Assembly: GCF_012275445.1 (NCBI RefSeq)
Contig: NZ_JAAZQK010000001.1
Coordinates: 1 to 64,000, forward strand
Length of the DNA: 64,000 nucleotides
Reading direction: 5' to 3'
DNA from: Rhizobacter sp. SG703
Lineage (GTDB): Bacteria; Pseudomonadota; Gammaproteobacteria; Burkholderiales; Burkholderiaceae_C
Shown: piece after piece, positions 1 through 64,000 of the stretch
How positions within the stretch are numbered: the stretch's first letter is position 1
How the letters are laid out: each line of letters opens with the position of its first letter
Made by a program: the position numbers and the translations under genes
The notes under the pieces: model-generated
Told to the model about the DNA's origin: nothing
What the model saw: only the letters and a program-made list of their open reading frames with translations
Database searches by the model: none

Positions 1-304
1 CCGCCGGCGATCCATTCGCCGATGCGGTCGTGCGGCCAGATCCAGATGTCGGGGCCCTTGCCGGCGGCGGCCGCCTGCTGGAACTTGTTGGGCGCATCCT
101 CCGGGTGCTCGACCACCACCTGCACGCCGGTCTTGGCGGTGAACTCCTCGCCGACCTTGGCCAGGCCGTTGTAGCCCTTGTCGCCGTTGATCCAGACCAG
201 CAGCTTGCCGGGCTCGGCGGCCTGCGCGGCGAGGGGCAGCGCGCCGGCCAGGGCCAGGACTGCAGCAGCAGCGGCGAGTCGCTTCAGGTGATGTCGCTTG
301 GTGT

Positions 305-308
<4 letters not shown>
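1..308 (-). CDS. malE: Maltose/maltodextrin-binding periplasmic protein MalE, N-terminal part (cut by window edge)
   Basis: Only the first ~102 codons are present; the gene continues beyond base 1. The protein opens with a basic stretch and an Ala/Leu-rich signal peptide ending in AAQA (about residue 30). The mature start reads [15 protein letters not shown], followed by [15 protein letters not shown], the hallmark N-terminus of MalE, which delivers maltose/maltodextrin to the MalFGK2 importer. The ATG overlaps the stop of malK as ATGA, so the two are probably translationally coupled. malF and malG presumably follow outside the window. Family assignment is firm; sugar specificity (maltose against trehalose or other alpha-glucosides) is inferred. 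Confidence 0.88.
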
Positions 309-1459
<1,151 letters not shown>

Positions 1460-1491
1460 GGGGTGCGAGTCCTCTGGGTCAAGTGCTCGTC

Positions 1492-1517
1492 AAAAGGGCC
1501 GGCTTCCCAGCCGGCCC
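1492..1517 (-). terminator. Rho-independent terminator after lamB
   Basis: Read on the minus strand this is a perfect 9-bp stem (GGGCCGGCT / AGCCGGCCC) with a GGGA loop followed directly by TTTT. It sits about 145 bp after the lamB stop and only 32 bp before the malK start, so it probably limits read-through from lamB into malK-malE and sets a higher level of the porin than of the transporter. Confidence 0.8.
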
Positions 1518-1661
1518 CGTACTGCGTCACGGACCCGGCCGCAGCCGGGTCGTCAGGCTGTGAACAGTCCCTTATCAGAACATAAGCTCATCGAAGTACC
1601 TCGGCGCCCGCGCGTGCCTTGCTTCGCAGCGGCGGGCGCGTTCAGCGCTACGCAGTCAGGC

Positions 1662-2906
1662 TCAAAACCAGATTTCAGCCTGGGCACCATAGGAGGTGCC
1701 CTTGGTCTTGCCGTCGGCGTTGCCGGTCAGGCCGTTGGCGCCGGAGGCGGCGTTGGCGGCGTTGTTCCACTTCGCGGTGGTGACGTACAGGCGCAGTTCC
1801 GGACGGTTCCAGAAGCCCGGGCCGGTCGCCAGCGTCGGCGCGAAGGTGAACTTCGCCAGCTTCTGCGTGTCGCTGTCGTCCGGCTTCTTCTGCACGTACG
1901 CCGCTTCGGCCACCAGCTTGAAGTTCTTGGTCAGCGCGTACGAGCCGCGCCCGCCCACCGACACCGACTTCACGTTGGTCGTGTTGCCCAGGCCGTCGTC
2001 CAGCTTGTCGTGTTGGAACATCACCATGCCCTGCCCGCCGAACGGGCCGACCTGCCAGCCCGGGCTCTCGACGATGCGGTAGCTCTTGTTGCCCGAGTTC
2101 GCACCCAGGTTGCCGAAGTTGCCGTTCAGCCCGGCCGAGCCCTGCGCGTACTGCACCCACAGGATGTTGGTGCCGCCCAGCCCCAGCGCGTTGTCCTGGT
2201 TGTGCTGCGCGGTCAGCCCGAAGCCGTTCTTGCCGTCGGTGAAGTCGCCCTTCGTGATCGTGCCCACGATGCGCAGCTTGCCGCCCGGGTTCACCACCAG
2301 CTCCGAGAAGTCCACGTTCACGCGCGAGCCCGGCTTGGTCGAGTCGGCGCTGTCCGAGCGGAACGCCGCGATCGCCAGCTTGCCGCCGCCGACGTCCATG
2401 CTGTCCGCACCGGCGCCCACGCCCGACAGGTTCACGAAGAACGTGTCGACGATGTGCACGTCCGCGCGGCCGTAGAAGCGCTTGCCGATCCAGAAGTTCG
2501 TGTTCGGGGCGATGTCGTAGCCCTTGCCCTCGACATACATCTGGTTGATGCCCAGCTTGCTGTGGTCCAGCGACTGGTTCGTCGCCGGCTGCCCGCTCAG
2601 GCCGCGGTCCACTGCGCCGGTGTCGGTGCCATTGCTGTACAGGTTGGTCATCAGCGCGGCCTTGTATTCCACGCCATCGGCCTTGAAGCCCTGGCTCAGC
2701 AGGAACTCGCCGTAGAAGTCGCACTCGTTGCCGAGCCGGTACTTCATGCCTTCTCCGCCCAGCCCGTAGCAGGCGCGCGACGAGTCCTTCGACGTGGCAC
2801 CCGGGCCGGTGCGGAAGTAGCCGCCCCAATCGACGGCTTGTGCAGAGGTGGCGCTCAACAGACCCATCGCGGCGGCAACGGTTGCGAGCTTGAACTGACT
2901 CTTCAT
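1662..2906 (-). CDS. lamB: Maltoporin-like sugar-specific outer-membrane porin (LamB family)
   Basis: 414 residues. A signal peptide (MKSQFKLATVAAAMGLLS, cleavage after SAQA at about residue 24) precedes VDWGGYFRTGPG, the start typical of LamB-family trimeric 18-strand porins; two Cys in the N-terminal third (ACYGL, NECDFY) match the L1 disulfide of the family, and the chain ends in Phe (AEIWF), the outer-membrane assembly signal. The ATG was chosen because GAGGAG stands 7 nt upstream and the signal peptide begins there; an upstream in-frame ATG would add an unconserved leader. It is divergent from glk and followed by malK-malE. Expression is probably controlled from the operator-rich region upstream. 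Confidence 0.9.
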   Translation of the reverse strand: MKSQFKLATVAAAMGLLSATSAQAVDWGGYFRTGPGATSKDSSRACYGLGGEGMKYRLGNECDFYGEFLLSQGFKADGVEYKAALMTNLYSNGTDTGAVDRGLSGQPATNQSLDHSKLGINQMYVEGKGYDIAPNTNFWIGKRFYGRADVHIVDTFFVNLSGVGAGADSMDVGGGKLAIAAFRSDSADSTKPGSRVNVDFSELVVNPGGKLRIVGTITKGDFTDGKNGFGLTAQHNQDNALGLGGTNILWVQYAQGSAGLNGNFGNLGANSGNKSYRIVESPGWQVGPFGGQGMVMFQHDKLDDGLGNTTNVKSVSVGGRGSYALTKNFKLVAEAAYVQKKPDDSDTQKLAKFTFAPTLATGPGFWNRPELRLYVTTAKWNNAANAASGANGLTGNADGKTKGTSYGAQAEIWF

Positions 2907-3060
2907 CAACTGACTCCTCAGAGGTTTTGCTTTGAAATGTGCCGAGCGCCTGGTCTGGGGGGACCCATTGCTGCAGCGGTTGGGGGAAACGGGCTGGGGC
3001 GAGCGGTTCGCAGTTCGCCCCGAATGGCTGGAAACGTGCGTTGTCTTCCTTGTGCCAGCG

Positions 3061-3075
3061 AGTAGCACGGCTACA
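3061..3075. promoter_or_regulatory. Operator-like palindrome 1 (lamB side)
   Basis: AGTAGCACGGCTACA: half sites GTAGC and GCTAC are perfectly symmetric about a 3-bp centre. It overlaps the expected -10 region of the lamB promoter, the position of a repressor site. It shares the pattern AGTA(N7)CTACA with two other elements in this region. Confidence 0.6.
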
Positions 3076-3099
3076 TCGTTGGCTGTAATGTTTTGTCAA
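3070..3099 (-). promoter_or_regulatory. Possible lamB promoter
   Basis: A perfect -35 hexamer TTGACA (minus strand, 3099-3094) is followed after 18 nt by TGTAGC, a poor -10. The weak -10 lies inside operator-like palindrome 1, and palindrome 2 lies just upstream of the -35, so a regulated sigma-70 promoter is plausible. The start site is not determined. Confidence 0.35.
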
Positions 3100-3109
3100 G
3101 GTTGACTCT

Positions 3110-3124
3110 AGTAATCCGACTACA
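3110..3124. promoter_or_regulatory. Operator-like palindrome 2 (lamB/glk centre)
   Basis: AGTAATCCGACTACA: GTAATC and GACTAC are inverted repeats with one mismatch. On the other strand it begins TGTAGT and ends ATTACT, close to the TGTARTNNNAYTACA form reported for HexR (RpiR family) sites in other proteobacteria; that identification is an inference only. Confidence 0.55.
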
Positions 3125-3232
3125 GCCGGTAAACGCGGGTTTTCCCGTCGTTTATCACAATAACCACACCCATCAGGGAAGTCCCGAATGCCCAGCTGCC
3201 GATACTTTGCGGCCGGCTTGGCTATCATGAAA

Positions 3233-3247
3233 AGTAGTTTGGCTACA
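3233..3247. promoter_or_regulatory. Operator-like palindrome 3 (glk side)
   Basis: AGTAGTTTGGCTACA has the same AGTA(N7)CTACA layout as the other two elements. It begins 4 bp downstream of a TATCAT -10-like hexamer (3223-3228) on the glk strand, where a bound repressor would block glk transcription. Confidence 0.55.
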
Positions 3248-3400
3248 AAGTCGAGCGCACGGTTCGGGTGCATGGCGCGCCGGGCGGAGCGCTTCGAGGG
3301 GGCGCACTCCGCGTCGGAGGCCGCGTGCGAATGGTCGCGCTGCGGCGAGGACCGTTGCCACGGGGTTTGCCTGCGGTGACTCGAACGAGAGAACGTTGAC

Positions 3401-4375
3401 ATGCAGGCAGATTCATATCCGCGGTGGGTCGGTGACGTCGGTGGCACGAACGCGCGTTTCGCGCTGCAGCTGGCGCCTGGCGCCGAGCTGAGCGCCGTCG
3501 ACACCCTTCCGGCGGCCGATCACCCGACGCTGCAGGATGCGATGGCGCATTACCTGCAAACGCATTCGCCGGCGGTGCGCCCGCGCTGGTGCGCGATCGG
3601 CATCGCCAATCCGATCGTCGGCGACCGGGTGCAGATGACCAACCACCACTGGTCGTTCTCGATCGAGGCGGTGCGCCGGACGCTCGGCCTCGAGCGGCTG
3701 TTGCTGATCAACGACTTCACGGCGCTCGCGCTGTCGCTGCCGTCGCTGAAGCCGGCCGAACTGCGGCAGGTGGGCGGCGGGGCGGTGGTCGACGGCGCGC
3801 CGGTCGGGCTGATCGGCCCGGGCACCGGGCTCGGCGTGTCGGGCCTGTTGCGGGTGCCGGGCAGCGAGCGCGTGGTGCCGCTGAACGGGGAGGGCGGCCA
3901 TGTGACGCTCGGCGGCGCGACGCCGCGCGAGGATGCGGTGATTGCGGCGTTGCGCCAGCGCTACGGCCATGCGTCAGCCGAGCGGGCCTTGTCGGGCCCG
4001 GGGCTGGTGAGCCTGTACGAGGCGCTGTGCCAGGTCGACCGCGCCACCGCGCATCCGTTGAGCGCGGCCGAGGTCAGCGAGCGCGCAGTGGCGGCGAGCG
4101 ACGCGCATTGCGTCGAGGCGCTCGACATGTTCTTCGCGCTGCTCGGCAGCGTGGCCGGCAACCTGGCGCTGTCGCTCGGCACGCGCGGCGGGATGTACAT
4201 CGGCGGCGGCATCGTGCCGCGCCTGGGCGACCGGATCGACCGATCGACCTTCCGCGAGCGCTTCATCGCGAAGGGGCGGTTCCGGGCCTACCTGGATGCG
4301 ATGCCGACCTTCGTGGTGCAGGCCAGCACCTCGCCGGCCTTGCTCGGCGCGCTGCGGGCGCTGGACGACCTGTAG
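3401..4375 (+). CDS. glk: Glucokinase
   Basis: 324 residues, close to E. coli Glk (321). ATP-dependent phosphorylation of glucose to glucose-6-phosphate in the cytosol. The phosphate-binding loop VGDVGGTNARF is at residues 10-20, the second nucleotide motif LIGPGTGLGVSGL is in the middle, and the C-terminal GGMYIGGGIVPR is the family adenosine-binding segment. The ATG has GAGAG about 10 nt upstream. Divergent from lamB-malK-malE and sharing its putative operators, it would feed glucose released from imported maltodextrin into the Entner-Doudoroff or glycolytic pathway. Confidence 0.93.
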   Translation: MQADSYPRWVGDVGGTNARFALQLAPGAELSAVDTLPAADHPTLQDAMAHYLQTHSPAVRPRWCAIGIANPIVGDRVQMTNHHWSFSIEAVRRTLGLERLLLINDFTALALSLPSLKPAELRQVGGGAVVDGAPVGLIGPGTGLGVSGLLRVPGSERVVPLNGEGGHVTLGGATPREDAVIAALRQRYGHASAERALSGPGLVSLYEALCQVDRATAHPLSAAEVSERAVAASDAHCVEALDMFFALLGSVAGNLALSLGTRGGMYIGGGIVPRLGDRIDRSTFRERFIAKGRFRAYLDAMPTFVVQASTSPALLGALRALDDL

Positions 4376-4441
4376 CCGGCCGGAGCGGATCGAGCGCCGG
4401 GCCGATCCCAGGCGGCCCCGCCGGGCGAGGGGTTGTCATGC

Positions 4442-4463
4442 CACCCGGATTGGCATCCGGGTG
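4442..4463. terminator. Hairpin between convergent glk and fabI
   Basis: Perfect 9-bp stem CACCCGGAT / ATCCGGGTG around a TGGC loop, in the gap between two converging genes. Neither side has a clear T-run, so it is a probable bidirectional or weak terminator. Confidence 0.5.
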
Positions 4464-4468
4464 ACGGG

Positions 4469-5254
4469 TCAGGCCTCCGAAGCGCCGCCCATCGCGTGGC
4501 TGAAGCCGCCGTCCACATAGGTGATTTCGGACGTCACGCCGGCCGCGAGGTCGGACAGCAGGAAGGCCGCGACGTTGCCGACGTCGTCGATCGTCACGTT
4601 GCGGCGCAGCGGCGCGTTCTGCTCGACCACGTCGAGTATCTTGCCGAAGCCCTTGATGCCGGATGCGGCCAGCGTCTTGATCGGCCCGGCCGAGATGCCG
4701 TTGACCCGCACCCCCTTCGGGCCCAGGCTGGCCGCCAGATAGCGGACCGAGGCCTCGAGCGAGGCCTTCGCCAGCCCCATCGTGTTGTAGCTGGGAACGC
4801 TGCGGATCGCCCCCAGATAGCTCAGCGTCAGCAACGCGGCCTTCGGGGTCAGGCGCGAGGCGGCTGCCTTGGCCATCGCCGGGAAGCTGTAGCTGGAGAT
4901 GTCGTGGGCGATCCGGAAACTCTCGCGCGACAGGCCGTCGAGAAAATCGCCGGCAATCGCTTCGCGCGGTGCGAAACCGATCGAATGGACGAAACCGTCG
5001 AACTGTGGCCAGGTTTCGCCGAGCTGGTTGAACATCGCGTCGATCTGTTCGTCGCTCGCGACATCGCAATCGAACAACAGCGTGGAGTCGAACTCGGCGG
5101 CAAACTCGGCCACGCGGTCCCGGAAGCGTTCTCCGACGTAGCTGAACGCCAGTTCGGCGCCTTCGCGCCGGCAGGCACGTGCGATGCCGTAGGCGATCGA
5201 GCGGTTGGACAGAACGCCGGTGATCAGGAAGCGCTTGCCGGCCAGGAATCCCAT
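4469..5254 (-). CDS. fabI: Enoyl-[acyl-carrier-protein] reductase (NADH), FabI
   Basis: 261 residues, the same size as E. coli FabI (262). Catalyses the last step of each fatty-acid elongation cycle, reducing trans-2-enoyl-ACP. The Rossmann start [15 protein letters not shown], Tyr146, the catalytic Tyr156 and Lys163 (in [10 protein letters not shown]) all occur at the E. coli numbering. TGGAG lies 6 nt before the ATG. It is a single transcription unit, convergent with glk and divergent from the rimP operon. Confidence 0.95.
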
Positions 5255-5327
5255 GGAGTCTCCAGTCTGGTGTCATCAAAAGGGGGTGCTCATTCTGGCA
5301 TGCACATGGGCTTGCCCGTCACAACCC

Positions 5328-5357
5328 TTGCCGCGTGCTCGCTCAGCGAGATACAAT
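5328..5357 (+). promoter_or_regulatory. Sigma-70 promoter of the rimP-nusA-infB operon
   Basis: TTGCCG (-35) and TACAAT (-10) are separated by 18 nt. Transcription would begin near 5364, some 16 nt before the attenuator hairpin and about 85 nt before the rimP ATG. Confidence 0.6.
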
Positions 5358-5379
5358 GCGTCTTTCGCAAGAAAACTGC

Positions 5380-5409
5380 ATGGGCGGATTCTTCCAGCCC
5401 ATTTTTTTT
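5380..5409 (+). terminator. Leader terminator/attenuator before rimP
   Basis: Stem ATGGGC / GCCCAT with an 11-nt loop followed by eight T residues lies between the promoter and the rimP start. Its position implies premature termination giving an RNA of roughly 45 nt, with read-through controlling the whole rimP-nusA-infB operon. Attenuator-like leaders before rimP have been described in other proteobacteria; whether this belongs to such a family was not tested. Confidence 0.65.
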
Positions 5410-5449
5410 GCTTCTCCACATTTTCATAACCTCTGAAGACACTCGCTGG

Positions 5450-5998
5450 ATGAATTGGCAAGACGTTGTTGAACGCACCGTGACCGGGCTGGGTTACGAC
5501 CTCGTGAGCTGCGATCGCAGTCCCAAGGGTTTGCTGCGTGTCTTCATCGACCGGTTGCAGAATGATCCGAACGGTGAGTTCATCGTGGTCGAGGATTGCG
5601 AGAAGGTGACCCGCCAGCTGCAGCACGTGCTGGAGGTCGAAGGGTGCGCCTATGAGCGCCTGGAAGTGTCGTCGCCGGGGCTGGACCGGCCGCTGAACAA
5701 GCCTGCCGACTACCAGCGATTCGCCGGCTCGGAAATCGAGCTGACGCTGAAGATGCCGTTCCAGGGCCGCAAGAAGTACCGCGGCGTGCTGGAGGCCCTG
5801 GGGGAGCAGTGGCGCCTGGTGTTCAACGACGGCAAGGTCGACCAGGCCCTGGAATTTTCGTTCGAGGAAGTGCGGGACGCCCACTTGGTGCCCGTCCTCG
5901 ATTTCAAGGGCCGGCGCTTTGCGCAGCCGGCTGCTGCGCCGCACGACGCCGACGTGCAGGCCGAAGATGTTGACGGAGATCCTAAGAATGAATCGTGA
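5450..5998 (+). CDS. rimP: Ribosome maturation factor RimP
   Basis: 182 residues; assists maturation of the 30S subunit. Residues 1-150 match the RimP fold: LGYDLVSCD, the [10 protein letters not shown] motif, and the signature [10 protein letters not shown] followed by [12 protein letters not shown]. It is longer than E. coli RimP (150) because of an acidic C-terminal tail of ~25 residues rich in Ala, Asp and Glu. The ATG at the [11 protein letters not shown] start is used; the open frame extends further upstream but across the promoter and attenuator. The 3' end overlaps nusA by 11 nt. Confidence 0.93.
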
Positions 5999-7466
5999 AC
6001 TCTTGATGCTGGTCGATGCCATCTCGCGCGAGAAGAGCGTGGATCGCGAAGTCGTGTTCGGCGCGGTCGAGGCCGCCCTGGCCTCGGCCAGCAAGAAGCT
6101 GCACGGAGGCGAGGTCGACATGCGCGTCACCGTCGACCGCGAGAGCGGCGAATATGAAACCTTCCGCCGCTGGCACGTGGTGCCGAACGAGGCCGGCCTG
6201 CAACTGCCCGATTCCGAGATCCTGCTGTTCGAGGCGCTCGAGCAGATCCCCGACATCGAGGTCGACGACTACATCGAGGAACCGGTCGACTCGGTGTCGA
6301 TCGGCCGCATCGGCGCCCAGGCGGCCAAGCAGGTCATCCTGCAGAAGATCCGCGACGCCGAGCGCGAGCAGCTGCTCAACGACTTCCTGTCGCGCGGCGA
6401 GAAGATCTTCGTCGGCACCGTCAAGCGCCTCGACAAGGGCGACGTGATCGTCGAATCCGGCCGGGTCGAAGGACGCCTGAAGCGCAGCGAGATGATCCCG
6501 AAGGAAAACCTGCGCTCCGGCGACCGCGTCCGCGCCTTCATCGCCGAGGTCGATTCGACGCTGCGCGGCCCGCAGATCGTGCTGTCGCGCAGCGCGCCCG
6601 GCTTCATGATCGAGCTGTTCGCCCAGGAAGTGCCCGAGATCGAGCAGGGCCTGCTGGAGATCAAGTCGTGCGCCCGCGATGCGGGTTCGCGCGCCAAGAT
6701 CGCGGTGATCTCGCACGACAAGCGGGTCGATCCGATCGGCACCTGCGTCGGCGTGCGCGGTTCGCGCGTCAACGCGGTCACCAACGAACTCGCCGGCGAG
6801 CGTGTCGACATCGTGCTGTGGTCCGAAGACCCGGCGCAGTTCGTGATCGGCGCTCTGGCCCCGGCCAACGTGCAGTCGATCGTCGTCGACGAAGAGCGCC
6901 ATGCGATGGACGTCGTCGTCGATGAAGAGAACCTCGCGATCGCGATCGGCCGCGGCGGCCAGAACGTGCGCCTGGCTTCCGAGATGACCGGCTGGCGCAT
7001 CAACATCATGACGGCTGAAGAGTCGCAGGCGAAGCAGAGCGAGGAGTCCGACAGCGTTCGCAAGCTGTTCGTCGACAAGCTCGACGTCGACGCCGAAGTG
7101 GCCGACATCCTGATCGCCGAAGGCTTCAGCAGCCTCGAGGAAGTGGCCTACGTCCCGATGCAGGAAATGCTCGAGATCGAAGGCTTCGACGAAGACACCG
7201 TCAACGAGCTGCGCACGCGGGCCAAAGACGCTTTGCTGACGATGGAGATCGCCCGCGAAGAGAAAATGGAAGACGTTTCGCAGAACCTGCGCGACCTCGA
7301 AGGGCTGGACCCGGCCCTGATCCCGAAGCTGACCGAGAGCGGGATCAACACACGCGATGACCTCGCCGACCTGGCGGTCGACGAGCTGACTGAAATTGCC
7401 GGCATCGGGGAAGACCAGGCCAAGGCATTGATCATGAAGGCACGCGAACACTGGTTCACGACCTGA
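5988..7466 (+). CDS. nusA: Transcription termination/antitermination factor NusA
   Basis: 492 residues, similar to E. coli NusA (495). RNA-polymerase-associated pausing, termination and antitermination factor. The order is the polymerase-binding N-terminal domain ([24 protein letters not shown]), an S1 domain around residues 135-200, two KH domains (one with [14 protein letters not shown], then [12 protein letters not shown]) and two helix-hairpin-helix acidic repeats in the C-terminal ~130 residues. GGAG lies about 9 nt before the ATG, inside the end of rimP, so translation is coupled. Confidence 0.96.
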
Positions 7467-7536
7467 CATTGAACGACCTGATGCCCCAACGCCCGATCGA
7501 ACGCTGCACTGCAAGTACCAAGCAAGGATATTCACA

Positions 7537-10449
7537 ATGGCTGTGACCACCGTCGCCCAGTTGGCTGCTGAGCTCAATCGCCCGGCGGCTGCGCTGCTCG
7601 AGCAGCTCCAGTCGGCCGGCGTCGCGAAGGCGTCGAGCGACGACGCGCTGACCGAGTCCGACAAGGAGCGACTGCTTGACTACCTCCGCACCGCCCATGG
7701 CACGGGCGGGGGCGAGCGCAAGAAGATCACGCTGACCCGCAAGTCGACCAGCGAGATCAAGCAGGCCGATTCGAGCGGCAAGGCGCGCACGATCCAGGTC
7801 GAGGTGCGCAAGAAGCGCACCTTCGTCAAACGCGATGAATCGGCGCCGTCCGAAGAGCCGGCAGCGCCGGTCGTCGACGACGCCGAACTGCAGCGCCGCG
7901 AGGTCGAGGCCCAGGCCCAGGCCGAGCTGCTGCGCCGCCAGGAAGAAGAACTGGCCGAGAAGCGCCGCCTGCGCGAGGAGCAGGAAGCCCGCGAACGCGA
8001 GGCCGCCGAGGCCCGCGCACGTGAAGCCGCCGAGGCCGCCGCGAAGGCCGCCGCCGAGGAAGCCGCGAAAGCGGCCGCCGCCGCGGCTGCTGCCGCGAAG
8101 GCCGCCGCGGCTGCGCCGACCGCGCCGACGCCGGCACCTGCCGCGAAGGCCGCGGCCGCCGCGGCCAAGGCGGCGCCGGCACCGACCGCCGCGCCGGTTG
8201 CCGCGGCGCCGGCTGCGCCTGTCGAGCCGCCGAAGCCCGCGTTGCGCGTGATCAAGGCTGCCGACGTCGTCGACGAAGAGAAGCAGCGCGCCGCCGACCT
8301 CGCCAAGCGCCGCAAGGCCGCCGAGGACGAAGCCGCCGCGATCCGCGCGATGATGAACGCGCCGAAGAAGGTGCTGACGGCCAAGAAGCCCGAAGAACCG
8401 CCGAAGCCGGAAGCCGGCAAGGAAGGCATCAAGGGCACGATCCACAAGCCGGCTGCCGCGCCGGGGACGACCACGGCCGCCGCCGCGAAGCCGGGCGACA
8501 AGCCGGGCGACAAGAAGTCCGTCAAGTCCGAGAAGCTGTCGTCGAGCTGGGCCGATGACGCCGCGAAGAAGCGCGCGCTGAAGACCCGCAACGACGCCGC
8601 GGCCCGGCCGGGCTGGCGTGCGCCTCGCGGGGGCCGCCGTGGCGACCGCAACGATTCGCAGGGCGGCAACTTCAATGCACCGCCTGAGCAGCAGATCCAG
8701 GAAGTGCACGTGCCGGAGACCATCAGCGTCGCCGACCTCGCGCACAAGATGTCGGTGAAGGCGTCCGAGGTCATCAAGCAGTTGATGAAGCTCGGCCAGA
8801 TGGTGACGATCAATCAGCAGCTGGACCAGGAAACGGCCATGATCCTCGTCGAGGAAATGGGCCACAAGGCGTTCGCTGCGAAGCTGGACGACCCGGAAGC
8901 CTTCCTCGAAGACACCCAGGCCGAATCGACGCACGAAGAACTGCCGCGCGCACCGGTGGTCACCGTCATGGGTCACGTCGACCATGGCAAGACCTCGCTG
9001 CTCGACTACATCCGCCGTGCCCGCGTGGCCGCCGGCGAAGCCGGCGGCATCACGCAGCACATCGGCGCGTACCACGTCGACACGCCGCGCGGCATGATCA
9101 CCTTCCTCGACACCCCGGGTCACGCGGCCTTCACGGCGATGCGTGCCCGCGGTGCCAAGGCGACCGACATCGTCATCCTGGTGGTGGCGGCGGACGACGG
9201 CGTGATGCCGCAGACCAAGGAAGCCATCTCGCACGCCAAGGCGGCCGGGGTGCCGATCGTCGTCGCGATGAACAAGATGGACAAGCCCGAGGCCAACGTC
9301 GAGCGCCTGAAGTCGGAGCTGGTGGCCGAACAGGTCGTGCCGGAAGACTTCGGTGGCGATTCGCCGTTCGTGCCGGTGTCGGCCAAGACCGGGATGGGCA
9401 TCGACCAGTTGCTGGAGCAGGTGCTGCTGCAGGCCGAGGTGCTGGAACTGAAGGCACCGAAAGATGCGCCGGCCAAGGGCCTGGTGATCGAAGCCCAGCT
9501 CGACAAGGGCCGCGGCCCGGTCGCGACGGTGCTGGTGCAGTCGGGCACGCTGAAGCGTGGCGACGTGGTGCTGGCCGGCTCGACCTACGGCCGCGTGCGC
9601 GCCATGCTCGATGAAAACGGCAAGCCGGCGACCGAAGCCGGTCCGTCGTTGCCGGTCGAGATCCAGGGCTTGACCGAAGTGCCGCAGGCCGGCGACGAGT
9701 TCATGGTGCTGGCCGACGAACGCCGGGCGCGCGAGATCGCGACCTTCCGTTCGGGCAAGTACCGCGACGTCAAGCTGGCCAAGCAGCAGGCCGCCAAGCT
9801 CGAGAACATGTTCGAGAACATGGGCCAGGGCGAAGCGCAGACGCTGGCACTGATCATCAAGGCCGACGTGCAGGGTTCGCAGGAAGCACTGGCCCAGTCG
9901 CTGCTCAAGCTGAGCACCGCCGAGGTCAAGGTGCAGATCGTGCACGCGGCGGTCGGCGGCATCAGCGAGAGCGACATCAACCTCGCGATCGCCTCGAAGG
10001 CCGTGATCGTCGGCTTCAACGTGCGTGCCGATGCCGGTGCGCGCAAGCTGGCCGAAGGCAACGGCGTCGACCTGCGCTACTACAACATCATCTACGACGC
10101 GGTCGACGACGTGAAGAAGGCGATGACCGGCATGCTGGCGCCGGAGCAGCGCGAAGAGGTGATCGGCACCGCCGAGATCCGCACGGTGTTCGTGGCTTCG
10201 AAGATCGGCACGGTGGCCGGCTCGATGGTCACCTCGGGCGTGGTGCGCCGCAACGCGCGCTTCCGCCTGCTGCGCGAGAACGTGGTGGTGTACACCGGTG
10301 AAGTCGAATCGGTGCGCCGCCTGAAGGACGACGTGCGCGAAGTCAAGGAAGGCTTCGAGTGCGGTATCAAGCTGAAGAACTACAACGACATCGCCGAAGG
10401 CGACCAGCTGGAGTTCTTCGAGGTGAAGGAAGTGGCACGAACGCTGTAA
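7537..10449 (+). CDS. infB: Translation initiation factor IF-2
   Basis: 970 residues. GTPase that places initiator fMet-tRNA on the 30S subunit. An IF2_N domain (1-50) is followed by a long Ala/Lys/Glu/Pro-rich linker (about 100-340), a second IF2_N domain (about 390-440), then the G domain with GHVDHGKT at 479-486, [12 protein letters not shown] and SAKTG, and the C-terminal EF-Tu-like and tRNA-binding domains. AAGGA is 9 nt before the ATG. The linker is more Ala-rich than in E. coli (890 residues total) and contains small internal repeats such as PGDKPGDK. Confidence 0.97.
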
Positions 10450-10470
10450 AGCGGAGTGGGTCTCTCCCCC

Positions 10471-10501
10471 AAACCCCGCCCTCCGAAAGATGGCGGGGTT
10501 T
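10471..10501 (+). terminator. Terminator-like hairpin between infB and rbfA
   Basis: Perfect 10-bp stem AAACCCCGCC / GGCGGGGTTT with an 11-nt loop, followed by GTGTTTG rather than a continuous T-run. It lies 22 bp after the infB stop in the middle of an otherwise continuous operon, so it is more likely a partial terminator or a 3'-end-stabilising hairpin than an absolute stop. Confidence 0.6.
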
Positions 10502-10554
10502 GTGTTTGAAGAGAGTCTCGGGAGACCCCCTCGCCCCCGGCAGGAGCCTTGAAC

Positions 10555-10920
10555 ATGCGACACAAAAGAGCCATTCCGAACCGCGGTTTCCGCATCGCCG
10601 ACCAGATCCAGCGCGATCTGGCGGAGCTGATCCGCGACCTGAAGGATCCGCGCATCGGCATGGTCACGCTGCAGGCGGTCGAGGTCACGCCCGACTATGC
10701 GCACGCGAAGGTGTTCTTCTCGCTGCTGGTCGGCGACGTGAAGGAATGCGAGGAGGCCTTGAACGAGGCCGCCGGCTTCCTGCGCAACGGCTTGTTCAAG
10801 CGGCTGCAGATCCACACCGTGCCGACGCTGCATTTCTATTTCGACCGCACCACCGAGCGGGCGGCCGAATTGAGCGCGCTGATCCAGCAGGCCAATTCGA
10901 CGCAGGCCAAGGACGACTGA
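10555..10920 (+). CDS. rbfA: 30S ribosome-binding factor RbfA
   Basis: 121 residues, near the typical 120-135. Cold-shock-associated factor that binds the 30S subunit during 16S rRNA 5'-end maturation. The single KH-like domain shows RVADQIQ-like [14 protein letters not shown], the [17 protein letters not shown] segment and the C-terminal [15 protein letters not shown]. The ATG was chosen over a TTG two codons upstream because GGAG is 8 nt before the ATG but only 2 nt before the TTG. truB starts 4 nt after its stop. Confidence 0.94.
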
Positions 10921-10924
10921 TCCG

Positions 10925-11884
10925 GTGAACGCACAACGCCCGCGCATTCCGCGGCGCGCCGTCCACGGCGTGCTGTTGCTCGACAAGCCGCTCGGCCTGT
11001 CGAGCAACGACGCGTTGCAGAAAGCCAAGCGCCTGTACCGCGCCGAGAAGGCCGGCCACACCGGCACGCTGGACCCGCTGGCCACCGGGCTGCTGCCGCT
11101 GTGCTTCGGCGCGGCCACCAAGTTCTCGCAGGTCAGCCTGGACGCCGACAAGACCTACCGCGCCACGCTGCAGCTGGGCACCACGACCACCACGGCCGAT
11201 GCCGAGGGCGAGGTGCTGCAGCGGCGCGAGGTGGACGTGACGCGCGCGCAACTGCAGGCCGCGATCGAGCGCTTCACCGGCCCGATCCGCCAGGTGCCGC
11301 CGATGCATTCGGCGCTGAAGCACGAAGGCCGCGCGCTGTACGACTACGCGCGCGCCGGCATCGAGATCGAGCGCGAGGCGCGCGAGGTGACGATTCATCG
11401 CATTGCCATCGTTGATGACCACCATGCGGACGAGACTGCCGGTGAAAACAACCGCTGGACGCTCGACGTGCGCTGCTCGAAGGGCACCTACATCCGCACG
11501 CTGGCCGAAGACATCGGCGAAGCGCTCGGCTGCGGCGCCCACCTGGCTGCGCTGCGCCGCACCGAGACCGGTGGCCTGACGCTCGGCCAGGCGCTCACGC
11601 TGGAGCAACTGGCCGGCATGGACGAAGCACAGCGCGAAGCCGCGTTGCTCGATGCCGATGCGCTGCTGGCCGACTGGCCGGTGGTGCGCCTCGGCGACGA
11701 AGACGCCGGCCGATTCCTGAGCGGCCTGCGCCGCCGCCTGCCGCTGGCAGATGCGGAGCAGGTCCGCGTGTACGGCCCCGACCCCCGTGCGTTCCTCGGC
11801 AGCGGCCGGGTGAATGCCGGAGAACTGATTTCGACGAGGCTCTTGAGCCCGGTGGAGGTGCAAGGCCTCCTGAAGACACCTTGA
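10925..11884 (+). CDS. truB: tRNA pseudouridine(55) synthase TruB
   Basis: 319 residues. Converts U55 of tRNA to pseudouridine. The catalytic Asp is residue 50 in [23 protein letters not shown] near the start and the [17 protein letters not shown] motif are also present. The start is GTG, 4 nt after the rbfA stop, indicating coupling. The C-terminal ~70 residues form the PUA-like part and are less conserved. Confidence 0.95.
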
Positions 11885-11900
11885 ACGCAGAGAGCACGTC

Positions 11901-13715
<1,815 letters not shown>

Positions 13716-13716
13716 C

Positions 13717-14583
13717 ATGACCCACGGGCGGGCGGTGGCGGGCATGCTGCTCGTCACGCTGATGTGGAGCATCGCCGGCGTGGTGACGCGCCAGCTCGAA
13801 TCGGCGCGCAGCTTCGAGGTGACGTTCTGGCGCAGCCTGGCCACGTTCGTGTGCCTGGGCGGCTACTACGCCTGGGCGCACGGCCGCAGCACGCTGGCGC
13901 TGCTGCGCGCAGGCGGGCGGCCGCTGTGGGTCTCGAGCGTGATGTGGAGCGTGATGTTCACCTGCTTCATGGTGGCGCTCACGCTGACCACGGTGGCCAA
14001 CGTGCTGATCACGATGGCGCTCGCGCCGCTGATCACCGCGGTGCTGGCGCGATTCACGCTCGGCCACCCGGTCGCGCGGCGCACCTGGGCCGCGATCGTG
14101 CTGGCCGGGTTGGGCATCGCCTACATGTACGGGCAGGGTGTCAGCTCGGAGCCGCAGCACGTCATCGGCACGCTGGTCGCGCTGGGCGTGCCCATCGCGA
14201 GCGCGATCAACTGGAACACGCTGCAGCGCAGCGGCACCAGCGTCGACCTGGTGCCGGCGCTGCTGCTGGGCTCGCTGATCTCGGCCATCGTCACGCTGCC
14301 GTTGTCGCTGCCGCTGCAGGCGTCGGTGCACGATGTCGGCTTGCTCGGCCTGCTGGGGCTGGTGCAACTGGCGATCCCGTGCGTGCTGGCGGTGCGGCTG
14401 GCGCGCCACCTGCCGGCGCCGGAGATGTCGCTGCTGGCGCTGCTGGAGATCGTGTTCGGCATCGCGTGGGCGTGGCTGGGCACCAGCGAGCAGCCGTCGA
14501 TGGCGGTGATCGTCGGCGGCAGCCTGGTGCTGGGCACCTTGTTCGTCAATGCATGGGTCGGGTTGCGGGAGGCACGGGCATGA
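13717..14583 (+). CDS. EamA-family (DMT superfamily) inner-membrane transporter
   Basis: 288 residues with about ten hydrophobic helices in two EamA repeats (first repeat opening LLVTLMWSIAGVVTRQL; second starting near GTLVALGVPIASAINWNTLQR). Such proteins export amino acids, nucleobases or other small metabolites; the substrate cannot be read from the sequence. It starts 1 nt after typA and its stop overlaps the next start as ATGA, so the three genes are translationally linked although functionally unrelated at first sight. Confidence 0.85.
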   Translation: MTHGRAVAGMLLVTLMWSIAGVVTRQLESARSFEVTFWRSLATFVCLGGYYAWAHGRSTLALLRAGGRPLWVSSVMWSVMFTCFMVALTLTTVANVLITMALAPLITAVLARFTLGHPVARRTWAAIVLAGLGIAYMYGQGVSSEPQHVIGTLVALGVPIASAINWNTLQRSGTSVDLVPALLLGSLISAIVTLPLSLPLQASVHDVGLLGLLGLVQLAIPCVLAVRLARHLPAPEMSLLALLEIVFGIAWAWLGTSEQPSMAVIVGGSLVLGTLFVNAWVGLREARA

Positions 14584-15692
14584 GCGCTTCGACATCCAGT
14601 TCGTCATTCGTCATCGCAGAAGTGCAGGGCGGCATCGGCCTGCTGACGCTGAACCGGCCGCAGGCGCTGAATGCGCTGTCGCTGTCGATGATCCGCGACA
14701 TCACGCGCGCGCTGCTGGCGTGGCGCGACGATGCGGCGGTGCAGGCCGTCGTGGTGCGCGGTGCCACGCTGGAGGGCAAGGGCGTGGCCTTCTGCGCCGG
14801 CGGCGACATCCGCTTCTTCCACCAGGCGGCGCTGGCCGGCAACCCGGAACTGGAAGATTTCTTCACCGAGGAATACGCGCTCAACCACCTGATCCACACC
14901 TATCCGAAGCCCTATGTCGCGCTGATGGACGGCATTGTGATGGGCGGCGGCATGGGCATCTCGCAAGGCGCCTCGCTGCGCGTGGTGACCGAGCGCACGA
15001 AGATGGCGATGCCGGAGACGCACATCGGGCTGTTCCCTGACGTCGGCGGTGGTTGGTTCCTCGCGCGCTGCCCGGGGCGGCTCGGTGAGTACCTGGCGCT
15101 GACGGGGCAGATCCTCGGCGCGGGCGATGCGATCGCGTGCGGGTTGGCGGATGTGTGCGTGGCAAGCGGCGAGTTGCCGGCGCTGGTCGAGGCCTTGGTC
15201 GACCAGCCGCACGAGAACGCTGCGCAACTGCAGGCCGCAGTGCGCGCGCGGGCGGTGGCGCCGGCGGCCACGAGCGTTCTCGATCGTGCGGCCATCGACC
15301 GGCACTTTGCGGCCGAGTCGTTGATCGGCATCGTCGAATCGCTGAAGGGTGATTCGAGCGAGTGGGCCCAGGCCACGCTCGCGACGCTGGGCAAACGCTC
15401 GCCGCTGATGATGGCGGTGACGCTGGAGCAAGTGCGGCGTGCCCGCACGATGACGCTGGCCGACGACCTGCGCATGGAGCGCGATCTGGTGCGCCGCTGC
15501 TTCCAGCTGCGCCCGGGCGCGGCGAGCGAGACCGTCGAAGGCATCCGCGCACTGGCGGTCGACAAGGACCACAACCCGCGCTGGAACCCGGCGCGCATCG
15601 ACGACGTGACGCCGGCGATGGTGGCGGCGTTCTTCGAGAGCCCGTGGCCGGGGTTTGCGCATCCGTTGGCTGGACTGAATCGGGCAGCATAG
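14580..15692 (+). CDS. Enoyl-CoA hydratase/isomerase-family protein, probable 3-hydroxyisobutyryl-CoA hydrolase
   Basis: 370 residues, longer than simple enoyl-CoA hydratases (~260) and matching the HIBYL-CoA hydrolase subgroup of the crotonase fold. Oxyanion-hole segments FCAGGDIRFF and GIVMGGGMGISQGAS are present, followed by MPETHIGLFPDVGGGWFL, the subgroup motif. This subgroup cleaves 3-hydroxyisobutyryl-CoA in valine degradation; no other valine-catabolism gene is nearby, so the precise substrate is inferred. It begins inside the stop of the transporter gene (ATGA). Confidence 0.82.
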   Translation: MSASTSSSSFVIAEVQGGIGLLTLNRPQALNALSLSMIRDITRALLAWRDDAAVQAVVVRGATLEGKGVAFCAGGDIRFFHQAALAGNPELEDFFTEEYALNHLIHTYPKPYVALMDGIVMGGGMGISQGASLRVVTERTKMAMPETHIGLFPDVGGGWFLARCPGRLGEYLALTGQILGAGDAIACGLADVCVASGELPALVEALVDQPHENAAQLQAAVRARAVAPAATSVLDRAAIDRHFAAESLIGIVESLKGDSSEWAQATLATLGKRSPLMMAVTLEQVRRARTMTLADDLRMERDLVRRCFQLRPGAASETVEGIRALAVDKDHNPRWNPARIDDVTPAMVAAFFESPWPGFAHPLAGLNRAA

Positions 15693-15788
15693 CCCCAAGC
15701 TGTTTGTAGAAGAGCGGAACCCTCGGTTGGGCTGCGTTGCTCAGGGTGGCACAAGCTGCTGTTGAGCAGCGCCAAACGAGGAATTCCC

Positions 15789-16735
15789 ATGACCAAGGTC
15801 CGCTCGCTGAGCTACAACATCGACACCAACATTGCGCGTACGGAAGAGGGCTACGCGCGGGAGACCCATCCCGCATGGCGCGCCAATGCGCGCGCTCCCG
15901 AGGTCGTCGAAGCGCTCGACGCGGTCCTGGTGGCGAAGCGACCGGACGTGGTCAACATTCAGGAATGTCGCCAGTTCGAGACCAAGTTTGGCGACGCCGT
16001 GGATTCGCTCACACCGCTTCTCGATCAGTTCAAGTTGCGAGGATACGAAGCACTCGTGAACAACTACAACGAGGCAGGCGGCGACAAGGCGTTCAAGTTC
16101 ATCACGGCATACGACCCGCAAAAGCTGACGCTAGAAGGCAGCTACATGCGCTATTTCACCCGAACGCCGAGTCAACCAACTGTTCGCCCCGACACGAGCG
16201 GTATGTCGCCTGAAGAGGCCAAAGCCGTGGCCGATCAGATCAAGGATCACAACTTCGGATCCGAGTGGGAACGGGGGGTGCAGGTCACGAAGTTCAAGCA
16301 TCGCGATGAGGACGAACCGTTCTATTCAATCAACGTTCACCTTGACCTCCCTGAGCAGCATCGACTATGGGAGAGGTTGTCGCTTCACTGGCATCCGAAC
16401 AGCACCGGCAAGAGGCCAATGACGCGCTATCGAAAGCTTCACATCCCTTCAATCCACACGCGTTCCTTGCGTCATTGCAGCCTGAATGCCGTAAGGCAAT
16501 GATCAGTGTCTTGTTCCAGCGTTGCCCCGCATTGGGCGGCACCTTGGATCGGGTATTTCAGCGAGGATTCGAGAGGACGAAATGCAAGCTTCTGCCGGCG
16601 GCGTGCCACGACACGTCCGGCATCACCTCGTTCAACAACGAAGACCAGGTGAAAAAGTACATCAACGATCACGACAGCGAACCGGCGTTTGCATCGGATC
16701 ACCAACCAATCCTGACTTCCTACGCATGGGGGTGA
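15789..16735 (+). pseudogene. Endonuclease/exonuclease/phosphatase (EEP)-family protein, frameshifted
   Basis: The first frame begins MTKVRSLSYNIDTN with GAGG 8 nt upstream, carries the EEP metal-binding motif VVNIQECRQF and continues through YSINVHLDLPEQHR. It then turns into low-complexity sequence and stops near 16502. From about 16367 another frame (EVVASLASEQHRQEA...) carries the rest of the domain, ending in ASDHQPILTSYAWG, the EEP family SDH catalytic motif. Joined at about 16367-16372 the product would be ~315 residues. The coding sequence looks distinctly less GC-rich than its neighbours, suggesting transfer. A true mutation or an assembly error would look the same. Confidence 0.7.
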
Positions 16736-16753
16736 TCCCCTCCATCGGATGGG

Positions 16754-16799
16754 TGCTAGGGCTTCTCCGAGGGGCCAGGTTCGACGGCCCGCCCTAGCA
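16754..16799. terminator. Long imperfect hairpin after the EEP gene
   Basis: Arms TGCTAGGGC and GCCCTAGCA are perfect 9-bp inverted repeats separated by 28 nt, within which GGGCC / GGCCC forms an inner stem. It lies between the EEP gene and the WS/DGAT gene. There is no T-run, so a factor-dependent terminator or a former element end are both possible. Confidence 0.4.
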
Positions 16800-16826
16800 T
16801 CAGCCTCATTCCCCAGGGAGAGGCCC

Positions 16827-18377
16827 ATGAAGCAGCTGTCCGGTCTGGACGCGTCCTTCCTCTACATGGAGACGCCCGAGATGCCGATGCACGTCGGCGC
16901 GCTGCACCTGTTCGAGCTGCCGGCCAGCTACAAGGGCAGCTTCGTCGCCGACGTGCGGCGCCACATCGGTTCGCGCCTGCCGCTGGCGAAGGTGCTGTGC
17001 CGCAAGCTCGCGTGGATGCCGTTCAACCTGGCCAACCCGGTGTGGGTCGATGCCCAGCCCGATCTTGCGCAGCACATCGTCGGCATCAAGCTGCCCCGCG
17101 GCAGCGGCCTCGCCGAACTCGATGAACAGGTCAGCCGCCTGCACCCCGTGCTGCTCGACCGCGAACGCCCGCTGTGGAAGTTCCACGTCTTCGAAGGGCT
17201 CGCGTCGGGGCCGGACAAGGAGAAGCGCGTCGCCCTCTACACGCAGCTGCACCACGCCGCCGTCGACGGCCAGGCCGCGATCGCGCTGGCCCAGGCCATC
17301 CTCGATGTGCAGGCCACGCCGCGCAACATCGACCACGAGGCGCGCCCCGCGAAGAAGCTCGACATCGGCCTCGCCAGCCTGCTGAGTGGCGTGCTCGCGA
17401 ACCAGCTGCAGCAGTACGGCAAGCTCGTGAAGGCCTTGCCATCGACGGTGGGGGCCCTGTCGCAGATGGCGGAGAAGGGCGCCCGCAGCGTCGCCGGCCG
17501 TGCCGTGGCCCAGGTGCGCGGCGGCACCGCCGAAGCGTCGATCGGCCTCGCCCCGCGCACCCGGCTCAACGCCTCGGTGACCGCCGGCCGAGCCTTCGCC
17601 GGCGTCAGCCTGCCGATCGCGCAGGTCAAGGCGCTGCGCCGCGCGCACGACGCGACGCTGAACGACGTCGTGCTGATGCTGTGCGGCGGCGCACTGCGGC
17701 GGCACTTCCTGCAGCACGGCCCGCTGCCGCGCAAGTCGATGGTGGCGGCGGTGCCGGTGTCGACCCGCGCGGCCGGCGACACCACCGCGAACAACCAGGC
17801 CTCGATGACGGTCGTCAACCTCGGCACCCACATCGCCGACCCGATGGAGCGTCTGCGCTACGTGCAGGCCGCCAGCGCGGCGATGAAATCCACGCTCGGC
17901 AGCGTCAAGAGCCTGATGCCGAGCGACTTTCCGTCGCTCGGCGTGCCGTGGCTGATGAGCACCGTCACGTCGCTGTACGGCAAGGCGAGGGTGGCCGACC
18001 GCATCCCGCCGATCGCCAACGTCGTGATCTCGAACGTGCCCGGGCCGGCGTTTCCGCTCTACATGGCCGGCGCGAAGATGCTGACCAACTACCCGGCCTC
18101 GATCGTCGTGCATGGCATCGCACTCAACATCACGGTGCAGAGCTATGACGAATCGCTGGACTTCGGGCTGATGGCCTGCGCGAAGGCGATGCCCGAGGTG
18201 GCCGAACTGGCGGACCACCTGCAGGCCTCGCTGGCCGAGTTGCTGGCGTTGCCGGCCACCGCCAAGCCGGTCGCGCCTGTCGCGAAGGTGACACCGTCGT
18301 CTGCTGCCAAGCGCCGCACCAGGCCCCATGCCGAGCCTAGGGCGAAGGCTCCAGCCAAACTCGCGGCTGCTCGCTGA
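16827..18377 (+). CDS. Wax ester synthase / acyl-CoA:diacylglycerol acyltransferase (WS/DGAT)
   Basis: 516 residues. Transfers acyl groups from acyl-CoA to fatty alcohols or diacylglycerol, making storage wax esters or triacylglycerol. The catalytic HHxxxDG motif is HHAAVDG at 142-148; the start MKQLSGLDASFLYMETP and the late segment NVVISNVPGP are family hallmarks. The last ~50 residues are an Ala/Lys/Pro-rich tail outside the domain. GGGAGAGG precedes the ATG. Two alpha/beta hydrolase genes follow on the same strand, which suggests a small neutral-lipid module. Confidence 0.88.
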   Translation: MKQLSGLDASFLYMETPEMPMHVGALHLFELPASYKGSFVADVRRHIGSRLPLAKVLCRKLAWMPFNLANPVWVDAQPDLAQHIVGIKLPRGSGLAELDEQVSRLHPVLLDRERPLWKFHVFEGLASGPDKEKRVALYTQLHHAAVDGQAAIALAQAILDVQATPRNIDHEARPAKKLDIGLASLLSGVLANQLQQYGKLVKALPSTVGALSQMAEKGARSVAGRAVAQVRGGTAEASIGLAPRTRLNASVTAGRAFAGVSLPIAQVKALRRAHDATLNDVVLMLCGGALRRHFLQHGPLPRKSMVAAVPVSTRAAGDTTANNQASMTVVNLGTHIADPMERLRYVQAASAAMKSTLGSVKSLMPSDFPSLGVPWLMSTVTSLYGKARVADRIPPIANVVISNVPGPAFPLYMAGAKMLTNYPASIVVHGIALNITVQSYDESLDFGLMACAKAMPEVAELADHLQASLAELLALPATAKPVAPVAKVTPSSAAKRRTRPHAEPRAKAPAKLAAAR

Positions 18378-18429
18378 TTGCCCACTAAGATGCAGGTGTG
18401 TTCACGACGGCCCGACGAGGCCCTCCACC

Positions 18430-19239
18430 ATGCCCCGTGACGGCGCGCAGCAGTTTCCCGGTGACGACCTGAAAGCCCCCAACGCCTTGCTCCTGATGCT
18501 GGAAGGGCGTGCGCCGTGGGAGCTCGCGGCGATGCTCGCATCGACGCCGGTGCTGAACCGCGCGCTCGACAAGCTGCCGCCCGGCGACGGCCACCCGGTG
18601 CTGGTGTTCCCCGGCCTCGCCGCCGCCGATTTCACGACCGTGCCGCTGCGCAATTTCCTGCGCGACCGCGGCTATGTGCCGTACCCGTGGGAGCAGGGCT
18701 TCAACTTCGGCCCGCGCGACGGCGTGCTGCAACGCTGCGTCGAGACCGTCGACGGCCTGCACCAGCGCCACCGGAAGCCGGTCAGCCTGATCGGCTGGAG
18801 CCTGGGCGGCGTCTACGCGCGCGAGGTCGCGAAGGAGCGCCCGCACCAGACCCGCTGCGTGATCACGCTCGGCACGCCGTTCACCGGCCACCCGCGCGCG
18901 ACCAACGCCTGGCGCCTCTACGAATGGGTCAGCGGCCAGAGCGTGCACGACCCGGCGCTGCTGGAGCAGGTGCGCCGGCCGCCGCCGGTGCCGACCACGT
19001 CGATCTACTCGCGCACCGATGGCGTCGTCGCGTGGCAGTGCAGCATCAACGACGAATCTCCGCTGGCCGAGAACATCGAGGTGCATGCGAGCCACATCGG
19101 CATGGGCATGAACCCGCTGGCGCTCTATGCCATCGCCGACCGGCTCGCGCAGGACCCGGCGCACTGGCACCGCTTTGCGACCGGCGGCGTGCGCAAGTGG
19201 TTTTTCAAGGGCGGGTTCTTGAAGACCGCCGGCGCATGA
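18430..19239 (+). CDS. Alpha/beta hydrolase (lipase/esterase-like)
   Basis: 269 residues. The nucleophile elbow GWSLGG places the likely catalytic Ser at about residue 124; HPVLVFPGLAAADF forms the first strands of the fold and a late His in EVHASHIGMG can complete the triad. The ATG has GAGG upstream; an earlier in-frame ATG would run back into the preceding gene. No signal peptide. Found 52 nt after a WS/DGAT gene and overlapping the next hydrolase as ATGA, it may act on neutral lipids, but its substrate is not readable. Confidence 0.8.
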   Translation: MPRDGAQQFPGDDLKAPNALLLMLEGRAPWELAAMLASTPVLNRALDKLPPGDGHPVLVFPGLAAADFTTVPLRNFLRDRGYVPYPWEQGFNFGPRDGVLQRCVETVDGLHQRHRKPVSLIGWSLGGVYAREVAKERPHQTRCVITLGTPFTGHPRATNAWRLYEWVSGQSVHDPALLEQVRRPPPVPTTSIYSRTDGVVAWQCSINDESPLAENIEVHASHIGMGMNPLALYAIADRLAQDPAHWHRFATGGVRKWFFKGGFLKTAGA

Positions 19240-20120
19240 AGCTCTCGGCCAACGGCATTTCGCTCGAGGTCGAGGACCACGGCTCGCCCACCGGCGAGCC
19301 GCTGCTGCTGGTGATGGGCCTGGGCATGCAGCTCACCGCCTGGCCCGACGAGCTGGTGGACATGCTGGTGGCGCGCGGCTTCCGGGTGATCCGCTTCGAC
19401 AACCGCGATGTCGGCCTGAGCCAGGGCTTCGACCAGCTGGGCGTGCCGAACGTGGCGGTGGCGGCGATGAAGTTCGCCTTCCACTTGCCGATCCGCCCGC
19501 CGTACCCGCTGCGCGCGCTGGCCGACGACGCCATCGGCGTGCTCGACGCGCTGGGCATCGCGAAGGCCCATGTGTGCGGCGCGTCGATGGGCGGCATGGT
19601 GGCGCAGCTGATGGCCATCCATCATCCGCAGCGCCTGAAGAGCCTGACGCTGATGATGACCAGCACCGGCTCGCGCCGCGTGCCGATGGCCACGCCCGAG
19701 GTGCGACGCGCGCTGCTGAGCCGGCCGGAGAACCCGCGCGACCCGGCCTCGATCGCGGCGCACCTGGGTCGCTTCATGCATTTGATCGGCAGCCCCGCGT
19801 ACCGGCCCGATCCGGCGTGGATGCAGGCCAAGCTGCGCGCGGCGGTCGACCGTGCGTACCGACCCGCCGGCACCGCACGCCAACTGGTGGCGATTGCGGC
19901 CGATGGCGACCGCAGCCGGCGCCTGGCGGGCGTGACGCTGCCATGCCGCGTGATCCACGGCCAGGCCGACCCGCTGGTGCCGGTGGGTGCGGCGCACGAC
20001 CTGGCCCGCAAGATCGCCGGTGCCGAGCTCGACCTGATCGACGGCATGGGGCACGACCTGCCGATGCCCTTGCTGCCGCGTTTCGCACAAGGCATCGCGC
20101 TGGCCGCCGGGCGGGCCTGA
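19236..20120 (+). CDS. Alpha/beta hydrolase, esterase-like
   Basis: 294 residues. The nucleophile elbow GASMGG gives Ser at about residue 117; the oxyanion region is LVMGLGMQLTAW, an acid lies in HGQADPLVP and the His in GMGHDLP, a complete alpha/beta-hydrolase triad. Resembles soluble esterases of the aclacinomycin-methylesterase-like group. The start overlaps the upstream hydrolase stop (ATGA), so the two are co-translated. Exact substrate unknown. Confidence 0.82.
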   Translation: MKLSANGISLEVEDHGSPTGEPLLLVMGLGMQLTAWPDELVDMLVARGFRVIRFDNRDVGLSQGFDQLGVPNVAVAAMKFAFHLPIRPPYPLRALADDAIGVLDALGIAKAHVCGASMGGMVAQLMAIHHPQRLKSLTLMMTSTGSRRVPMATPEVRRALLSRPENPRDPASIAAHLGRFMHLIGSPAYRPDPAWMQAKLRAAVDRAYRPAGTARQLVAIAADGDRSRRLAGVTLPCRVIHGQADPLVPVGAAHDLARKIAGAELDLIDGMGHDLPMPLLPRFAQGIALAAGRA

Positions 20121-20127
20121 GCGGCCG

Positions 20128-20370
20128 TCAGCGGCTGCACGGCAGCACTGCGTCGTTGCTGGCTTCAGGCTGCGCGTCGCGTTGATCGGACACACCTTGC
20201 TGCAGCCATTCGAGCGCGGCCGCGCCGGGGTCCATTCCTTGCCAATAGGGCTCCGAGATCAGTGCCCACGCGAGGTGCTCAAGATCGCTGCGGTCGACGC
20301 GCGGCCATTGTTCGTGCAGGCGCTCGGCGCACTTCAGCGCCCAGTTTTCGGAAGTCATGTCGGGGTTCAT
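20128..20370 (-). CDS. Small conserved-looking protein behind a LexA box (SOS gene candidate)
   Basis: 80 residues, not recognised. It is hydrophilic and rich in Trp (NWALKCAERLHEQW, HLAWAL, YWQGM, ALEWLQQ), predicted mainly helical, with no signal peptide or membrane span; the last ~20 residues look disordered. A second Met at position 5 is an alternative start and neither start has a strong Shine-Dalgarno. The support for it being a gene is its position: the frame fills the gap to the convergent hydrolase and begins 46 bp downstream of a perfect palindromic LexA site. Confidence 0.6.
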   Translation of the reverse strand: MNPDMTSENWALKCAERLHEQWPRVDRSDLEHLAWALISEPYWQGMDPGAAALEWLQQGVSDQRDAQPEASNDAVLPCSR

Positions 20371-20415
20371 CGCAGTCGTTCGGCGGAGTCGAGGAGCGAT
20401 GCATCGTAGCGATGA

Positions 20416-20433
20416 ACTGTACGAACGTACAGT
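20416..20433. promoter_or_regulatory. LexA (SOS) box
   Basis: A perfect 18-bp palindrome ACTGTACGAACGTACAGT containing CTGT-N8-ACAG (20417-20432), the LexA consensus of gamma- and betaproteobacteria. On the minus strand TACGAT, a possible -10, lies just downstream, so bound LexA would cover the promoter of the 80-residue gene. No gene on the plus strand is positioned to be its target. Confidence 0.75.
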
Positions 20434-20469
20434 ATTTCCGAGTGCTGTCTGCAGCTGTCAGTTGCGTGC

Positions 20470-20477
20470 CTCAAAAC
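20470..20477. repeat. 8-bp target-site duplication, left copy
   Basis: CTCAAAAC directly abuts the left terminal inverted repeat of the IS66-derived cassette and is repeated exactly at 21746-21753 next to the right end. Eight-base duplications are characteristic of the IS66 family. Confidence 0.75.
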
Positions 20478-20533
20478 GTAAGCGCGCTTTGAGCTACGTC
20501 CTTGCTTCGCAGCCCATTGTTGGACGCGGGCAG

Positions 20534-21298
20534 TCAGGCTGGCGTCTCGGCCCGACGCCCGACGAGCACCGGCTGGAACAGAACATTGTCGAGACGCTGA
20601 ACTTCAAATAGGCCCGCTTCGCTCATTAGCTCCTGCAACCGGTCAGTGGTCACCGCGTAATAGCGACTTGTTAAGACCTGCGTCGTGCAGCGACCGTCAG
20701 GCTGTTCAGTCGTGAGGTACATGCGCAAGTCATAGCAGTCGCGATCCCACTCCCACACCTGGACGGCAAGGAAGCGCGTGCCATCACGGTCGAGGTGTAG
20801 GCCGTACGGGCGAACGTCGGGTGAGCGGCGCTCAATGGCGCCGTAGTCACGGACCGAGAGCACCAGCCAGCCGCCAGGGCGTAGGACGCGATGGGCATTG
20901 CGCAGCGCCTGCAGGATCTCAGCATCGGTCAGCAGGTGTGGCAGGCTGTTATCGCAGACGAGGACAGCGGCGCAGCTGCAGTCGGCCGTGCCTTGCAGTG
21001 TGCGAAGGTCGTCGACGCGAACGCTGGCCCGCAGGCCACGTGCATCAAGTTCTTGTCGCAGTCGGGCGACCGCGCCCGGCGAGAGGTCCGAGGCGTCTAC
21101 CGCGTAGCCCCGGGCGAGCAAGCCCAGCGCCTGCGTGCCAATACCGCAGGCTGCGTCAAGAACAGGCTCGCCCGGCTCCACGCCCCGCATGTGTAGAAGG
21201 CGCGCCAGCGCCTCGCCCTGCGTTCGCACGGCGGCATCCCAGTCGCCATAGAGCAGGTGGTAGAAGGGCGCGAGCCGGTCGTAGAAGTCGCTGCTCAT
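20534..21298 (-). CDS. Class I SAM-dependent methyltransferase (passenger of IS66-like cassette)
   Basis: 254 residues from the Met of SSDFYDRLAPFYHLLYGDW. Rossmann methyltransferase: motif I VLDAACGIGTQAL at about 46-58, acidic motif II DASDLS, motif III region LVCDNSLPHLL, then VLRPGGWLVLSV. The overall pattern resembles small-molecule N- or O-methyltransferases such as the glycine/sarcosine type, but the substrate is not evident. The reading frame is open upstream through the tnpA remnant, giving a possible 375-residue fusion; no Shine-Dalgarno is obvious before the internal ATG. It lies within the IS66-derived cassette. Confidence 0.8.
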   Translation of the reverse strand: MSSDFYDRLAPFYHLLYGDWDAAVRTQGEALARLLHMRGVEPGEPVLDAACGIGTQALGLLARGYAVDASDLSPGAVARLRQELDARGLRASVRVDDLRTLQGTADCSCAAVLVCDNSLPHLLTDAEILQALRNAHRVLRPGGWLVLSVRDYGAIERRSPDVRPYGLHLDRDGTRFLAVQVWEWDRDCYDLRMYLTTEQPDGRCTTQVLTSRYYAVTTDRLQELMSEAGLFEVQRLDNVLFQPVLVGRRAETPA

Positions 21299-21661
21299 TT
21301 GGGCGGATCGTTGTCGGGCTGCGGTCAACGATACCGCAGGCGCCCAGTCGAGCCTGCAAGCACAGCGCCCCTCGGCCCCCACGGTCGACGACGGAGCTTC
21401 CATCGTGACCGGGACGAGCGCCGCGCCACGCTCCGGCGGTACAACGAGCGCACGCTGGCGCCGCTCGGCGCTCTCGCGGATCCAGCGGCCAAGCTGGTTG
21501 GCGTTGACGCCGCACTCGCGTGCCAAGCGCGACACCAGACGCTCTGGGCGCGGTGCACATGGAGACCAGTTCGCCTTTGCCTGCTCGTCGTACACGACCC
21601 GTCCATCGCGCTTGTGGTCCACGACCAGCCGGCGCGCCAGCTCTTCCATACCTTCAGACAT
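21299..21661 (-). pseudogene. tnpA: IS66 TnpA (OrfA) remnant, in frame with the methyltransferase
   Basis: The translated start EELARRLVVDHKRDGRVVYDEQAK and the helix-turn-helix segment SRLARECGVNANQLGRWI match IS66-family TnpA accessory proteins. Between them the sequence NWSPCAPRPE does not fit, but the neighbouring frame reads GELVSMCTAPRASGV, which does; two compensating small indels therefore seem to have shifted ~14 codons. After residue ~105 similarity is lost and the frame runs on into the methyltransferase without a stop. Probably non-functional. Confidence 0.65.
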
Positions 21662-21745
21662 CGCGTTCCCACTTTGACCTGCGTGGGCACGTAGCCTGTC
21701 AGCCTCGGCGCCCGGGCTTGAGGACGTGGTTCAATGACCGCGCAC

Positions 21746-21753
21746 CTCAAAAC
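21746..21753. repeat. 8-bp target-site duplication, right copy
   Basis: CTCAAAAC, identical to the left copy at 20470-20477, directly adjoining the right terminal repeat and ending 3 bp before the sorB stop codon (minus strand). It marks the original integration site. Confidence 0.75.
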
Positions 21754-21756
21754 GCA

Positions 21757-22104
21757 TCACGGCGCGACCTGTTCGTTGCCATAGGTCTTCACCAGGTAGT
21801 CGATGATGGCCGGCATGTCGGCGTCGGCGACAGGCGCCTTGAAGACGCCCTTCATGCGCTTGACCATCGCGTCCCAGTAGGGACGTGCGGCGGTCGGCGG
21901 CTGGTAGGCCATGTACTCGGCTGAGTGGCAGGCGGTGCAGTGGGCCTGCGCCTTCTCGAAGCCGGGCAGCGCGCTCGGCTTGAGTTGCAGGCCGTCGGGC
22001 GGCAGTTCGATGTTCTTCGGCACCGCGGGCGCCGGCGTCGGCCACGCGGTGGCAAGTGCGATGGCGACCAGCGCGAGCGCAAGCAGGGACGAACGATTCT
22101 TCAT
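21757..22104 (-). CDS. sorB: Sulfite dehydrogenase cytochrome c subunit SorB
   Basis: 115 residues, the usual size of SorB. A signal peptide (MKNRSSLLALALVAIALA, ending near PAPA) exports it to the periplasm; the single haem c attachment site CTACH is at 56-60. It accepts electrons from SorA and passes them to the respiratory chain. The ATG used has GAGGAG upstream; another ATG five codons earlier overlaps the sorA stop as ATGA and is an alternative start. The IS66-derived cassette is inserted just after its stop, leaving the gene intact. Confidence 0.85.
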   Translation of the reverse strand: MKNRSSLLALALVAIALATAWPTPAPAVPKNIELPPDGLQLKPSALPGFEKAQAHCTACHSAEYMAYQPPTAARPYWDAMVKRMKGVFKAPVADADMPAIIDYLVKTYGNEQVAP

Positions 22105-22115
22105 GGCCTGGCTCC

Positions 22116-23321
22116 TCATGCGGCGTGGACGCGGATCGATTCGACGACGTTGCGCATGTAGCCCGCGGGCTGCCACAGCGCTTCCATCGGCTGGCTCTGG
22201 CCGGAGCGGTTCCAGGCCCGCACGCGCAGCTCGTGCGGACCCCTGTCGGGCGTGAAGCCGAAGCTGAACTCGCGGAACGAGTAGCGGCCGATGTCGGTGC
22301 CGAGCTTCGCGCCACGCCAGCTCTGGCCGCCGTCGGTCGAGTACGCGACCTCCCGGATGCCCTGGCCGCCGTCGAACGCGATGCCGCGCACGGCGATCGG
22401 CTGGCCGGCGTTCACGCGCGCACCATCGGCCAGCGAGGTGATGAAGGAGCGCACGTTGAAGCGGCCGATCGGGCGCGTCGACTTCGGGGTCGTGCCGGGC
22501 TCGATGCAGGTGCAGTCGTTGTCGGGCACGCGGTAGGCGGTCTTCATCCAGAAGCCGTCGAAGGTGTCGTCGACGACCTCGATCTCCGACAGGTGCTTGA
22601 CCCAGTAGGTGCCATAGTGGCCCGGCACGATGAGCTTGACCGGGTAGCCATTGAGCAGCGGGATGTCGGCGCCGTTCATCTGGTAGGCGAGCATCACCTC
22701 GCCGTCCATCGCGTGGGCGATGTCCAGCGCCTTCACGAAATCTCCGCCGCCGAAGAGCGCGATGTCCAGGCCGTTGAAGCTGACCTGGCGTGCGCTGTTC
22801 TTCGGTTCGGCCCGGGCCAGCACGTCCTTCAGCGGCACGCCCAGCCAGCGCGCATTGCCCATTGCACCGTTGCCGAGTTGCCCGCCGGTGACGCGGGGGC
22901 TGAAGAAGCCGCGGCTGTTGCCCGAGCACTGGTTGACGGCGACGATCTCGGTCGGCTTGAACTGCGTGCGCAGCGCGCTGAAGCTCAGCTCGTAGGGCTT
23001 GGCGAGCGCGTTGCCACCGATCTTGATGACGTGCGTGTCGGCGTCGATCGAGGTCGGGATGCCGGCGTTGTGATAGCGCACGAAGAAGGCATCGTTGGGT
23101 GTCAGGAGGCCGTCGTTGAAGACCTCGAAGGGCGTTTCGAGCTGCGGCGGCCGCGAGGTCAGCACGATCAGCGGGCGCTTCTCGGGGAAGGCGACGAGGT
23201 TGCGCCTGCCATTGGCGAAGGGAAGGTCGATGGGCATGGGCGCCTGTGCGAGGGCATGGCGTGCCAGCGTGGCACCGGCCAGCAGGCCGGCGCTGCCGGC
23301 AAGAAGTCTGCGACGTTGCAT
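22116..23321 (-). CDS. sorA: Sulfite:cytochrome c oxidoreductase molybdopterin subunit SorA
   Basis: 401 residues. Oxidises sulfite to sulfate in the periplasm. A twin-arginine leader (MQRRRLLAGS, ending near HALA) exports the folded cofactor-bound enzyme. The molybdenum ligand Cys132 is in VNQCSGNSRGFF, followed by the family stretch GGQLGNGAMGNARW; the C-terminal half is the Mo-co dimerisation domain. GGAG lies 7 nt before the ATG. It is followed by sorB with a 4-nt overlap of the alternative sorB start. The order and the small monohaem partner fit SorAB rather than SoxCD. Confidence 0.88.
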   Translation of the reverse strand: MQRRRLLAGSAGLLAGATLARHALAQAPMPIDLPFANGRRNLVAFPEKRPLIVLTSRPPQLETPFEVFNDGLLTPNDAFFVRYHNAGIPTSIDADTHVIKIGGNALAKPYELSFSALRTQFKPTEIVAVNQCSGNSRGFFSPRVTGGQLGNGAMGNARWLGVPLKDVLARAEPKNSARQVSFNGLDIALFGGGDFVKALDIAHAMDGEVMLAYQMNGADIPLLNGYPVKLIVPGHYGTYWVKHLSEIEVVDDTFDGFWMKTAYRVPDNDCTCIEPGTTPKSTRPIGRFNVRSFITSLADGARVNAGQPIAVRGIAFDGGQGIREVAYSTDGGQSWRGAKLGTDIGRYSFREFSFGFTPDRGPHELRVRAWNRSGQSQPMEALWQPAGYMRNVVESIRVHAA

Positions 23322-23564
23322 GGGGTGTCTCCGGTGTGGCGGCCGTGACCGGTGGGCCGCCTGTCGTGTGTGGACGCGTCCGGTGGGCACTTTATTCCGC
23401 TGTCTTGAAGCAAGATGGCGGGCTTGTCGGGAGAGACAGGATGCAAGCGATCTGCAGGAGCTGACCCCACCGCCCATGTCGCTCGCCGTTCTTTGGGACA
23501 ATGCACTCCTTCCCGCGAGCCACGAGCCTGCGCGCCCCTCGAACAGCCCAGGCACCCCACCCAC

Positions 23565-24533
<969 letters not shown>

Positions 24534-24540
24534 CCCGCCG

Positions 24541-24578
24541 GCCCATCCGGGATTCGTCCGACCATTTCCCGGATGGGC
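24541..24578. terminator. Bidirectional hairpin between dusA and fhuF
   Basis: Perfect 12-bp inverted repeat GCCCATCCGGGA / TCCCGGATGGGC with a 14-nt loop, 7 bp after the dusA stop and 7 bp before the fhuF stop. Without a T-run it is a probable terminator for both converging genes. Confidence 0.6.
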
Positions 24579-24585
24579 ATCCCGG

Positions 24586-25335
24586 CTACGGCTGCGGCGC
24601 CAGCGGGCAGGCGCTGCAGTACGCCTGCGCCGGCAGCCGGTAGAACAGGCAGCACTGCCGGTGCAGCCGGATGTCGCGCGGCGCATCGGGGTGCGGGCGC
24701 TGCCGCGGCCACAACGGGTTGGCCCGGCCGTCGTGCCACAGCGGCTGGTCCAGCAGCGTGTCTCGGTCGTGCGCGATCCGGGCCGCGTGTCCCGTCAGCG
24801 CCTGCGCCTGCTCGAAGATGCCGTCGAGCCGCCGCGCCAGGTTGCCCCACAGGATCTTCGGAGGGAGCCGCGCGCAGCGCGCCAGTTGCGCGAACAGCGG
24901 CGCCAGGTGGGCGTCGATCAACGGCGCGAGGCGGGTCGCGCCGTCGGCATCCGGGTGCGGCGTGCCGATGTGCCCGATGTAGAACCGGCGCGGCACCGCC
25001 TCGGTGTCGTCGAACGCGACCTGCATCTCGTGCGGCGCGGTCGGGAACACCTGCTGCAGCACGCTGGCCGCCGCGACCACCGGCGGCAGCAGCGCGTCGA
25101 GGTAGGCGAAGCACCAGCTCGACGCGGCCGCGCGCAGGTCGGTGCCGTGCTGCTCCGCATCACTCACGCCGAGGTGGCGCGCATGCCGGCGCAGCAGGTT
25201 GTCCAGCAAATCGTCTTGCGCATCGATCAGCCGATGCACGGCGACAGCGCCCGCCGGTGGCCGCGCCGCGCACACCAGCGCCTCGCCGAGCGGCGCCCAG
25301 GCGCCCTGGAAAAGAGGTTCGAGCATCGGGATCAC
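24586..25335 (-). CDS. fhuF: Siderophore-iron reductase FhuF-like
   Basis: 249 residues, near E. coli FhuF (262). Cytoplasmic [2Fe-2S] protein that reduces ferric siderophores after uptake. The C-terminal cluster-binding motif CCx10CxxC is complete (RQCCLFYRLP...YCSACP). The N-terminal domain is divergent, as usual in this family. It is divergent from a siderophore-type ABC exporter across a 74-bp gap containing a perfect palindrome, suggesting joint control and a role in iron acquisition. A second Met at residue 4 is an alternative start. Confidence 0.83.
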   Translation of the reverse strand: MIPMLEPLFQGAWAPLGEALVCAARPPAGAVAVHRLIDAQDDLLDNLLRRHARHLGVSDAEQHGTDLRAAASSWCFAYLDALLPPVVAAASVLQQVFPTAPHEMQVAFDDTEAVPRRFYIGHIGTPHPDADGATRLAPLIDAHLAPLFAQLARCARLPPKILWGNLARRLDGIFEQAQALTGHAARIAHDRDTLLDQPLWHDGRANPLWPRQRPHPDAPRDIRLHRQCCLFYRLPAQAYCSACPLAPQP

Positions 25336-25364
25336 GACTGAGCAGACGAACGGGGCAGGGCGGT

Positions 25365-25389
25365 GTTCAGCGGGACCACGCCGCTGAAC
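25365..25389. promoter_or_regulatory. Operator-like palindrome between fhuF and the ABC exporter
   Basis: Perfect 9-bp inverted repeat GTTCAGCGG / CCGCTGAAC with a 7-bp spacer, in the 74-bp gap between two divergent iron-related genes. It does not resemble a Fur box. The length and symmetry fit a dimeric repressor; a hairpin in the exporter leader is the alternative. Confidence 0.5.
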
Positions 25390-25409
25390 GGCGGCACGCG
25401 TGGTTCGTC

Positions 25410-27107
25410 ATGCAAGGCATGAGCCCTCCTGCCTCGACTCCTCCCCATCCGCCCTTCGTCGACCGGCCGTTCGCGGAGGTCGCGCGCCTGCTGCGGCCGT
25501 TCCTGCCGTGGCTCGCGCTGTCGGTCGTCACCGGCATCGCGGCCGGCGCGGCCACCGTCGCGCTGCTCGGCACGATCAACCAGGTGCTGAACCGCAGCGG
25601 CGGCATGGCCGGCGGGCTGCTGCTGACCTTCGTGTCGCTGTGCGCGGTGGCGCTGGTCGGCCGCGTGACCTCCGACATGTCGACCAACCGGGTCGGCCAG
25701 CGCCTGGTGGCGCAGGTGCGCAAGTCGCTCGCGCAGAAGATCCTCTCGGCGCCGATCGATGCACTGGAGCGCTACCGAACGCACCGCCTGATGCCGGTGC
25801 TGACGCAGGACGTCGACATGATCAGCGACGCCGGCTTCGTGCTCGCGTCCACCGTGATCGCGCTGTCGATCGCGCTCGGCTGCCTGGGCTACCTGGCGTG
25901 GCTGTCGCTGCCGATGTTCGGGTTGCTGGTGGTGGCGCTCGCGGTCGGCGCCGCGGTGCAGGCGGTGGTGCTGACGCGCGCCGAGGCCGGCTTCTGGCGC
26001 GCTCGCGACGGCGAGGAGCAGCTGCACAAGGCCTACCGGGGCATCAGCGAAGGCGCGAAGGAGCTGCGCATGCACCGCGGGCGGCGGGCGCGGATGATGT
26101 CCGGCCAGATCGAGCGGACGGTCGACGGCATCCGCGCGGTCAACCAGCGCGCGATCAACACCTACGTGGTCGGCAGCGCGTTCGGCTCGGCGCTGTTCTT
26201 CCTGCTGATCGCGGTGATCCTCGGCTGGGCCGCGGCGAGCACGGTGGCGCCGGCGGTGCTGAGCGGCTTCGTGCTGGTGCTGCTGTTCCTGAAGGGCCCC
26301 ATCGACCAACTGGTCGGCGTGCTGCCGAACGTCGGCCGCGCGAAGGTGGCGTTCCAGCGCATCGGCGATCTGTCATTGCGCTTCGCGACGCCCGAGCCGC
26401 ACCTGCACCTGGACCGCCCGGCCGGCGAGGTCGCGTTCGTCGACACCATCGAGCTGCGCGGCGTGCGCTATGCGTTCGCCGCCTCCGAGGGCGGCGGCGA
26501 ACCGTTCGTGCTCGGCCCGGTCGACCTGGTGCTGCGGCGCGGCGAGCTGGTCTTCATCGTCGGCGACAACGGTTCCGGCAAGACGACGCTGATCAAGCTG
26601 CTGCTCGGGCTGTATGCGCCCCAGCACGGCGAGCTGCGCCTCGACGGCCAGCCGGTGACCGACGCGACGCGCGACGACTACCGGCAACTGTTCACCACGG
26701 TGTTCTCCGACTTCTACCTGTTCGAGGACCTGCTGGCAGGCGAGGGCGGGGCACCGCTGCCGCAGGCGGCGCAGCCCTACCTGGAGCGGCTGGAGATCGC
26801 GCACAAGGTGTCGGTGCGCGACGGCGCCTTCAGCACCACCGACCTGTCGACCGGCCAGCGCAAGCGGCTGGCGCTGGTGCATGCCTGGCTCGAAGGCCGG
26901 TCGGTGCTGGTGTTCGACGAATGGGCCGCCGACCAGGACCCGGCGTTCAGGCACCTGTTCTACACCGAGCTGCTGCCCGAGCTGCGCGCGAAGGGGCACC
27001 TGCTGGTGGTGATCTCGCACGACGACCGCTACTTCCACGTGGCGGATCGGGTGGTGCGGATGTCGAAGGGACGGGTCGAGGAGGAAGCCGCGGCGCTGGT
27101 GGCGTGA
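25410..27107 (+). CDS. Cyclic peptide/siderophore export ABC transporter (PvdE/SyrD type)
   Basis: 565 residues: an N-terminal six-helix exporter domain (about 25-310) fused to one nucleotide-binding domain. Walker A GDNGSGKT at 385-392, signature LSTGQRKRLAL, and Walker B VLVFDEWAADQDP; the DEWAADQDP form is characteristic of the PvdE/SyrD group that exports pyoverdine precursors and lipopeptides as homodimers. No non-ribosomal peptide synthetase is in the window, so its cargo is unknown. Divergent from fhuF, which supports siderophore export. A second ATG three codons in (MSPPAST) is an alternative start. Confidence 0.85.
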   Translation: MQGMSPPASTPPHPPFVDRPFAEVARLLRPFLPWLALSVVTGIAAGAATVALLGTINQVLNRSGGMAGGLLLTFVSLCAVALVGRVTSDMSTNRVGQRLVAQVRKSLAQKILSAPIDALERYRTHRLMPVLTQDVDMISDAGFVLASTVIALSIALGCLGYLAWLSLPMFGLLVVALAVGAAVQAVVLTRAEAGFWRARDGEEQLHKAYRGISEGAKELRMHRGRRARMMSGQIERTVDGIRAVNQRAINTYVVGSAFGSALFFLLIAVILGWAAASTVAPAVLSGFVLVLLFLKGPIDQLVGVLPNVGRAKVAFQRIGDLSLRFATPEPHLHLDRPAGEVAFVDTIELRGVRYAFAASEGGGEPFVLGPVDLVLRRGELVFIVGDNGSGKTTLIKLLLGLYAPQHGELRLDGQPVTDATRDDYRQLFTTVFSDFYLFEDLLAGEGGAPLPQAAQPYLERLEIAHKVSVRDGAFSTTDLSTGQRKRLALVHAWLEGRSVLVFDEWAADQDPAFRHLFYTELLPELRAKGHLLVVISHDDRYFHVADRVVRMSKGRVEEEAAALVA

Positions 27108-27172
27108 ATCAGTTCAGCATCAACCGAAGCTACATGGGGTGCCCGTCGAGAGGCAGCCAAGGGTGTCGAAGC

Positions 27173-27373
27173 ATGCGAACCACCATCAACATCGATGACG
27201 ATCTGCTCGCCAAGGCGACCAAACTCACCGGTCCGTTGGACCGCTCGGCCATGGTGCGCGACGGATTGAAGGCGCTCATCGAGCGCGAGAGTGCCAAGCG
27301 CCTGGCTCGGCTCGGCGGCACGCAACCGAAACTGAAAGCCGCTCCCCGCCGTCGTGGCGGAGACGACACATGA
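27173..27373 (+). CDS. vapB: VapB-like ribbon-helix-helix antitoxin (orphan)
   Basis: 66 residues, the size of VapB antitoxins of the DUF2191 type. MRTTINIDDDLLAKATKLTG is the family N-terminal ribbon-helix, followed by RSAMVRDGLKALIERE and a basic C-terminal tail that would wrap the toxin. Its stop overlaps an ATG (ATGA), exactly where vapC should start, but only a few vapC codons remain. It therefore appears to be an antitoxin left after loss of its toxin. Confidence 0.75.
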   Translation: MRTTINIDDDLLAKATKLTGPLDRSAMVRDGLKALIERESAKRLARLGGTQPKLKAAPRRRGGDDT

Positions 27374-27398
27374 TCCCGGTCGATACCTCGCTGTGGGA
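27370..27398 (+). pseudogene. vapC: vapC toxin remnant, 5' end only
   Basis: The frame opening in the vapB stop reads MIPVDTSLWD, the canonical PIN-domain start (first catalytic Asp in VDTS). After about nine codons the sequence becomes the 3' end of the oppositely oriented MFS gene. The whole remaining PIN domain (~120 residues) is missing, so the toxin cannot be made. Confidence 0.65.
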
Positions 27399-28649
27399 TC
27401 ACCCAGCCACGGCCGCCGGCTTGTCCGCCCGCTGCAGCCGCCACACCAGCAGGAACGACGCCACCGACGCCGCCACCACCACGTGGCCGACCCACTCGAA
27501 GTGCTGCAGCCGCCCATCGGCCCCCGCGGTGACGATGTGTCCGGCCACCACCGACGCGATGCCGCCCGACAACTGCTGCACCGACGCGCTGATCGCGTTG
27601 AACGCACCCCGTTGCGCCGGCGAGGGCACGCCGGCCACCATGGCCTGGAACGGGATCATCCGCGAGAAGATCCCGACGAACAGCACTGCATTGACCGCGA
27701 TCAGCACCGGCAGCGGCACCGGGCCGAGGTGCGTGTAGATCTGCACCATCGTCATCGCCAGCAGCGTGCCCACCGTGAACATGCGGAACTTGCCGAACCT
27801 GTCGGCGGCCCGCCCGATCAGCGGTCCGAAGACGATCGTGCACAAGCCTGTCGCCAGGTACACCACCGGCAGGCTGTGCAGGTCGATACCGAGGTTGTTG
27901 ACGGTGAACGCGCTGCTGAACGGCATCAGCATGAAGCCGCCGGTGGTCAGCAACGCTGTCGCCGCGAACGCCAGCAGGTGGCGCGGCACCGTCACCGTGT
28001 GCAGCAGGTGGGCGAAGGCGCCGCGTTCCTGCGGCAGCTTCAGGTGCCCGTCCACCGGCTGCAGGCGCCAGGCCACCACCATGCCGCCGACGAGCCCGAG
28101 CGCGGCCATCGCGAAGAACGGCATGTGCCAGTCCCAGTGGCTCGACAGGTACAGCCCCGCCGGCAGGCCCAGCACCTGGCTGGCGGCGAACGCGGTCTGG
28201 ATCACCCCCATCACGCGGCCGCGCATCGAGGCCGGGAACAGGTCGGTCGAGATCGCGAGCACGATCGAGCCGATCACGCCGCCGAACAGGCCGGTGACGA
28301 TGCGCGCCGCGAGCAGGCTTTCGAAGTTCGGCGCGAGCCCGCACCACAGCGTGCCCAGCACGAAGCCGCCGTAGAAGAACAGCAGCAGCTTCTTGCGGTC
28401 GAAGCGGTCGGCGAAGCCGGCCGTCAGCAGGCCGGCCGTGCCGGCGCTGAACGCATAGGCCGAGACGACGAGCCCGAACTGCTTCGGCGTGATCGACAAC
28501 GCCGGCATGATCAGCGCGCCGAGCGGCGCCATCAGCATGAAGTCGAGGATGACGGCGAACTGCAGGAACGCGAGCAGCCCCAGCACCACCTTCTGGTAGC
28601 CGGTGAAGACCGGGGCGGCGACTGCGGTGGGGGCGGGAGCTGCACTCAT
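27399..28649 (-). CDS. MFS transporter (DHA1-like)
   Basis: 416 residues with about twelve hydrophobic helices. The motif A loop GFADRFDRKKLL joins TM2 and TM3 and a second copy-like loop (GRAADRFGKFRM) follows in the C-terminal half. Proton-driven drug or metabolite efflux is the usual role in this subgroup; the substrate is unknown. Its ATG overlaps the stop of the upstream small membrane protein (ATGA), making it the last gene of the eptA/ECF operon. Its stop abuts the broken vapC. Confidence 0.85.
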   Translation of the reverse strand: MSAAPAPTAVAAPVFTGYQKVVLGLLAFLQFAVILDFMLMAPLGALIMPALSITPKQFGLVVSAYAFSAGTAGLLTAGFADRFDRKKLLLFFYGGFVLGTLWCGLAPNFESLLAARIVTGLFGGVIGSIVLAISTDLFPASMRGRVMGVIQTAFAASQVLGLPAGLYLSSHWDWHMPFFAMAALGLVGGMVVAWRLQPVDGHLKLPQERGAFAHLLHTVTVPRHLLAFAATALLTTGGFMLMPFSSAFTVNNLGIDLHSLPVVYLATGLCTIVFGPLIGRAADRFGKFRMFTVGTLLAMTMVQIYTHLGPVPLPVLIAVNAVLFVGIFSRMIPFQAMVAGVPSPAQRGAFNAISASVQQLSGGIASVVAGHIVTAGADGRLQHFEWVGHVVVAASVASFLLVWRLQRADKPAAVAG

Positions 28650-28999
28650 TCAGCGGCTCCGTCGCGGCCGAACGGGCCGTGGCCCATGCGCGATTCCATC
28701 TTCGAGCGCAGGCCGCGGCGGAATTGCTCGCGCTCTTCGGGCGTCATCGAATGCCAGCGGTGGCCGAAGCGGTGGCCGTGCCAGCCGCCGTGCCCGCGGA
28801 AGCCGCCGAACAGGATGCGGCACAGCACCAGCAGCCCGAGCGCGTGCGGGTAGTCGATGACCTGGGCACCGCTCAGCAGCCCCGGGACGATCGCGTTCCA
28901 CAGGCCCATCACCACCGCGCCGAGCGCGGCCACCGCGACCAGCATCAGCAGCGCGCGGCCCAGGAACCTCGCCTTGAATCTCGTCGTGTCCTTCATCAT
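28646..28999 (-). CDS. Small membrane protein linked to an ECF sigma factor
   Basis: 117 residues, not assigned to a named family. Two hydrophobic segments (about 15-38 and 47-65) are followed by a Gly/His-rich stretch (GGFRGHGGWHGHRFGHRWH) and a charged tail beginning MTPEEREQFRRGL. It starts 9 nt after the ECF sigma stop and overlaps the MFS start. Position and topology allow a membrane anchor or metal-sensing partner of the sigma factor, possibly an anti-sigma role, but no known anti-sigma domain is visible. MM at the start leaves the first codon ambiguous. Confidence 0.75.
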   Translation of the reverse strand: MMKDTTRFKARFLGRALLMLVAVAALGAVVMGLWNAIVPGLLSGAQVIDYPHALGLLVLCRILFGGFRGHGGWHGHRFGHRWHSMTPEEREQFRRGLRSKMESRMGHGPFGRDGAAE

Positions 29000-29008
29000 G
29001 TTTCTCCT

Positions 29009-29599
29009 TCAGTCGTCCAGTTCGTCATAAATGGGTTGCAGGCGCGAGCGCAGGTAGAGCACCGCATAGCGCTTGCGGGCCAGCAAGGTGTTGACCGGCA
29101 CGCCGCTGCGCGCGGCCATGTCCTTGAAGCTGTGGCCTTCGAGCTCGTGCGCGACGAAGACCTCGCGCTGGTTCGCCGGCAGGTCGTCGAGCGCCTGCTG
29201 CAGCGTGTCCAGCAGCACCGAGCGCGCATAGGCTGCCTCCGGCCCGGCGTCGGGCGACGGCAGGGCCAGGTCGAGGCTCGACTCGTCGTCGTCCGGGTCG
29301 CCGTCGTCGTGCAGCGGCTGCTCCCGCTTCTTGCGGAAGCGGTCGACGATGCGGTAGCGCGCCACCCGGTAGAGCCACGCGCTGACCTGCTCGATCGCGG
29401 CCGGCAGCCGGTAGGCCTCGACGAATTCTTCGAGCACGTCCTGCAGGATGTCCTCGGCCTCGCCGGGGTCCCGCACGCGCCGCCGGATGAAATCGCCCAG
29501 CCGGCCGGACTCGCGCCGGACCGTGGCGGCGATGTCACGGTCGGGGTCGGCGCGGTCCGGGAGGGTCACGGTGGCGGCAGGCTGCGTTGGCGGGTCCAT
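29009..29599 (-). CDS. ECF-family RNA polymerase sigma factor
   Basis: 196 residues. Region 2 spans DFIRRRVRDPGEAEDILQDVL to SAWLYRVARYRIVDRFRKKR; an acidic linker (DDDGDPDDDES type) follows; region 4 is LPANQREVFVAHELEGHSFKDMA with the helix-turn-helix SGVPVNTLLARKRYAVLYLR. It is the second gene of an operon with eptA upstream and a small membrane protein and MFS transporter downstream, so it may control envelope modification, including its own operon. The regulon is not determined. Confidence 0.88.
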   Translation of the reverse strand: MDPPTQPAATVTLPDRADPDRDIAATVRRESGRLGDFIRRRVRDPGEAEDILQDVLEEFVEAYRLPAAIEQVSAWLYRVARYRIVDRFRKKREQPLHDDGDPDDDESSLDLALPSPDAGPEAAYARSVLLDTLQQALDDLPANQREVFVAHELEGHSFKDMAARSGVPVNTLLARKRYAVLYLRSRLQPIYDELDD

Positions 29600-29639
29600 G
29601 CCTGGGTAGACGTTCGTGCCGCGGGAATATTGTGGGACC

Positions 29640-31331
29640 CTACGGTTGTCGGCCCCGGCAGGCAGCGAACAGGTCGAGGTCGGCGCGGTAGACGCCCGTC
29701 TTCGCGCGCATGAAGCCCAGCACGCTCGGCACCAGGTTGTCGTGGCTCAGCGCGACGTCGCGCCGGCCTTGCAGGCAGCTCATCGCGACACCGGTCGCGG
29801 TCTCGGTCTGCGGCGCGAGCCACACCACCAGCGGCACGTGCTTCTGCTCGCGCGGCGCGATGCCGTAGGGCAGGCCGTGCAGGTAGAGGTTGTTCTCGCC
29901 GAGCGATTCGCCATGGTCCGACAGGTACAGCAGCGCCGGGTCGTAGCCGCCGGACTGCCGTCCGAGCCAGTCGATGGCCTGCCCGAGCACGCTGTCGGTG
30001 TAGGCGATGGAGTTGTCGTAGGCATTGAGCAGCTGCTGGCGGTCGCACTGCTGCAGCACGTTGGTCGTGCACTCCGGCATGAACGGCTTGCGGCCCGGCG
30101 GCGAGCGTTTCGAGTACGCCGGCCCGTGGCTGCCCATCTGGTGCAGCACCAGCACCACACCGCGCGCGCGGCGTTCGGCCGGCAGCGCGGCCAGCCGCTG
30201 GTCCAGCCCGTGCAGCAAGGCCTCGTCGAGGCATTCGCCACCGTCGCACAACCCGGCCGGCATCGGCGCGGCGCCGGGCGCCAGGCGGTACGCGTCGTCA
30301 TGCGGCACGCGTTCGCACAGGCCCTTGCAGCCGGCCTGGTTGTCCAGCCACAGCACCGCGAGGCCGGCATGCTGCAGCACGTCGAGCAGGTTCTCGAAGT
30401 CCTGGTCGCGCGATTCGTAGGCCTGCTTGCCCAGGTGCGAGAACATGCAGGGCAGGGAGGTGGCGGTGCTGGTGCCGCACGAGGTGACGTCGCTGAAGCT
30501 GACGACGCCATGCGCAGCCAGCGCCGGCGTGGTCGCCCGGCCGTAGCCGTTCAGCGCGAAGTGATCGGCCCGCGCCGTCTCGCCGACCACCAGCGCCAGC
30601 AGCAGCGGCTTCGCGCCTGGCGCCGGCGGCGCGAGCGCGACGTCGGTGCCAATCGCCACTGGCGGTCCGGCCGGGCGCGCGTTGGCGTCGTGCACCAGCA
30701 TGCCAAGCGCATAGAACGAGTTCAGCGGATTGATCTTGTAGCGCAGCGTGTTGTGGGTGCGCATCGTCGACGCGAGGTCGGCGAACAGCGCGCCGGCGAC
30801 GGCCACCATCACGACCACCGCGACCACCACGCCCACCAGGTTGCGACCCGCCTGCCGCAGCGCGCCCGGCGCCTGCAAGGGCCGGCGCCACAGCCAGGCC
30901 AGCGGCAGCAGCGCGATCACGATGACGCTCGCCGCCATGCGCAGGCTCAGCAGGTCGCGCGTCTCGCGCAGGTCGGTCTGCAGCACGTTGGTCATCATCG
31001 TGCTGTCGATCACGACGTTGTAGGTGCCCATGAAATGCGCACCGAAGGCGGCCGCCAGCAGGAAGAGGCCGATCGCCGGCTTGATGCTCCAGCGCCAGGC
31101 CAGCAGCGCGAGCACCAGCGTGGTCAGGCACGCGACGATGACGCCGAACGCGATGATGAACAGCGTGCCGCGCGGGCCCTGCATCTCGGGCAGCGCGTGC
31201 AGCGACTGCCACAGCGGCCAGTTCGCGAGGGCCGCGATCCACACGCCGGCCAGCACGGCCAGCGTCAGCGGATTCCAGGCGGAGCGGTTCGGAGTGCGAG
31301 GGAACAGTGCCCGGTTGCGGCCAAGGTGCAT
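29640..31331 (-). CDS. eptA: Lipid A phosphoethanolamine transferase (EptA/MCR family)
   Basis: 563 residues, family length 540-560. Five N-terminal transmembrane helices (about 20-190) anchor a periplasmic alkaline-phosphatase-fold domain. Zinc and catalytic motifs are complete: VGETARADHF, the Thr nucleophile in CGTSTATSLPCMF, VLHQMGSHGP and YLSDHGESLGE; six or more Cys fit the usual disulfides. It adds phosphoethanolamine to lipid A, lowering negative surface charge and polymyxin binding. A probable chromosomal gene, leading an operon with an ECF sigma factor 40 nt downstream. Confidence 0.9.
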   Translation of the reverse strand: MHLGRNRALFPRTPNRSAWNPLTLAVLAGVWIAALANWPLWQSLHALPEMQGPRGTLFIIAFGVIVACLTTLVLALLAWRWSIKPAIGLFLLAAAFGAHFMGTYNVVIDSTMMTNVLQTDLRETRDLLSLRMAASVIVIALLPLAWLWRRPLQAPGALRQAGRNLVGVVVAVVVMVAVAGALFADLASTMRTHNTLRYKINPLNSFYALGMLVHDANARPAGPPVAIGTDVALAPPAPGAKPLLLALVVGETARADHFALNGYGRATTPALAAHGVVSFSDVTSCGTSTATSLPCMFSHLGKQAYESRDQDFENLLDVLQHAGLAVLWLDNQAGCKGLCERVPHDDAYRLAPGAAPMPAGLCDGGECLDEALLHGLDQRLAALPAERRARGVVLVLHQMGSHGPAYSKRSPPGRKPFMPECTTNVLQQCDRQQLLNAYDNSIAYTDSVLGQAIDWLGRQSGGYDPALLYLSDHGESLGENNLYLHGLPYGIAPREQKHVPLVVWLAPQTETATGVAMSCLQGRRDVALSHDNLVPSVLGFMRAKTGVYRADLDLFAACRGRQP

Positions 31332-31401
31332 CCTGGGATTGTGCCCCCAAGGGGCGCCACCCGGCGGCCCGGCCAGGCGGGTTCAGCGGGGCGCGGCTGG
31401 G

Positions 31402-33072
31402 TCAATCCTCGGCTTCCACCTTCACTTCGGCCTCGGCCGGTGCGCCGCGTTCGCGCAGCGTCAGCGCGCCCGCCTGGCGGCCCGAGGCCTGCCCGAGCGC
31501 CGGCATCGCATTGCCGGCGTAGCGGCTGCGCAGTGCTTCGACGCGCTGCTGCAGCGGCTCGGCGTCGGCGATCTTCTCGTGGTGTCGCTGCAGCGTCATG
31601 CGCGCCATCTCGATCAGCTTGCCGTTCAGCGTGCGCTCGCCGTGCGCGAGCAGCAGCTGCACCGCGCCGCGGTGGTCGCCCGACAGCGTGTGCGACACCG
31701 CCTGTTCGGCCATCTCGTTGATGCGCTGCTGCGCATCGCGCACGCGCTGTGCGTGCGGCGGGTGGCTGGAGGCGGTGCGCGCCAGCAGCTCGGCCAGGCC
31801 TTTCGCGCTCGCGAAGCGCAGCGCCAGCGCGTCGACCCAGTCGTCGGCACCGTCCAGGTTCAGCTCGGCGGCGGTGAGCTGCGACACCATCGCCAGCATG
31901 TTGCAGGCCGCCTCGACGTCGAGGCCGGGATCGCGCAGGTCGCGCGTGATCTCGCGCACCGCGGCGATGGCCGCGCCGAGCTGCTTCTGCAGCATCAGGT
32001 TGAACACCTCGACGACCGCGGCGAAGCGCTGCAGGCGCCGGCTTTGCGGCACCTTCTGCAGCGCATGCAGCAGGTTGTCGAGGCAGCGCTGCAGGCCCTT
32101 CGAATCGCGCTGGTGGAAGCGCGTGAAGGCCAGCAGCACCAGCGTCTGGTAGTCGAACATCTTCGAGCTGATGCCGACCGAGGCAGCGCGCTCCAGCATG
32201 CGGCCGGCTTCGTCGCGGTCGCCCATGTAGAAGGCCAGCATGCCGTGCTTCTGCAGCCGGCTGATCGAGCCGGGCGTCAGCGCGGTGGCGCGCTTGTAGG
32301 TGTCCAGCGCACTCTGCAGGTCGCCTTGCTCGACCTGCACGCGGCCCATCACGTCGTACGCGTCGACGAAGCTCGGGTGCTCGCCGATCAGGCTTTCCAG
32401 CGTGCGCAGCGCCGGCCCCGTCTGGCCGGCATCGAGCTGGCTGCGCGCGATGCCCAGCCGCGCCCACGGGATCGCGCCGGTCTTCTGCACTTCCTCGAAC
32501 ATCTGGCGCGCCTCGGCGTGCTTGCCGACGCGCAGCAGCAGTTCCGAGCCGATGCGCGCGGCGTACAGCCAGTACGGCCCGCGCTGCTCGAAGCGGGCGG
32601 CGCACAGCGCCGCGCCGCGCTCGAAGTCGCCTTCCTCGATCGCGAGGAAGATCTCGCCGAGCGATTTCTTGCGCCGGCGCGCCTGCATCAGGCGTTCGCC
32701 GAGCGCGGTCGCGGTGTGGGGTTTCAGCAGGTAGCTGTCGAGCGCCGATTCGGCGGCATCGGCCACCAGCGCGTACGAGGCTTCGCTGGTGACGATGATG
32801 AAGACGGTGGACAGTGGCAGCAGCTGGTTGCGCCGCAGGTCGTCGAGCAGGTTCTGGCCGGAGTAGCCGGTGGCGCTGAAGCTGTGCTCGCACAGCACCA
32901 CGTCGAACGGGCGGGCCTCCAACTGCTTGCGGGCGTCTTCGATGCGGCCGCATTGCACGACCGTGCCGACGCCGAAATCGCGCAGCTGGGCGGAAAGAAT
33001 GCTGCGCGAGGTCGGGTTCGGGTCGATGACCATGGCCCGGCACTGCGCAATGTCACGGTCGAGCGGGGCCAT
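31402..33072 (-). CDS. Receiver domain-TPR protein with Glu at the phospho-acceptor position
   Basis: 556 residues. Residues ~10-130 form a CheY-like receiver (CRAMVIDPNPTSRSIL; the switch Thr in FIIVTSEAS; the Lys in SYLLKPHT). Where the phosphorylated Asp normally stands the sequence is FDVVLCEHSFS, with Glu62. The remaining ~420 residues are tetratricopeptide-like helical repeats (EEGDFERGAAL, VEQGDLQSALDTYKRATALTPGS and others) with an acidic tail. No DNA-binding domain. It is likely a protein-protein scaffold or phosphorylation-independent regulator. It lies just after dnaJ, and its start codon is inside a strong hairpin. Confidence 0.8.
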   Translation of the reverse strand: MAPLDRDIAQCRAMVIDPNPTSRSILSAQLRDFGVGTVVQCGRIEDARKQLEARPFDVVLCEHSFSATGYSGQNLLDDLRRNQLLPLSTVFIIVTSEASYALVADAAESALDSYLLKPHTATALGERLMQARRRKKSLGEIFLAIEEGDFERGAALCAARFEQRGPYWLYAARIGSELLLRVGKHAEARQMFEEVQKTGAIPWARLGIARSQLDAGQTGPALRTLESLIGEHPSFVDAYDVMGRVQVEQGDLQSALDTYKRATALTPGSISRLQKHGMLAFYMGDRDEAGRMLERAASVGISSKMFDYQTLVLLAFTRFHQRDSKGLQRCLDNLLHALQKVPQSRRLQRFAAVVEVFNLMLQKQLGAAIAAVREITRDLRDPGLDVEAACNMLAMVSQLTAAELNLDGADDWVDALALRFASAKGLAELLARTASSHPPHAQRVRDAQQRINEMAEQAVSHTLSGDHRGAVQLLLAHGERTLNGKLIEMARMTLQRHHEKIADAEPLQQRVEALRSRYAGNAMPALGQASGRQAGALTLRERGAPAEAEVKVEAED

Positions 33073-33100
33073 CCCACCATATCGGTCGGGTGGGATGGCC
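33067..33100 (-). terminator. Hairpin after dnaJ that includes the start codon of the receiver-TPR gene
   Basis: Perfect 12-bp stem GGCCATCCCACC / GGTGGGATGGCC with a 10-nt loop, 27 bp after the dnaJ stop. On the minus strand the second arm contains the ATG of the receiver-TPR gene. It may act as a dnaJ terminator, as a structure that hides the next start codon, or both; there is no T-run. Confidence 0.6.
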
Positions 33101-33127
33101 GCTTGAGCGCCGGCCGCGCCGGGCGCT

Positions 33128-34282
33128 TTACTTGAACAGGTCTTTCACGTGATCGGTCCAGCTCTTGGCATTCGGAGAATGCTTGCCGCCCGACTTGTTG
33201 AAGGACTCGTCCAACTCTTTCAGCAGCTTGCGCTGGTGCTCGGTCAGCTTGACCGGTGTCTCGACGCTGATGTGGCAGTACAGGTCGCCCGGGTAGCTGG
33301 AGCGCACGCCCTTGATGCCCTTGCCGCGCAGCCGGAAGGTCTTGCCGTGCTGCGTGCCTTCGGGCAGCTCGATCTCGGCCTTGCCGCCCAGCGTCGGCAC
33401 TTCGATGCCGCCGCCCAGCGCCGCCAGCGTCAGCCCGACCGGCACGGTGCAGTGCAGGTCGTCGCCGTCGCGCTCGAAGATCTCGTGCTGCTTGATGCGG
33501 ATCTCGATGTACAGGTCGCCGGCCGGCCCGCCGTTGGTGCCCGGCTCGCCGTTGCCGGCCGAGCGGATGCGCATGCCTTCGTTGATGCCGGCGGGGATCT
33601 TCACCTCCAGCGTCTTGGTCTTCTTGATCTTGCCCTGGCCGTGGCAGGTGACGCACGGCTCGGGAATGATCTTGCCGGTGCCGTGGCAGTGCGGGCAGGT
33701 CTGCTGGATGCTGAAGAAGCCCTGGCGCATGTGCACCGTGCCGGCGCCGTTGCAGCTCGGGCAGGTCTTCGCGCTGGTGCCGGGCTTGGCGCCGCTGCCG
33801 TGGCAGGTCTCGCACTCTTCCCAGCTCGGGATGCGGATCTGCGTTTCCTTGCCGCGCGCCGCCTCCTCGAGCGTGATCTCCATCGCGTAGCTCAGGTCGC
33901 TGCCGCGGAACACCTGCTGGCCGCCGGCGCCGCGGCGCTGGCCGCCGCCCTGGCCGCCGAAGATGTCGCCGAAGATGTCGCCGAAGGCCTCGGCGAAGCC
34001 GCCGAAGCCTTCGCCGCCCTGGCCGCCCGGACGGAAGCCGCCGGCGTTCGGGTCGACGCCGGCATGGCCATACTGGTCGTAGGCCGCGCGCTTCTGCGCG
34101 TCCGAGAGCATCTCGTAGGCCTCCTTGACCTCCTTGAACTGCTCTTCGGACTTCTTCGCCCCGTCGCCCTGGTTGCGATCGGGGTGGTGCTTCATGGCCA
34201 GCTTGCGGTAGGCCTTCTTGATGTCCTCGTCGGACGCGTTCTTCGCGACGCCGAGGATTTCGTAGTAGTCACGCTTTGCCAT
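33128..34282 (-). CDS. dnaJ: Chaperone protein DnaJ (Hsp40)
   Basis: 384 residues; E. coli DnaJ has 376. Co-chaperone that stimulates DnaK ATPase and delivers unfolded clients. J domain 1-70 with HPD at 33-35, a Gly/Phe-rich region (about 75-125, including [16 protein letters not shown]), four CxxCxGxG zinc repeats ([32 protein letters not shown]) and the C-terminal substrate-binding domains. It follows dnaK by 78 bp. Confidence 0.97.
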
Positions 34283-34307
34283 GGGTGCTCATGCTTGAAA
34301 TGCAAAT

Positions 34308-34337
34308 CCCCCGTGCGCCTGTGACAGCCCACGGGGG
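34308..34337 (-). terminator. Hairpin between dnaK and dnaJ
   Basis: Perfect 8-bp stem CCCCCGTG / CACGGGGG with a 14-nt loop, followed on the minus strand by ATTTGCATTT. It stands just after the dnaK stop, and probably reduces read-through so that less dnaJ than dnaK is made. Confidence 0.6.
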
Positions 34338-34360
34338 TACCGCTCAGCGAACCGCCGGGC

Positions 34361-36319
<1,959 letters not shown>

Positions 36320-36356
36320 GTGGTTCTCCTGAATTCCGAAAATCTTGATGTGTTCG

Positions 36357-36384
36357 AGTTGTGGATAAGTCGGGCCGTTTCAAG
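36357..36384 (-). promoter_or_regulatory. Sigma-32-like heat-shock promoter of dnaK
   Basis: CTTGAA (-35, perfect) followed after 14 nt by CCACAACT, 6 of 8 matches to the CCCCATNT heat-shock -10. It sits 38 bp before the dnaK ATG. Confidence 0.6.
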
Positions 36385-36417
36385 GGGCCGGGCTTGTGGA
36401 CAGCCGCCTGGCTTGCG

Positions 36418-36942
36418 CTACTTCGGTGCGGCCACCGTGACCAGCGCCGGGCGCAGCACGCGGTCGGCGATCAGGTAGCCCTTCTGCAGCACGGCCACGA
36501 CGGTGTTGGCCTCCTGCTCCGCCGGCACCATGCTGATGGCCTGGTGGTGGTGCGGATCGAACTTCGTGCTGGCCGGCGGGTTGATCTCGATCACCTTGCT
36601 GCGCTCGAGGGCCGCCGACAGCTGGCGCAGCGTGGCATGCACGCCTTCGAGCAGCTGCTCCGGCGTCGCCGCCTGGATCGCGATCGCGGCTTCCAGGCTG
36701 TCCTTCACCGGCAGCAGGCTGTCGGCGAAGCCTTCGACCGCGAACTTGCGGGCCTTGGCAATTTCTTCTTCCGAGCGGCGGCGGATGTTTTCGGTCTCGG
36801 CCTTGGCGCGCAGGTAGGCGTCGGACATCTCGGCCAGGCGGGCCTCCAGCGTCGGCTCGGCCGCTGGCGCGGCGGCAGCGCCAGCGTTGTCGGCCGGCGT
36901 CTCAAGTCCTTGATCTTGCGATGAATTTTCTGGATTTTGCAT
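36418..36942 (-). CDS. grpE: Nucleotide exchange factor GrpE
   Basis: 174 residues. Releases ADP from DnaK. A disordered Ala-rich N-terminus is followed by the long dimerising helix ([21 protein letters not shown]) and the head domain with [13 protein letters not shown], the GrpE signature, and [16 protein letters not shown]. The ATG of MQNPENSS is preceded by AGGA at 8 nt; an in-frame ATG nine codons upstream lacks such a site. It lies upstream of dnaK on the same strand with its own heat-shock-like promoter. Confidence 0.95.
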
Positions 36943-36967
36943 GGGTGGATCCTGTCGAATGGCGCGC

Positions 36968-36995
36968 ATATTGGCGCTTTGTCCCGCGTTTCAAG
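36968..36995 (-). promoter_or_regulatory. Sigma-32-like heat-shock promoter of grpE
   Basis: CTTGAA (-35, perfect) followed after 14 nt by GCCAATAT, 6 of 8 matches to the heat-shock -10. It lies about 26 bp before the grpE ATG; the same 6+14+8 geometry is seen before dnaK. Confidence 0.6.
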
Positions 36996-37088
36996 AGGGG
37001 CTTTCAAAATAATGCAGGCCCCCGCGCTGGAAGGCACGTGGGAGCGGCTGGCGCAAAGGCAAGGGCGGGCGTGCCGCGCCGAGGGTTA

Positions 37089-37517
37089 CTAGGGATCGAT
37101 GCTGGCGCTCCAGCGGTCCCAGTCCGCCAACTGGCGGCGGTCTCGCTTGGTCGGCCGTCCTTGCTCGATCGCCAGCGCCGGTTCGGCGGCCAGCTTGCGC
37201 TGCCGCGCCGCCTCGTCGCGCCGGGCGATGCTCTCGGCCGTCTCCTCGTACAGCGCCTGCGCGACCGGTGCCGGTCCGCGCTGGTGGCTGAGCGCCAGCA
37301 CGACGATGCTGCGGGTCACCGGGCCCTGGCGCATCTCGAGGCGGTCGCCGGGCTTCAGTTCGCGCGCCGGCTTCGCGGCCTGGCCGTTCACCTGGATGCG
37401 ACCCTTGTCGATCTCCTGCGTCGCGAGGCTGCGGGTCTTGAAGAAACGGGCGGCCCACAACCATTTGTCGAGCCGCACGCCGGCGTCGTCGGGTGTGCTG
37501 GAAGGTGTCTTCGCCAT
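37089..37517 (-). CDS. hslR: S4-domain RNA-binding heat-shock protein Hsp15 (HslR)
   Basis: 142 residues; E. coli Hsp15 has 133. Binds stalled 50S subunits carrying nascent chains. The S4 domain spans VRLDKWLWAARFFKTRSLATQ to GQAAKPARELKPGDRL; the C-terminal half is highly charged and basic, ending with RPTKRDRRQL, as in HslR. It lies immediately upstream of grpE-dnaK-dnaJ, consistent with a heat-shock locus, and 54 bp after the tctE stop. Confidence 0.88.
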   Translation of the reverse strand: MAKTPSSTPDDAGVRLDKWLWAARFFKTRSLATQEIDKGRIQVNGQAAKPARELKPGDRLEMRQGPVTRSIVVLALSHQRGPAPVAQALYEETAESIARRDEAARQRKLAAEPALAIEQGRPTKRDRRQLADWDRWSASIDP

Positions 37518-37571
37518 GAACGGTTCGGGGGGGCGGGCGCGCAGTGATCGGGCACCCAGTGTAGGCAGGAA

Positions 37572-39122
37572 TCAGGCGGGCGGCGGCTCGGTTGCCGGCC
37601 GGAAGCGCACCGTGGCATCCAGGCCGGCGAGGCGTCCGGCGTACTGCCGGTTCGCCAGCTCGATGGTTGCGCCGACCGAGTTGCAGATCTCGCGGCAGAT
37701 CGACAGCCCGAGGCCGCTGCCCTGCGTCGGATGGCCGGTGTGGAACGGCTCGAACAGCCGCTCGCGCAGTTCGGGCGCGATGCCCGGGCCGCTGTCGCTG
37801 ATCAGCAATTCGGCGTTCGCGACCCGCAGCAGCAGCTCGCCGCGCTTCGGCGTCTCGCGGATCGCGTTGTGCAGCAGGTTGCGCAGCAGCTCGCGCACCA
37901 TCCACGCATGGCCGTGCACCAGCGTCGATTCGGCCTGCAGCTCGAAGTCGAGGTTGCGCTCGCCGATCAGCGGCGACAGGTCCAGCGCCACCTCGCGCGC
38001 CAGCGCGCCCAGGTCGGCGGTGGCCGGCTCGGGCTGGCCTTGCACCTGCTCGACCTTGGCCAGCGCGAGCATCTGGTTGGCGAGCCGGATCGCCCGGTCG
38101 ACGGTGGCATGCATCGCCGGCAAGGCCGCGCTTGCATCCTTGCCGGGCGCGCACATCGCCGACTGCACCTGCGTCTTCAACACCGCCAGCGGCGTGCGCA
38201 GCTGGTGCGACGCGTCGCGCACGAACTGCCGCTGGTGCCCGTGCAGCCGCTGCAGCCGCTGCATCAGCTGGTTCACCGCGCCGAGCAGCGGCGACAGCTC
38301 GGTCGGCAGGTTGGGGTCGCTGACCGGCGACAGGTCGCGGTCGCTGCGCGATTCGAGCTGCGCGCGCAGCGCCTCGATCGGCCGCAGCGCATGGGCGACG
38401 ACGAACCACGTGATCAGCGCGACCACGCTGATCAGCAGCGCCTGGCGCACCAGCGTGTCCAGCAGGATCTGGCGCGCCAGGCGGCGCCGCACCTCCAGCG
38501 TTTCGGCGACCTGCACCAGCGCGACGCCACGCGCGTCGGGGCTCGCGACGGGCTGGTACAGCGCGGCGATGCGCACCGGCTCGCCGTGGAACTCGCCGTC
38601 GTAGAAATCGACCAGCGCGTCGTAGGCCGAGCGCTGCGGCGGTGTGCGCTCATAGGCGGGGAAGTCGGCATAGCCCGACAGGAACTCGCCGTTGAAGCCG
38701 CTGACGCGGTACATCATGCGGGCGTCGCCGTTGTCGAGCATCTCGAGCGCGTTGTACGGCAGCTCGACGCGCAGCTCGCCGCCCTTGATCGACAGCAGCT
38801 CGCCGATGTTGCGCGCCGAGCTGAGCAGCGTGCGGTCGTAGGCCAGCGTGATCGCGTCGAGCGCGCGCTGGTACAGGCTGATGGTGTCGAACGCGATGAA
38901 GCAGGCGATCGGCAGCACGATCCAACCCATCAACCGGCTGCGCAATGAATAGGATGACGACCCCTCGACCGACGGGTACGTCGGCCGCTCCCCCGGGGGG
39001 AGGGCGGGCGGGCCCGGGATCGGCCCGGCGCTCGGCCCGCCTTCGTGCTGCGATTCGCTCACTGGAATACCTTCGTGCTGCGCACCGCGGTATTCGCCCT
39101 TGGAGCGGTCCGGCGGGCTCAT
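37572..39122 (-). CDS. tctE: Sensor histidine kinase, TctE type
   Basis: 516 residues. A Pro/Gly-rich N-terminal extension (~50 residues) precedes TM1 (about 64-82), a periplasmic sensor domain and TM2 (about 230-250); then HAMP-like linker, the His-box RDASHQLRTPLAVL, and the ATPase boxes LLHNAIRETP, DSGPGI and GSGLGLSI. Its ATG overlaps the tctD stop (ATGA). It probably senses a tricarboxylate or similar acid outside the cell and phosphorylates TctD. The extension may be spurious: starts nearer TM1 would also work. Confidence 0.87.
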   Translation of the reverse strand: MSPPDRSKGEYRGAQHEGIPVSESQHEGGPSAGPIPGPPALPPGERPTYPSVEGSSSYSLRSRLMGWIVLPIACFIAFDTISLYQRALDAITLAYDRTLLSSARNIGELLSIKGGELRVELPYNALEMLDNGDARMMYRVSGFNGEFLSGYADFPAYERTPPQRSAYDALVDFYDGEFHGEPVRIAALYQPVASPDARGVALVQVAETLEVRRRLARQILLDTLVRQALLISVVALITWFVVAHALRPIEALRAQLESRSDRDLSPVSDPNLPTELSPLLGAVNQLMQRLQRLHGHQRQFVRDASHQLRTPLAVLKTQVQSAMCAPGKDASAALPAMHATVDRAIRLANQMLALAKVEQVQGQPEPATADLGALAREVALDLSPLIGERNLDFELQAESTLVHGHAWMVRELLRNLLHNAIRETPKRGELLLRVANAELLISDSGPGIAPELRERLFEPFHTGHPTQGSGLGLSICREICNSVGATIELANRQYAGRLAGLDATVRFRPATEPPPA

Positions 39123-39799
39123 GCGCCTTCAGCCGGGTCGGAGCGCAGCAGGTAGCCCAGGCCGCGCAGCGTGATCAGCGAGACGCCGGAGCCGGTCAGC
39201 TTCTTGCGCAGCCGGTAGGCCACCACCTCGATCGCCTCGAACTGGATGTCGGTCTCCATCGGAAACACGACGCGGAACAGCTTCTCCTTCGGCACCGCAT
39301 GGCCGGGGCGCGCGATCAGTGCCTTCAGCAAGGCCTGCTCGCGCGGCGTCACGTCGAACACCCGGCCGTCGAGGTAGAACGCGCCGGAGGCCACCTCGAG
39401 CGTCAGCGCGCCGCAGGCCAGTTCTTCCGATTCGTTGCCCGCGGTGCGCCGCAGCAGCGCGCGGATGCGGGCCTCGAGCTCGTCGAGGTCGAACGGTTTC
39501 GCGAGGTAGTCGTCGGCACCGGCGTTCAGCCCCAGCACCCGGTCGCCGACCGCGCCGCGCGCCGTCAGCACCACGATCGGCACGCGGATGCCCTCGGCAC
39601 GCGCCCGGTGCAGCACCTGCAGGCCGTCCAGCCCGGGGATCGTCAGGTCGAGCAGCGCCAGGTCGGGCGGTTGGTTGCGCAGCTGCTGCAGGGCATCGCT
39701 GCCGTTGTGCGCGACCGCCATGTCGAAGCCGCGCCGTTCGAGCGCCAGCTGCAGCGCCTGCGCCATCGCGAGGTCGTCTTCCACCAGCAGGAGTTTCAT
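39119..39799 (-). CDS. tctD: OmpR/PhoB-family response regulator, TctD type
   Basis: 226 residues. Receiver MKLLLVEDDLAMA with the acidic pair EDD at 7-9, phospho-Asp in LALLDLTIPG and the Lys in DDYLAKPFD; then a winged-helix C-terminal domain (EQALLKALIARPGHAVPKEKLF). It overlaps tctE by 4 nt and is divergent from the tctCBA transport genes, its likely target. The ATG is set by the receiver start; the open frame upstream is not conserved. Confidence 0.9.
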   Translation of the reverse strand: MKLLLVEDDLAMAQALQLALERRGFDMAVAHNGSDALQQLRNQPPDLALLDLTIPGLDGLQVLHRARAEGIRVPIVVLTARGAVGDRVLGLNAGADDYLAKPFDLDELEARIRALLRRTAGNESEELACGALTLEVASGAFYLDGRVFDVTPREQALLKALIARPGHAVPKEKLFRVVFPMETDIQFEAIEVVAYRLRKKLTGSGVSLITLRGLGYLLRSDPAEGA

Positions 39800-39853
39800 G
39801 GCCGCGAGTGTGCCTTGCCGCGCAAGGGGGTCGCGCCAGGGGCGAACCCGGCC

Positions 39854-39903
39854 TGACAGGCAGACGACAGCGCCATCGGCAGGGAATGACAGGCGTCTGA
39901 CAG
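39854..39903. promoter_or_regulatory. Candidate TctD binding sites: TGACAG repeats on an 11-bp phase
   Basis: TGACAG-type hexamers start at 39854 (TGACAG), 39865 (CGACAG), 39887 (TGACAG) and 39898 (TGACAG), so all spacings are 11 or 22 bp. OmpR-family regulators bind tandem direct repeats with one helical turn spacing. The array lies in the 206-bp divergent tctD/tctC gap, 55 bp from the tctD start and about 100 bp before tctC. Confidence 0.65.
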
Positions 39904-40005
39904 CCTGATGCCGCGACCCCAGGGCTTGCCCGGATGTAACCGGGCGCACCCTGCGCTCAGGATGGCGCCTCTGTTCCGTGCATCACCCTTCAAGGAGACC
40001 TATCC

Positions 40006-40962
40006 ATGCGACGCCTCTTGCTCAAAACCGTGCTGTTGCCGCTGGCCCTCGCGACCGCTTCCGTGGCCGTGTTCGCCCAGGACAACTTCAAGGTGATGAT
40101 CGGCGCCAACCCCGGTGGCGGCTACGACCAGACCGGCCGCGGCATCGGCAAGGCCATGCAGGAAGCGGGCGTGGCCGGCTCGGTCACCTATGAAAACAAG
40201 GGTGGTGCCGGCGGCACGATCGGGCTGGCCCAGTTCGCGAACGCGTCGAAGGGCGACCCCAACGCGATGATCGTCGTCGGCGCCATCATGGTCGGCGCGA
40301 TCGTTCAGAACAAGCCGCCGATCACGCTGGCCGACGCGACGCCGGTGGCGCGCCTGCTGGCCGAGTACAACGTGTTCGTCGTGCCGGCCAATTCGCCGCT
40401 GAAGACGATGAAGGATGTCGTCGAGCAGATGAAGAAGGACCCCGGCAGCGTCAAGTGGGGCGGCGGCTCGAAGGGCTCGGTCGACCACGTCAGCGTCGCG
40501 ATGATCGCGCGCGAAGCCGGAGTCGATGCGACCAAGATCAACTACGTGCCGTTCAAGGGCGGCGGCGAGGCGACGGCCGCGGTGCTGGGCGGACACGTCA
40601 CGGTGGGCACCAGCGGCCTGGCCGAGTTCGAGGAATTCATCAAGACCGGCAAGATGCGCGCGATCGGCGTCACGGCACCGAACCGCATCCGCGGCTCCGA
40701 CATCCCGACGCTGGTCGAGCAGGGCATCAACGTCTCGATCGGCAACTGGCGCGGCGTGTACGGCGCGCCCGGCATCACGCCGGCGCAGCGCCAGAAGCTG
40801 GTCGACGCGGTCGCCAAGGCCACCAAGACCAAGAGCTGGGCCGAGACGCTGGCCGCCAACAAGTGGAACTCGGCGCTGATGACCGGCGACGACTTCGGAA
40901 AGTTCGTCGACGACGACACCGCGCGCCTGCGTGCGCTGATGCTGAAGCTGGGCATGCTCTGA
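40006..40962 (+). CDS. tctC: Tripartite tricarboxylate transporter substrate-binding protein TctC
   Basis: 318 residues. Periplasmic binding protein of the TTT system; a signal peptide of ~24 residues (MRRLLLKTVLLPLALATASV) precedes the mature domain. IGANPGGGYDQTGRGIG, YENKGGAGGTIGL and WRGVYGAPG are the family motifs lining the carboxylate site. AAGGAG precedes the ATG by about 9 nt. First gene of the tctC-tctB-tctA unit, divergent from tctDE. The bound acid (citrate or another) is not determinable. Confidence 0.92.
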   Translation: MRRLLLKTVLLPLALATASVAVFAQDNFKVMIGANPGGGYDQTGRGIGKAMQEAGVAGSVTYENKGGAGGTIGLAQFANASKGDPNAMIVVGAIMVGAIVQNKPPITLADATPVARLLAEYNVFVVPANSPLKTMKDVVEQMKKDPGSVKWGGGSKGSVDHVSVAMIAREAGVDATKINYVPFKGGGEATAAVLGGHVTVGTSGLAEFEEFIKTGKMRAIGVTAPNRIRGSDIPTLVEQGINVSIGNWRGVYGAPGITPAQRQKLVDAVAKATKTKSWAETLAANKWNSALMTGDDFGKFVDDDTARLRALMLKLGML

Positions 40963-41006
40963 GGCAGCGACGCTTCGAGGCAGTACGCAAAGTTCCTTGC
41001 AGTACC

Positions 41007-41036
41007 GGCTGGCCGGCGCCCGTGCGCCGGCCAGCC
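41007..41036 (+). terminator. Strong hairpin between tctC and tctB
   Basis: Perfect 13-bp stem GGCTGGCCGGCGC / GCGCCGGCCAGCC with a CCGT loop, 44 bp after the tctC stop. There is no T-run. It most likely stabilises the tctC transcript end and lowers expression of the membrane subunits, a common arrangement after binding-protein genes. Confidence 0.65.
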
Positions 41037-41103
41037 CGCGTTTGCAGCCCCGCGGCGTCGCAGGGCCTGTCGGCGCAACCGAACCAACGGATGGAGGTGG
41101 AAG

Positions 41104-41616
41104 ATGACCAAGCACACGACCCGGCGATCCGAGATCGGCCTCGGTGCCGGCGCGATCGGGCTGGGGGCCTTGATGGCCATCGGCGCGGCGCAGATCAAGA
41201 GCGAAGCGGGCTATGCCGGCGTCGGCGCGGGCTTCCTGCCGTGGCTGATGGCGGCCGCGATGGCGCTGTGTGGCGTGCTGCTGATCGTGCAGGCCGCGAG
41301 CGGAGGTTTCCGCGCGATGCCCGAGGGTCACGATGACGTGCACCCGCCGTACTGGGTCGGCATGGCTTGGCTGTCGGCCGGCCTGCTGTTGAATGCGGCG
41401 CTGATCACGCACATCGGATTCATCCCGTCGTGCTCGCTGCTGTTCGTGCTGGCGGCGCGCGGCTTCCGGCTGTCGATGGGCGCAGGGCGCGCGACGCTGG
41501 CCGACTGGATGCGCGACGTGCTGGTCGGCGCGGCGCTGTCGGCGCCGGTCTACTGGCTGTTCACGAAGTTGCTGGGCTTGACCCTCCCTGGCCTCACCAG
41601 CTCCGGCTGGATCTGA
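41104..41616 (+). CDS. tctB: Tripartite tricarboxylate transporter small membrane subunit TctB
   Basis: 170 residues with four hydrophobic helices (about 12-30, 42-62, 85-105, 130-165), as in TctB proteins. [19 protein letters not shown] and [18 protein letters not shown] are family-like. GGAGG lies 8-9 nt before the ATG. It forms the membrane permease with TctA, whose gene starts 14 nt downstream. Confidence 0.9.
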
Positions 41617-41630
41617 AGAAAAGCATCACC

Positions 41631-43136
41631 ATGGATATCTGGAATTCGCTGCTGCAGGGCTTCATCACGGCCGGCTCGCCGATCAACCTGATGTGGGCGC
41701 TGCTGGGCTGCCTGATCGGCACCGCGATCGGCGTGCTGCCGGGCATCGGCCCGGCGCTGACGGTCGCGATGCTGCTGCCGATCACCTCGCACGTCGAGCC
41801 GACCGCGTCGATGATCATGTTCGCCGGCATCTACTACGGGGCGATGTACGGCGGCTCGACCACCTCGATCCTGCTGAACACGCCGGGCGAGACCGGCAGC
41901 ATGGTCACCGCGCTCGAAGGCAACCTGATGGCCAAGAGCGGCCGTGCCGGCGCGGCGCTGGCCACGTCGGCGATCGGCTCGTTCTTCGCCGGCACCATCG
42001 CCACCGTGCTGATCACGCTGTTCGCGCCCGGGCTGGCCGAATTCGCGCTGCGCTTCGGCCCGCCGGAATACTTCGCGCTGATCCTGCTGGCCTTCACGAC
42101 CGTGTCGTCGGTGCTCGGCCAGAGCACGCTGCGCGGCATGACCAGCCTGCTGCTGGGCCTGTCGGTCGGGATCATCGGCATCGACCAGATCTCCGGCCAG
42201 GCGCGCTTCACGCTGAACAACGTGCCGGAGCTGGTCGACGGCATCGAGGTGGTGCTGGTCGCGGTCGGGCTGTTCGCCGTCGGCGAGGCGATGTACACGA
42301 TGCTGTACGAGGGCCGCCAGGACGAGACGCGCAACAAGATGTCCAGCCTGTGGATGACGAAGGGCGACTGGAAGCGCTCGTGGCCGTCCTGGCTGCGCGG
42401 CACGCTGATCGGTTTTCCGTTCGGCACCATCCCGGCCGGCGGCACCGAGATCCCGACCTTCCTGTCGTACGCTGCCGAGCGCAAGCTGTCGAAGCACCCG
42501 GAAGAATTCGGCACCGTCGGCGCGATCGAAGGCGTGGCCGGCCCCGAGGCTGCCAACAACGCGGCCGCAGCCGGCACGCTGGTGCCGCTGTTGACGCTGG
42601 GCATCCCCACGTCGACCACCGCGGCGATCCTGCTGTCGGCCTTCCAGAACTACGGCATCCAGCCCGGCCCGACACTGTTCCAGACCTCGTCGGCGCTGGT
42701 GTGGGCGCTGATCGCGTCGATGTACATCGGCAACGTGATGCTGCTGGTGCTCAACCTGCCGATGGTCGGGCTGTGGGTGAAGCTGCTGAAGATCCCGAAG
42801 CCGACGCTCTACGCCGGCATCCTGATCTTCGCGACGGTCGGCGTCTACGGCATGCGCCAGTCGGCCTTCGACCTGTTCCTGCTGTACGGCATCGGGCTGC
42901 TGGGCGTCGTGATGCGCCGCTTCGACTTCCCGACCGCCCCGGTGATCGTCGGCATGATCCTCGGCCCGCTCGGCGAGGCTCACATGCGCAATGCGATGTC
43001 CATTGGAGAGGGCAAATGGACGGTGTTCATTGAACGGCCGTTGTCGGCGACTATCCTCGCCGTGTGCGTGGCGGTCTTGATCGTCCCGCCGCTGTTGACC
43101 CGGTTCCGACGCCGACGTACCGTGGCGCTGGCCTGA
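41631..43136 (+). CDS. tctA: Tripartite tricarboxylate transporter large membrane subunit TctA
   Basis: 501 residues with about eleven or twelve membrane helices. The signature [19 protein letters not shown] and [19 protein letters not shown] near the N-terminus and the inverted second copy [15 protein letters not shown]...[15 protein letters not shown] in the C-terminal half are diagnostic of TctA. It is the cation-coupled permease working with TctB and the periplasmic TctC. Confidence 0.94.
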
Positions 43137-43165
43137 CCGGCCCTCCCTCGCAGCAAGGATCCCCC

Positions 43166-44158
43166 ATGAAGTCGAACCGTCGTTCCGTTCTCCGCTGGAT
43201 GGCCGCCTCCACGGCCGCCGGCATCGCCCCCACGCTGCCGGTGGCCAGCCTGGCCGCCACCGCCGCAGCGCCGCTCGGCAAACTGCGCATCATGATCCCG
43301 GCCAACCCCGGAGGCGGCTGGGACGGCACCGGCCACGCGATCGGCGACGCGCTGGTCGCGGCAGGGCAGGCCAGCGAGATCGTCTACGAGAACAAGGGCG
43401 GCAAGGGCGGCATCATCGGGCTGGCCGAATTCGTGGAGAAATACTCGGATTCCCAGGATTCGGTGATGGTCGGCGGTTTCGTGATGGTCGGCTCGATCGC
43501 GCTGAACCGCCCGGCCATCACGCTGGCCAAGGTGAAGCCGGTCGCTCGCCTGACCAGCGAGGTGCTGGCGCTGGTGGTGCCGGCCGATTCGAAGTTCCAG
43601 ACGGTCAAGGATTTCCAGGCGGCGCTGGTGAAGAACATCGCCGAGGTGCCGCTGGCCGGCGGCGGGGCGGGCGGCGTCGACCACATGTGTGCCGCGCTGG
43701 TGGCGCGTGCGGCCGGGGCCGATCCGGGCAAGCTGGTCTACGTGCCGTCGAGCAGCGGCGCCGAGGTGATGCAGGCGTTGGCGGCCGGCAAGGTGGCGGC
43801 GGCGGTGTCGGGCTTCGGCGAGCTGAAGTCGGGCATCTCGTCGGGCAAGCTGCGGGCGCTGGCGATCAGCTCGCGCCGCGGGCTGTTCGGCATCCCGTCG
43901 TTCCGCGAGCAGCGGCTCGACGTCGACCTGGCGAACTGGCGCGGCATCTTCGCGCCGGCCGGCATGTCCGATGCGCAGGTCGCCAACGTGCGCGCCGCGC
44001 TGCAGAAGGCGACCCAGCACCCGAGCTGGCAGGCCGCGCTGGTGCGCAACGACTGGCAGCCGAGCTGGCAGGTCGGCACCGAGTTCAGCGAGTCGATGGA
44101 GCTCGACAAGGCGATGGCCGACGCGCTCGTCTACATCCTGAAGCTGAAGACGGCCTGA
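43166..44158 (+). CDS. Second TctC-like tricarboxylate-binding protein
   Basis: 330 residues, paralogous to tctC: MIPANPGGGWDGTGHAIG, YENKGGKGGIIGL and NWRGIFAPAG align with the same motifs of TctC. The N-terminus (MKSNRRSVLRWMAASTAAG) has a twin-arginine-like pair before the hydrophobic core, unlike the plain Sec peptide of tctC. It follows tctA by 29 nt, so the operon encodes two alternative binding proteins for one permease, probably with different ligands. Confidence 0.88.
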   Translation: MKSNRRSVLRWMAASTAAGIAPTLPVASLAATAAAPLGKLRIMIPANPGGGWDGTGHAIGDALVAAGQASEIVYENKGGKGGIIGLAEFVEKYSDSQDSVMVGGFVMVGSIALNRPAITLAKVKPVARLTSEVLALVVPADSKFQTVKDFQAALVKNIAEVPLAGGGAGGVDHMCAALVARAAGADPGKLVYVPSSSGAEVMQALAAGKVAAAVSGFGELKSGISSGKLRALAISSRRGLFGIPSFREQRLDVDLANWRGIFAPAGMSDAQVANVRAALQKATQHPSWQAALVRNDWQPSWQVGTEFSESMELDKAMADALVYILKLKTA

Positions 44159-44219
44159 TCAGGCGCAGCGGGCCGGGCGCCCGGCCGCCCCAAGCCGGCC
44201 CGCGTCCCCTCGGGGGACC

Positions 44220-44239
44220 GTCCGGTGTACCCACCGGAC
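44220..44239. terminator. Hairpin between the tct operon and hemH
   Basis: Perfect 8-bp stem GTCCGGTG / CACCGGAC with a TACC loop, between two converging genes. It is preceded by GC-rich sequence capable of further pairing (CCCCTCGGGG). A bidirectional terminator without T-run. Confidence 0.5.
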
Positions 44240-44252
44240 GAGGGTTGTCATC

Positions 44253-45275
44253 TCACCACCCTTGCATGTGGCGTGTCGCGATGCCGGTGAGCGCCGCGAT
44301 CCACTCATGCTGGTCGTTCAGGCACGGGATGTAGTTGAACTCCGCCCCGCCCGCATGCAGGAAGGCCTCGCGCGCTTCCTGCGCGATCTCTTCGAGCGTC
44401 TCCAGGCAGTCGGCGGTGAAGCCGGGGCACATCACGTCGACGCGCTTGACGCCTTGCTTCGCCAGCGCCACCAGCGTCGGCTCGGTGTAGGGCTGCAGCC
44501 ATTCGGCCTTGCCGAAGCGGCTCTGGAAGGTCACCGCCCACTGGCCATCCTTCAGGTCGAGCCGCTGCGCCAGCAGGCGCCCGGTCTCCAGGCACTCGCC
44601 CTGGTACGGGTCACCCAGGTCGCGCGTGCGTCGCGGCATGCCGTGGAAGCTCATCACCAGCTTGTCGGGCCGGCCGTGCGACATCCAGTGGTCGGACACC
44701 CGCTTCGCGAGCGCCGCGATGTAGGCCGGGTCGTCGTGGTAGCGGTTGACGAAGCGCAGCTCGGGCAGCGCCCGAACCTTCAGTGCCCATTGGTAGATCG
44801 CGTCGTTGACGCTGGCAGTCGTGGCCGCGCAGTACTGCGGGTACAGCGGCAGCACCAGGATGCGGGTGGCGCCGGCGGCCTTCAGCGCGTCGAGTTCGCG
44901 GCCGATCGCCGGCGTGCCGTAGCGCATCGCGTACGCCACCGGCACCGGGTGGCCGCGCTCGCCCAGGTAGCCGGCGAGCAGCCTCGCCTGTTTTTGCGTC
45001 CAGACCTTCAGCGGCGAGCCTTCGGGCATCCACACGGTCGCGTACTTGGCGGCCGACTTCGCCGGCCGCACGCGCAGGATGATGCCGTGCAGGATCAGCC
45101 ACCACAGCGCCTTCGGGATCTCGACGACCCGCGGGTCGCTGAGGAACTGGGCGAGGTAGCGGCGCACCGCGCTGGCGGTTGGCGCATCGGGGGTGCCCAA
45201 GTTGCACAGCAGGATCGCGGTGCCGTTGACAGGGGCCGGCTGGGTGGGGGCGGGAGGTTCGGCAGAGAAGCGCAT
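44253..45275 (-). CDS. hemH: Ferrochelatase HemH
   Basis: 340 residues; bacterial ferrochelatases have 320-370. Inserts Fe(II) into protoporphyrin IX in the last step of haem synthesis. [13 protein letters not shown] is the N-terminal signature, the metal-site His is in [11 protein letters not shown], and the active-site Glu is in [15 protein letters not shown]. The ATG giving MRFSAEPP was chosen; the open frame continues upstream into the sensor kinase end, which is not HemH-like. It starts 49 bp after the hybrid kinase gene on the same strand. Confidence 0.93.
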
Positions 45276-45324
45276 CGGCCGGATTATCGCGGCAGCCTCC
45301 GGCGTCGCAGCAGTCCGAGGCGCT

Positions 45325-48300
45325 TCAGCCGGCCAGCGCGGGCGATTGCAGCAGCTGGTCGATGTCGGCCACCACTGCAGCGATGTCGATCGGCTTGGTC
45401 CAGTAGCCGATGAAGCCGGCCTCGTAGGCACGCTGCACGTCCTCGGGCATCGCATCGGCCGAGCACATGTAGGCTGGGGCGCGGGCCAGGCCCGGCAGCT
45501 GGCGCAGCTGGTGCAGCACCTCGAAGCCGGTCATGCCGGGCAGGTGGGCGTCGAGCACCAGCACCTCGGGCTGCCAGTCGCGCGCGATCTCGAGTGCTTC
45601 CTCGCCATCCTCGGCGATGCGCAGGTCGACGGTGCCGTGGCGAATCCGCAATGCCTCCTCGAAGAGGATCGCGTTGATGCGGTTGTCCTCGACGTACATC
45701 ATCCGCAACGCAGAGCGCGCGGCGGGCGCGGGCGCGGTCTCCGCATCGCCGGGACCATCGGCCAGCGGTGCCGGGGCGGATGCCGCCGGTTCCAGGTCGC
45801 AGACCATGTCGAGCCGCACGCAGGTGCCGTGGCCGAGTGCGCTGGTCACCTGCAGATCGCCGCCGATCGCCTGCATCAGGCTGCGCGCGATGATCAGCCC
45901 GAGCCCGGTGCCCTCGATGGCCGAGGTCTCCCTGCCGAGCCGTTCGAAAGGCTGGAACAGCCGGCCCATCTGCTCGGGGGTCAGGCCGGCGCCTTCGTCT
46001 TCGATCCGCAGCGTGAGCCGCTCGGGGCAGTCCTGGACCACCGTCCAGCGCACCGCGCCGCCGGGGCGGTTGTACTTGACCGCGTTCGAGGCCACGTTCA
46101 GCAGCACCTGGCGCAGCCGCTGCGCATCGGCCTGCACCCACAGCGGCGACGGCACCGCGTTCTCGAAGCGGATGCCGCGCGTGTGCGCCATCGGCGCCAG
46201 CAGGTCGATCGTGCGTTCGACGACGTCGTCCAGCGCCACCCGTCCCATGTCCAGCGCCAGGGCGCCTTCCTCCACCTTCTGCAGGTCCAGCACGTCGTTG
46301 ATCAGCGCCAGCAGGTGTTGTCCGGCGTCCAGAACGTGGTCGGCATAGTCGTGCACCTTGGCGAGGTCGGCCTGGTCGACGCCCATGCGCATCAGCTGTG
46401 AAAAACCGATCACCGCGTTCAGCGGCGTGCGCATCTCGTGGCTCATGCGCGACAGGAACTCGCTCTTCGCCCGGTTGGCGAGCTCGGCGGCCTGCTTGTC
46501 GCGCAGCGCCTGCTCGGCCTGCTTGGTGCGCGTGATGTCTGAATGGGTGCCGACCACGCGGCGCGGGCTGCCGTCGGCATGGCGCTCGACGATCTTGCCG
46601 CGGTCGAGCACCCACAGCCAGCGGCCGTCGCGGTGCAGCAGGCGGTGCTCGGTCTCGTAGGCCTCGGTCTCGCCGCGCCGGTAGGCCTGGATCGCCCGCA
46701 TCACGCGCGGCCGGTCGTCCGGGTGGATGCGGCGCGACCACTCCTGGATGGTGTTGCCGACCTCGTCCTCGCGGTAGCCGAGCATCTCCTTCCAGCGCGG
46801 CGAATAGAACGCGATGTTGCGGTCTTCGTCGAAGTCCCAGACGCCGTCGCCGGCGCCTTCGAGCGCGAATTTCCAGCGCTCTTCGGCGGCCTTCAGCGCG
46901 CGCTCCGCGGCGCGCTGCTGCGTGACGTCGCGCGTCACGTACAGCACCCGCTCGCCGGCCATCGGCGACAGTCGCGCCTCGAAGCTGCCGGGGCGGCCGC
47001 CGGCCGTCACCAGGTCGTACTCGAGGCGCTGCACCTCGCCGGTCCGCAGCGCGCGGCGGATCGCCGGCAGCACCTGGTCCGCCAGCTCCTGCGTGACGCC
47101 CTGCACGAAGGGCCGGCCGCGCACGCGCTCCCAGCGGTGCACCAGGAGCGGGTGGTCCGGGTCGCTGCATTCGAGGTAGCGACCGTCGGCATCGAGCACG
47201 AACCACAGGTCGGGCACCGCGGCCAGCACCGCGCCGAGCCGCGCCTGCGCCTCCTGCGCCTGCAGCTGCTGGCGCGCCAGTTCGAGCTCGGCGCGCTTGC
47301 GGTCGGTGATGTCGACCGACAGGTGCACCAGGCTGCCGTCGCGCAGGCGGCGGTCGTTGACGATCAGCCAGCGGTGGCGCCAGCGCAGCTCGTGCTGGGC
47401 GCGCTCTTCGGAGACCAGGCCGAGCCGCCACTGCACGAAGGCCTCTTCGTTGCCGACCGCATCGGGGTAGTCGCCGCGCGCCGCCATGCTGCGCACCATC
47501 TCGGGCCAGGTCATCTGCTCGGCCGGGATGGTGCGCCCGATCGAGCGCCGCCAGGCCGCATTCGACTGCACGACGCGGCCGTCCGGCGCGCTGATCATCA
47601 CGCCGACGTGCATGCTCTCGAGCGCATCGCTCAGCAACTGCTCGGCACGCCGCGCGGCGCTCTGTGCCTGCAGGCGCGCATTGATCGTGGTGGCCGAGCC
47701 GCGGTGGCCACGGAACCGGCCGGTGCTGCTGAACACCGGCACGCCGCTGATCGACAGCGTCAGCAGGCCGGACGGGGAAGGGCGGTCGGCGACCAGCTCG
47801 GTGAACGGCTTGCGCTGCGCGAGCGCCGCCTCGCACCGCGGCCACGAGGCCGCATGCTCGCCGCCATGCGGCTGGTACGGCGCGAGGAAGCGGCGGCCCA
47901 GGTCGTTCTGCGGCGGCAGGCCGATGCAGTGCTCGAAGTTCTCGGACAGCCAGCTGAGCTGCCCCTGGTCGTCGGTCTCCCAGAGCCAGCTGTTGCCGGA
48001 TTGGCTGGCAGCCCGCACCCGCGCCTCCTGCAGCCGCCAGCGCTGTTCGCGCAGCCGGGCGTCGAGCAGTGCGCTGGCCAGCAACGCGAGGTCGTGCAGC
48101 GCCTGCCGTTGCGCGGCGTCCAGGCGTGCCGGGGCGGTGTGGATCGCGCAGACCGTGCCGATGCGCCGGTCATCGACCACCAGCGGCACCGACGCATAGG
48201 CGCGGATGCCGGGGGCGCCGCTGACCAGCGGGTTGTCGCCGAAGCGCGGATCGACCCGTGCGTCGGCCACCTCGAAGGCGGCTGGCTGCAGGATCGCGTG

Positions 48301-48534
48301 GCCGCAGAACGATTGATCGCGCGGTGTCTCGCGCACGGCGAGGCCGACGGCGGCCGGGAACCACTGGCGCTCGGCATCGACGAGACTGATCGCGGCGATC
48401 GGCCAGCCGGTTCGGGCGGCGATCTGGCGGGCCAGCGCGGCGAAGGCCGGATCGACGACGGTGTCGAGCACGCGGAGCTCGCGCAGCACGCGCAGGCGCT
48501 CGGGCTCGTCGGCGGGCAGGTCGGCCGGCGTCAT
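45325..48534 (-). CDS. Hybrid sensor histidine kinase (GAF-PAS repeats-HisKA-HATPase-REC)
   Basis: 1069 residues with no membrane span, so a cytosolic sensor. An N-terminal GAF domain (about 20-165, with QSFCGHAIL and [17 protein letters not shown]) is followed by several PAS domains (the last with [10 protein letters not shown]), HisKA with [21 protein letters not shown] near 700, HATPase boxes [10 protein letters not shown] and [12 protein letters not shown], and a C-terminal receiver ([13 protein letters not shown], phospho-Asp in [10 protein letters not shown]). No output domain follows the receiver. Upstream of hemH on the same strand; a link to haem or redox sensing would be speculation. 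Confidence 0.87.
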
Positions 48535-48644
48535 GAAGCGCGGAAGGCGTGATCCATGGGTGTCTGCTGCTCCGGGGTCGATCGACTGTAATGGAGAATC
48601 CAGGCGGTCGACGCGCTGTCGCCGCGTTGGAATCCACAGCTTCC

Positions 48645-49343
48645 ATGCCTGCTTTCCCTGTCAGTTCGCCGTTGGCCTTGACCCTCGACCTCGACGACAC
48701 GCTGTGGCCGGTCTGGCCCGCGATCGAGCGTGCCGAGCACCAGCTGCACGGCTGGCTGCACGAGCATGCGCCGGCCGCCGCGCAGCGCTTCGACCCGCCG
48801 GCGCTGCGCGCGCTGCGCAACGCGGTGGAGGCCGAGCACCCGCACTGGCGCCACAACCTGAGCGCGATCCGCAAGGAAAGCATCGCGCGGGCCTTGGCGA
48901 TGACCGGCCACGATCCGCAACTGGCCGGCCCGGCATTCGACGTGTTCTTCGCGGCGCGCCAGCGGGTGGACTTCTTCGACGATGCGTTGCCGGGGCTGGC
49001 GCGGCTGGCGGCGCGCTTCCCGCTGTATGCGGTGACCAACGGCAATGCCGACCTCGCGACGGTCGGTGTCGCGCACCACTTCCAGGGCAGCCTGAGCTCA
49101 CGCGAACTCGGCATCGGCAAGCCGGACGCGCGGATCTTCCACCTGGCCTGCGAGCGCCTGGGCGTGCCGCCGGCGCAGGTGCTGCACGTCGGCGACGACC
49201 TGCGCCTCGACGTACACGGCGCTCGCGACGCCGGGCTGCAGGCGCTGTGGCTGCACCGCCCGGATCATGCGAAGGGGGAGCTGCCCCCCGGCTGCGGCCA
49301 AGCCGCCACGTTGATCGAACTGGCCGACCTGTTGGGGTGCTGA
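48645..49343 (+). CDS. HAD-superfamily hydrolase (phosphatase)
   Basis: 232 residues. Motif I TLDLDDTLWP (nucleophile Asp and acid Asp), motif II Thr in YAVTNGN, the Lys in LGIGKPDARIF and the acidic motif IV VGDDLRLDV form a complete HAD active site; the cap is helical (class C1). The LDLDDTLWPVWP start resembles YigB-like phosphatases that act on flavin precursors or other small phosphates; substrate unassigned. The ATG directly before the domain was chosen; upstream in-frame ATGs add an unconserved leader. Confidence 0.83.
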   Translation: MPAFPVSSPLALTLDLDDTLWPVWPAIERAEHQLHGWLHEHAPAAAQRFDPPALRALRNAVEAEHPHWRHNLSAIRKESIARALAMTGHDPQLAGPAFDVFFAARQRVDFFDDALPGLARLAARFPLYAVTNGNADLATVGVAHHFQGSLSSRELGIGKPDARIFHLACERLGVPPAQVLHVGDDLRLDVHGARDAGLQALWLHRPDHAKGELPPGCGQAATLIELADLLGC

Positions 49344-49350
49344 TCAAGCG

Positions 49351-49423
49351 AACACCGCGGAACCGGCTTTGCCGGGCCGCTGGTGTTGCCCCCTTGAGGG
49401 GAGGCGCGCGGCGCCTCCGGGGG
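49351..49423. repeat. Compound hairpin element between convergent genes
   Basis: Two adjacent stem-loops: AACACC / GGTGTT with inner CCGGC / GCCGG (49351-49387), then CCCCC / GGGGG enclosing GGAGGCGC / GCGCCTCC (49389-49423). It fills the gap between two converging genes and probably ends both transcripts. A related block (GTGCCCCC..GGGGCGCC) lies near 31350, suggesting a dispersed intergenic repeat of this lineage. Confidence 0.5.
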
Positions 49424-49434
49424 TGGGTCATCCC

Positions 49435-50409
49435 TCACCGGTTGAATTCGAACGGCGCCTGCGGCTGGGTGTCGGAGAACTTCATCACCTCGAAGCGCAC
49501 GCACGGCGAGGTGGGGTCGACCGGCGAGGCCCCCAGCCCGATCGCGCCGCTGCCGTGCAACGTGCAGGTGCCGCGGCGCAGCTGGACGATCTCGGAATCG
49601 CTGGAGAAGCGCACATACGTGCCGTTGTAGCTGAGGTCGGTCAGCTGGAAGGCGCCGCCATGCCAGTCGATGCGGGCATGCGAGCGCGACACCCGCGAAT
49701 CGTCGATGCAGTAGGTGGCCTGCGGACTGCGGCCCAGCACCACCGGCAGGCTCGGGCCGGCATAGACGCGGTTCAGGTCGAGCCACGCGAGGCGGATGCC
49801 TTCGGGTTCGGTCGCGGTGGGCAGCAAGTCGCCATAGGCGGTGGCCGCGGTGTCGCCGAAGCGCCGGCCTTCGAGCAGGTAGACGTGCACCGGCTCGACG
49901 CGCCCACGCAGCTGAACGCGGTCGAGGCTGCGAAAGCGCGCGCTGCTCTCGGCGTCCTGGGCCGAGAACACGGTGGCGGTGGTGAGCGTCTCGTTGTCGC
50001 CGGCATGGTCGAGCAGGCGTGCCGCGACGTTGACCGCATCGCCGAAGCAATCGCCCGACATCGCGACCACCTCGCCATGCGCCAGCCCGACCTGCAGCTT
50101 CAGCACCGGCGAGCGCTGCGCCGCGGCCGGTACGCCGGCGGCAGGCGCGGCCGGCGGCACGATGCGGTCGAGCGACTCGTGCATGCCGTCGGCGGCGGAC
50201 ACCGCCTCGATCGGGTTCTCGAACACCGCCATCAGGCCGTCGCCCAGCGTCTTGACGACGGTGCCGCGGCAACTGGTCACCACATGGGCCAGCAGCGCGA
50301 CGCTGTGCGTGACGACCGTCGTGGCCTCGGCGTTGCCCAGCGTCTCGTACAGCGCAGTGCTGCCGCGAAGATCGGCAAACAACACGGTGCGCTGCAGGAT
50401 CTGGGTCAT
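49435..50409 (-). CDS. Class III adenylate/guanylate cyclase-FHA fusion protein
   Basis: 324 residues. Residues 1-190 form a class III nucleotide cyclase domain with both metal-binding Asp (LFADLRGSTAL; KTLGDGLMAVF) and the transition-state Asn/Arg (GDAVNVAARL), so catalysis looks possible. Residues ~215-320 form an FHA phosphothreonine-binding domain (VLGRSPQATYCI, RVSRSHARI, LTDLSYNGTYV). There is no membrane segment. The fusion suggests that recruitment to a phosphoprotein controls or localises cyclic nucleotide synthesis. Gene stands alone, before the rpoD terminator. Confidence 0.85.
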   Translation of the reverse strand: MTQILQRTVLFADLRGSTALYETLGNAEATTVVTHSVALLAHVVTSCRGTVVKTLGDGLMAVFENPIEAVSAADGMHESLDRIVPPAAPAAGVPAAAQRSPVLKLQVGLAHGEVVAMSGDCFGDAVNVAARLLDHAGDNETLTTATVFSAQDAESSARFRSLDRVQLRGRVEPVHVYLLEGRRFGDTAATAYGDLLPTATEPEGIRLAWLDLNRVYAGPSLPVVLGRSPQATYCIDDSRVSRSHARIDWHGGAFQLTDLSYNGTYVRFSSDSEIVQLRRGTCTLHGSGAIGLGASPVDPTSPCVRFEVMKFSDTQPQAPFEFNR

Positions 50410-50453
50410 AAGCGTGAAGTTTATGGCAACTTGGCGGCCACCGAAGGCGCAAA

Positions 50454-50486
50454 AAAGGCCCCGAAAGCGGTGCTTGCGGGGCCTTT
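50454..50486 (-). terminator. Rho-independent terminator of rpoD
   Basis: On the minus strand a 10-bp stem AAAGGCCCCG / CGGGGCCTTT with a 13-nt loop runs into TTTTTT, 18 bp after the rpoD stop. A classic intrinsic terminator. Confidence 0.85.
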
Positions 50487-50503
50487 GCAGCAGGGGCTGT
50501 CGA

Positions 50504-52723
50504 TCAGAGATTGTCCAGATACGTGCGCAACTTGTCCGACCGGCTCGGGTGCTTCAGCTTGCGGATCGCCTTGGCTTCGATCTGGCGGATGCGCTCGCGC
50601 GTCACGTCGAACTGCTTGCCGACTTCTTCCAGCGTGTGGTCGGTGCTCATCTCGATGCCGAAGCGCATGCGCAGCACCTTGGCTTCGCGCGGCGTCAGGC
50701 TGTCGAGGATGTCCTTCACCACATCGCGCAGGCCGGCCTGCATCGCCGCCTCGATCGGCGCGGTGTTGTTGGTGTCCTCGATGAAGTCGCCCAGGTGCGA
50801 ATCGTCGTCGTCGCCGATGGGGGTTTCCATCGAGATCGGCTCCTTCGCGATCTTCATGATCTTGCGGATCTTGTCTTCCGGGATCTCCATCTTCTCGGCC
50901 AGCGTCGGGGCATCGGGTTCGAAGCCGAATTCCTGCAAGTGCTGGCGCGACAGCCGGTTCATCTTGTTGATCGTCTCGATCATGTGGACCGGGATGCGGA
51001 TCGTGCGCGCCTGGTCGGCAATCGAGCGGGTGATGGCCTGGCGGATCCACCACGTCGCGTAGGTCGAGAACTTGTAGCCCCGGCGGTATTCGAACTTGTC
51101 GACCGCCTTCATCAGGCCGATGTTGCCTTCCTGGATCAGGTCGAGGAACTGCAGGCCGCGGTTGGTGTACTTCTTCGCGATCGAGATCACCAGGCGCAGG
51201 TTGGCCTCGATCATTTCCTTCTTCGCGTCGCGCGAGGCCTTCTCGCCCTCGTTCATGCGCTTGTTGATCTGCTTCAGGTCTTCCAGCGGCACGACGGCGC
51301 GGGCCTGCTGGTCGGTCAGCTTCTTCTGCAATTCCTGCACCGGCGGCAGGTTGCGCGCCAGCACCGCGCTGTAGGGCTTGCCCGCTGCCGCTTCCTTCTC
51401 CGCCCACTTCAGGTTCAGGATGTTGGGCGGGAAGTTCTTGATGAAATACTCTTGCGGCATGCCGCACTTGTCGACGAGGATCTTGCGCAGCTCGCGTTCG
51501 TAGCGGCGCACGTCGTCGACCTGCGAGCGCAGGATGCCGCACAGCTTCTCGATGGTCTTGACCGTGAAGCGGATCGTCATCAGCTCGGCGCTGATGGCCT
51601 GCTGGGCCTTGTTGTACGGCGCCGACTGGTAGCCGTCCTTCTCGAAGGCCTTGCGCATCTTGTCGAAGTTCTCGCGCAGGTTGGCGAGCTTCGTCAGCGC
51701 CGCGCCCTTCAGTTCCTCGAGCTTCTTGGTCAGCGCCTTGCTGCCCCCGTTGCCGTCGTCGTCGTCTTCCTCGTCGAAGAAGTCGACGTCCTCCTCGGCC
51801 ACGTAGTCGTCGGCCTCGTCTTCCGAGACGAAGCCGTCGACGACCTCGGAGATCGTCATCTCGCCGGCGCCGATGCGGTCGGCATAGACCAGGATCTCGG
51901 CGATGGTGGTCGGCGACGCGCTGATCGCCAGCATCATGGCCTGCAGGCCGCCTTCGATGCGCTTGGCGATCTCGATCTCGCCCTCGCGCGTCAACAGCTC
52001 GACCGTGCCCATCTCGCGCATGTACATGCGCACCGGATCGGTGGTGCGGCCGAATTCGGAGTCGACGGTCGACAGCGCGGCTTCGGCGGCTTCCTCGGCC
52101 TCTTCCTCGGTGGCGGTGGTGGTGCCGCCGCCGGCGATCAACAGCGTCGCGGCGTCCGGCGCCTGCTCGTACACCGCGATGCCCATGTCGTTCAGCATCG
52201 ACACGATGGCTTCGAGGATGTCGGCATCGACCAGCTTCTCGGGAAGGTGGTCGTTGATTTCCTGGTGGGTCAGGAAGCCGCGCGTCTTGCCCATCTTGAT
52301 GAGCGTCTTCAGCTCATGGCGGCGCTTGGCGACTTCTTCTTCGGTGAGCGCGGTCTCGTCGAGGCCGAACTCGCGCATCAGCGCGCGCTCCTTCGCGCGC
52401 GACACCTTCATCCGCAGCGGCTTGACCTTGGCTGCCTTGTCGTCGGTGCCCGCCGCTTCGGGCTCGGGCTCGCCTTCGAGTTCGGCTTCGACGTCGGAGA
52501 AGTCCTCTTCGGGCACTTCTTCCTTCTTGGCGGCGGCGCCGGCCTTCGGCTTGCGACCCGGCTTGCCCTTGGCGTCGGCGACGGTCTTGTCGGCCACGGC
52601 CTTGGCGGCCGGCTTGGCGACGGCCTTCTTCTTGTCTTCAGCTTCGGCCTTGCCGGCCTTCACGGCTTTCGACGCAGCGGCGGGTTGTGCTGCCTTGGCG
52701 GGGGCGCTCTTCTTCGCGGTCAT
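50504..52723 (-). CDS. rpoD: RNA polymerase primary sigma factor RpoD (sigma-70)
   Basis: 739 residues, longer than E. coli RpoD (613) because of a Lys/Ala-rich N-terminal extension of ~100 residues before region 1.1 (typical of Burkholderiales). Region 1.2 ([11 protein letters not shown]), the non-conserved acidic insert (around [19 protein letters not shown]), region 2 ([37 protein letters not shown]), region 3 and region 4 with [20 protein letters not shown] are complete. GAGG is 7 nt before the ATG. It follows dnaG on the same strand and has its own promoter and terminator. Confidence 0.97.
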
Positions 52724-53052
52724 GCAAATCCTCGAATGGTGGTGGTCGTCACGTCGAACCACGCCCCAGGGCCCACGCCCAGAAGCCGGATGACGGCGGC
52801 TCGGCAGGGCCTTGTTCAGCGGAGGTCCAAAGACGTAGCGAGGCCCGGATCAAGCCTTAGCTTGGGGCCGCAATCAATTGGGCAAGGTCGCGTGACCATC
52901 GAACGGAGTACAGCCCTTGCGGGATAGGGGTGGCCTTGAGGTGGGGACCCTGGGTCAGAGGGTGGCCGGGGCCCGGAGGTGCTGTCTTTGGAACCGTCTT
53001 TGCTGACTGTCTTGCCAGCCGGTCATCACTCTTGCCTTACAACAAACCCTCG
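52724..53052 (-). other. Long rpoD leader region
   Basis: About 320 nt between the predicted rpoD start site and its ATG. I see no conserved short frame with a ribosome site in it. It contains GC-rich self-complementary stretches such as CTTGGGGCC and GGCCCGGAGG-type blocks, and could fold strongly, but no riboswitch class was recognised. Confidence 0.5.
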
Positions 53053-53081
53053 ATTATCGGCGAAAGAACCTGTTACGTCAA
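53053..53081 (-). promoter_or_regulatory. Sigma-70 promoter of rpoD
   Basis: TTGACG (-35) and GATAAT (-10) with the ideal 17-bp spacer. The -35 lies inside the last codons of dnaG, so rpoD can be transcribed separately from primase. Confidence 0.75.
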
Positions 53082-55046
53082 AGCCGGCGGCTTCATTCCC
53101 TGCAGGCGAAGCCGGCGCTCCGCGTCGAGTTCACGCCATCGCGTGAGCGCGGAGGGGTCGGTCGCGGCCTGCCGGATCAGGATTTCCTGGCGCGCCGACA
53201 GCAGCTCGACCCACATGCCGTCGACCACCCGGCGCAGGTCGGCGAACTGCATTTCGTCCTGCAGCACGCCCGGCGGCACGAGGCGGCGGCTGTCGTCGGC
53301 CCATTCGCTGCCGTGCAAGGCCTGTTCGAGCACGGCCCAGGGCGTGGCACCGTGTTCGAGCAGGTGGCGCTCCAGCCAGGCGATCAGCGAGCCGTGCGGC
53401 GCGGGCAGCTCGTGCAACAGCTGGTGGTCGTCGGTGCCGAGCTGGTCCCACCAGTCGCTGTGCAGCAACAGCAGCCGCAGCACGGTGTCGGCAGGGCTGG
53501 TCGGAACTGTCCGCACCTTCGACTGCGGAGGGAACGGGCCGCTTTCCTCGTAGCGGTCCGGCGCGCCGCGCTTGCCCTTCCAGTCCTTGGTCCACTTGCG
53601 GCCGCCACCGCCGACGCCGCCGTCGCGGCGCTGGAAGCGCTCGCGCGGTGCGGCGGGCTCGCCATCGTCCGGCGGGCCGTAGCTGTCGTCGCTCGGCGGC
53701 TCATGGCGGTTCGATGCCGAACCGCCGCCGTGGCGCGACGGCGCCGAGGCCTGCCACAGCTGCGTCAGGTCGGCCGCGCCGATGCCGCCTTGCTGCGCCA
53801 GTTCGGCCAGCAGCTGCAGCTTCAGCGCGCCGTCCGGCAGCGCCGACCAGAGCGGCTTGGCATTGGCGAGGAACTTGGCGCGGCCCTCGGCGGTCGACAG
53901 GTCGCCGCCGTCGCGCGCGGCTTCGACCAGCTGGCGCGACAGCGGCACCGCCTGGGCGACACAGGCCTCGAAGGCCTCGGCGCCGAGTTCGCGCACATAC
54001 GAATCCGGATCGTGCTCGGTCGGCAGGAACAGGAAGCGGACGGTGCGGGTGTCGCTCGCGTGCGGCAGCGAGGCTTCGAGCGCCCGGCCGGCCGCCCGTC
54101 GCCCGGCGGCATCGCCGTCGAAGCTGAACACCACCGATTCGGTGAAGCGGAACAGCTTCTGCACGTGCTCGGCCGTGCAGGCCGTGCCGAGCGTCGCGAC
54201 GGCATTGTCGAAGCCGTGCTGGGCGAGCGCGACGACGTCCATGTACCCCTCGACCACCAGCGCATAGCCGCGCTTGCGCAGCCCGGCGCGCGCTTCGTGC
54301 AGGCCGTACAGCTCGCGGCCCTTCACGAACACCGGCGTCTCCGGCGAGTTCAGGTACTTCGGCTCGCCCTTGTCGAGCACCCGCCCGCCGAAGCCGATCA
54401 CGTCGCCCTGCACCGAGCGGATCGGGAACATGATGCGGTCCCGGAAGCGGTCGTAGCGCTTGCGCTCCTCGTCGTTCTCGCCCTGCGAGATGACGAGGCC
54501 GCTCTCCTCGAGCAGCGGGTCGTCGTAGCGCGGGAACACGCTCGCGAGCGCGCGCCAGCCGTCGGGCGCGTAGCCCAGCCCGAACGCCGCGGCGATCTCG
54601 CCGCTCAGCCCGCGGCCCTTCAGGTAGTCGATCGCCCGCGGACTGCTTTTCAGCTGCTTGCGGTAGCTCTCGCTGGCCTTGGCCAGCACGTCGCTGAGCG
54701 TGGCCTGGCGTTCCTTCAGCTCGGCGGCGCGCTCGCGCTCCTGCGGCGAGCGGTCGTCTTCCGGCACCGTGAGCCCGGCCTGCTGCGCCAGGTCGCGCAC
54801 CGCATCGAGGAAGCCCATCCCCGAATACTCCATCAGGAAACCCAGCGCGTTGCCGTGCACGCCGCAGCCGAAGCAGTGATAGGTCTGGCGGGTCGGGCTG
54901 ACGGTGAAGCTCGGCGTCTTCTCGCCGTGGAACGGGCACAGGCCCTTGTGGTTGATGCCGGCCTTCTTCAGCTGCACGTGGCGGCCGACGACTTCGACGA
55001 CGTCGATGCGGGACAGCAGTTCCTGGATGAAGCTCGGCGGGATCAC
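53073..55046 (-). CDS. dnaG: DNA primase DnaG
   Basis: 657 residues; E. coli has 581. Synthesises RNA primers at the replication fork. The zinc-binding CPFH...CFGC motif is at about 37-64, the catalytic RNAP-basic and Toprim region includes DRIMFPI, VIGFGGRVL, VVEGYMDVVAL and FSFDGDAAGRRA, and the C-terminal helicase-binding domain follows a Gly/Pro/Arg-rich linker of ~90 residues (around SAPSRHGGG to GRKWTKDWK), which explains the extra length. The start is GTG, at the conserved IPPSFIQELLSRID. Upstream of rpoD, as in the macromolecular synthesis operon, but without rpsU. Confidence 0.95.
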   Translation of the reverse strand: MIPPSFIQELLSRIDVVEVVGRHVQLKKAGINHKGLCPFHGEKTPSFTVSPTRQTYHCFGCGVHGNALGFLMEYSGMGFLDAVRDLAQQAGLTVPEDDRSPQERERAAELKERQATLSDVLAKASESYRKQLKSSPRAIDYLKGRGLSGEIAAAFGLGYAPDGWRALASVFPRYDDPLLEESGLVISQGENDEERKRYDRFRDRIMFPIRSVQGDVIGFGGRVLDKGEPKYLNSPETPVFVKGRELYGLHEARAGLRKRGYALVVEGYMDVVALAQHGFDNAVATLGTACTAEHVQKLFRFTESVVFSFDGDAAGRRAAGRALEASLPHASDTRTVRFLFLPTEHDPDSYVRELGAEAFEACVAQAVPLSRQLVEAARDGGDLSTAEGRAKFLANAKPLWSALPDGALKLQLLAELAQQGGIGAADLTQLWQASAPSRHGGGSASNRHEPPSDDSYGPPDDGEPAAPRERFQRRDGGVGGGGRKWTKDWKGKRGAPDRYEESGPFPPQSKVRTVPTSPADTVLRLLLLHSDWWDQLGTDDHQLLHELPAPHGSLIAWLERHLLEHGATPWAVLEQALHGSEWADDSRRLVPPGVLQDEMQFADLRRVVDGMWVELLSARQEILIRQAATDPSALTRWRELDAERRLRLQGMKPPALT

Positions 55047-55136
55047 CCCGCGAGTCTATCGAACCGACCGGGGGAAGACCCCGAGGCGGCGACTTGTGCA
55101 GCTTCGCACGGGGCCGGTCTTGCGGGCTGTTACCGA

Positions 55137-55167
55137 TTGACGCAAGGGTGACCATGCTCGGTACACT
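55137..55167 (+). promoter_or_regulatory. Possible promoter of the TonB-C-domain gene
   Basis: TTGACG and TACACT separated by 19 bp, a longer spacer than ideal. The expected start near 55174 supports the downstream GTG start with its ribosome site rather than an earlier one. Confidence 0.4.
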
Positions 55168-55230
55168 TTTTGCACCGTGAAGTTCGATGCCGTGTCGTTG
55201 GGGCACGTCAAGACCCTCGGAAGGAATCGT

Positions 55231-56112
55231 GTGCATCTCCACTCAACGCCGGAACAGGCGCGTTTGCGATTCTCGCCTCGCACACTCTGCCTCGCGCTGC
55301 TGGCGTCGGGGTTGATGGGCGCATGGCAGGCGGCCCTGGCGCAGGCCGCCTCCGCACCCGCGGCGAAGGAAGAGTCCGCGCCCAGCGAGCGCGCCAAGCG
55401 CGAGGCGGAGAACGTCTTCCGCTGGATCATGATCCACTCGGACAAGCCCCGCAAAACGCGCGAGGGCAAGGACGACAAGCCGACCGCGCCTGCACCGGCG
55501 CCGGTCGCCAATGCACCCAGACCGGCACCGGCCGCACGCGTCGCGAAGGCGGGTGAGGGCAGTGCCGAAGGAGCGGTGGCAGCGCCTGCACCGGCGCCCG
55601 CGATTCGAGCCACGGCGGCAACGGCTGCGACCCAGGTGCCCCCCGCGGCGGCGCAGGCGATGCCGGTCTCCACGGTCGACAACGAAGCGGCGCGCATGTC
55701 GAACAACGCTGCGGCGCTGGCTCGCGGGAACGGCGCAGCGGTCGGCAACGGCGCAGCGGTCGGCAACGGCGCAGCGGTCGGCAACGGCGGCGGCCGCACG
55801 GCCATGCCGGACGCCGCAGCGCCGCCTGCGCTCGCCGCGGCGCCGGAGCCCGAGCCCGAGCAGGAGCCGCTGGTGATGGTGTCCCAGGTGGAGCCTCAGT
55901 TCCCCCGCGCGGTGATGCTCGACCTCCGTCGTGGCACCGTGCGGGTGCGTTTCGACGTGCTGCCTGATGGCACGGTGGCCGGGCAGACCGTCGTGTCCTC
56001 GACGAGCGTGCGGCTGAACCGCGCAGCGCTGGCCGCCGTCGGGCAATGGAAGTTCCAACCGTTGCGCGAGGCGCAAGAGGGCATCGTCGAAGTGGGCTTC
56101 AACCTGGATTGA
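55231..56112 (+). CDS. TonB C-terminal-domain protein with signal peptide and Ala/Pro-rich linker
   Basis: 293 residues from the GTG preceded by GGAAGGA; an upstream GTG in frame has no ribosome site. A hydrophobic segment ending AALAQA looks like a cleavable signal peptide. A long Ala/Pro linker contains three 18-bp repeats encoding NGAAVG. The last ~80 residues are a TonB_C domain (VEPQFPRAVMLDLRRGTVRVRFDV, DGTVAGQTVVSST, AALAAVGQWKFQP). ExbB/ExbD genes are absent nearby. It may be a TonB-like energy transducer or a periplasmic relative; the role is open. Confidence 0.78.
   Translation: MHLHSTPEQARLRFSPRTLCLALLASGLMGAWQAALAQAASAPAAKEESAPSERAKREAENVFRWIMIHSDKPRKTREGKDDKPTAPAPAPVANAPRPAPAARVAKAGEGSAEGAVAAPAPAPAIRATAATAATQVPPAAAQAMPVSTVDNEAARMSNNAAALARGNGAAVGNGAAVGNGAAVGNGGGRTAMPDAAAPPALAAAPEPEPEQEPLVMVSQVEPQFPRAVMLDLRRGTVRVRFDVLPDGTVAGQTVVSSTSVRLNRAALAAVGQWKFQPLREAQEGIVEVGFNLD
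55729..55782 (+). repeat. Three 18-bp direct repeats in the TonB-like linker
   Basis: The unit AACGGCGCAGCGGTCGGC occurs three times in perfect tandem, each encoding Asn-Gly-Ala-Ala-Val-Gly, followed by a partial fourth copy. Such units change number by slippage, so linker length may vary between strains. Confidence 0.85.
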
Positions 56113-56136
56113 GCCGCTCCCGGGGGGCTGCAGCGT

Positions 56137-59100
56137 TCAGGCCGCGATGGTCCGCTCCGGCGCGATCGCGCCCCGGTACTGCCGCACCCAGTCGACCACC
56201 TCGGTCGACGGCATCGCAGCCGCGATGCCGTTGCCCTGCGCCATGTCGCAGCCGATCGCGATCAGGCGTTGCGCCTGGGCCCGCGATTCGACGCCCTCGG
56301 CCACCACCGTGCAGCCGAAGGTGCGCGACAGGCTGATCACGCCGGCGACGATCGCATGGTCCTGCGGGTCGAGCAGCATGTTCTGCACGAACGAGCGGTC
56401 GATCTTCAGCAGGTCGAGCGGCAGCCGCTTCAGGTAGGTGAGGGTGGAATAGCCGGTGCCGAAATCGTCGAGCGCGAATCGCACGCCGAGCTTGCGGCAC
56501 TCCTGCATCAGCTGCACCGTGTAGTCCACGTCGGCCAGTGCAGCGGTTTCCAGCACCTCGATCACCAGGCGCTGCGCCACCGGCGAGTTGTAGCGCGACA
56601 GCAGGCCGGCCAGGCGCTGCGCGAACAGCGGCTCCTGCAGGTGTCGCGCCGAGACGTTGATGCTGACCGTCAGGTCGAGCCCCTGGCGCTGCCATTGCGC
56701 GAGCTGCTCGATGCCCTGTTGCAGCACCCAGTCGCCGACGCTCGCGCTGAGGCCGGTGTGCTCGATCAGCGGCAGGAAGTGCGCCGGCGCGATCACGCCG
56801 TGCTGCGGATGCTTCCAGCGAAGCAGTGCCTCGACGCCCATCACCGTGCCGTTGCGCAGGTCGACCTTGGGCTGGTAGTACAGGCAGAACTCCTGCGCGT
56901 CGAGCGCGGTCTGCACGCGACTGAGCGCCTCGAAGCGTTCTTCGGTGCGGCGGTTGAGCTCGGTGTCGAAGAACAGCGATCCGTTGCGACCAGCCTGCTT
57001 CGCGCCATACATCGCATGGTCGGCGTGGCGCAGCAGCGTTTCGGCATCGGCGCGGTCGACCGGGTAGACGGTGGCGCCCAGGCTGGCAGTGACGATCACC
57101 GGCCCGATCCCCATGCCGAGGTTGTACGGCAGCGAGACCTGGCGCAGCACGCGCTCGACGGTCGCCTGCGCGTCCTCGATCGTGGCGGCGCGCAGCAACA
57201 GCACGAATTCGTCGCCGCCGAGGCGCGCGACCTCGTCGGTCCAGTGGTCCCAGCGCCCGAGCGAATTGCGCAGCCGCTGCGCCAGCTCGACCAGCAGCCG
57301 GTCGCCGGCCTCGTGGCCGTGCGTGTCGTTGACCGGCTTGAAATTGTCCAGGTCGAGGTAGCAGACCACCAGCAGGTAGCCGTCGCGCTCGCTCGCGCGG
57401 ATGGCCTCGCGCAGCATCTGCGCGAGGCGGGCCCGGTTCGGCAGCCGGGTCAGCTCGTCGAAATGCGCCTGGCGCTCGAGCTGTTCGCGGTGCAGCCGGG
57501 CCTGCGTGGTGTCCGACAGCACCAGCACGTGGTGGCGCAGTTCGGCGTCGGGCCCCGGGATCGCGGAGATCGTCACCTGCAGCGCGCACAGCTCGCCGTC
57601 GCGCCGCCGGTCGATGATCTCGCCGCGCCATGAGCCGGTCGATTCGAGCGCCGCCGCCATGCTGGCGCGTTGCGCGGCGCCGGGCTCGCCGTCGGCGGCC
57701 GGGCGCAGCAGGGCCGGCACCGCGCCGAGCATTTCTTCGCGCGAAAAGCCGGTGATCTTCGTGAAGGCCGGGTTCACGTCGAGCACGCGGCAGGCCGCGT
57801 CGGTGATGATCAGGCCTTCGTGCAGGTACTCGAAGAGCCGCGTCGTCACGTTCTGGCGCTCCGCGGTGGCGTGGCGGTCGGTGATGTCGATCGCGGTGGC
57901 GATCACGCGCAGCGGCTCGCCGTCGGATGTGCGCTCGACGGCGCGGGCATGGCCTTCGAGCCACACCCAGCGACCGTCCTTGGCCTGCAGCCGGAATTCG
58001 AACGCGTCGGCCTCGCCGGCCGGCACCGTGCCACGGCCGCGCGGCTGCAGCGCGCTCAGCAGGCGGGCACTGTCGGACGGATGGGCGCGGGCCAGCAGCC
58101 CGTCGATGCGGTGGCCGAACTCGACGCTGCCGTAGCCGAGCATGCGCAGCCAGCGGCGCGAATAGCCGATGCGGCCGCTGCGCAGGTCCCATTGAAGCGT
58201 GCCGACGCCGGCCGCGTCGAGCGCCAGTTGCCAGCGCGTTTCGTTGGTCGCGGTGCGGCCGACCACGGCGCTGGCGAGCAGCGGCGTGGCGCACAAGGTG
58301 GCCAGCCAGCCGGACAGCGTGGCCACGTCGGCCAGCGGCCCCGTGCCCGTGGCGACCAGCCCGGCGGCGGCCCAGGCCGCGAGGCCTGCAGCGATCAGCA
58401 GGACCGTGGCCGAGGCCGGCAGCAGCCCGCGGCGCGCGGCCATGCCCCCCAGCAGCAGGTGCGGGATGGGGGCCAGCGCGAGCATCGACTGGGTGTTGCC
58501 GTGGCGGGCGACGGCCCAGGCTGCGGCCACCGCGCCGGCCCCCAGCGCGACGCTGGCCAGCCAGCGCCACTGCGCGAACGCCTGTTGCAGCGCCTGGCGC
58601 GACAGGGCCAGCAGCGGCAGTGCGAGCAGCGTCGATGCCAGCGCGTCGCGCGCTGCGGCGATGGCGCCGGGTTGCAGCCACGCCTGCCGATCGAGCGGGC
58701 CGTCGACGGTGAAACAGACGAGGGCGTTGGCCACCGAGATCGAGGTGGGCAGCAACACGCCGACACCCAGCATCAGCGCGGCATCGCTCCAGCCGTCGAT
58801 GCGGCCGACGAAGCCGAGGCGGCGCAGCAGCAAGGCCGACAACCAGGCGCCGCCGACCGTTCCGGCCGAGAGCGCCGCGGCTTGCCAGGGCATCAGGTCG
58901 GCACCCAGCAGCGCGATGCAGCCGGCCAGCCACAGGCCGGGGAGCATGCCGCTGCCCCAGCGCAGCAGCGCGGCCAGCATCAGGCCGCCTGGCAACCAGG
59001 GCAACGGGATCGCGAGCGGCGCGAGGTTCAGCAGCGGCGTCGACAAGCCCCAGCGAGCGAGGGCCACGCACGCCAGCGACGCCAGCACCGCCTGCAGGGC

Positions 59101-59166
59101 CCTGACGCTCAGGCGCGTGGACGGCAGCAGGATGACGGGGAGGGTGGGCAGGCGGATGACGGGCAC
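56137..59166 (-). CDS. Membrane GGDEF-EAL protein (cyclic-di-GMP turnover) with PAS domains
   Basis: 1009 residues. An N-terminal membrane sensor of eight or so helices (about 20-300, MASE1-like), then two PAS domains (about 310-420 and 435-555), GGDEF at 650-654 in a canonical RLGGDEFVLLL, and an EAL domain from 779 (GVEALLRWKHP). EAL catalytic residues are all present (ISVNVSARH-like ISINVSARH, VLETAAL, DDFGTGYS, LKIDRSFV, AEGVE), so both synthesis and breakdown of c-di-GMP look possible. The start is a GTG without clear ribosome site and may lie slightly further in. Confidence 0.87.
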   Translation of the reverse strand: MPVIRLPTLPVILLPSTRLSVRALQAVLASLACVALARWGLSTPLLNLAPLAIPLPWLPGGLMLAALLRWGSGMLPGLWLAGCIALLGADLMPWQAAALSAGTVGGAWLSALLLRRLGFVGRIDGWSDAALMLGVGVLLPTSISVANALVCFTVDGPLDRQAWLQPGAIAAARDALASTLLALPLLALSRQALQQAFAQWRWLASVALGAGAVAAAWAVARHGNTQSMLALAPIPHLLLGGMAARRGLLPASATVLLIAAGLAAWAAAGLVATGTGPLADVATLSGWLATLCATPLLASAVVGRTATNETRWQLALDAAGVGTLQWDLRSGRIGYSRRWLRMLGYGSVEFGHRIDGLLARAHPSDSARLLSALQPRGRGTVPAGEADAFEFRLQAKDGRWVWLEGHARAVERTSDGEPLRVIATAIDITDRHATAERQNVTTRLFEYLHEGLIITDAACRVLDVNPAFTKITGFSREEMLGAVPALLRPAADGEPGAAQRASMAAALESTGSWRGEIIDRRRDGELCALQVTISAIPGPDAELRHHVLVLSDTTQARLHREQLERQAHFDELTRLPNRARLAQMLREAIRASERDGYLLVVCYLDLDNFKPVNDTHGHEAGDRLLVELAQRLRNSLGRWDHWTDEVARLGGDEFVLLLRAATIEDAQATVERVLRQVSLPYNLGMGIGPVIVTASLGATVYPVDRADAETLLRHADHAMYGAKQAGRNGSLFFDTELNRRTEERFEALSRVQTALDAQEFCLYYQPKVDLRNGTVMGVEALLRWKHPQHGVIAPAHFLPLIEHTGLSASVGDWVLQQGIEQLAQWQRQGLDLTVSINVSARHLQEPLFAQRLAGLLSRYNSPVAQRLVIEVLETAALADVDYTVQLMQECRKLGVRFALDDFGTGYSTLTYLKRLPLDLLKIDRSFVQNMLLDPQDHAIVAGVISLSRTFGCTVVAEGVESRAQAQRLIAIGCDMAQGNGIAAAMPSTEVVDWVRQYRGAIAPERTIAA

Positions 59167-59325
59167 GTGGGCGTCGCGAGGAAGCTTTTGAATGTACCCC
59201 GCGGCGCCTCCGCCAGACGCTGCGCGATACCCCGCATCTGCAGGGTATCGGTCAGCCGATGGAATCGATACGGATCTCCGGGAAACGCGCCGCGAAAGCG
59301 GCGCGACGGCTCGCTTGCTCGAGAA

Positions 59326-59643
59326 TCAGAGCGCGAAGTCTTCGAGTTTCTTGCCCGCGGCAACGGCTGCCTTCAGCCATTTGGGTTGCAGGCCGCGCCC
59401 GCTCCAGGTTTCACCGGTGGCATTGTTGCGGAACTTGGCCGCGACTTTCCCGCCTTTGCTGGCGCCGGCTTTGCCGCCGGTCTTTGCGCTGCTCTTGCCG
59501 GTCAGGTCGGAAGGCGACAGACCGTATTCGTTCATCAGCGACTTGACTTTGGCAATCGCGTCCTGGCGTTCACGCTTTTGCGTGGCTTCGATTTCCTGCT
59601 CGAGGGCAGCCTTCTTGGCGAGCAAATCCTGCAACGTGGTCAT
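59326..59643 (-). CDS. H-NS family nucleoid protein
   Basis: 105 residues, typical of the short betaproteobacterial H-NS-like proteins. N-terminal oligomerisation coiled coil (LQDLLAKKAALEQEIEATQKRER), a Lys/Gly/Ser linker, and the C-terminal AT-hook-like DNA-binding domain TGETWSGRGLQPKWLKAAV with the RGxxPxW motif. It silences AT-rich, often acquired, DNA. A good sigma-70 promoter precedes it. Confidence 0.9.
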   Translation of the reverse strand: MTTLQDLLAKKAALEQEIEATQKRERQDAIAKVKSLMNEYGLSPSDLTGKSSAKTGGKAGASKGGKVAAKFRNNATGETWSGRGLQPKWLKAAVAAGKKLEDFAL

Positions 59644-59686
59644 CGGTGGTTTCCTGTTGAACCCGGCTATATCTGCCGGCGCCGGG

Positions 59687-59716
59687 ATTCTAATTCAGGA
59701 AACTGCGGAAAGCCAA
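59687..59716 (-). promoter_or_regulatory. Promoter of the H-NS family gene
   Basis: TTGGCT (-35) and TAGAAT (-10, 5 of 6) with an 18-bp spacer, 43 bp before the ATG. The leader contains an AGGAAA ribosome site. Confidence 0.55.
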
Positions 59717-59763
59717 GCGCGAAACTCACGGTCTCGAAACTGTCGGTTTCAGGGCCGACGGGT

Positions 59764-60036
59764 TCAAGGCGTCGGGGGCACGTATCCCGCGGGTTGTTCG
59801 GCGCCTTCGCCAAAGAAGAATCGCTCCATTTGCCGGGCCAGGTACTGGCGGGCGCGCTGGTCGGCCAGGTTCAGCCGGTTCTCGTTGACCAGCATGGTCT
59901 GGTGCTTCATCCAGGCGGCCCAGGCTTCCTTGCTGACCTCGTTGTAAATGCGCTTGCCGAGTTCACCGGGGTAAGGCGCGAAATCCAGGCCTTCAGCCTC
60001 TTTCTTCAGGTAGACGCATTGCACCATTCGGGCCAT
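59764..60036 (-). CDS. yggX: Fe(2+)-trafficking / oxidative damage protection protein YggX
   Basis: 90 residues, the family length. [21 protein letters not shown] with the single conserved Cys7 and the later FFFGEGAE match YggX, which protects iron-sulfur enzymes and may move Fe(II). GGAG lies 7 nt before the ATG. It follows argA by 51 bp on the same strand and may be co-transcribed with it. Confidence 0.95.
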
Positions 60037-60087
60037 GAGGTAACTCCAATCGAACTGTTTGTGATGTTGTGAGATGAAACCGGCGAA

Positions 60088-61428
60088 TCACGCCAGCTTC
60101 TTGACGAGGACCTGGGACCGGCGATCCCAGTTGTATTTGCGCTTGCGGGCCTCGGGCAGCCAGTCGGGATCGACCTGCTTGAAGCCGCGCTTGATGAACC
60201 AATGCATCGTGCGGGTGGTCAGCACGAAAATACTGTCGAACCCGGCACCACGCGCGCGCTGTTCGATGCGCTTCAGTATTTTCTCGCCATCGCCTTGCCC
60301 TTGCACATTCGGGGACACCGTCAGCGCGGCCATTTCGGCGGTATGCGATTCGGGGTACGGATACAGCGCGGCGCAGCCGAAGATAACGCCGTCGTGTTCG
60401 ATGACGGTGTAATGGTCGATATCGCGTTCGATTTCGGTCCGGTCGCGTTTGACCAGGGTGCCGTCCTTCTCGAACGGCTCGATCAGCTGCAGGATGCCGC
60501 CGATGTCGTCGGCACCGGCTTCGCGCAGGCTTTCGAGTTTCTCGTCGACGATCATCGTGCCCACGCCATCGTGGGTGAACAATTCCATCAGCACCGAGCC
60601 GTCGACCGAGAACGGCACGATGTGCACCCGCTCGACGCCGTCTTCGCAGGCCTTCACCGCATGCTGCAGGTAGAACGCTGTGTCGGTTGGCTGCATCGGG
60701 TTGGGCAGGGCGGCCAGCAGCTTGCGGGCGTCGGCCAGCCCGAGTTCCTGGTCGATCTCGCTGTCCGGGTCGAGCGGGTCGAGCGGGATGCCGCGCACCT
60801 CGGTGACGTAGATCAGCTTGTCGGCCTGCAGCTCGCTGGCGGTGCTGGCGGCGACGTCTTCCATGCTGAGGTTGAAGGCTTCGCCGGTGGGCGAGAAGCC
60901 GAACGGCGACAGCATCGCGAGCGCGCCGATCTCGACCACCCGGCGGATGCCGACCGCATCGATCTTGCGCACGAGGCCGGTGTGCTGGAAGTCGACGCCG
61001 TCGACGATGCCGACCGGGCGCGCGGTGATGAAGTTGCCGGAGACGACGCGGATCTGGCTGTGCGCCATCGGCGTGTTCGGCAGGCCCTGCGAGAACGCGG
61101 CCTCGATCTCGTAGCGCAGCTGGCCGGCCGCCTCCTGGGCGCAGTCGAGCGCCAGCGGGTCGGTGACGCGCATGCCGTGGCTGAAGCGCGAGGTGTGGCC
61201 CTTGGCGCGCAGCTGCTCCTCGACCTGCGGACGGAACCCGTGTACCAGCACCAGCTTGATGCCCATCGCATGCAGGATCGCGAGGTCTTGCGCGAAGGCC
61301 GACAGCTTGCCGGCGGCGATCAGCTCGCCGGCGATCGCTACCACGAAGGTCTTGCCGCGGTGCGCATGGATGTGCGGCGCCACCGAACGGAACCACGGCA
61401 CGAAGGTGTGAGGAAAGACGAGGTTCAT
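60088..61428 (-). CDS. argA: N-acetylglutamate synthase ArgA
   Basis: 446 residues, near E. coli ArgA (443). First step of arginine synthesis, acetyl-CoA plus glutamate to N-acetylglutamate. An amino-acid-kinase-fold regulatory domain (1-290; HRGKTFVVAIAGELIAAG, KLVLVHGFRPQVEEQL, SPTGEAFNLSMEDVA) is joined to a GNAT acetyltransferase domain (300-446; GCAALYPYPES, AEMAALTVSPNVQGQGDGEKIL, FVLTTRTMHWFIKRGF). The ATG at MNLVFPHTFVPWF fits the family start although its ribosome site is weak. Divergent from hrpA. Confidence 0.94.
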   Translation of the reverse strand: MNLVFPHTFVPWFRSVAPHIHAHRGKTFVVAIAGELIAAGKLSAFAQDLAILHAMGIKLVLVHGFRPQVEEQLRAKGHTSRFSHGMRVTDPLALDCAQEAAGQLRYEIEAAFSQGLPNTPMAHSQIRVVSGNFITARPVGIVDGVDFQHTGLVRKIDAVGIRRVVEIGALAMLSPFGFSPTGEAFNLSMEDVAASTASELQADKLIYVTEVRGIPLDPLDPDSEIDQELGLADARKLLAALPNPMQPTDTAFYLQHAVKACEDGVERVHIVPFSVDGSVLMELFTHDGVGTMIVDEKLESLREAGADDIGGILQLIEPFEKDGTLVKRDRTEIERDIDHYTVIEHDGVIFGCAALYPYPESHTAEMAALTVSPNVQGQGDGEKILKRIEQRARGAGFDSIFVLTTRTMHWFIKRGFKQVDPDWLPEARKRKYNWDRRSQVLVKKLA

Positions 61429-61489
61429 GGCGTGGCCGCACGACCGGCCGCAGTTTGAAATAATCGACGATTTTGCACGAAGGCTTCGA

Positions 61490-64000
61490 GTGACCCCTGT
61501 CCCGCGCCGCGGCCCACCGCCGGTGGCCAATCCGGTTGTTGCCAATCCGATTCCGCCGATCACCTTTCCCGAATCGCTGCCGGTGTCGTCCCGGCGCGAC
61601 GAGATCGCGCAGGCGATCGCGGCGAACCAGGTCGTCATCGTCTGCGGCGAGACCGGCTCCGGCAAGACCACGCAGCTGCCGAAGATCGCGCTCGCGCTCG
61701 GCCGCGGCAAGGGCGCCGGCGGCAAGGGGCTGATCGGGCACACGCAGCCGCGGCGGATCGCCGCCTCCAGCGTGGCCAAGCGCATCGCGCAGGAACTGAA
61801 CACGCCGCTGGGCGAGCACGTCGGCTTCAAGGTGCGTTTCCAGGACCGGCTGTCGGCCGGTGCCAGCGTCAAGTTGATGACGGACGGCATCCTGCTGGCC
61901 GAGACGCAGACCGACCCGCTGCTGAAGGCCTACGACACGCTGATCATCGACGAGGCCCACGAGCGCAGCCTGAACATCGACTTCCTGCTCGGCTACCTGC
62001 GGCAGATCCTGCCGCGCCGGCCCGACCTGAAGATCATCGTCACCTCGGCCACCATCGATGCCGACCGCTTCGCGCAGCACTTCGCGTCGCGGCACGGGCC
62101 GGCGCCGGTGATCCAGGTGTCGGGGCGGCTGTTTCCGGTCGAGCAGCGCTGGCGGCCATTCGAAGAATCGCGCGAGTACGGCCTGAACGACGCGATCGGC
62201 GATGGCGTCGACGAACTCTGGCGCGAGGGTGCCGGCGACGTGCTGGTCTTCCTGCCCGGCGAGCGCGAGATCCGCGAGGCCGCCGAGCACCTGCGCAAGC
62301 ACCACCCGCCGGGCGTCGAGGTGGTGCCGCTGTTCGCGCGGCTGAGCCAGCAGGAACAGGACGCGGTGTTCGAGCCGCACAGCGCGCGCCGCATCGTGCT
62401 GGCCACCAACGTGGCCGAGACCTCGCTGACTGTGCCGGGCATCCAGTACGTGATCGATGCCGGCACGGCGCGGGTCAAGCGCTACAGCTACCGCAACAAG
62501 GTCGAGCAGCTGCAGATCGAGCCGGTCAGCCAGGCGGCGGCCAACCAGCGGGCCGGCCGCTGCGGGCGCGTCAGCAACGGCATCTGCATCCGGCTCTACG
62601 ACGAGAAGGACTACAGCGAGCGGCCGCGCTTCACCGACCCGGAGATCCTGCGTTCGTCGCTGGCCGGCGTGATCCTGCGCATGAAATCGCTCGGGCTCGG
62701 GCTGGTGGAGGATTTCCCGTTCCTCGAACCGCCGCCGCGCCGCGCGATCGCCGACGGCTATCAACTGCTGCACGAGCTGGGCGCGGTCGACGAGCAGAAC
62801 GAGCTGACGCCGACCGGCCGCGAGCTGGCCAGGCTGCCGCTGGACCCGCGCGTCGGCCGCATGATCCTGGAGGCGCGCAACCGCGAATCGCTGGCCGAGG
62901 TGCTGGTGATCGCGTCGTCGCTGAGCGTGCAGGACGCGCGCGACCGGCCGATGGAGCACCAACAGGCAGCCGATGCGGCGCACAAGAAGTTCGACGACGA
63001 CCGCTCGGAATTCGTCGGCACGCTGAAGCTCTGGAAATGGCTCGAAGACGCGCGCGGCGGCAGCAAGGAGCACAAGCTTTCGCACCGCAAGCAGGAGCAG
63101 CTGCTGCGCGACAACTTCGTCTCGCCGCGCCGGGTGCGCGAATGGCGCGACATCCATTCGCAGCTGCACACCGTGGTGGCCGAGCACGGCTGGCGGCTGA
63201 ACACGCTGCCGGCCACCTACGACCAGCTGCACCTGGCGATGCTCGCCGGGCTGCTCGGCAACATCGGCCAGAAGAGCGACGAGGACGACTGGTACCTCGG
63301 CGCCCGCGGCATCAAGTTCTACAAGCACCCGGGATCGCACCTCGGCAAGAAGCCGGGGCGCTGGATCGTCGCGGCCGAACTGGTCGAGACGACGCGGCTG
63401 TTCGGCCGCGGCATCGCCAACATCGAGCCGCAGTGGCTGCCGGGCATCGCCGGCCACCTGATCAAGACGCAGCTGCTGGAGCCGCACTGGGAGAAGAAGG
63501 CGGCCGAGGTGGTCGCGCTCGAACGGGCGACGCTGTACGGGCTGGTGATCTACAGCAACCGGCGCGTCAACTTCGGGCGCGTGGATGCGCCGGCAGCGCG
63601 CGAGATCTTCATCCGCGAGGCGCTGGTGAACGGCGAGTGGGAGACGCGCCTGCCGTTCCTCGCGGCCAACCGCAAGCTGATCGCGCAGGTCGAGGAGCTG
63701 GAGCACAAGTCGCGCCGGCAGGACGTGCTGGTCGACGACGAGCTGATCCACGCCTTCTACGACCAGCAGCTGCCGGCCGACGTGTGCAGCGGCCACAGCC
63801 TGGAGCGCTGGTACCGCGAAGAGAGCCAGCGCCAGCCGAAGCTGCTGTTCCTGACGCGCGAGGAGCTGATGCGCCACGAGGCGGCCGGCATCACGACGGC
63901 GTCGTTCCCGAAGACGCTGCGCCTGGGCGGCGTCGACTGCAGCGCGAGCTACCTGCACGACCCCGGCGACCCGAAGGACGGCGTGACCGTCACGGTGCCG
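61490..64000 (+). CDS. hrpA: ATP-dependent RNA helicase HrpA (DEAH box), 3' end beyond the window
   Basis: 837 codons are present; E. coli HrpA has about 1300 residues, so roughly a third is missing. Walker A GETGSGKT at 53-60, DEAH at 154-157, then SATID, FLPGEREIRE, TNVAETSLTVPGI and QRAGRCGRV complete the DEAH helicase core; the winged-helix and OB-like region follows. HrpA resolves stalled or collided ribosomes and processes fimbrial mRNA in E. coli. The start is GTG with GAAGG 6-7 nt upstream; the first ~30 residues are Pro-rich and variable. Confidence 0.94.
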   Translation, partial: MTPVPRRGPPPVANPVVANPIPPITFPESLPVSSRRDEIAQAIAANQVVIVCGETGSGKTTQLPKIALALGRGKGAGGKGLIGHTQPRRIAASSVAKRIAQELNTPLGEHVGFKVRFQDRLSAGASVKLMTDGILLAETQTDPLLKAYDTLIIDEAHERSLNIDFLLGYLRQILPRRPDLKIIVTSATIDADRFAQHFASRHGPAPVIQVSGRLFPVEQRWRPFEESREYGLNDAIGDGVDELWREGAGDVLVFLPGEREIREAAEHLRKHHPPGVEVVPLFARLSQQEQDAVFEPHSARRIVLATNVAETSLTVPGIQYVIDAGTARVKRYSYRNKVEQLQIEPVSQAAANQRAGRCGRVSNGICIRLYDEKDYSERPRFTDPEILRSSLAGVILRMKSLGLGLVEDFPFLEPPPRRAIADGYQLLHELGAVDEQNELTPTGRELARLPLDPRVGRMILEARNRESLAEVLVIASSLSVQDARDRPMEHQQAADAAHKKFDDDRSEFVGTLKLWKWLEDARGGSKEHKLSHRKQEQLLRDNFVSPRRVREWRDIHSQLHTVVAEHGWRLNTLPATYDQLHLAMLAGLLGNIGQKSDEDDWYLGARGIKFYKHPGSHLGKKPGRWIVAAELVETTRLFGRGIANIEPQWLPGIAGHLIKTQLLEPHWEKKAAEVVALERATLYGLVIYSNRRVNFGRVDAPAAREIFIREALVNGEWETRLPFLAANRKLIAQVEELEHKSRRQDVLVDDELIHAFYDQQLPADVCSGHSLERWYREESQRQPKLLFLTREELMRHEAAGITTASFPKTLRLGGVDCSASYLHDPGDPKDGVTVTVP

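Follow-up and report, generated by a model that had tools for sequence, protein, structure and literature searches.

IS66 elements have GTAA-type ends and generate 8-bp target duplications, and methyltransferase passengers are known in IS1595 elements. According to the available text of PMC12888890, the IS66 element ISPa75 carries fosZ downstream of its transposase and was present in 159 strains, and 7 of the 25 Pseudomonas IS66 elements in ISfinder bear passengers ('tIS66'). In the same text, fosZ is supposed to have been entrapped by IS66 elements with ends resembling two different relatives. Transporter ISs, as well as transposase-less derivatives such as mobile insertion cassettes (MICs), are also on record (PMC3129680, available part).

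The locus described here lies in a 64-kb stretch of DNA, referred to as the window. A 1268-bp insert in it is very probably the remnant of an IS66-family 'transporter IS' that carried a passenger methyltransferase and is now missing about 2.1 kb. The features of the region are given below, with reference to G002, a genome of the same genus, and L022, a 3944-bp contig from a Burkholderiaceae metagenome genome.

20470..20477, no strand: target-site duplication copy 1 (CTCAAAAC), present as a single copy at the G002 empty site
20478..21745, minus strand: insert of 1268 bp, an internally deleted IS66-family element with its passenger, recognized from its ends, the G002 empty site and the L022 counterpart
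20478..20502, plus strand: right terminal inverted repeat (methyltransferase end), beginning GTAAGCGCGCTTTGAG, from the terminal alignment
20534..21298, minus strand: class I SAM-dependent methyltransferase carried as passenger, 254 aa when counted from its own ATG and in the reading frame of the tnpA fragment
21344..21345, no strand: deletion joint, where tnpA runs straight into the upstream region of the methyltransferase, with no equivalent for about 2109 bp of the L022 element
21345..21661, minus strand: tnpA fragment, about the first 105 codons, of which about a dozen are out of frame relative to its relatives
21721..21745, minus strand: left terminal inverted repeat (tnpA end), GTGCGCGGTCATTGAACCACGTCCT, with outermost bases off the GTAAGC pattern
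21746..21753, no strand: target-site duplication copy 2 (CTCAAAAC), 3 bp beyond the sorB-like stop codon
21757..22104, minus strand: sorB-like cytochrome c gene, 115 aa, flanking the insert and in the same direction as its ORF

The CTCAAAAC repeats are exact over 8 bp and enclose 1268 bp; the same sequence occurs four times on the plus strand of the window and not on the other strand. The terminal 25-mers of the insert match at 18 of 25 positions, whereas only 8 of 200,000 random 25-mer pairs drawn from the window matched at 18 positions or more. One end begins with GTAAGCG, and the first 15 bases of this right end are those of the outer right end of the L022 element. The other end begins with GTGCGCG, and its outermost bases depart from the IS66 pattern, which could reflect decay or a different end type. 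The repeats, the segment length, the 18/25 ends and the GTAAGCG start had all been reported in the preliminary description of this DNA and are confirmed.

That description had also suggested looking for an empty site with a single CTCAAAAC next to sorB. A joined-flank search in 11 genomes of the genus gave matches in five, the own genome included; a single match spanned the two flanks in G002 alone. There, 340 of 354 bases were identical without gaps around one CTCAAAAC, which represents a clean empty site, and no methyltransferase was present. In G008, the left flank and CTCAAAACGCATCA were found, after which the sequence differs, and the flank matches in G004 and G006 were each 38 bp long. 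Thus, with the empty site seen in one relative, G002, the 1268-bp segment was inserted with the exact 8-bp duplication that is a hallmark of IS66, as had been proposed. Retention of the methyltransferase at this locus in relatives devoid of the repeats, which had been named as evidence against an insertion, was not observed among the 11 genomes, where the flanks were joined only in G002 and without the gene.

The methyltransferase could in principle be a resident chromosomal gene with repeats around it by chance, and homologues without nearby IS66 genes do exist (18 loci in 17 genomes). The probability of this explanation is negligible: it is refuted by the G002 empty site, and both the intact mobile counterpart in L022 and the rarity of the end match among random pairs stand against it.

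The flanking sorB-like cytochrome gene, whose name follows the preliminary description, is intact, since the nearer duplication copy lies 3 bp past its stop codon. A Pfam search with its product gave no match, and the gene upstream of it matches Oxidored_molyb. The reading frame of the insert is co-directional with these sorAB-like genes, and 95 bp separate its start from the sorB-like gene (window 21661-21757). Judging from this arrangement, read-through expression from the sorAB-like genes is possible and the methyltransferase may still be expressed. A simple scan of 20300-22200 found neither promoter-like nor terminator-like sites (0 of each); shuffled sequence gave means of 0.2 and 1.1, respectively, so that this result is little informative.

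The tnpA fragment and the methyltransferase form one continuous ORF (20534-21661, minus strand, 375 aa). The tnpA part matched NCBIfam IS66_ISRel24_TnpA over residues 24-102 (E 1.9e-9, 38 bits, below the cut-off of 74) and Pfam HTH_Tnp_1 with 20.3 bits, below the cut-off of 24.1. Its ATG is base 85 of the insert, and the corresponding positions are 85 in L022 and 86 in both the Variovorax and G216 elements. An IS66-like tnpA at the distance from its end expected of an intact element, as originally described, is therefore correct as to the distance, but the gene is partial, being truncated at about codon 105 with a stretch out of frame. With tnpB and tnpC absent and tnpA partial, the insert is an IS66 derivative and not a complete IS66 element. 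The SAM-dependent methyltransferase reported inside it was borne out by a match to PF13649 (Methyltransf_25, E 2.9e-16). With NCBIfam it scored at best 68 bits, where the cut-off is 175, which indicates generic kinship, and its closest solved chains include glycine sarcosine N-methyltransferases as well as putative methyltransferases.

When genome contigs were scanned with the 375-aa protein, an approach limited to close relatives, 21 matches to the pattern were obtained, and of these L022 alone was a relative. The L022 element is 3386 bp long (353-3738) and has the order tnpA-tnpB-tnpC-methyltransferase. Its ends are GTAAGCGCGCAATTAACCACGTCC and GTAAGCGCGCTTTGAACCACGTCC, with GTAAGCGCGC at the ends, and it is flanked by exact 8-bp repeats GATTGATC. 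The tnpB product matches TnpB_IS66 (E 2.9e-37) and that of tnpC matches DDE_Tnp_IS66 (E 2.3e-86). L022 353-3738 is thus a complete element with a passenger between tnpC and the right end, i.e. a tIS66, whereas the window insert, which has no tnpC, is not. A full-length IS66 element with matching ends, another proposed check, was therefore found, and it bears the same cargo; a lack of such elements, the second point that would have spoken against the proposal, did not occur.

Alignment of the insert with L022 gave two blocks, a methyltransferase arm (752/869, 87%) and a tnpA arm (179/253, 71%), and no matching block besides these; the stretch of about 2109 bp that separates the arms in L022 is absent from the insert. 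The two methyltransferases are 88.6% identical. Since the arms differ in identity, L022 is a relative and not the parent; a full-length parent was not found, L022 being the sole intact counterpart detected. In the intact L022 element the methyltransferase lies behind tnpC, and it is therefore a passenger that did not replace the transposition genes, contrary to the initial interpretation: it is an extra gene, and the window insert has lost tnpB, tnpC and the end of tnpA. By descent, the insert would be a tIS66 derivative.

The following history would best explain these observations. The intact form would have the order tnpA-tnpB-tnpC followed by the methyltransferase before the right terminal repeat, and would insert by means of its IS66 transposase, duplicating 8 bp. 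Such an element, or an already deleted copy, would have landed just behind the sorB-like gene in an ancestor, probably after the split from G002. The missing 2.1 kb or so, from inside tnpA to just before the methyltransferase, was probably removed by a single deletion, which would have left the two ends, a reading frame shared by the tnpA fragment and the methyltransferase, and no transposase of its own.

At E<=1e-30, 12 of the 399 family genomes and 7 of the 399 order genomes had a homologue of the methyltransferase; at E<=1e-50, 2 of the 369 class genomes did. These sets overlap, G000 being in all three and G155 in two. Excluding the own genome, they correspond to 18 loci in 17 genomes. No tnpA, tnpB or tnpC relative was detected at E<=1e-3 around these 18 loci, 11 of which were examined with flanks of about 5 kb, or less where the contig was shorter, and 7 with flanks of 1.5 kb. 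The same was true, at E<=1e-3, of three plasmid methyltransferase loci out of 52 matching plasmid records. Among 22 proteins placed in a tree, the methyltransferases of the window and L022 are sisters (100/99) within a group of ten that also contains seven free-standing genes of the window's family or order and one Gemmatirosa plasmid gene. Between the window and L022, dS is 0.391 (0.29-0.52) and dN 0.058. The resulting dN/dS of 0.149 suggests that the protein was kept working for most of this divergence, the present use of the window copy being a separate matter.

The preliminary description further held that the insert was mobilised in trans. In its fuller form, this explanation implies a non-autonomous, MIC-like cassette that was deleted beforehand, was moved by an IS66 transposase and may move again with a partner; it differs from the history given above only in the order of deletion and insertion. 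The insert does have the trait of a mobile insertion cassette, with IS ends around a non-transposition gene and no transposase, the tnpA fragment being left over. Both ends and an exact duplication survive around this transposase-less element, and the methyltransferase was under purifying selection, which is in keeping with such a cassette. Mobilisation in trans is possible, and a full element that inserted and then lost its genes in place fits the data equally well. Several results argue against movement in trans. The insert is present in a single copy in its own genome, multiple copies having been one of the suggested checks, although a second IS66 copy could sit in a gap of this 29-contig assembly. 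None of the 18 other methyltransferase loci (399 family, 399 order and 369 class genomes) had an IS66 tnp relative in the flanks examined, and the genome-contig scan, limited to close relatives, gave L022 alone. Moreover, the assembly yielded a single IS66 transposase, which shares 31-32% identity with L022 TnpC and belongs to an element with GTATGCGTCCGG ends. We regard a cassette moved in trans as possible but doubtful, and the claim as it was made is unsupported.

The resident IS66 element (L088, 2214-5043, contig C6) has ends GTATGCGTCCGGCGAA with a 22/24 match and an exact duplication GGCCCAGC; one TGA lies inside its match to L022 TnpC. It was considered as a helper and rejected, as its ends show no match to those of the insert. 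Being of a different lineage and having different ends, its transposase is unlikely to serve those of the insert. In viral contigs, seven stretches matched a pattern, and 0 of them proved to be a relative. The out-of-frame tnpA stretch, the tnpA-side end off GTAAGC, the single copy and the lack of a matching transposase point to a stranded remnant, of which this copy would now be immobile in this genome.

The insert was also compared with IS66 elements more widely. Of 24 IS66-bearing loci, 13 had a pair of ends flanked by an identical 8-bp repeat, in a search that permitted up to one mismatch in the repeat. Six of the 13 are ordinary elements of 2498-2658 bp, whose ends are of the GTAAGCG type and whose 8-bp duplications are exact. 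Cargo is present at five loci: L022, two 3400-bp copies in Variovorax sp. WDL1, each with its own duplication (TCCGCTTC and GATGGAAT), and two 3420-bp loci on Acidovorax carolinensis plasmids, which have the duplication CTGTGTTT in common. All four Variovorax and Acidovorax elements carry a UPF0149 gene behind tnpC. A 4024-bp end pair at L080 was set aside as probably due to chance, its far end lying about 1.5 kb beyond tnpA. Another locus (L087, G286) contains a 6131-bp IS66 element with an exact duplication TGACAAAC, in which about 3.4 kb of other DNA interrupt tnpC.

UPF0149 (SEC-C) is a recurrent passenger behind tnpC in two diverged Comamonadaceae IS66 lineages (L098, L099, L065), and an open-access literature search returned 0 papers with both IS66 and UPF0149. 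On plasmid 4 of Variovorax sp. WDL1 (L026, 3917-8797), one IS66 element lies inside another at the tnpA/tnpB boundary with the duplication TCCGCTTC, and the inner element has the UPF0149 gene behind tnpC.

At 12 of the 24 loci, the tnpC match is followed after 62-91 bp by a sequence resembling a right end. In L022, GTAAGCGCGC occurs at 2849-2858 (minus strand), 63 bp behind the tnpC match, where the ordinary relatives end. This inner copy equals the first ten bases of the working ends and diverges further in, the working end lying at 943 bp. The 10-mer occurs 15 times in 572,168 bases, a count that includes true ends and repeatedly sampled loci, and at this rarity a chance origin of the inner copy is unlikely. 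This copy may represent the original right end, skipped at cargo uptake. A broader model would be that IS66 elements acquire and exchange cargo in units consisting of a gene and a right end: an element would land beside such a unit, its own right end would be skipped and decay, and the distal end would be used. L022 would then be a caught intermediate, and deleted remnants like that of the window parked donors. We consider this model unlikely as it stands and offer it as speculation.

G208 contains a cargo-less element fragment whose TnpC is 94% identical to that of L022, with one internal stop; it ends 73 bp behind the tnpC match and gave no tnpA or tnpB match. Relative to L022, dS is lower for the G208 TnpC, 0.235 (0.18-0.30), than for the window methyltransferase. 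This may hint that cargo was gained, lost or exchanged between closely related IS66 backbones, with the reservation that the dS intervals touch and gene rates may differ. The same observation, that a cargo-less TnpC is nearer to L022 than the window's cargo is, would also fit a hybrid insert, in which the cargo and right end come from one IS66 backbone and the tnpA arm from another, with no simple deletion of an L022-like element. The dS values against L022, 0.94 (0.49-2.09) for well-aligned tnpA codons and 0.39 for the methyltransferase, point in this direction, but their intervals overlap, and tnpA generally diverges fast (L022 versus Variovorax: tnpA 1.1, TnpC 0.7). An exchange of UPF0149 cargo between IS66 backbones, suggested by a step in DNA identity at the cargo, was rejected, the dS values of UPF0149 cargo and transposase being nearly equal (0.84 and 0.87). 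A hybrid origin of the window insert seems rather unlikely, and a deleted, L022-like transporter IS is the reading we retain.

This locus documents an IS66 element with methyltransferase cargo together with a step in its decay towards a host-resident gene, the age of which is bounded by the empty site. The vestigial inner end of L022 suggests a concrete route by which simple insertion sequences could acquire passenger genes, and in Pseudomonas an element built in the same way has a fosfomycin-resistance gene as its cargo (PMC12888890, available text). No IS66 element with a methyltransferase passenger appeared in the available text of the open-access literature searched; ISfinder, outside this search, may list one.

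MICs and transposase-less IS derivatives, as far as they are described in the available parts of PMC3129680 and PMC3281130, resemble the insert in having IS-type ends and a duplication around a gene and no transposase. Unlike them, the insert keeps a tnpA fragment, and neither another copy of it nor a transposase that matches it was detected. The UPF0149 elements of Variovorax sp. WDL1 and Acidovorax carolinensis are related to it, with a passenger at the same place and exact 8-bp duplications, but their cargo lies on the opposite strand and tnpA, tnpB and tnpC are all present within 3400 and 3420 bp. The tIS66 ISPa75-fosZ, in the available text of PMC12888890, shares the order of IS66 tnpA, tnpB and transposase followed by one passenger before the right terminal repeat, the GTAA-type ends and a passenger gene with relatives outside mobile elements, and its left part resembles one IS66 element and its right end another. 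That element is intact with fosfomycin-resistance cargo, whereas the window copy has a methyltransferase as cargo and has lost its transposition genes. Taken together, the window insert is a deleted, MIC-like tIS66 derivative with methyltransferase cargo, and belongs to a kind of element already known.
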